Shown piece after piece: positions 1 to 24,162 of a stretch of DNA of 24,162 nucleotides. A program made the position numbers and the translations under genes. This DNA comes from a virus, in the IMG/VR virus record IMGVR_UViG_3300036770_007636, positions 1 to 24,162 of that record. One strand, given 5' to 3'. The notes below the pieces were generated by a model. It worked only from the letters and a program-made list of their open reading frames with translations, did no database searches and had not been told where the DNA came from. Position 1 is the stretch's first letter. Each line of letters starts with the position of its first letter.

Positions 1-177
1 AAGATATTTTGCTCTAATTGCTTTTGCGACAACGACAGCTTCATTGGCATCCAAAGATGCTGTCTTTTCCATGTCGGAAGCGCAGTTCATAAGATCTTCC
101 TTATCAGTTGCATTGATTTCAGCTAATTTCATTGCTGCAAATCTTTCCTGATTGGCTCTATTCGAATTTTTGTTCAT
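1..177 (-). CDS. N-terminal part of an unidentified phage protein, runs off the left edge
   Basis: The first 59 codons are visible, from an ATG at 177 to the window edge with no stop. The protein starts MNKNSNRANQERFAAMKLAE and is hydrophilic and Ala-rich. It contains EKTAS at residues 37-41, the same [KR]-T-A-S motif seen in many head proteins of this window. An AAGGGAAG Shine-Dalgarno sequence lies about 10 nt upstream. The gene has its own leader: it follows the terminator at 294-324 and a TATAAATA box at 237-244. Its place directly after portal and protease is where many tailed phages put scaffold or major capsid genes. That, with the private promoter and terminator, makes a strongly expressed head gene plausible, but the visible sequence does not identify the family. 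Confidence 0.75.
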   Translation of the reverse strand, partial: MNKNSNRANQERFAAMKLAEINATDKEDLMNCASDMEKTASLDANEAVVVAKAIRAKYL

Positions 178-236
178 TTTTATGCTGCTTCCCTTAATAA
201 AAATAAAATCTTTTATCAAAGAATCTATAAATTAGT

Positions 237-244
237 TATTTATA
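237..244 (-). promoter_or_regulatory. Candidate late promoter box (TATAAATA)
   Basis: On the minus strand this reads TATAAATA, identical to the T4 late-promoter -10 box. It sits 60 nt before the ATG at 177 and just downstream of a terminator, so a new transcript starting here would carry only the left-edge gene. The window encodes its own sigma factor. Caution: in DNA this AT-rich a few chance copies of the octamer are expected. Confidence 0.35.
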
Positions 245-293
245 AACTTTTTTTTAACTTCTAGATAAATTGTTTTTACACCTTTTTTAAAGA

Positions 294-324
294 AAATAGT
301 GAGGGATTTTTTCCCTCACTATTT
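294..324 (-). terminator. Intrinsic terminator after the protease gene
   Basis: A perfect 13-bp stem (294-306 with 312-324) closes a 5-nt loop, 7 nt after the stop codon at 332. On the minus strand the 3' arm ends in TATTT and continues TTCTTT, giving a U-rich tail. The tail and the position just behind the protease stop support termination of minus-strand transcripts. Confidence 0.85.
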
Positions 325-331
325 ATAAATA

Positions 332-3300
332 TTAATCTATCCAAGTAATGGACACATCAAGCTTTGATGGATCTTTCTTTGAGGCTTGTACAGTTGTTCT
401 TGAATAATTTCCACACTTATAGCAGAATGTATTATTCTTGACTTTATGTGCTTCTCTATTTCCGCAAGATGGACAAACCATACCCACAGGAAGCATTGAT
501 TCTGCAGTTCTGTCAAACGAAGGCAATGCAGTCTTCAGATAAACATCAGAATCGACTGTAGCTGATAATCTAACCATTGTTCTGATATCAGAAGCAACAG
601 GACCCATTCCAGGGGCAGCAGGAGCAGCAGGTGGCATTTCTGTAGGAGCTGTAGCTGCACCTAAACCTGTATCTGGTCCAAGTCCCATTGGTTCTTCTTC
701 AGGTGAAGACTTACCCTTATCTCCCATTGAAACTAGTTCAATTTGTTGAAGAATTTTGTAAGTAGTACCACAGCTTTGACAGTCAGCATTTGACTCAGAA
801 ATATTAACATCATCAGAGCCACAAACTGGGCAGACTGAACCCCAAGGCTTCTTTTCGCCTGGTTCTGCAATAGCATCCATATCAGCTGACTCATTCATAT
901 CAGCACCACCAGTAAGTGATGAAATTCCTAAATCACCACCAGCAGGGGCACCAGCACCTAAACCTGGATCAACTGGACCAGCCGCAGGTCCAGCAGGAGC
1001 AGGAGCACCCATCCCTGGAGCAACTTGTGCATATTTTGCTAAAATACTGTCTCTTCTATTCTTTCTAGCAATTCTAGCACCTTCGGTCATAATAACAGGC
1101 ATTTCAACGCCTTCTTCAGCATTCATTTCGCCATGTTCTTCATCAGTCTTGAATGTTTTTGAAGAAGATGTTGAAACTGTTGCAGTAACATCTCCATTTT
1201 CAGAAACAATTAGGTCTGTAAATGAGAATGTTCCTGGGTCAACTTGGAATCCATGTCCTTGCAAAACTTCAATTGCCTTTTGCTTAAATGATTCATCAAA
1301 ATTGCTGTCGCTAGGTTGTACACCATCTAAATCTTCAGCTCTACACATAAATCTAATACAGTCAGATTTACTTTGAGTAACAGTCATTCCAGCTGTTCTT
1401 TCAGAAGCAATTACTGCCTTAGCAACTAACTTTTCAGCAACTTCAAATTCTTCACAAAGCCTCTTTGCAGCTTTTGCAATTCTTCTTGTGCTAATTCCAA
1501 AGTTTGTTGAGTAATCTGCTAACCAGCCAACAACGTTATCAGAAATGTTCTTTGTGGATGCAGTCTTGACACCCCAGAATTCTCTTCTTGCTCTTGCTCT
1601 CAATCTTCCATCAGTTGCAGTAGCTGTCTTTGCTCTATCAATAGCAGCCATCAATTGCTTTTCTGGCATAGCATCTACAGAATCAACTACTTCATCAGGA
1701 GTAGTTCCAGTTTCTTTTGAAGACATAGCCATAGCAGAAATTGCTGATTTAAGATCATCTTTAGAAATGAGATCAGCATCAGCATCTACAGCTGACATAA
1801 GAGCAGACTTTAGTTCTTCAGTCTTTGAAGGGGCAGTCTCAACATCTAAACCTTCATCAGGTACGTTTGCTTGACCCATGAGAAGTTCGGCAATTCTTGA
1901 AACGCCTTCCTTGGTCATTTCACCTTCTTCAACTGCAACTGAAAGAGCATCAGCAAGATCTTTTGCAGTAATTTCAGAAGTAACAGCAGCACCTAATTGC
2001 TTAAGAACAGCAGACACAGAATTTTCTGGTGTTGCGTCTCCGCCAAAGAAGTCTGTCTTTTCTGCCTTGTCTGCTTCCATTTCAGTACCTGCAGCAGCAG
2101 TTCCAATCATTTCTGGAAGCATTGGTTCTTGGGCTAAAGTTTGAGCAACTCTAACAATTGTCTTTGGTGTTTCCAATGAAGAGATAACAGCTTTGCCTAA
2201 TGCAGTTATTGTTGCTGTCATAATTTCAGTTGCATTAGCAGAACCTTCCGCACGATGGTTTGATAATTGTTTTTCTAAAACTTCAGTTGGAACTCCGTGA
2301 GTAACTTCATCAACAAGCTGGGTCAAAGATTTACGTACTTCTTCATCTTTAACTCTTCTGCCATAAAGCCCAGCGTCGCCGAGAAGAATTTCTGTTACTG
2401 CATCTTGGCTTGATCCAGTTTGCTTTGGTGCTAATTGTTTTTCACGAACTTCATTGACAACCCCAGTGTTTTTTGACTTAACACCTTCGTGTAAATTATC
2501 ATATGATTCACCACTTCTAACTTCATCAAGTTGCTTTTCTCTGTCATCAAGTCTTTCTTTAACATCAAGCAAAGCTGTCTTGACAAATTGTGAATAATCT
2601 TTAAGCAATTCAGCAGCAACTCTTGTACCTTGTCCATTTTCCATCAAACCAAGTTGGTTTTCATTAAGGATAGGTTCCCAAGCAGTTCTTTTTCCATTTG
2701 TGTAACCTGTGATTGAACCATCAGTAGAAAGAACAACTCTATTACCTGCATTGTCTTCGACTTTAAAATCGATTGTAACTGCAGCAGCAAGTTTTTTTCT
2801 TTGCTCTGATGCAATCTTTGCAAAGTGATCCATTTGATTTCTGCTCCCCGCCACGAAAGGCGTATTTGTTTTTATATTTTTGCTTCTTTCATTAGCAATT
2901 CTAATGACATTATCAATACTTTTTTGAATTTGTGTACTATTATTTAAATTTTCTTTTAAATTTAAAATACTTTGTGTCAAATTCAGAATTTTATTGGAAG
3001 ATGAACCGTTTTGAGCACTAGCAAAAACTTCTCTTTTACCATCTCTTGAAGCCCATACCAAATTATGAACGCTGGAGGCTAATGCAACACCGCCTCCAAC
3101 TTGGCTGCCTTGATCTCCAGAATAAGTAAGATCCATTATTTTTCCAACAGATTCGGTAGGCGCATAATTTGCCAAACCAATATTGGCATTCATTGGAGAA
3201 GCTTGTGGTGCTTGTCCTTGTTGCATATTTTGAGGTTGATTGATTTGTTGAGGTCTTTGTCCAGAACCAACATCAATTCCATCATCGATCATATCTTGCA

Positions 3301-4468
3301 TAGTAGATTGGAGTTCAGCCATTGATTTGGTGACTTTACCTACGTGCCCTAAGTCAACATTGTCTTTTCTTGCAAACATATTCATCACTGCAACTTCCAA
3401 GAAGTTCAATGATAAATTAATCAAGTCTAGTATATTTAATCCAGAGGCAGGGTCTATACCAAGTGCTGTCAAAACGGCTTGAACAGTTGAATTTTGATTT
3501 GCCCCAGCCCCAGCTAATAATGGACCACCTACAAGAGTACCAGCTTGTTGTGCTAATCTTACTGCAGTTTTTGCTGTAGAATTTGCTACTCTTAGACAAT
3601 TTTCGTATTCTGTTCTAGATGAAGATTCTTGAGGAGATCCTTGTAATGCTAAAACTATATTAGCTGAAATTTCATTAGCTTTCTTTTCTAAATTCATTGC
3701 AGCATCAAGAACATCGTCTACATCATAGATTTCTTGGATTTCGCAAGATTCAAAAGCACCATCGCCCACACAGCTCAATTCAATAAACTTTACACCGTAG
3801 TTCTTTTCGTATGCTTTTTTGCCAGATTCAGGGTAAATTTTTCCTTTATATCTCTTGAGGTGATCACAATAATCTCTTTCGGTATATGCTTTATTTCCAC
3901 AGACTGAACAAACACCCCATTCAACACTAGCGCCCATTGAAACATCGTGGATAACACCAGTGCGAATATTTCTTGCAATATCTGGATAAGCCTCTTCATC
4001 TACAAAGAAAGTACAATAAACACAGTCTTCTTCTTCATCCCATTCAGCATATACAACCATTCCTTTTGCTTGTTCAATATCATCATTTTTGTGGTTTGTA
4101 TAAATTGGCACACCTTCAAATGTTTTATAAGATGGGATTTTTTTGCCTTTAATTTCAACTTCTTTAAGTAATTCTTCTTTAGAGAAAAGGTCACCATTAG
4201 CATTAACCACGTCAGCATCAATTGCTCTGGCTCTAACCCATAAAAGTTTTGCACCTTTACGAGCCTGCATTTCTTTAACAATGTCGAAATCTTTGTATTT
4301 TTCTAGGACTTCTTTTGGATCAGCGTAGAGAGATTGAAGACCGATTTTTGCAGCTTCTCTCATATTTGATGAAGCAGTCTTAATAATATAATCTCTAGCT
4401 ATATTTCGGTCATTTTCGTTGAGGAAACTATTTATTGTAATAGCTCCTCCTTTTGCAACCTTGTACAT
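332..4468 (-). CDS. Giant prohead maturation protease fusion (protease + long extension + zinc ribbons)
   Basis: Predicted product is 1378 aa. Residues about 70-250 look like a phage prohead (assemblin/HK97-type) serine protease: RARAIDAD at 80-86, the candidate catalytic His126 in YTNHKN and the candidate Ser177 in DVSMGAS. A metal knuckle (C187, C190, C201, H203) follows directly. The remaining 1100 residues are not a usual part of this family, whose members are about 200-400 aa. They hold a Gln/Pro-rich stretch (403-425), a helical acidic middle with four EKQL motifs (644-647, 676-679, 732-735, 936-939), a globular-looking segment at about 960-1110, Pro/Ala/Gly linkers (1151-1180, 1271-1292) and two C-terminal zinc ribbons (C1213/C1216/C1230/C1233 and C1332/C1335/C1349/C1352). 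The extension could include the internal scaffold, as in lambda C/Nu3; that is inference. The start at 4468 has an AAGGA Shine-Dalgarno sequence 8 nt upstream. Confidence 0.8.
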   Translation of the reverse strand: MYKVAKGGAITINSFLNENDRNIARDYIIKTASSNMREAAKIGLQSLYADPKEVLEKYKDFDIVKEMQARKGAKLLWVRARAIDADVVNANGDLFSKEELLKEVEIKGKKIPSYKTFEGVPIYTNHKNDDIEQAKGMVVYAEWDEEEDCVYCTFFVDEEAYPDIARNIRTGVIHDVSMGASVEWGVCSVCGNKAYTERDYCDHLKRYKGKIYPESGKKAYEKNYGVKFIELSCVGDGAFESCEIQEIYDVDDVLDAAMNLEKKANEISANIVLALQGSPQESSSRTEYENCLRVANSTAKTAVRLAQQAGTLVGGPLLAGAGANQNSTVQAVLTALGIDPASGLNILDLINLSLNFLEVAVMNMFARKDNVDLGHVGKVTKSMAELQSTMQDMIDDGIDVGSGQRPQQINQPQNMQQGQAPQASPMNANIGLANYAPTESVGKIMDLTYSGDQGSQVGGGVALASSVHNLVWASRDGKREVFASAQNGSSSNKILNLTQSILNLKENLNNSTQIQKSIDNVIRIANERSKNIKTNTPFVAGSRNQMDHFAKIASEQRKKLAAAVTIDFKVEDNAGNRVVLSTDGSITGYTNGKRTAWEPILNENQLGLMENGQGTRVAAELLKDYSQFVKTALLDVKERLDDREKQLDEVRSGESYDNLHEGVKSKNTGVVNEVREKQLAPKQTGSSQDAVTEILLGDAGLYGRRVKDEEVRKSLTQLVDEVTHGVPTEVLEKQLSNHRAEGSANATEIMTATITALGKAVISSLETPKTIVRVAQTLAQEPMLPEMIGTAAAGTEMEADKAEKTDFFGGDATPENSVSAVLKQLGAAVTSEITAKDLADALSVAVEEGEMTKEGVSRIAELLMGQANVPDEGLDVETAPSKTEELKSALMSAVDADADLISKDDLKSAISAMAMSSKETGTTPDEVVDSVDAMPEKQLMAAIDRAKTATATDGRLRARARREFWGVKTASTKNISDNVVGWLADYSTNFGISTRRIAKAAKRLCEEFEVAEKLVAKAVIASERTAGMTVTQSKSDCIRFMCRAEDLDGVQPSDSNFDESFKQKAIEVLQGHGFQVDPGTFSFTDLIVSENGDVTATVSTSSSKTFKTDEEHGEMNAEEGVEMPVIMTEGARIARKNRRDSILAKYAQVAPGMGAPAPAGPAAGPVDPGLGAGAPAGGDLGISSLTGGADMNESADMDAIAEPGEKKPWGSVCPVCGSDDVNISESNADCQSCGTTYKILQQIELVSMGDKGKSSPEEEPMGLGPDTGLGAATAPTEMPPAAPAAPGMGPVASDIRTMVRLSATVDSDVYLKTALPSFDRTAESMLPVGMVCPSCGNREAHKVKNNTFCYKCGNYSRTTVQASKKDPSKLDVSITWID

Positions 4469-4511
4469 ATTTTCAATCCTTAAAAAATAAAGTTATCAAT
4501 AGGATTTGTTC

Positions 4512-4519
4512 TATTTTTA
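4512..4519 (-). promoter_or_regulatory. Weak candidate late promoter box upstream of the protease
   Basis: The minus strand reads TAAAAATA, one mismatch from the T4-like late box. It lies between the portal terminator and the protease start 44 nt downstream. The only support is the position behind a terminator and the resemblance to the box at 237-244. Confidence 0.25.
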
Positions 4520-4541
4520 ACATATTAAAACCTGTAAAATT

Positions 4542-4567
4542 TAAACCCGTCGAAATCGACGGGTTTA
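4542..4567 (-). terminator. Intrinsic terminator after the portal gene
   Basis: An 11-bp stem (4542-4552 with 4557-4567) including the GC-rich core CCCGTCG has a 4-nt loop. On the minus strand the 3' arm ends GGGTTTA and continues AATTTTA. It lies 27 nt after the portal stop. The stem would also form in plus-strand RNA, but no minus-directed gene on that side needs it. Confidence 0.8.
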
Positions 4568-4593
4568 TTGTACAGTGACAAACTATTATTCAA

Positions 4594-6966
4594 TTATAGA
4601 TATTCCGAATTTCCATCACCCATACCTGTTCGCTTTTTGATAGCTTTTATCAAAACATTTAAACAATCTTGAGGGTGATCATTAATTTCTTTGTCAGTAA
4701 ATCTGATAATAATCCATCCATTTGCAGCTAATTCTGAATCTCTTCGCTTATCTTTTGCTATTTTGTCAGGGTTGTTATGCCAAATTTCACCATCAGCTTC
4801 AATTCCTATCTTAAGGTTAGGAATAGCAGCATCTAATTGATAATCCATCGTTGGTCCAGCTGAATATTGTGCATAAAGTGGAAATGGCATATTTAACGAC
4901 ATAGTCAAACCATAAAGTTTTTTCTCTAAACTAGTAAACATTTTTGGCTGTTGAGTGACATCTATTTTCTTTTTGGCATATCTCTTGATAGATTCATTCT
5001 CATTATTTGCATAATGATAAAATTCTTCTAATGCATAATTGTTTAGTGGATGAGAATTATCTCCACCACAAAGAGGCATTTGTAATGAACCAAACAAACC
5101 ATCGTATTCACTAGGTAGTGGACCAAGCGAGCCTCTTCCTGTAACTGGAGTCAATGACATTAAGAATCCTTCATGAGCTGCAGACTTTATTCTTTTACTT
5201 GCGGTTCTAACACTAGAATTCTTAGCATTGATTCTTTCATCGTAAATTTCATTTATGACAGAGCTTGCTAATTTATAGTTTTTTGTCATAACTGAAGCAG
5301 TAGGGGCTGCTGCGCCAGGGGCTGGAGCTGGAGGAATTGCTCCACCGGCAGGAGGTGTGGCAGCACCACCGACTGCTAAATCTGCTGGAGGAGGAGCACC
5401 CATACCACCAGTTGCATCAGGAGATCCAGCTCCAAAACCTTGTCCTGTAACTCCTCCGCTTTGAAAACTTAAAGAAATGTTAGGGGTGCCAAAAGATTGA
5501 TCGTTAACAAAGTTTGCACCTTGTTCGAATCTTAATCTTTCAATTTCTTGATCAGAATCTAAGCCAAAGGCTTCGATAAGAGAAACATTAGAAATAACAC
5601 CGTTTTGATTTGCAGTAACAAGCATTTGCAACTTACCAGTATCATCACGCAATTGAAGATCATCGAATTTAATTTTAGGATAAACTAATTCGTCCTGTCC
5701 TCTTTCACCTTCAATTACAAAGCCATTCCATTTAGCTACTGGCATAAAAACATTTTGTTCAATCCAGTGTGCAACTTCTCTTCTAAATGTTTCCAATCTT
5801 TGAGCCATAGCAAGAAGACCAACTTGAGCGTTTCCGTAAGTTGGACCTTCGCCATTTAAAAGAGCTTTATTTAACATTACACCATCTAAAATTTCTTGTT
5901 CAATTAATTCGAACTCACCAGTAAGAGGGTGTATTTTACCTGTTGCTCCATACCATTCGAGATCAAAGTTGTGGTGAGTAACAAGAGTCAAGTTAGGGTC
6001 ATTTGCAATAGATGCTAATTCATCCTGGACATTATCAATATCTTCTTGAGATGCCGGTCTTGTATCACTACCAATTTTTACAACCTTGATTGGCAAGATG
6101 AGACGTTCGGCAATCATATATTGAGCTTGGCGTAATTTATCTTTATAGGTCAAAATTGGGAACAATGGTCTGATCATAGAAATTCCATAATCTTCCCATG
6201 GGTTTGATCCATATTTAAAATGATGAATAGAAATTGGATTAAGCTTTATAGGATTACCTTGCATAATCATTTTTTTAATATCATCAGGTATTTTGTCGTA
6301 GATTTCTTTTGGATGTCTTTCGTTGACAATTCTGATTTCTTCTGCAGATGGTCTATAAGCATAACTACCAGGCTGATCAATCATTCCTGGACTCTTAATC
6401 ACAGAATCTGGATTTAAAATTGAAATGGATTTCCATGTGGCGCCATCATGCTCACATTCTTGATTTTTGTCGTTATCCCAGTTTGAACCGTGACAATGAG
6501 GACAATCAAGTGAAAGTAATACAAAAGAGTCGCCCAATAAATGATAAGTTTTGGAAATCTCTGGAAGCCACTTTTGAAAATTAAGTGATTCTACTAACTT
6601 TTCAAAATAATCTTTGACATAAGATGAAGAACATTCTAATTTCCAACCAGAGAAAGGATAATTAGTATAGAAATTGATGGCTGCAGCAATTTTCGGCTCG
6701 TTATTTCTCCACCAGTTTGCCCAAAGATAAACTTCACGACGAGCATTTGGGATCTGAAAAGATGATGGAGTTAAGAAAGGCGAATAGAAATTTGGTGATG
6801 TAGTTACCGTGTTTATGCTTGCAGTTCTTGTAACACTGGGTCCTAAGCCAAGACCAATTCTGCTACTAGCATAATTTTTGTCTACAGTTGATGTTGGGGT
6901 TGTTGCTCCTGATACTTGTGTTGCTGCTGTTCTGATAGCAGAAGCCAATGATGTTCTATTTGCCAT
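4594..6966 (-). CDS. Portal protein with C-terminal DUF559/Vsr-like nuclease domain
   Basis: Predicted product is 790 aa. Residues about 60-500 resemble a phage portal: an early NNEPKIAAAINFYTNYPFSG segment, the LLGDSFV strand, a long helical stem region around 355-410, and the GVISNVSLIEAFGLD segment. A Cys/His knuckle (C155, C158, C171, H173) is inserted. A Gly/Pro/Ala linker spans about 503-557. Residues about 675-780 match the DUF559/very-short-patch-repair nuclease fold (PD-(D/E)XK): SLEKKLYGL, D712 in QLDAAIP, E723 and D725 in GIEADG, H730, KDKRRD at 738-743, and GWIIIRF at 750-756. Usual portals are 400-600 aa and lack this domain. The portal ring normally closes the capsid vertex and conducts DNA; a nuclease tethered there could act during packaging or ejection (inference). 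No Shine-Dalgarno sequence is visible; a TATAAT ends 7 nt before the ATG. Confidence 0.85.
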   Translation of the reverse strand: MANRTSLASAIRTAATQVSGATTPTSTVDKNYASSRIGLGLGPSVTRTASINTVTTSPNFYSPFLTPSSFQIPNARREVYLWANWWRNNEPKIAAAINFYTNYPFSGWKLECSSSYVKDYFEKLVESLNFQKWLPEISKTYHLLGDSFVLLSLDCPHCHGSNWDNDKNQECEHDGATWKSISILNPDSVIKSPGMIDQPGSYAYRPSAEEIRIVNERHPKEIYDKIPDDIKKMIMQGNPIKLNPISIHHFKYGSNPWEDYGISMIRPLFPILTYKDKLRQAQYMIAERLILPIKVVKIGSDTRPASQEDIDNVQDELASIANDPNLTLVTHHNFDLEWYGATGKIHPLTGEFELIEQEILDGVMLNKALLNGEGPTYGNAQVGLLAMAQRLETFRREVAHWIEQNVFMPVAKWNGFVIEGERGQDELVYPKIKFDDLQLRDDTGKLQMLVTANQNGVISNVSLIEAFGLDSDQEIERLRFEQGANFVNDQSFGTPNISLSFQSGGVTGQGFGAGSPDATGGMGAPPPADLAVGGAATPPAGGAIPPAPAPGAAAPTASVMTKNYKLASSVINEIYDERINAKNSSVRTASKRIKSAAHEGFLMSLTPVTGRGSLGPLPSEYDGLFGSLQMPLCGGDNSHPLNNYALEEFYHYANNENESIKRYAKKKIDVTQQPKMFTSLEKKLYGLTMSLNMPFPLYAQYSAGPTMDYQLDAAIPNLKIGIEADGEIWHNNPDKIAKDKRRDSELAANGWIIIRFTDKEINDHPQDCLNVLIKAIKKRTGMGDGNSEYL

Positions 6967-6973
6967 AACATAT

Positions 6974-6979
6974 ATTATA
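6974..6979 (-). promoter_or_regulatory. TATAAT 7 nt upstream of the portal ATG (possible leaderless promoter)
   Basis: The minus strand carries a perfect TATAAT with a partial -35 (TTGGTA) 16 nt further upstream. Transcription would begin at or next to the start codon. The portal gene lacks a Shine-Dalgarno sequence, which fits leaderless translation, but the previous gene ends only 25 nt upstream, so read-through expression is also possible. Confidence 0.3.
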
Positions 6980-6991
6980 CCGTTCTAAAAA

Positions 6992-7525
6992 TTAATACCA
7001 AGTTTGATTAGAAGGTTTATTCCCAAAAAGAATTGGATCTTGTTTGCCCTTAATTGCTTGATAATAACCCTCGCCATTGTTGAAATGCTGAAAACTGTTA
7101 CCTTTTTCTATGGAAGACATACTTTGAGGATCTCTGTTATTATTTTGCTGTCTAGATCCTTCTAATTGATTTTCCATAGAAGTTTCTTCAGGGCTATCAT
7201 GATACGGAGAATGTCTACGTGCTTCAATAGATGCAGATTGAGGAGAAACAATAAATTGACCATTGTTGTCCATATTCATTCTATGTGGGCGATTGACTAA
7301 AAGATCCCAAACTTCTTTTTGTTGTTCTTGATTCATATTATAATATTCATCAAGTGTTTTGCCCATTTTTTCCAATATGCCAGCAAGCTCATCATAAAGT
7401 CCTACTGGCTTATCATCTACATCTTTGATTTTGTCAATTTCAAAAGTATTTTCAGAATCAATATTATCTGTTCCTGTAAAATTTACACCACCGCCAACTT
7501 GGGCTAAAACTTGCTTATACCACAT
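6992..7525 (-). CDS. Unknown head-module protein, 177 aa
   Basis: I do not recognise a family. The protein starts MWYKQVLAQ, is hydrophilic and Asn/Gln-rich in its second half, and looks partly disordered. A helical segment covers about 43-78 (GLYDELAGILEKMGKTLDEY). It contains MENQLEGSR at 117-125, similar to the R-E-K-Q-L repeats of the neighbouring protein and of the protease. The ATG overlaps the end of the upstream gene by 11 nt, so the two are likely translationally coupled. Its place just before the portal suggests a virion or assembly role, which is inference only. Confidence 0.8.
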   Translation of the reverse strand: MWYKQVLAQVGGGVNFTGTDNIDSENTFEIDKIKDVDDKPVGLYDELAGILEKMGKTLDEYYNMNQEQQKEVWDLLVNRPHRMNMDNNGQFIVSPQSASIEARRHSPYHDSPEETSMENQLEGSRQQNNNRDPQSMSSIEKGNSFQHFNNGEGYYQAIKGKQDPILFGNKPSNQTWY

Positions 7526-9176
7526 CGTCGTATTCTTCTCTTTTAGATTCCATTACATAATCTAATCCGAGTTCTTCAGCAAATCTCTTGAGATCTTCTT
7601 CTGAAAATTGATGTCCAAAGCTATCTTCATCATCTTCATCTAGAAGAGCTTCGATGTTTTTTGTGATTTTAGAATTATGTCTTCTGTCTTCTAATTGTTC
7701 ATCTCTAGAAACATCAACAACATTTTTCTTTCTAGTTTCAGAAAGGATTTGTTCTTGATTCATTTCTTTTTTAGAAGCAGTGATGTTTTTATCTAATTGA
7801 TGAATAATTGAATCTTTTGGCTCATCTTTATCCTTGTTCAATTCATCTCTGTAATTGATGGGATTTTTGGCATCAACGTTTAATTGATCAGCGTAAGATT
7901 CTTCCATTTCGCCACGATGAGTGTAAAGACCATCAGAGTCAAGCTGTTCTTCTCTTGTCTCTTCTGTTTCAGATTCTTTATTGTTCAATCTTCTCAAAAG
8001 CATTTCAAGATAATCAGTGCCCTTTTGATCTTTTCTTGGTAATTGAGAATCTATTGTTTTATTTGAGTCAGTTTGAGCTTGTTTTGGGCGCATAACTGGC
8101 TTATCGCCTTGTTGATGACCGTAAGCAGATTGTTTTGCATCGGACAATTGTTTTTCTCTAGAATCATCGACATTTTGTTTGCCTCTGATTTTATTTGCGC
8201 CTCTGTCTGAATTATCAAATCTAGCTTCAAATCCAATTTCACCTTCTGTAAGTTTTTTGGATCTTTCACCTTCTTTGAGTTCAAGGGCATTAGCTTCATT
8301 GTCTGGATGCTTATGAACATCTAATCTTGCCATAACTTCATCATGAGATTGGAATGCTACTTTGAGCCAATCTTGATATGCACAAGTGACATGACCTTCT
8401 TTATCAATTCTTGAGTCAATACAATTTTCACGACACTTAGAAATTTCCATAGGAATTGGAGCTTTATAACCTTGGAATTTACCTTTAGGGCAAAGTAAAA
8501 ATGGTTCATTTGCCTGAGTAAATAAAGATGTATATGCTACTCTTCTGTTTTCTTTTGGTGTAACTTCTGAATACCAGTTGTGTAAATAATTTGCAACTTT
8601 GGTTGTTTGCAATTTATCACCTGACAACACAACATTTCTAGCTTTTTCAAGTTTGGCAATTCTCAATGAAGTTGATGTAAATTTTGCAAGCTTGTCTAAA
8701 GTATTGATGGCTTCAATTTGCCAATATCCAGCAGATTTATCTGTAGTTTTATATGCAACTCTTTCTAATCTGGCTGCTTCATTATCTTTATTTAAAAAGT
8801 TTTGTAAAGCCATATAGGCATAACGAAGAGTATTTCTTTCTTCTGCTAATTTGATATTATTGAGTTTACTAAAAGCGTGATGTAAATGATGATGTGCTTC
8901 TTTTTCAGGGAGAGCGACAACTTTGACAATATGTTCAGGGCCACCCATATTTCTAAATGCTGAAATTACTGGATCATCACCAAAATCATTCATATCTAAA
9001 ACGTGAAAAGGAGAAGACATTGGCATAGAATCACCATCTCCAAGTCCAGAAAGGGTATCTTGAAGCATGCTGAGTAATCCTGTACCGCCAATCAATGGTT
9101 TTTTGTCCATAATCTCTTGAATTTTATTAGGATCGTGAGTCTCGTATGTTGCTTTGATTTTATATCCTTTATCCAT
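7515..9176 (-). CDS. Unknown head-module protein with Cys4 cluster and REKQL-type repeats, 553 aa
   Basis: Family not recognised. The N-terminal 280 residues look folded: a His-rich helix (HHHLHHAF, 95-102), helices to about 200, then a four-Cys cluster (C229, C248, C252, C265) ending in CAYQDWLKVAF, which could bind zinc or another metal. Residues about 285-520 are very charged and low in hydrophobics, with a degenerate repeat: REKQL (340-344), REEQL (408-412), YADQL (428-432), YRDEL (442-446), IIHQL (457-461), RDEQL (491-495). The C-terminus is acidic (LLDEDDEDSF). The gene starts 2 nt after the stop of its upstream neighbour. The repeats match those in the protease, pointing to a shared partner or processing event during head assembly (inference). 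Confidence 0.8.
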   Translation of the reverse strand: MDKGYKIKATYETHDPNKIQEIMDKKPLIGGTGLLSMLQDTLSGLGDGDSMPMSSPFHVLDMNDFGDDPVISAFRNMGGPEHIVKVVALPEKEAHHHLHHAFSKLNNIKLAEERNTLRYAYMALQNFLNKDNEAARLERVAYKTTDKSAGYWQIEAINTLDKLAKFTSTSLRIAKLEKARNVVLSGDKLQTTKVANYLHNWYSEVTPKENRRVAYTSLFTQANEPFLLCPKGKFQGYKAPIPMEISKCRENCIDSRIDKEGHVTCAYQDWLKVAFQSHDEVMARLDVHKHPDNEANALELKEGERSKKLTEGEIGFEARFDNSDRGANKIRGKQNVDDSREKQLSDAKQSAYGHQQGDKPVMRPKQAQTDSNKTIDSQLPRKDQKGTDYLEMLLRRLNNKESETEETREEQLDSDGLYTHRGEMEESYADQLNVDAKNPINYRDELNKDKDEPKDSIIHQLDKNITASKKEMNQEQILSETRKKNVVDVSRDEQLEDRRHNSKITKNIEALLDEDDEDSFGHQFSEEDLKRFAEELGLDYVMESKREEYDDVV

Positions 9177-9178
9177 AA

Positions 9179-10165
9179 TTATTTACCCAATCCTAAATTT
9201 GATAATTCTTCTTTATCAAAACCTCTATCGGCAAGAGCTGCTCTAATTTGCTTTAATTCTTCGCTAACGCCTTTCTTATCAGCAGCATCTTTAAAATCAC
9301 CTTGCTTAGTTGTTTTAGAATAATCTTGTAAATCCATAAGGAAACAAGCTCTCATAATTAATTCGGCGGTAGATCTTTTTTCAAAGTTTGGTTTTGAATC
9401 GTAATTCAAGGCAGCAGTTTTGACTTTGGCATCTTTTTTGGCTTCATCAACTTCGCCTGTGTCATTGATTTTTTTAACAGTTTTCTTAAGATCTTCTTTT
9501 TCTTCTTTTACTTCTTGATCTTTTTTTACCAATTTATCTAGATCAACAACATTTGCTTTTTTTTCTGGTTTTTCGTCTTTATTTTTGCCTTGCTCTAATT
9601 TTTTGTTATATTCTTTAACAATATCAACAGCACGTTCAATTGTTTCTTTATTCCAATACTTGAGCTTTGAAATGTATCTTACAATATCGTTTTTTTCGAC
9701 ACCGTGATCAAGCAATTTACCCACTTTACCCATTAAAACACGGAATGGATTGCCTCTAGTTTTCTTTTTCTTTTTGACCTGTGCTGTTTTGGAATTGTTG
9801 TACACGTTCTTAGCCTCGGATAAATAAGTTTGTTCAATCTTATTTGCTATATCTATATAGCTTGGATCTAATTCTTGAGTAATTGGATCTTTTGTTCTGG
9901 TTCTATTGTCATTGGACATAATAAGTGCTTTAGATAATTTATATAGTTGATGTCTCAAGTTATTATCTTGCACTCTGTCTGCTATCAACGTTACTTCATT
10001 TGAAAATTCAGCAAAGTTTTCACTAGCAGATTTAATTTTATTCATCAACTGCCTCATTTCGTTTTTAGTAACACCTTCAACATTCTCACCGTTTAATGGA
10101 ATATTATTTATTCCATTGGCAGGATTCGAGGCTAAAGGCGGTTGAATTTGAGACAGTTTATCCAT
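9179..10165 (-). CDS. Unknown Lys-rich, coiled-coil-like protein, 328 aa
   Basis: Family not recognised. Helix-rich and highly charged. There is a KKKKKTRG patch at about 132-139, followed by NPFRVLMGKVGKLLDHGVEKNDIVRYISKLKYW, which looks like a small helical domain. A long Lys/Glu-rich, probably coiled-coil or disordered stretch covers about 195-250. [KR]-T-A motifs occur in NSKTAQ and KVKTAA. The start codon shares one base with the upstream stop (TAATG), so translation is probably coupled. The basic patches would suit contact with nucleic acid or an acidic partner, such as the acidic neighbour downstream; that is inference. Confidence 0.8.
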   Translation of the reverse strand: MDKLSQIQPPLASNPANGINNIPLNGENVEGVTKNEMRQLMNKIKSASENFAEFSNEVTLIADRVQDNNLRHQLYKLSKALIMSNDNRTRTKDPITQELDPSYIDIANKIEQTYLSEAKNVYNNSKTAQVKKKKKTRGNPFRVLMGKVGKLLDHGVEKNDIVRYISKLKYWNKETIERAVDIVKEYNKKLEQGKNKDEKPEKKANVVDLDKLVKKDQEVKEEKEDLKKTVKKINDTGEVDEAKKDAKVKTAALNYDSKPNFEKRSTAELIMRACFLMDLQDYSKTTKQGDFKDAADKKGVSEELKQIRAALADRGFDKEELSNLGLGK

Positions 10166-10980
10166 TAATCAATATCATCAAAGTTTATGTCAATACTATT
10201 ATAAATTTCATTAATAGTTTTTGCTCTTGATTGAGCTTTGTTGTTCATATCACTTTGTATATTTTTCTTGATTGCCATTCTTTCGTTTCTAATCTTCTCT
10301 TGATTAGCAATTCTCATTGACTCACGATTGTCCAGAGCAGATGGATCAATCATTCCAAATGTTGAATTGAATTCATTGTCTGAAGATGTTCTTAAGATAG
10401 AATGTGCTCTTGATGAAACAACTGAAGATTGTCTCAAGTTATTGATTTGGCTTTCTTCCCAAGCTTTATGACGAGATGCTTTAGCTTCTCTTGCTCTTTG
10501 ATTTTCAATAATTGATTGTTCACTAGTTGAAGATTGTGAATTTAAGAATTCTTCTGAAATTGCAATCATATCTGGGTTGAAAATAGATGCTGACCTTGAA
10601 AGCATAGCATTCATATATTCATCTGCCGAAAATGCTTTTAATCCACTTGTAGTTGTTCTTGCATTTTCACCTTGATCAAATTGTGAACCAGCTCTTCTAA
10701 TAGCACCAAAATCTTGTGAAAGAATTCTATCTTCAATTGTGGTGTCTCTTAGATCTTGATAAGTAGATGCACCTTGAATCTTTTCCCAAGATTTGTTGAT
10801 TGTGTTAGCTTCTTTTGTAAAACCAATATTTTGTTTAGAAATTGATTGTCTATTTGCAGTTGAATTTCTCTTTAACTCAGCGTATGGATCTTCTTCAACT
10901 TCAACTTGAGCGCCAATAAATCTCTTTTCCAAAAATGATGGAATGTTTTCGATTTCTGATACTTTTCTAAATCTGCTCAT
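10165..10980 (-). CDS. Unknown Ser/Asn-rich protein, 271 aa
   Basis: Family not recognised. The protein is polar, rich in Ser, Asn, Arg and Glu, with no Cys cluster and no membrane segment. The middle and C-terminal parts (about 150-265) look helical and charged (ENQRAREAKASRHKAWEES; NQEKIRNERMAIKKNIQSD). It ends with an acidic tail, SIDINFDDID. An AGGA Shine-Dalgarno sequence lies 9 nt before the ATG. The gene follows the strong hairpin at 11005-11046, so it may be expressed at a different level from the gene upstream of it. Confidence 0.8.
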   Translation of the reverse strand: MSRFRKVSEIENIPSFLEKRFIGAQVEVEEDPYAELKRNSTANRQSISKQNIGFTKEANTINKSWEKIQGASTYQDLRDTTIEDRILSQDFGAIRRAGSQFDQGENARTTTSGLKAFSADEYMNAMLSRSASIFNPDMIAISEEFLNSQSSTSEQSIIENQRAREAKASRHKAWEESQINNLRQSSVVSSRAHSILRTSSDNEFNSTFGMIDPSALDNRESMRIANQEKIRNERMAIKKNIQSDMNNKAQSRAKTINEIYNSIDINFDDID

Positions 10981-11004
10981 GTTTGTATTTCCTGCTCTTA
11001 CTTT

Positions 11005-11046
11005 TCAAGAATGTCCCAGGGCAGAGCCCTGGGACCATCATCTTGA
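11005..11046 (-). other. Strong GC-rich hairpin in the 3' untranslated segment
   Basis: A perfect 10-bp stem (11013-11022 with 11026-11035, core TCCCAGGGC) has a 3-nt loop. It is extended, after an asymmetric internal loop, by six more pairs (11005-11010 with 11041-11046). There is no U-tract after it on the minus strand (ATTCTTGAAAAG), so it is not a standard intrinsic terminator. A 3'-end stabiliser, a processing site or an attenuator are possible. It is the most GC-rich hairpin seen in the window. Confidence 0.7.
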
Positions 11047-11050
11047 GGAG
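11041..11050. repeat. Left copy of an inverted repeat flanking the 362-aa gene (anti-Shine-Dalgarno)
   Basis: The plus strand reads TCTTGAGGAG; the minus-strand mRNA therefore carries CUCCUCAAGA soon after the stop at 11059. It is exactly complementary to the ribosome-binding region of the same gene at 12159-12168. Four to eight bases further out a second matching block (AATTA) extends the similarity. Confidence 0.8.
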
Positions 11051-11058
11051 TGTAATTA

Positions 11059-12147
11059 TTACTTGTCGTATTTCTTAGTGAAGAGTGCATCAATCCACTC
11101 TTGATCACCATAACCGAGTTCGTTCTTCCAGTAATCAATAATTCTGGAATAGTCTGCGTCTGAAAGTGTTGCAACTTTGATCATCGAAGAAGCTGCAGCA
11201 ACCTTTACATTGGTTTCAAGATCAGAAGCAAGAACATTTTTGATATCGGACAATTTGTCAACTGCAGGAGCTGATGTTTCACCTAATCTAGCATTTACAT
11301 ATTCAACTGGGAAACCTTCTGCAATTGCCTTAGCAGCAAATGCTTGTCTTGCAGCAGATGAGAATGCTTTAGCTTCTTTCATTTCTGAATCAGATGATGC
11401 ATATCCACATGCTTCGCAATCCTTGCCAGCATACTTCTCGCCACATTTTTCGCAAGTTTTGTCCATAGATGCTTCTTTATCATCTTCCATCTTTGCAGCA
11501 ACTTTTTGAACCAATGCTTCTCTGTAAGCTCTTCTTTGTGCAAGCTTTAAATTGGTTTCTTGTTGTGCTTGAACTTGGCGCTCAATCTTGCCAGCCAATC
11601 TTACTCTTCTTTCATGGCGAGCAGCAAGAATAGCATCCTTGAGATCTTCATCGCCAGCAGCGATTGCAGCTTCTACTGCTTCAGCAGACAATTGTGATGC
11701 ATGATTGAAATGGAATGCTTTCTTTTCAGACTTAGACTTAGGGCCTTTTCTCTTCATAGGACCTTTATCTTTTTCGTCACATTCGCAAGGATCACAATCG
11801 CAATCTGGGCACTTTTCAGAATCTTCATCATCAGATTCTGCTGTCTTGCCCTTGCCGTTTTCTTCCATCCACTTTTTCAAACCTTCTGGAAGACCTTTCT
11901 TAGCTTCTTTGCTCCAACCAGCCTTGTGGTCCATTGCAGCTTCATGATCTTCATGATCTTCGCCTTGCAATCTGTCAACTTCTTCATCACCAATAGCATC
12001 AATAAGAGCTTTGAGACCCTTGTTCTCTTTTGGCTCTTTTGCCTCGGCTAATCTTTGGTTAAAGTTGTCCCAGTCAATTCCTTGGAAAACCAAGTCAGAA
12101 TCAAGAGGATCTTCTTGAAATCTGTTTGGGAAAATTCTATCTGCCAT
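11059..12147 (-). CDS. Probable highly expressed head-module protein with two Cys clusters, 362 aa
   Basis: Family not recognised. The N-terminus (1-100) is acidic with HEDHEAAMDH. A compact Cys cluster follows (C113, C116, C118, C121, C123), then a basic patch (KRKGPKSKSEKK), a long Ala-rich helical region (150-222), a zinc ribbon (C232, C235, C244, C247) and Ala-rich helices. The end, DYWKNELGYGDQEWIDALF, looks like a conserved small domain. Base composition is visibly richer in G+C than the neighbours. The start has the strongest ribosome site of the window (TTGAGGAG, 10 nt before the ATG), and the gene is isolated by a hairpin downstream. These features suggest abundant synthesis, for example as a structural or scaffold-like protein, but the identity remains open. 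Confidence 0.85.
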   Translation of the reverse strand: MADRIFPNRFQEDPLDSDLVFQGIDWDNFNQRLAEAKEPKENKGLKALIDAIGDEEVDRLQGEDHEDHEAAMDHKAGWSKEAKKGLPEGLKKWMEENGKGKTAESDDEDSEKCPDCDCDPCECDEKDKGPMKRKGPKSKSEKKAFHFNHASQLSAEAVEAAIAAGDEDLKDAILAARHERRVRLAGKIERQVQAQQETNLKLAQRRAYREALVQKVAAKMEDDKEASMDKTCEKCGEKYAGKDCEACGYASSDSEMKEAKAFSSAARQAFAAKAIAEGFPVEYVNARLGETSAPAVDKLSDIKNVLASDLETNVKVAAASSMIKVATLSDADYSRIIDYWKNELGYGDQEWIDALFTKKYDK

Positions 12148-12158
12148 AATTAATTTTT

Positions 12159-12168
12159 CTCCTCAAGA
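12159..12168 (-). promoter_or_regulatory. Shine-Dalgarno region of the 362-aa gene, right copy of the inverted repeat
   Basis: The minus strand reads TCTTGAGGAG, with GAGGAG as a near-perfect ribosome site. The same gene's 3' untranslated segment contains the exact complement at 11041-11050, so the mRNA could occlude its own ribosome site or circularise. Confidence 0.75.
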
Positions 12169-12225
12169 AAAAATACATTAAGAAAATTTCTAAATTTAAT
12201 GCTCAAATTCCTTTAATGCATCCAT

Positions 12226-12528
12226 TTATGTTTTTTTACTGAAAATTACTTTCTTGCCCTTCAAAAACAATTTATCTCCAACACCGATGCCTAATTTTTT
12301 GAACAATCCTTTATTTGCTTCTACAACAAATACAACGCTGTTCGAATCAGGAGATACAGATTTAGGGTCATCTGCTTCCATATCTTTAATATCAACAATC
12401 TTATAATTTTTATCCAAAAATGCTAGAGAAAGTGGAAAAGAAACATTTTTATTCCAAAATGAATAGCAATCTGGATAATCAAAAGTAAAAAATGCTACTT
12501 CATAATCATCCAAAGGTTCGGCATCCAT
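12226..12528 (-). CDS. DUF192 domain protein, true 5' end uncertain
   Basis: The first available ATG gives 100 aa beginning MDAEPLDDYEVAFFTF. The protein matches DUF192: SFWNKNVSFPLSLAFLDKNYKIVDI corresponds to the family's F-W-M-K-N…P-L-D-I-A-F-L-D core, and the end (VVFVVEANKGLFKKLGIGVGDKL) to its E-V-N-x-G…G-I-x-x-G-D signature. However, the family's first strand and the G-L-M turn are encoded upstream of this ATG (RFVADTDKLRTKGLM, 12526-12570). That segment has no ATG, GTG or TTG and is in frame with the previous gene across its TGA stop at 12607. Either the TGA is read through, or an error or mutation has hidden the start. The molecular function of DUF192 is not established. The gene lies inside the late head operon. 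Confidence 0.75.
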   Translation of the reverse strand: MDAEPLDDYEVAFFTFDYPDCYSFWNKNVSFPLSLAFLDKNYKIVDIKDMEADDPKSVSPDSNSVVFVVEANKGLFKKLGIGVGDKLFLKGKKVIFSKKT

Positions 12529-12609
12529 TAAACCTTTAGTACGTAATTTATCTGTATCTGCTACAAACCTAACATCGAATTCATCACGGAATTCTTTGTT
12601 AGTGAGTCA
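12529..12609 (-). other. In-frame TGA plus 26 open codons joining the 163-aa gene to DUF192
   Basis: Reading on from the 163-aa gene in the same frame gives VGS, TGA, then LTNKEFRDEFDVRFVADTDK and RTKGLM, which completes the DUF192 fold. No usable start codon lies between. A read-through product would be 290 aa. The context after the stop is TGA CTC. Confidence 0.7.
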
Positions 12610-13098
12610 AGAACCTACTTTTCTAAATTTATTTGAAGATGCTTTTACACTTCTTGCTTCTTCAAGATCAAATCTATCTTTTGTTCTTTGTTTTCTAAAT
12701 TCATTAACATTATCAGTGCTTAAATAATGATCACGTAATGCTAATTTTGCTCTTTCAGTTAATTCTACAGATCTTCCATATCCAGTAAGCAATCCTGCAG
12801 TCTTAAGAGCTAAAAGATCATTGTCAGAAATTTCAGTAGGTACACCACAAACTTTGCTGTCTTTATGTAAAGCAACATAACTAGCTGCAGTAACTAATTC
12901 ATCAGTGTTGGCATCAATTGTTTTAAGCATATCTAAGTACTTTTCACTTAATTTTGCTGCTTCAATTTTCTTTGGCGCTTGTGAGACTCCAAGAAGTTGA
13001 ATTTGAATATCTGAAAGTCCAAGACCTTCCATTGATGGTCCGTCAAATAATTCTGCATGTAAATCTAAAGAATGAACTGGTTTGATTGGTATAGGCAT
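12607..13098 (-). CDS. Unknown head-module protein, 163 aa, ends in the TGA before DUF192
   Basis: Family not recognised. Mostly helical; residues about 108-126 (GRSVELTERAKLALRDHYL) could be the end of a small winged-helix-like domain. A single Cys (C84) is present. The C-terminus (KASSNKFRKVGS) is basic. The ATG has an AAGGA site 8 nt upstream and follows the preceding gene by 11 nt. It is one of only two genes here ending in TGA; most others end in TAA. The reading frame continues beyond the TGA into the DUF192 domain, so this may be the N-terminal part of a longer product. Confidence 0.8.
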   Translation of the reverse strand: MPIPIKPVHSLDLHAELFDGPSMEGLGLSDIQIQLLGVSQAPKKIEAAKLSEKYLDMLKTIDANTDELVTAASYVALHKDSKVCGVPTEISDNDLLALKTAGLLTGYGRSVELTERAKLALRDHYLSTDNVNEFRKQRTKDRFDLEEARSVKASSNKFRKVGS

Positions 13099-13109
13099 AA
13101 TTTAATTCC

Positions 13110-13568
13110 TTATCTGTTTGGTATTCTGTTTTTCCAAGAATTTCCCTCATCAACATTTTTCTGATATGTTTCTTCCCAGGAAAACTTATCGTTCAAATCA
13201 TCACCGCTATGAATCGCCATTGAAGGACTTGATGCTGGATTACCTGGATCTACGTAAGCTGGTCCTGGAACATTATCTGGACCATGTAATTGACCCTCTA
13301 TATTTTGTCCATCTTCCTCGCCACCTAAGTCACGATACTCAGGTACTCTTTTTCTAGGATTGATTTTTTGTCGCCAAAAATCATTTTGTTTGTATTCTTC
13401 TTCAAGCTCCTCATATGGAACTAAAGATACATTAGGCGACTGTGTTACTGATTGCTGAGGGTAATATTGAGCAATCTTTTCAAACAAACTATCTGCATTT
13501 GAATAATGCCCAGTTTTGTCTAATCTTGAACAGACTTTGATTAATGTTTGAATTGATTTTGCATCCAT
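13110..13568 (-). CDS. Unknown small hydrophilic protein, 152 aa
   Basis: Family not recognised. The first 35 residues (SIQTLIKVCSRLDKTGHYSNADSLFEKIAQ) form a short helical hairpin-like domain. The remaining two thirds are polar and Pro/Gly/Asp-rich, likely disordered (GQNIEGQLHGPDNVPGPAYV). The leader at 13569-13602 is 34 nt long and closely resembles the leader of the next gene upstream, including AAGAACAAAT before the ATG. Its place between terminase and portal suggests a packaging or head-assembly role (inference). Confidence 0.75.
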   Translation of the reverse strand: MDAKSIQTLIKVCSRLDKTGHYSNADSLFEKIAQYYPQQSVTQSPNVSLVPYEELEEEYKQNDFWRQKINPRKRVPEYRDLGGEEDGQNIEGQLHGPDNVPGPAYVDPGNPASSPSMAIHSGDDLNDKFSWEETYQKNVDEGNSWKNRIPNR

Positions 13569-13602
13569 AATTTGTTCTTATTAAATAAACCTTAACTTAC
13601 CT
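13569..13602 (-). repeat. Duplicated 34-nt intergenic leader, copy 1
   Basis: On the minus strand this leader begins AGGTAAGTT directly after a TAA stop and ends TTATTTAATAAGAACAAATT before the ATG. The spacer at 14596-14629 has the same length and the same start and end blocks. Confidence 0.6.
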
Positions 13603-14595
13603 TTATAAGCTATGTCCACCAATTCCATAAAAAGCAGATCCATCATAAACTTCTTCTATGCCTTTATCTTCTTTATTAGTAGGATCTATGTAATCTGCAT
13701 ATGTTGTATCTTTTTTCTTGGGATTCAATGCCTGTTCTGTAGTCATGTAAGGATTTGATTCTTTTAATGTTTCTGACTTTGGAGCTATATCTTTTGGTGC
13801 ATGAACATTTGCTTTACCATCTGGATCAGGATAGGTAAGAATAGTATCCTTGAGTTCGTACTCCATAAAACCATCATGGTCAGGAGTGTTAACAGTCATT
13901 AAGTCCTGAATATATCCATCAAAATCTTCACCATGAGTTAATATTGGAGTTTTACCAATAGGAGCATATGAAAATTGTTTTTCATCAAATTGATTGCGTT
14001 CTTCAGGATATTCATCAGTAATTCTGTTTCTTCTTCTTACTGAATAATCTTCAGCAACACGATTAATTACTTCGTCAGATATAGCAAAATGTAATCTTGA
14101 AGGTTTATCAGGATCTTTGTAATCAACTCTGTCATATTTATAATCTTTGTTGTATTTATGACGATTTTCTAAAGATTGCTCCATAGTCATCATATGTTCA
14201 TCTTTAGGTCTGTAATGTTCTTTTATATATGCTGGACTATTTTTCATCAAGTCAGAAGCAGCATTTTCGAGTGATTTTTTATAATTATGAAGTTGAGCTC
14301 TAAATTTCGCTCTCATTCTTTCTTCAGGAGTTAATTCATAAGGAATTAAATCTTCATAATTTTTATGTTGAGGAGTAAGCCTCGACTCAAGATTAACATC
14401 TCTTGTGTCTGGTTCTAAATGAGTTCTTCTAAGCAATTTATCAAAACTAGCATCTTCATCTACGTAAAGATTAATCTCATGACCACCTCTATTTGATCCA
14501 CCACGACCAATAGGGCTTCCACCAGGCTGATAGGGAGACCCATTACCTCCACCGCCTACACCACCAAATTGAGCTGTTCTGATATTGTTAGACAT
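13603..14595 (-). CDS. Unknown protein after the large terminase, 330 aa
   Basis: Family not recognised. The N-terminus is MSNNIRTAQ followed by a Gly-rich segment (10-38). The rest is very charged (Asp, Glu, Lys, Arg, Tyr), with a helical region at about 88-120 (ELTPEERMRAKFRAQLHNYK) and many Tyr-Asp-Pro combinations in the C-terminal half. There are no Cys residues and no membrane segment. It carries one IRTAQ motif near the start. The gene begins 34 nt after the terminase stop, with the duplicated leader and no clear Shine-Dalgarno sequence. Immediate linkage to the terminase hints at a packaging-associated role, which I cannot confirm. Confidence 0.8.
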   Translation of the reverse strand: MSNNIRTAQFGGVGGGGNGSPYQPGGSPIGRGGSNRGGHEINLYVDEDASFDKLLRRTHLEPDTRDVNLESRLTPQHKNYEDLIPYELTPEERMRAKFRAQLHNYKKSLENAASDLMKNSPAYIKEHYRPKDEHMMTMEQSLENRHKYNKDYKYDRVDYKDPDKPSRLHFAISDEVINRVAEDYSVRRRNRITDEYPEERNQFDEKQFSYAPIGKTPILTHGEDFDGYIQDLMTVNTPDHDGFMEYELKDTILTYPDPDGKANVHAPKDIAPKSETLKESNPYMTTEQALNPKKKDTTYADYIDPTNKEDKGIEEVYDGSAFYGIGGHSL

Positions 14596-14629
14596 AATGA
14601 TTTGTTCTTATAAATAAAAAAATTTACCT
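14596..14629 (-). repeat. Duplicated 34-nt intergenic leader, copy 2
   Basis: On the minus strand this starts AGGTAAATT after the terminase TAA and ends TTATAAGAACAAATCATT before the ATG. It matches the spacer at 13569-13602 in length and in both end blocks, while the middle differs. Confidence 0.6.
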
Positions 14630-16741
14630 TTATCGTCTATTCAGGTTGACCATTTTTGATTTAGGTAATCGAACCATAATTTTTGATGTTAAGCATTCAT
14701 AAGCTACAGCAGCTACAGCATCACAAATATCATCTTTATATCCAGAAAGGGCTTCGATGTAATATCTTTTACCTTTCCATTTTTTTTGTAAAAACAAAAA
14801 CTGTATTTTAGCTTCTTGAATTTCGTTTAAAGAAATTAATTTTTTATCTTGATCATAATATTCACCACCAGAAATATCATATATATCAATTCGATCATCA
14901 CGAACTAATTGAGATAATTCTGCATAAATATTTTCTTTATATTCTTTATTGAATTGACGTTCTACAATTGGAACTCTCATAGACTGTAGTTTTATGATAG
15001 ATGATTGAGAATTCCATTGATCAATAGATACTTGTTTAAATCTAAATTTATTATGTAAATCAATTACATAATCTTCAACTTCACTTTCTTTAACTGGTTG
15101 ATTTTTAGTTTTAGGATTCCAAAAGTGTATATGGTCAATTACAACTCTTTTTAATGGTTTGAAATCAGGACCAATTTGTCCATACATATTTTCAGTATGA
15201 GCAATTACTAGAGCATAATAGTCAGAAGTTCGAGCTGGATCCAAATGACAAAAATACTCAAAATTGCCTTCAGCTCTTTCTTTTCTTTTTACCATTGACA
15301 TAGAAGAGAACATTCTATCTATATCATCAGAAACAAACATCGGATCAGATGAAGAAGCACCAAATTCTGCTCCATATTGCATTTGAAATTCTTGAGGATC
15401 TTTTTTCTTTTGCCCATCTAACCATTCTTTGTCAATATTTGGATTAGTAAGCCAAGTTGGAAGTCTCATAACAAGAGTGGTAGGGTCTTCTTGTCTATTT
15501 TCATGTAAATCGTAAAGCAACCCAATTGGACCTTTAGGGTTGGAAAGAAGCATCATTTTTCCATCTTTACCGAATGTAGCAAGAGATGGTTTAAGATCAT
15601 CATAAAGAGCATAATCAACACCAGAATCAGGATTGTCTCCTGCCATAGCTGCAACTTCGTCCATGATGATTGACCAACAAGTTAAACCAACAAGACCAGA
15701 AGCATTACTGGAACCACATCTCAGCACCAAAGAACCCGCAAACAAATTGATATTCTGCTCTTTTCTTCTTACATTCTCTTCTCTGTCGTGTTCGGTATAA
15801 AATCGCATTTCAAGTTCTGTATCTTTACCAATATAAGGAGCAAAGAAAGGAGATGCTAAAACTGTTTGCTTGATTTTAGAGAAGATTGCTTTTTTAGCCT
15901 GTTCTTCATTACGTGCAACATTAAGAAGGACAACCTCATCAAATTCCATTAATCCATATCTTGCTTGAGGATGACCCATAGAAATTAATCTATAAAGTTC
16001 GTAAAGAGCCATAGCAGAAACAAGGAACGATTTTCCAGAACGTCTACCAAGCACTAAAACTAATTCTTCAAATTTATATCTTTTGGTGCATTTTTCTTGA
16101 ACTTGCATCCTTAATTTTGGATCAAATTCTTCAGAATAAAGTAAATCAAATTCACTTTGGAAACCATCAATAATTGGTCTTGATTCTAATATTTCTACTT
16201 GTCTTTCAGCATCAGGGTTTGTAGCTTCATCTTTGGCAAATTTATATCTTTCTTCTCTGACCTTATTATCAAGACGTTTACATTGGAGACAAGGTGAATT
16301 GACAACATTAAAAATTGTCTTAAATTGTCTACCTTCTGAACGAGCTTTTAAGAAATCGTTTTCATTTTTCTGAATATAATGCCAAACACATCCTTTGCAA
16401 TCTTCTTGGTTGTCAGATTCATCTATAACAAGATTTGTATTGCCTTCTTGTCCCATATAAAAACATTTAAGAATAAGTTTTTGCCAAGGATAAGGTTTAA
16501 GATTACAAAAATATGGATGTTCAATAAAAGTGATGATATCTACAATTTGATCAGGATTGAATCTATCCTTAGGAGGCTTGGGAGGAGGAGCAACTTCTGA
16601 TCTTGTGGCAGGAGCAATTTCATCAACAAAATCATCTGCATACTCTGTATCCTTAAACAATGCAGTGACAGAATTAGCTTGTTGAAGTAATTGATTTCTT
16701 AATTCCGTAGGAGATTTAGGAACTTGGGTTTGTTTTCTCAT
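14630..16741 (-). CDS. terL: Terminase large subunit (packaging ATPase and nuclease)
   Basis: Predicted product is 703 aa, the DNA-packaging motor that docks on the portal, hydrolyses ATP and cuts concatemers. ATPase motifs: Walker A GRRSGKS at 232-238, Walker B SIIMDE with D361 and E362, and a coupling-like LLSNPKG at 398-404. RNase-H-like nuclease acidic residues: D501 in CHLDPARTSDYY, D574 in VSIDQWNSQ, and D671/D674 in DDICDAVA. An insertion before the Walker A region carries a four-Cys knuckle (C115, C118, C151, C154), unusual for this family, and the N-terminal 60 residues are Pro-rich. The start overlaps the previous stop by one base (TAATG), so expression is coupled to the small-terminase candidate. 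All key catalytic residues are present. Confidence 0.96.
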   Translation of the reverse strand: MRKQTQVPKSPTELRNQLLQQANSVTALFKDTEYADDFVDEIAPATRSEVAPPPKPPKDRFNPDQIVDIITFIEHPYFCNLKPYPWQKLILKCFYMGQEGNTNLVIDESDNQEDCKGCVWHYIQKNENDFLKARSEGRQFKTIFNVVNSPCLQCKRLDNKVREERYKFAKDEATNPDAERQVEILESRPIIDGFQSEFDLLYSEEFDPKLRMQVQEKCTKRYKFEELVLVLGRRSGKSFLVSAMALYELYRLISMGHPQARYGLMEFDEVVLLNVARNEEQAKKAIFSKIKQTVLASPFFAPYIGKDTELEMRFYTEHDREENVRRKEQNINLFAGSLVLRCGSSNASGLVGLTCWSIIMDEVAAMAGDNPDSGVDYALYDDLKPSLATFGKDGKMMLLSNPKGPIGLLYDLHENRQEDPTTLVMRLPTWLTNPNIDKEWLDGQKKKDPQEFQMQYGAEFGASSSDPMFVSDDIDRMFSSMSMVKRKERAEGNFEYFCHLDPARTSDYYALVIAHTENMYGQIGPDFKPLKRVVIDHIHFWNPKTKNQPVKESEVEDYVIDLHNKFRFKQVSIDQWNSQSSIIKLQSMRVPIVERQFNKEYKENIYAELSQLVRDDRIDIYDISGGEYYDQDKKLISLNEIQEAKIQFLFLQKKWKGKRYYIEALSGYKDDICDAVAAVAYECLTSKIMVRLPKSKMVNLNRR

Positions 16742-17421
16742 TAATTATCTTGTTGAATCTTTTCTCTCAAGGCAACAATTTCTTCCCTAATAATTCTTTT
16801 GTCATTTTCAGAATCCATTTTTTCATGCAATTTAGCAAGGATTTCAAAAATGTTAATGTTGTAAATGCCTTGATTATCTCTAACTTCTTTGAGATGCAAA
16901 ATTTTAGAAATTAATTTTTCTACCATTGCTGCTCTCTTAAGTTTCATATCATTGTTTTTAGAGCAGTCAATACCTCTAACATCGTCAAGTTCTACTAATA
17001 AAGCAGTTAGAGCAAGATGATGTTCACGAAAAATCCAAGGAGCAATAAGTTCTTCTCGTTGTTCGTAATTCTTAAGTCCCGAAGTCGAGATCTTTTTAAA
17101 ATCACAGTGTTGTTCCATGTGTGTATTAATTTGCATCCAGTTCATCTGTGCATCAAAATACTGTTGGAAAAATCTAATTACTGATTGATTTTTACGACCA
17201 GAATCAAGATAAACGTGTTCTACCAAATCTCTGAAAGGTGAAGTACAAATGGCACATCTTGGTTCTAAAAATTGAGGATACGAAATATCACTCATATTGT
17301 CAGGAGGAAGAGGCATTAAAGGTTTATCGCCTTCTTTTAAATCCCTGAACATTTTAGATGGTTTTTTTGGCCCTTCATCGGGAACAATTAGTGCATCTAC
17401 AGTTTCTTTTTTTGATTCCAT
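16741..17421 (-). CDS. Candidate terminase small subunit (zinc-HTH protein)
   Basis: Length is 226 aa from the ATG at 17421. A further 7 codons to a TTG at 17442 are open, but that codon lies in the stem of the terminator, so I prefer 17421. Residues 56-106 show a zinc-linked helix-turn-helix pattern seen in phage DNA-binding proteins: C56-x2-C59, S61-P62-x-R64, E68-H69, a helical middle, then H101 and H105-C106. The C-terminal half is helical with KILHLKEVRDNQ. Position immediately before TerL with a one-base overlap (TAATG) favours a small subunit that recognises phage DNA for packaging; sequence alone does not prove it. A TATAAC ends 7 nt before the ATG. Confidence 0.65.
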   Translation of the reverse strand: MESKKETVDALIVPDEGPKKPSKMFRDLKEGDKPLMPLPPDNMSDISYPQFLEPRCAICTSPFRDLVEHVYLDSGRKNQSVIRFFQQYFDAQMNWMQINTHMEQHCDFKKISTSGLKNYEQREELIAPWIFREHHLALTALLVELDDVRGIDCSKNNDMKLKRAAMVEKLISKILHLKEVRDNQGIYNINIFEILAKLHEKMDSENDKRIIREEIVALREKIQQDN

Positions 17422-17428
17422 TTCTTTA

Positions 17429-17434
17429 GTTATA
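17429..17434 (-). promoter_or_regulatory. TATAAC 7 nt upstream of the small-terminase candidate
   Basis: The minus strand reads TATAAC, one mismatch from a -10 box, 7 nt before the ATG and directly behind the terminator at 17442-17467. A transcript starting here would be leaderless. No convincing -35 box is visible. Confidence 0.25.
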
Positions 17435-17441
17435 CAAAACA

Positions 17442-17467
17442 AACAAGCCGCATAAATGCGGCTTGTT
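17442..17467 (-). terminator. Intrinsic terminator between the 237-aa gene and the small-terminase candidate
   Basis: An 11-bp stem (17442-17452 with 17457-17467, core AAGCCGC) closes a 4-nt loop, 20 nt after the stop at 17487. On the minus strand it is followed by TGTTTTGTATAAC. It ends only 21 nt before the next ATG, so some read-through or a promoter inside this gap is needed for the terminase genes. Confidence 0.8.
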
Positions 17468-17486
17468 CAAAAGTTAAGAGTAAAAA

Positions 17487-18200
17487 TTAGTCTTTTAGGG
17501 CTCTTTTTAATCTTTGATATGGAGAAACTGTATCAGCAGCCTTTACCATAAATTCATCAGCAAGTCCAAAATCAACATAATTACCAGCAATAAATTTGTC
17601 GCTTGATGAAGTTGCTTTTGATAAATCAACTTCAGCAGATCCCTTCTTCATAGATACAACATATTTATTTTTAGAAGCAGTCTTAATTTGTGCTTCTTGG
17701 GATTGTGCTAAAAGAACATTATTTAACAATGTTTCTTCGATAAAAGGCTTCAAGGATGCATGTAGATGGCTCTTACCTGCATTGTTATTCTTAGCAGCCT
17801 CTGTAAGCCTTAGCCAATATCCTAATCCCTTTTCATCTGTTTTGACAATTGAATGAGGACCAGTGCAAAGTCTCTTAACGAATTCCTTTGCAGATAATTT
17901 AGTCAATGATCTTTCAATAATAGGAGCACAGTCAGAATACTTAGTTGGAACGACAGCAACTTCTACAGCAGTGTTTTGTTCAACTTCTTCAGTAGAATCA
18001 AACAACTTAGAAGCAACTCTAACAGCAATGTCCAAATCAAAATTATCAGCTGCAAGCAACTCTACAACTTCAGACTTATCGAAACCTTGATTTTTATATT
18101 TTTGAGCTTGACTATTAGCTACAACGAGAACTCCATCATGATGTGAGCGTAATTCGTTGCGCCAGTTGTAAATCATGTCATTTGTGTTGTTTTCAGACAC
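17487..18200 (-). CDS. Unknown protein opening the late module, 237 aa, GTG start
   Basis: Family not recognised. It is helical, with no Cys cluster (three isolated Cys at most) and no membrane segment. The start is GTG at 18200 with a good AAGGGAG site 9 nt upstream. Residues about 34-70 (YKNQGFDKSEVVELLAADNFDLDIAVRVASKLFD) resemble a small helical, UBA-like bundle; this is weak. An IKTAS motif occurs at about residues 173-177. The gene stands alone between two terminators (18262-18299 upstream, 17442-17467 downstream), so it may be a monocistronic unit. It is the first gene after the sigma factor, but its job is unknown. Confidence 0.8.
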   Translation of the reverse strand: MSENNTNDMIYNWRNELRSHHDGVLVVANSQAQKYKNQGFDKSEVVELLAADNFDLDIAVRVASKLFDSTEEVEQNTAVEVAVVPTKYSDCAPIIERSLTKLSAKEFVKRLCTGPHSIVKTDEKGLGYWLRLTEAAKNNNAGKSHLHASLKPFIEETLLNNVLLAQSQEAQIKTASKNKYVVSMKKGSAEVDLSKATSSSDKFIAGNYVDFGLADEFMVKAADTVSPYQRLKRALKD

Positions 18201-18261
18201 TTCTCTAATCTCCCTTAGATTTTTTGATCCCCACCAATAAAAAAGGACTTAATTAAATAAT

Positions 18262-18299
18262 AAAACCTCCAGACGCACTTATAATGTCTTAGAGGTTTT
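18262..18299 (-). terminator. Terminator of the replication/sigma operon
   Basis: The outer stem is 8 bp (18262-18269 with 18292-18299, AAAACCTC) and an inner stem 4 bp (18271-18274 with 18286-18289), with an 11-nt loop. On the minus strand the 3' arm ends GAGGTTTT and continues ATTATTT, a U-rich tail. It lies 46 nt after the sigma stop and 62 nt before the next start. Confidence 0.75.
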
Positions 18300-18308
18300 T
18301 GTGGAACA

Positions 18309-18316
18309 TATTTATA
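18309..18316 (-). promoter_or_regulatory. TATAAATA box between the sigma gene and the late module
   Basis: The minus strand reads TATAAATA, the T4-late-like octamer, just after the sigma gene. A start site here would put the hairpin at 18262-18299 into the 5' leader of the 237-aa gene, which argues against a simple promoter. AT-richness makes chance occurrence likely. Confidence 0.2.
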
Positions 18317-18345
18317 TAATACGAGAAATCAAAAAATATATTCCA

Positions 18346-18912
18346 TTAATCAAAAAGGAAATCTTTACCTAATATATTTTTCATTTGTTCCAATGCTTTA
18401 GATAATCTTTTAGAAAATGCACCTTGAGTAATTCCTAATTTTTCTGATGCTTCTTTTTGATCCAATTGTTCAAAGAAATATACTTGTATCACTTCTTTAC
18501 TTTTGTCATTTAATTTTTTGAAAGCTTGATGTATACAAATGACATTGTCAATTTTGTTAAACGGATCATCATATTGTTCGGTAAATTCTACTTCTTCAAC
18601 TAACTCTTCTTTTGGAAAATATTTATCAGTTATATAACGAAATAAATTTATGTCAATTCTAGTGGATAAAAAGTAAGAAAAATAAGAAAGTTTAGGATCA
18701 TATTGGTCTACAAGTTTGATAAAAACAAACAAAGTATCGCTTAAGATATCTTCACGGTAAGGAGATAATCTTGGCTCTTTATAAATTACTCTTTTTACTG
18801 AGGATATAAATAAAGGTTTGTAAAATTCATATAATTCATATAAAGCCGATTCATTACCAGCTTTGTACTTATATAGTAATTTATTAATTTCGTCGTAGTT
18901 CTGATCGGCCAT
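18346..18912 (-). CDS. Phage-encoded sigma-70 family (ECF-like) sigma factor
   Basis: Predicted product is 188 aa. Region 2 covers about residues 25-100: YKPLFISSVKRVIY, DILSDTLFVFIKLVDQYDP and YFLSTRIDINLFRYI correspond to the core-binding and -10 recognition helices. Region 4 covers about 128-182: LNDKSKEVIQVYFFEQLDQK, then the helix-turn-helix EASEKLGITQGAFSKRLSKAL, typical of -35 recognition. The linker between them is acidic. It is the last gene of the replication operon and sits right before the late module, a sensible place for a factor that redirects host RNA polymerase to late promoters (inference). The start lies 7 nt after the delta stop, without a Shine-Dalgarno sequence but with TATAAT 6 nt before the ATG. 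Confidence 0.88.
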   Translation of the reverse strand: MADQNYDEINKLLYKYKAGNESALYELYEFYKPLFISSVKRVIYKEPRLSPYREDILSDTLFVFIKLVDQYDPKLSYFSYFLSTRIDINLFRYITDKYFPKEELVEEVEFTEQYDDPFNKIDNVICIHQAFKKLNDKSKEVIQVYFFEQLDQKEASEKLGITQGAFSKRLSKALEQMKNILGKDFLFD

Positions 18913-18918
18913 AAAAAA

Positions 18919-18924
18919 ATTATA
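18919..18924 (-). promoter_or_regulatory. TATAAT 6 nt upstream of the sigma-factor ATG
   Basis: A perfect TATAAT on the minus strand is followed by six T and then the ATG, the spacing expected for a leaderless transcript. It overlaps the last codons of the delta gene. No -35 match is visible and the gene has no Shine-Dalgarno sequence. Confidence 0.25.
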
Positions 18925-19921
18925 CAGATGCCAGTTTTGAAATTAGAATAGGTATAGAATGATTTACAGAACCATTTGTGCGTAAATCAACTATGTTGTC
19001 TACTACCATAGTAATCATTTTAGAAAACTGGGCTGGATTATATAAATTCTCTTTGCTTAATTGAATACGAATTCTTATCGGATTTTGAGCTTTGATAGTG
19101 AATGTAGACTCTTTGTATTCATCATTTAAATACTTGCCTAAAAGATCCCGTAATTCAACAATTTCTTGCACTTCTGTTAGTGGATGAAATGTCTTGTTGG
19201 TTTCTGATATGACCAACATAAAATTCAGTTGACTCAAAAGAACTAACAAAAAGCCTTGTTCACCCATAGAATCAATAAGAAGATTTATTTTTGTCAAGCA
19301 ATAATCTAGATCTTTATTCATCAGTTTGTCGATAAATTCGAATATGTCGCATTCTTCATTGAAAGATGCATTTGAAATATCACGCAAAAATATTTTGTCT
19401 GTGTAGGAAATGATCTTTTCTAATTCTTTAAACAAAATATCAATGTCATAGCATAAGATTTCTTTCTTACTGCCAGACTGTTTTGATTTGATACGTAAAA
19501 TAGGGCAAATTTCAACAAGATGATTCAAAGTCTCACCGTTTATATTTGCATTGTTCTTCATGACAAAATTATTGATATGACGCTTTAACGAATTTGAATC
19601 TCCCGCAAGTGGATAACTGCAGTCAAAAATCAAATTATTCTTTTTAGCTTTGGCAATAAGAGACAATCTTCCGTCGAAACTATCATCCTCGTACAAAATG
19701 ATATGTTTGATTCCAAGCTTTTCACTTTTTTCTTGAATGAGCTTAATGTCTTCGTTAGAAATGTTAGTATGAATGTATATATTGTTGGTATCAAAGAATT
19801 TAGAATAGTTATTGATAATTTTTTCAACATTGTTATCGAAACAAAGAATAAGACCAGGGAATTCTTCCTTGATCTTATTCAATGCTAATGTGGTTGATCC
19901 GTAGTAAATTCTTGGAAACAT
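18920..19921 (-). CDS. DNA polymerase III delta (HolA)-like clamp-loader subunit
   Basis: Predicted product is 333 aa, the usual length of HolA. In bacteria delta opens the sliding clamp within the clamp loader. The N-terminal third has the expected alternating layout (RIYYGSTTLALNKI; IKHIILYEDDSFDGR) and lacks a Walker A motif, as delta does. Residues about 191-240 (CDIFEFIDKLMNKDLDYCLTKINLLIDSMGEQGFLLVLLSQL) match delta's conserved F-x-L-x-D-A-L…A-L-x-L-L-x-x-L…Q-G motif leading into the collar domain. The gene begins one base after the clamp stop (TAATATG). Similarity is moderate, and the adjacent clamp is a main support. No ATPase loader gene is in the window, so it may work with another phage or host subunit. 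Confidence 0.75.
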   Translation of the reverse strand: MFPRIYYGSTTLALNKIKEEFPGLILCFDNNVEKIINNYSKFFDTNNIYIHTNISNEDIKLIQEKSEKLGIKHIILYEDDSFDGRLSLIAKAKKNNLIFDCSYPLAGDSNSLKRHINNFVMKNNANINGETLNHLVEICPILRIKSKQSGSKKEILCYDIDILFKELEKIISYTDKIFLRDISNASFNEECDIFEFIDKLMNKDLDYCLTKINLLIDSMGEQGFLLVLLSQLNFMLVISETNKTFHPLTEVQEIVELRDLLGKYLNDEYKESTFTIKAQNPIRIRIQLSKENLYNPAQFSKMITMVVDNIVDLRTNGSVNHSIPILISKLASV

Positions 19922-19922
19922 A

Positions 19923-21020
19923 TTAATCCATTGGGAACAATAAATGCTTAAAGTTTTCAGCTTCTAACATTAATAAAATAAAATCGTTATGCTTGATAAA
20001 ATTTATTTTGATTTTCTTACTATCAAGTAAATCTAAAGCTCTAATCAAATGTGAAGATACATACGATACTGAGAACAATTCATAATTATCTATATCAATC
20101 GTATCTACCACTGCATTCTTTTCATTACTATTTCCTGAAATGACAAGCTTATTGATATCCAAATTTAAGCTTATCATATGAGAATTTGCAATGCTCGATA
20201 CAAACTTCACTGACTTGACTAGCGCATCTTTATCTAACTCAAGAGATAAGAAAAATTCATCACTAAAGAATTGATTGAAATTGGAGAATATTTTTTCAAA
20301 AGTATTCTTCTCAAGATTGCAAAATAGTTCTCCACCATCCCAAGTCAGATAAAGCTTGCTGTTATGAAGAGAAAAAACAACACCTGATACTTTTTCAACA
20401 TAATACAAAACAATATCGGAAATATTTTTAGAAATTAGATATGATGGCTGTAATTCATATTTCTTACCAAATACACTAATTCTATGTTTATCAGAAGATT
20501 GAGTATTAATTTTTCCATCTTCGATAAACCATAGGATAGAAGTATAAGGATGTTCGTCAAAATCAGGCGCACAAGAAAACGAAGTCATCTTTATACTGTG
20601 GACAAAATCGTCAACAGTTATATCCAATGGTTCTAAATTATTTGAAAAATCTACTGCGAAGTTATCCACAGGAGCAGAAGCCAAAGATACTCTGGTTTTT
20701 TTATTACCAAAGATTAATAGATTTTCATCAGCATTGTAGATAAATTGAATCTCTTCGGTTGGAAAATTATTTACTGCATTATAGAAAGAAGAAATGTCTA
20801 AACCAAAAGTGCCATCTTCTGTGGGTTCGACATTCTTTAATAAAAATTTAGAGCAGCAAAAATTGTTCTCTGATTGAACATAAAGTTTGCCATCAGAAGA
20901 ATGAAAAATAAGACTACTCGATGATGTTTTGTTTTCACGCATCGAAAGTTTAGATTTTTCAATTTTATTAAGTAAGGCAAAACATAAGAGATGTTCTGCC
21001 TTATTCAACTTAAATTTCAA
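19923..21020 (-). CDS. DnaN-like DNA polymerase sliding clamp (beta subunit)
   Basis: Length is 365 aa from a TTG at 21020, matching bacterial DnaN (about 366 aa). It would form a ring around DNA that holds the polymerase. Recognisable parts are the N-terminal KFKLNKAEHLLCFALLNKI helix and strand, the domain II signature DGKINTQSSDKHRISVFGKK (168-187, compare A-T-D-x-H-R-L-A of DnaN), and the C-terminal FSVSYVSSHLIRALDLLDSK with the final LLFPMD. The frame is open 20 codons further upstream, inside the previous gene. I chose TTG at 21020 because it overlaps the TGA of the upstream gene (TTGA) and has an AAGGG site 8 nt upstream. Clamp and delta next to each other suggest a phage replisome with bacterial-type processivity parts. 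Confidence 0.82.
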   Translation of the reverse strand: MKFKLNKAEHLLCFALLNKIEKSKLSMRENKTSSSSLIFHSSDGKLYVQSENNFCCSKFLLKNVEPTEDGTFGLDISSFYNAVNNFPTEEIQFIYNADENLLIFGNKKTRVSLASAPVDNFAVDFSNNLEPLDITVDDFVHSIKMTSFSCAPDFDEHPYTSILWFIEDGKINTQSSDKHRISVFGKKYELQPSYLISKNISDIVLYYVEKVSGVVFSLHNSKLYLTWDGGELFCNLEKNTFEKIFSNFNQFFSDEFFLSLELDKDALVKSVKFVSSIANSHMISLNLDINKLVISGNSNEKNAVVDTIDIDNYELFSVSYVSSHLIRALDLLDSKKIKINFIKHNDFILLMLEAENFKHLLFPMD

Positions 21021-22012
21021 TGTAGTTGCCCTTGGAATTGGATGTGTACACCAGGAAGTACCATTCCAACTTCTTTCCAAATATTAGAAACAAATGTATC
21101 TTCATTTGCACAAGAAATCAACATATTATTTTCGTAATAATTCCAAGCACTGTCAACTTGTCGAAGAACATCCATTTTGTTGACTTTAAGCTTTGTAACA
21201 CCATTCATTTGGCATGCAGTTATAACTTCTTGGATGTTTAACCAGTCGATTTGTCTTGGTCGCCCTGTTGTTGCACCGTACTCTTGACCAATTTCTCTGA
21301 GTTGCTCAAATCGCTCGTCATCTTTTTGGTATCCTTTAGCTCCAACATAGGTAGAATAACACTTGATGACCCCGACAACATCCCGTACTTGCATAAAATT
21401 GAAACCATTATTTAATACTGCTCCTACACCAGTGTTTGAAGAAGTGACATAAGGATAATCACCAAAGTCAACATCAAGCCAATATCCTTGAGCACCTTCA
21501 GCTAAAAACTTCTTCGGTTCTGAATGAATTAGATCGTGCATATTGACAAGATAGGGTGCTAACTCAGGTACATCTTTGGCACGAATTCCTGTACGGGCCA
21601 CTTTGTCTCTATAACAAGGGCCATTACCAGTGCGAGTTGTTCCAATAGTTGTATCTTTGGAATCTTCGTCAATATGTTCTTTGGTAATTATATGGGCGTT
21701 TTCTGCAATCTTTAGAATCGATGTGTCAAATCCAAATCCTTCAAGATACTCAAGTTCGTCAAATAATTTTTGCGTATTGATAACACAACCATTACCGATG
21801 ACACTAGGAACACCATGCAGAATGCCGCAAGGAACAAGGTGTGTAACAATTTTCTCTCCATTGAGGTAAATTGTATGACCAGCGTTGCCTCCACCATTAA
21901 AGCGGATGACATAATCATAATTACCAGTACTTACCATTTGGTTGGCAATTTTACCTTTGCCTTCATCCCCATATTGCATACCAATAACTACATCAACAAT
22001 TGAAGTTTCCAT
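21017..22012 (-). CDS. Adenylosuccinate synthetase family enzyme (PurA/PurZ-like)
   Basis: Predicted product is 331 aa, about 100 aa shorter than bacterial PurA (430) and similar to archaeal PurA and phage PurZ (about 340). The family joins aspartate to IMP (PurA) or to dGMP (PurZ, the step towards 2-aminoadenine DNA) using a nucleoside triphosphate. Motifs: GDEGKGK at 15-21, NAGHT with H46, IGTTRTGNGPCYRDKVAR at 123-140, EGAQGYWLD at 172-180, PYVTSSNT at 187-194, GATTGRPRQIDW at 246-257 and NKMD at 278-281. The catalytic Asp (D16) is present; PurZ characteristically has Ser here. NKMD matches the guanine-recognition motif, so GTP use is likely. It is first in the replication operon. Canonical IMP-using PurA, or an intermediate type, fits better than true PurZ. 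The gene ends in TGA. Confidence 0.92.
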   Translation of the reverse strand: METSIVDVVIGMQYGDEGKGKIANQMVSTGNYDYVIRFNGGGNAGHTIYLNGEKIVTHLVPCGILHGVPSVIGNGCVINTQKLFDELEYLEGFGFDTSILKIAENAHIITKEHIDEDSKDTTIGTTRTGNGPCYRDKVARTGIRAKDVPELAPYLVNMHDLIHSEPKKFLAEGAQGYWLDVDFGDYPYVTSSNTGVGAVLNNGFNFMQVRDVVGVIKCYSTYVGAKGYQKDDERFEQLREIGQEYGATTGRPRQIDWLNIQEVITACQMNGVTKLKVNKMDVLRQVDSAWNYYENNMLISCANEDTFVSNIWKEVGMVLPGVHIQFQGQLH

Positions 22013-22018
22013 AAAAGA

Positions 22019-22047
22019 ATATTACCAAGCTACCCATTCAAAATCAA
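22019..22047 (-). promoter_or_regulatory. Candidate promoter of the replication operon
   Basis: On the minus strand TTGATT (22042-22047) is followed after 17 nt by TAATAT (22019-22024), preceded by TGG as an extended -10. Each hexamer matches consensus at four of six positions. Initiation would fall at the ATG (22012), giving a leaderless or nearly leaderless message. The 69-bp divergent intergenic region would hold promoters for both directions; I see no clear plus-strand one. Confidence 0.4.
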
Positions 22048-22081
22048 GGGCTTATGGGGATAAATGTAAAATAAAGTAAAT

Positions 22082-24162
22082 ATGTGGTACTCAAGAATTA
22101 TCGAATCAGCAACAGCCTGGGATGTCCTTTCAACTAAAGAAGTTACTTGGAATGGATCTTTTTCTAGAACTTTCCAAGATTTTTCATTTTACAATGTAAA
22201 TCAAATGCCTACTATGACTGCTATGCTTAAATTAATAGCAGAGATAGAAAAAGGTAAAAACAATGATTCTATACTTGATAAATATTTTGAAGAAGCAAAA
22301 CAAAGCTCTAGTGTTTTAGCAGACATTGTTTATTTTGCTGGTTGTTTATCAAAATTTATCGACAGTGAAATGAAAAAACAAGGCAGTTCTGCCAATACAG
22401 ATATGATGAAAATTCTTGATTTTTTAGGCAAATTAATTAGTTTTGCAAAATCTCAAGGACAAAAGGGAAATAAATTAGGAGACACGATTCCTGATCCTGA
22501 AAAGGCTAAAGCTTATGTTAATGCTACTCTTGGCATAGGTTTTACTACACTAAATTTATTAGTCAGAAAAGGAACAGAAATCAGTAATTCTATAGCATTA
22601 TTTATGCTTCGTGGTGATGATAAAGCATTATTAGGAATACCTGATTCTGAACAAAGAGATTTATTACTTGAGCAATTAAAAGAACAGAAGCCAGAATTAA
22701 CAAAGTTCGAAAGTTACGATGCTGCAATAACAACAATTTGGAGCGGTGAAATAAAAAATTATATGCCTTTGTTGAAAGATTTTCTTCTTTCAGGAATTGA
22801 TCCGCCACAAGTATTGCATATGATAATTCAATTGCTTAATCAACCAGACATTGAACAAAAAGATGTTGTCAATATGGTGTTACCTTTGCCTATAGCAACT
22901 TTGATTGATGTTCTTGATAATTTAGAGCAGCATACCCAATATGATCAATTTTCTTCATATTTAGCGGAAAGATTATATAATCAAATAAGTGATTATGAAT
23001 TAGATAGAAATCCTTTACTTGTTGGGAAATTAAAAAGAAGTAAAAAATTCAAAGCATTTGTAGACTCTAAAGGCGATGATTGTGCGCCTATATATATAAT
23101 AAAGGGAATTGTAGAACCTGAAGTAATCATTAGATATTTGGAAAAAAACCCAGAAGATTTTGAAAAATTTGATATCAATCTCTTAAATAGTTTAGGTGAT
23201 GAAATCAAAAATAAGATTATCACTCGTGGAACTGCAGCAAAAGCAAAAATTCAATCTGATGGTTTAGCTTTATTAGAAAAAGCTGCACAACAAAATATCA
23301 TTTCAATCACAAAAGCAACAGATACTTCTTTCAATTATGCATATGGTAAAGGTCCTAAAAACGATTTTAAGCCAGAAAGTATGTCTGAAAGTGAATGGAG
23401 ACAAAAAAGCAAATCAGACGAAATTTTTGAAAAATTTTATCAATCTTATGAAGATCGTATGAAGCAAGAGGCTCCTTTTGCTGGTGTCAGTGAAGAAGAC
23501 ATTAAAACATATGCTGATCAAATGGTCATCATAGAATTTAGTACTTACAGTTTAAAAAGTTTTTTAGCAGAAAACAATGCTCCAAAAATGAAAATTGGGC
23601 CTGTTGATATGCTTGATGAAAAATGGGGTGGGCTATTTGTTCCTAGATTTCCAACAAAAGATAGAGGTCCAGTTCCAGCCATATTAATCAAAACTGATAT
23701 ATGGAATCAACTTGCATATCACCAAGCGTTAGCACAGAACATTAATATGAGCGATCAGCATTATGTTGAAGCTACTAGAAGACACGAAGTTGCTCACGCA
23801 TTACAATATTTACAATCTGGTGATATCACAATGCAAGATTCTATTTCATTAAATCCTGAATTAACACCAGAAGAAGCATATATTTCAAACCCATCAGAAC
23901 TTTATGCAAGAGTTCACGGAGATATTCCTTATCTTGCTAAAATATTTGATGCTCATATTGGCAACTTGATGTCAGATAGAAAAATATATCAAGCAGCCAA
24001 AGAACAATGGATTTTAGATATTCAAGATGAATTAATTCACTTGATGTCAGGTGGTACTAATGCGACCAGATTACTTGCTGATATGGAAGCTGGAAGATTT
24101 GGAACATTCACTACTGATTCTGGTCAAACAATAAAATTAACAGACCCACTTGAAGCAATTAA
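22082..24162 (+). CDS. Large protein with HExxH metalloprotease motif, runs off the right edge
   Basis: The frame is open from an ATG at 22082 to the window end (693 codons, no stop). It starts MWYSRIIESATAWDVLSTKE. Residues about 1-450 look all-helical and repetitive, without a recognised family. Residues 566-575 read RRHEVAHALQ: H568-E569-x2-H572 is the zinc-binding and catalytic motif of zincin metalloproteases. E606 in NPSELYARVHG, 34 residues on, is a good candidate third ligand (gluzincin-like). No signal peptide or membrane segment is seen. It is the only plus-strand gene here, divergent from the PurA operon. Possible roles are a virion-borne or host-directed protease; neither is shown. 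No Shine-Dalgarno sequence is clear. Confidence 0.85.
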   Translation, partial: MWYSRIIESATAWDVLSTKEVTWNGSFSRTFQDFSFYNVNQMPTMTAMLKLIAEIEKGKNNDSILDKYFEEAKQSSSVLADIVYFAGCLSKFIDSEMKKQGSSANTDMMKILDFLGKLISFAKSQGQKGNKLGDTIPDPEKAKAYVNATLGIGFTTLNLLVRKGTEISNSIALFMLRGDDKALLGIPDSEQRDLLLEQLKEQKPELTKFESYDAAITTIWSGEIKNYMPLLKDFLLSGIDPPQVLHMIIQLLNQPDIEQKDVVNMVLPLPIATLIDVLDNLEQHTQYDQFSSYLAERLYNQISDYELDRNPLLVGKLKRSKKFKAFVDSKGDDCAPIYIIKGIVEPEVIIRYLEKNPEDFEKFDINLLNSLGDEIKNKIITRGTAAKAKIQSDGLALLEKAAQQNIISITKATDTSFNYAYGKGPKNDFKPESMSESEWRQKSKSDEIFEKFYQSYEDRMKQEAPFAGVSEEDIKTYADQMVIIEFSTYSLKSFLAENNAPKMKIGPVDMLDEKWGGLFVPRFPTKDRGPVPAILIKTDIWNQLAYHQALAQNINMSDQHYVEATRRHEVAHALQYLQSGDITMQDSISLNPELTPEEAYISNPSELYARVHGDIPYLAKIFDAHIGNLMSDRKIYQAAKEQWILDIQDELIHLMSGGTNATRLLADMEAGRFGTFTTDSGQTIKLTDPLEAI

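Follow-up and report, generated by a model that had tools for sequence, protein, structure and literature searches.

Portals of tailed phages are usually regarded as channels, as starters of assembly and as sensors of head filling, and in the solved structures their C-terminal side forms the crown, which faces the interior of the head. An extra C-terminal domain on a portal is known from portal-MuF fusions, as in the protein described here, but MuF is not a PD-(D/E)XK nuclease. In T4, endonuclease VII at the portal releases stalled Y-DNA (PMC10893049), while gp4, the head-completion nuclease that acts in head assembly, is a REase-fold DNase required for packaging (PMC7824862; PMC1189080). Endonuclease VII with the gp20 portal thus offers a nuclease acting on packaging DNA at the portal vertex, a location likewise proposed below for the present domain, but it is a separate protein of another family, whereas here the union is covalent and the domain is of the PD-(D/E)XK type; gp4, too, is a small protein in its own right, with TnsA or T7 endonuclease I and not DUF559 as its relatives. 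The DUF559/MTES_1575/Vsr-like nucleases (3r3p, 3hrl, 1vsr) have the same fold and the same conserved acidic and His residues as the domain considered here; those known are free-standing or joined to other enzymes, whereas this one forms the tail of a portal. The portal core, in turn, is shared with tailed-phage portals of the Portal_Mu family and with gp14 of phage G, a close cultured relative. Both halves belong to known families, but a conserved protein that unites them is undescribed in the open-access literature searched, in which no portal-nuclease or portal-DUF559 fusion was found.

The window is the whole stretch of DNA analysed, 24,162 nucleotides of a viral record (IMGVR_UViG_3300036770_007636, positions 1 to 24,162). 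The features on which the argument depends are as follows.

4594..6966, minus strand: fused portal-nuclease ORF, 790 aa
5512..6795, minus strand: portal core, residues about 58-485 (Portal_Mu and phrog_16240 matches; Foldseek; dN/dS 0.02-0.08)
5287..5511, minus strand: Gly/Pro/Ala-rich linker, residues about 486-560, fast evolving (sequence; dN/dS 0.13-0.64; predicted disordered)
4942..5286, minus strand: partly helical segment, residues 561-675, of putative function (AlphaFold2 model and motif scan)
4627..4941, minus strand: DUF559/Vsr-like PD-(D/E)XK nuclease domain, residues 676-780 (Pfam, predicted core fold, Foldseek, profile match to 3hrl and 3r3p)
4741..4833, minus strand: conserved active-site stretch with D712, E723, D725, H730, D739 and R742 (invariant in alignments of relatives)
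332..4468, minus strand: neighbouring protein of 1378 aa with an N-terminal head maturation protease domain (phrog_18299, 3.5e-20)
14630..16741, minus strand: terminase large subunit, TerL (phrog_2, 6.2e-28)

The end of the fused ORF, window 4594-4944 on the minus strand, corresponds to residues 675-790 of the 790. The preliminary description had read this ORF as a portal fused to a DUF559/Vsr-like nuclease with an apparently intact active site, citing D712, E723-x-D725-G, H730, KDKRRD and GWIIIRF; all of these lie in the translated ORF where they had been placed, and for both halves the sequence profiles and the predicted structure agree with that reading. Absent from that description was the segment of 115 residues (561-675), faster evolving, which sits between the linker and the nuclease.

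The portal half is recognized by Portal_Mu from Pfam (residues 232-467, E 3.7e-8, above the cut-off) and by the portal family phrog_16240 (residues 55-420, 4.8e-33). Its gene adjoins the head protease gene, and TerL lies within the same block. When the full-length AlphaFold2 model was submitted to Foldseek, solved portals were the top matches, although the model is weak (pLDDT 55), too weak for positioning the nuclease relative to the portal ring. Neither a MuF match nor an Endonuclease_7 domain was found in the fused ORF in Pfam at E 0.1. Within the core, residues 155-173 (window 6452-6504, minus strand) contain a C-x2-C...C-x-H group, the Cys and His of which are invariant in alignment A2 and which may be a zinc site. 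Many portals of the clade carry large intein-like insertions (L133, L134, L135, L122, L273, L275, L280, L283, L284, L406, L415-L418, L422-L425, L431, L435-L437), several of them in some ORFs (L275 reaches 1841 aa) and frequently at shared sites, e.g., GEGPNF|C and RFFY|C.

In the C-terminal half, the Pfam profile DUF559 matches residues 706-776 (8.5e-7, above the cut-off) and the REase profile MTES_1575 matches residues 708-776 (E 2e-9), at 37.9 bits slightly below its cut-off of 38.2; both match 12/12 members of a wide alignment spanning remote relatives, and there is a profile match to 3hrl and 3r3p. The fold that had been supposed from the motifs is borne out by AlphaFold2, which predicts for residues 560-790 an alpha-beta-beta-beta-alpha-beta-alpha core; the block means of pLDDT within the nuclease are about 79-90. 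Compared with the PDB by Foldseek, this model matches best the catalytic domain of I-Bth0305I (3r3p), with 3hrl (ngo0050) and Vsr (1vsr) among the leaders; some mitoribosomal proteins, with poor rmsd, rank between the nuclease matches.

The residues expected to carry out catalysis are almost without variation. D712, E723, D725, H730, D739, R742 and D743 are invariant in 52/52 full-length proteins and in the 12-member remote set, and the motif pattern is matched by 110 of 121 fused ORFs; inspection of the other 11 by eye revealed two interrupted by inteins and nine that retain E723 and H730. The substitutions seen are D725 to E in two remote relatives (L423, L426) and R742 to K in L283. In L425 and L437 an intein directly follows the catalytic E of E-x-D-G, the extein reading E-C-D-G. 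Inteins prefer conserved active sites of important proteins, and their presence inside E-x-D in two relatives points the same way as the alignments. The active site stays essentially invariant while the remaining domain drops to 21-38% identity, and, judged from these comparisons, it is under strong constraint. Metal-dependent DNA cutting is the predicted activity of the portal tail, the active site of which is apparently intact. It could be argued that the domain only binds DNA, as a tether or a length sensor inside the head, and that cutting has been lost or is irrelevant, given that Vsr-like folds can drop catalysis and retain nucleic-acid binding, as in FASTKD4 (PMC11879112). The retention of the acidic residues and H730 across very remote members and the occupation of the catalytic motif by inteins speak against such a loss, which we regard as rather improbable.

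The same fusion is widespread among relatives, as the preliminary description had suggested looking for. IMG/VR was scanned three times with queries of the portal core only, which could not favour fused forms, and otherwise with the whole protein or the nuclease. Among the best 80 loci of each scan, from which relatives without the searched patterns would escape, at least 121 distinct fused ORFs from many metagenomes were found, some of them by the portal-only queries; many of the records are near-identical, so they should not be counted as independent samples of equal weight. Within the set, portal identity falls to about 45% and nuclease identity to 21-38%, and the contigs reach 548 kb, so the clade includes giant phages. 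Among the matches listed, every clade portal that is not truncated at the end of its contig has the nuclease, except L062, in which an in-frame TGA lies within the linker and the nuclease follows immediately behind in the same frame, so that a genuine split and a sequencing error are both possible. This stop between the two parts is what could be cited for an assembly or gene-calling artefact joining separate genes; the recurrence of the fusion in independent metagenomes, its recovery by portal-only queries and the congruent distances of the two halves described below rule such an artefact out, to the point that we consider its probability negligible.

Beyond the clade, distant portals free of the nuclease are those of Bacillus phage G, Tunturi_5, LR745208, Vibrio phage D69 and Rctr197k, unlike the portals of this clade; the phage G portal, at 29-32% identity, ends in a Gly/Pro-rich tail without a nuclease. 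In the Rctr197k portal (L207), a Gly/Pro-rich linker after about residue 620 is followed by another C-terminal stretch of no identified family, and the portal tail may be a site of domain exchange. The fusion was found in none of 50,697 annotated phage records, and in cellular genomes in none of the 27 loci listed by the nuclease query, which gave only DUF559-type proteins lacking a portal.

Inheritance of the two halves was compared directly. The portal and nuclease distances are correlated with a Mantel r of 0.93, a value reached in 0/5000 permutations, and the two trees have their main groups in common. Estimates of dN/dS, which are rough, several dS values being near saturation, were 0.015-0.10 for the nuclease, 0.02-0.08 for the portal core and 0.13-0.64 for the linker; the nuclease is thus close to the portal core and mostly well under the linker. 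In this phage clade the portal core, a flexible linker and the DUF559/Vsr-like nuclease form a single polypeptide that is inherited as one unit. Since the closest fold is that of I-Bth0305I, a selfish homing endonuclease of that kind, inserted into the portal gene, has to be considered. Its fixed position, the lack of an intron or intein context of its own and its vertical inheritance are at odds with a mobile element, as is the absence of domain-free portals among the complete ones listed for the clade; moreover, in 14/16 large contigs the portal tail is the sole DUF559 domain found. A mobile homing-type nuclease was accordingly rejected on vertical inheritance and fixed site, and we hold it to be very improbable. 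Two giant contigs (G010 222737-222967, G014 10384-10614) encode a further DUF559 protein, in a frame of 303 aa.

How might such a tail be used? By analogy with known portals, the protein would assemble as a ring of 12 subunits, and the nuclease domains would hang on flexible tethers at its C-terminal side. It is proposed that they cut DNA at the portal vertex while the genome is being packaged or the head completed, acting, e.g., on branches, on damaged ends that would jam the motor or on the DNA end left at the vertex, and that this activity is built into the portal. Vertex processing is favoured by the T4 precedents of endonuclease VII and gp4 at the portal vertex. The fusion is present in at least 121 ORFs and in all complete clade portals but one, and the invariant active site, the congruent distances, the low dN/dS of the nuclease and the inteins in E-x-D are what would be expected of an enzyme needed at this place. 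On the other side, a nuclease facing the interior would endanger the packaged genome, unless its action were limited to special structures or to a brief time, and the branches that stall packaging are outside the portal and so perhaps beyond the reach of an interior domain. We give vertex cutting by the portal nuclease only slightly less than an even chance.

The preliminary description had also suggested that the portal nuclease could cut DNA at headful termination, where an additional cut may be made, or replace a separate head nuclease. That it takes over the headful cut of the terminase is not supported, since TerL retains the expected RNase H-type acidic residues: D501 and D574 are conserved in 13/13 sequences (the window and relatives), and the C-terminal DD-x2-D group is kept wherever the alignment covers it. 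The role of the portal nuclease would hence be additional to that of the headful cutter, and the headful cut would still be made by TerL. Comparison of TerL with solved structures gave no matches. The TerL frames of L475 and L476 (1077 and 1085 aa) have their match split in two, which suggests inteins. RusA-like resolvases were found above the cut-off in three contigs and below it in two more, so the portal nuclease is probably not the only branch resolvase and debranching may happen elsewhere; a role as sole Holliday-junction resolvase is disfavoured by these matches. Neither RuvC nor Hjc was found in the related contigs with searches whose controls worked; in the search for endonuclease VII the control itself was silent.

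A restriction-like check could also be envisaged, in which the nuclease cuts incoming DNA that lacks a phage-specific modification and so prevents the packaging of host or competitor DNA. The DUF559/MTES_1575 domains do belong to the REase fold, and one remote member has a further match to the PvuRts1I-like family, a group of modification-dependent enzymes. A diaminopurine genome is unsupported, however, as the PurA-like protein of the window falls far under the PurZ cut-off (124 vs 300 bits), and we think quality control of this kind a poor prospect.

The neighbouring gene raises a different possibility, delivery, in which the nuclease is carried into the head by the portal, freed by the head protease and ejected with the genome against host, plasmid or competitor DNA. 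The 1378-aa neighbour, with its head maturation protease domain, might be the enzyme that processes the portal. A motif R/K-x-A-S/A/G, chosen post hoc from its recurrence in these proteins, is enriched in the portal and in the neighbouring protease protein. In 69 non-redundant fused proteins it was seen 37 times before the portal core vs 14.6 expected and 25 times after the nuclease vs 4.6, while the linker showed no enrichment (24 seen, 23.3 expected); it is also common inside the portal core (60/69) and hence not diagnostic. Nearly all of its occurrences in the linker region come from the window's subclade, and there they lie in the helical segment: KLAS (565) and RTAS (587) of the window ORF, within residues 561-675, resemble putative head-protease sites. 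If the motif is a protease site, trimming in most relatives would affect both ends and leave the nuclease joined to the portal, and the window's subclade could cut between the two parts; the pattern is a lead rather than proof. Putative sites between portal and nuclease in the window's own subclade count for delivery and against vertex cutting. Most remote relatives, however, lack such a motif in the Gly-rich linker, and their tether is thus probably retained; the pattern suggests that the nuclease stays attached in most of them, which weakens the idea of ejection, and packaging a protein does not need a portal fusion. We consider delivery unlikely, although less so than the check on modification. 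In the protease-scaffold protein of L062 (ORF from 10636), an intein-like insertion lies directly after VSMG, the presumed motif of the protease active-site serine.

Both the architecture and the constraint on it are well supported, and the comparisons of sequence and predicted fold suggest that DNA is probably cut at the doorway of the head in a way not described before. The wider proposition, that in this clade of huge phages the portal is a DNA-cutting machine whose tethered Vsr-like nucleases perform an essential DNA-processing step as the head is packaged or completed, or are set free and injected, has no described precedent, and we regard it as evenly balanced. If it is true, the portal would gain an enzymatic role through a clade-wide, strongly constrained nuclease, and the clade would offer a way to test directly how giant genomes are cleared of branches, trimmed or checked while they are packaged. 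The fusion would also mark out a large phage lineage that is apparently uncultured and has contigs of up to 548 kb.

Farther along the window, positions 18920-21080 on the minus strand encode adjoining DNA polymerase III clamp-like and delta-like (holA) proteins of the phage. The adenylosuccinate synthetase-like protein (21017-22012, minus strand, 331 aa) has a strong PurA-family match and a PurZ match only below the cut-off, and its ORF overlaps in coordinates that of the sliding clamp, the clamp being called from TTG.
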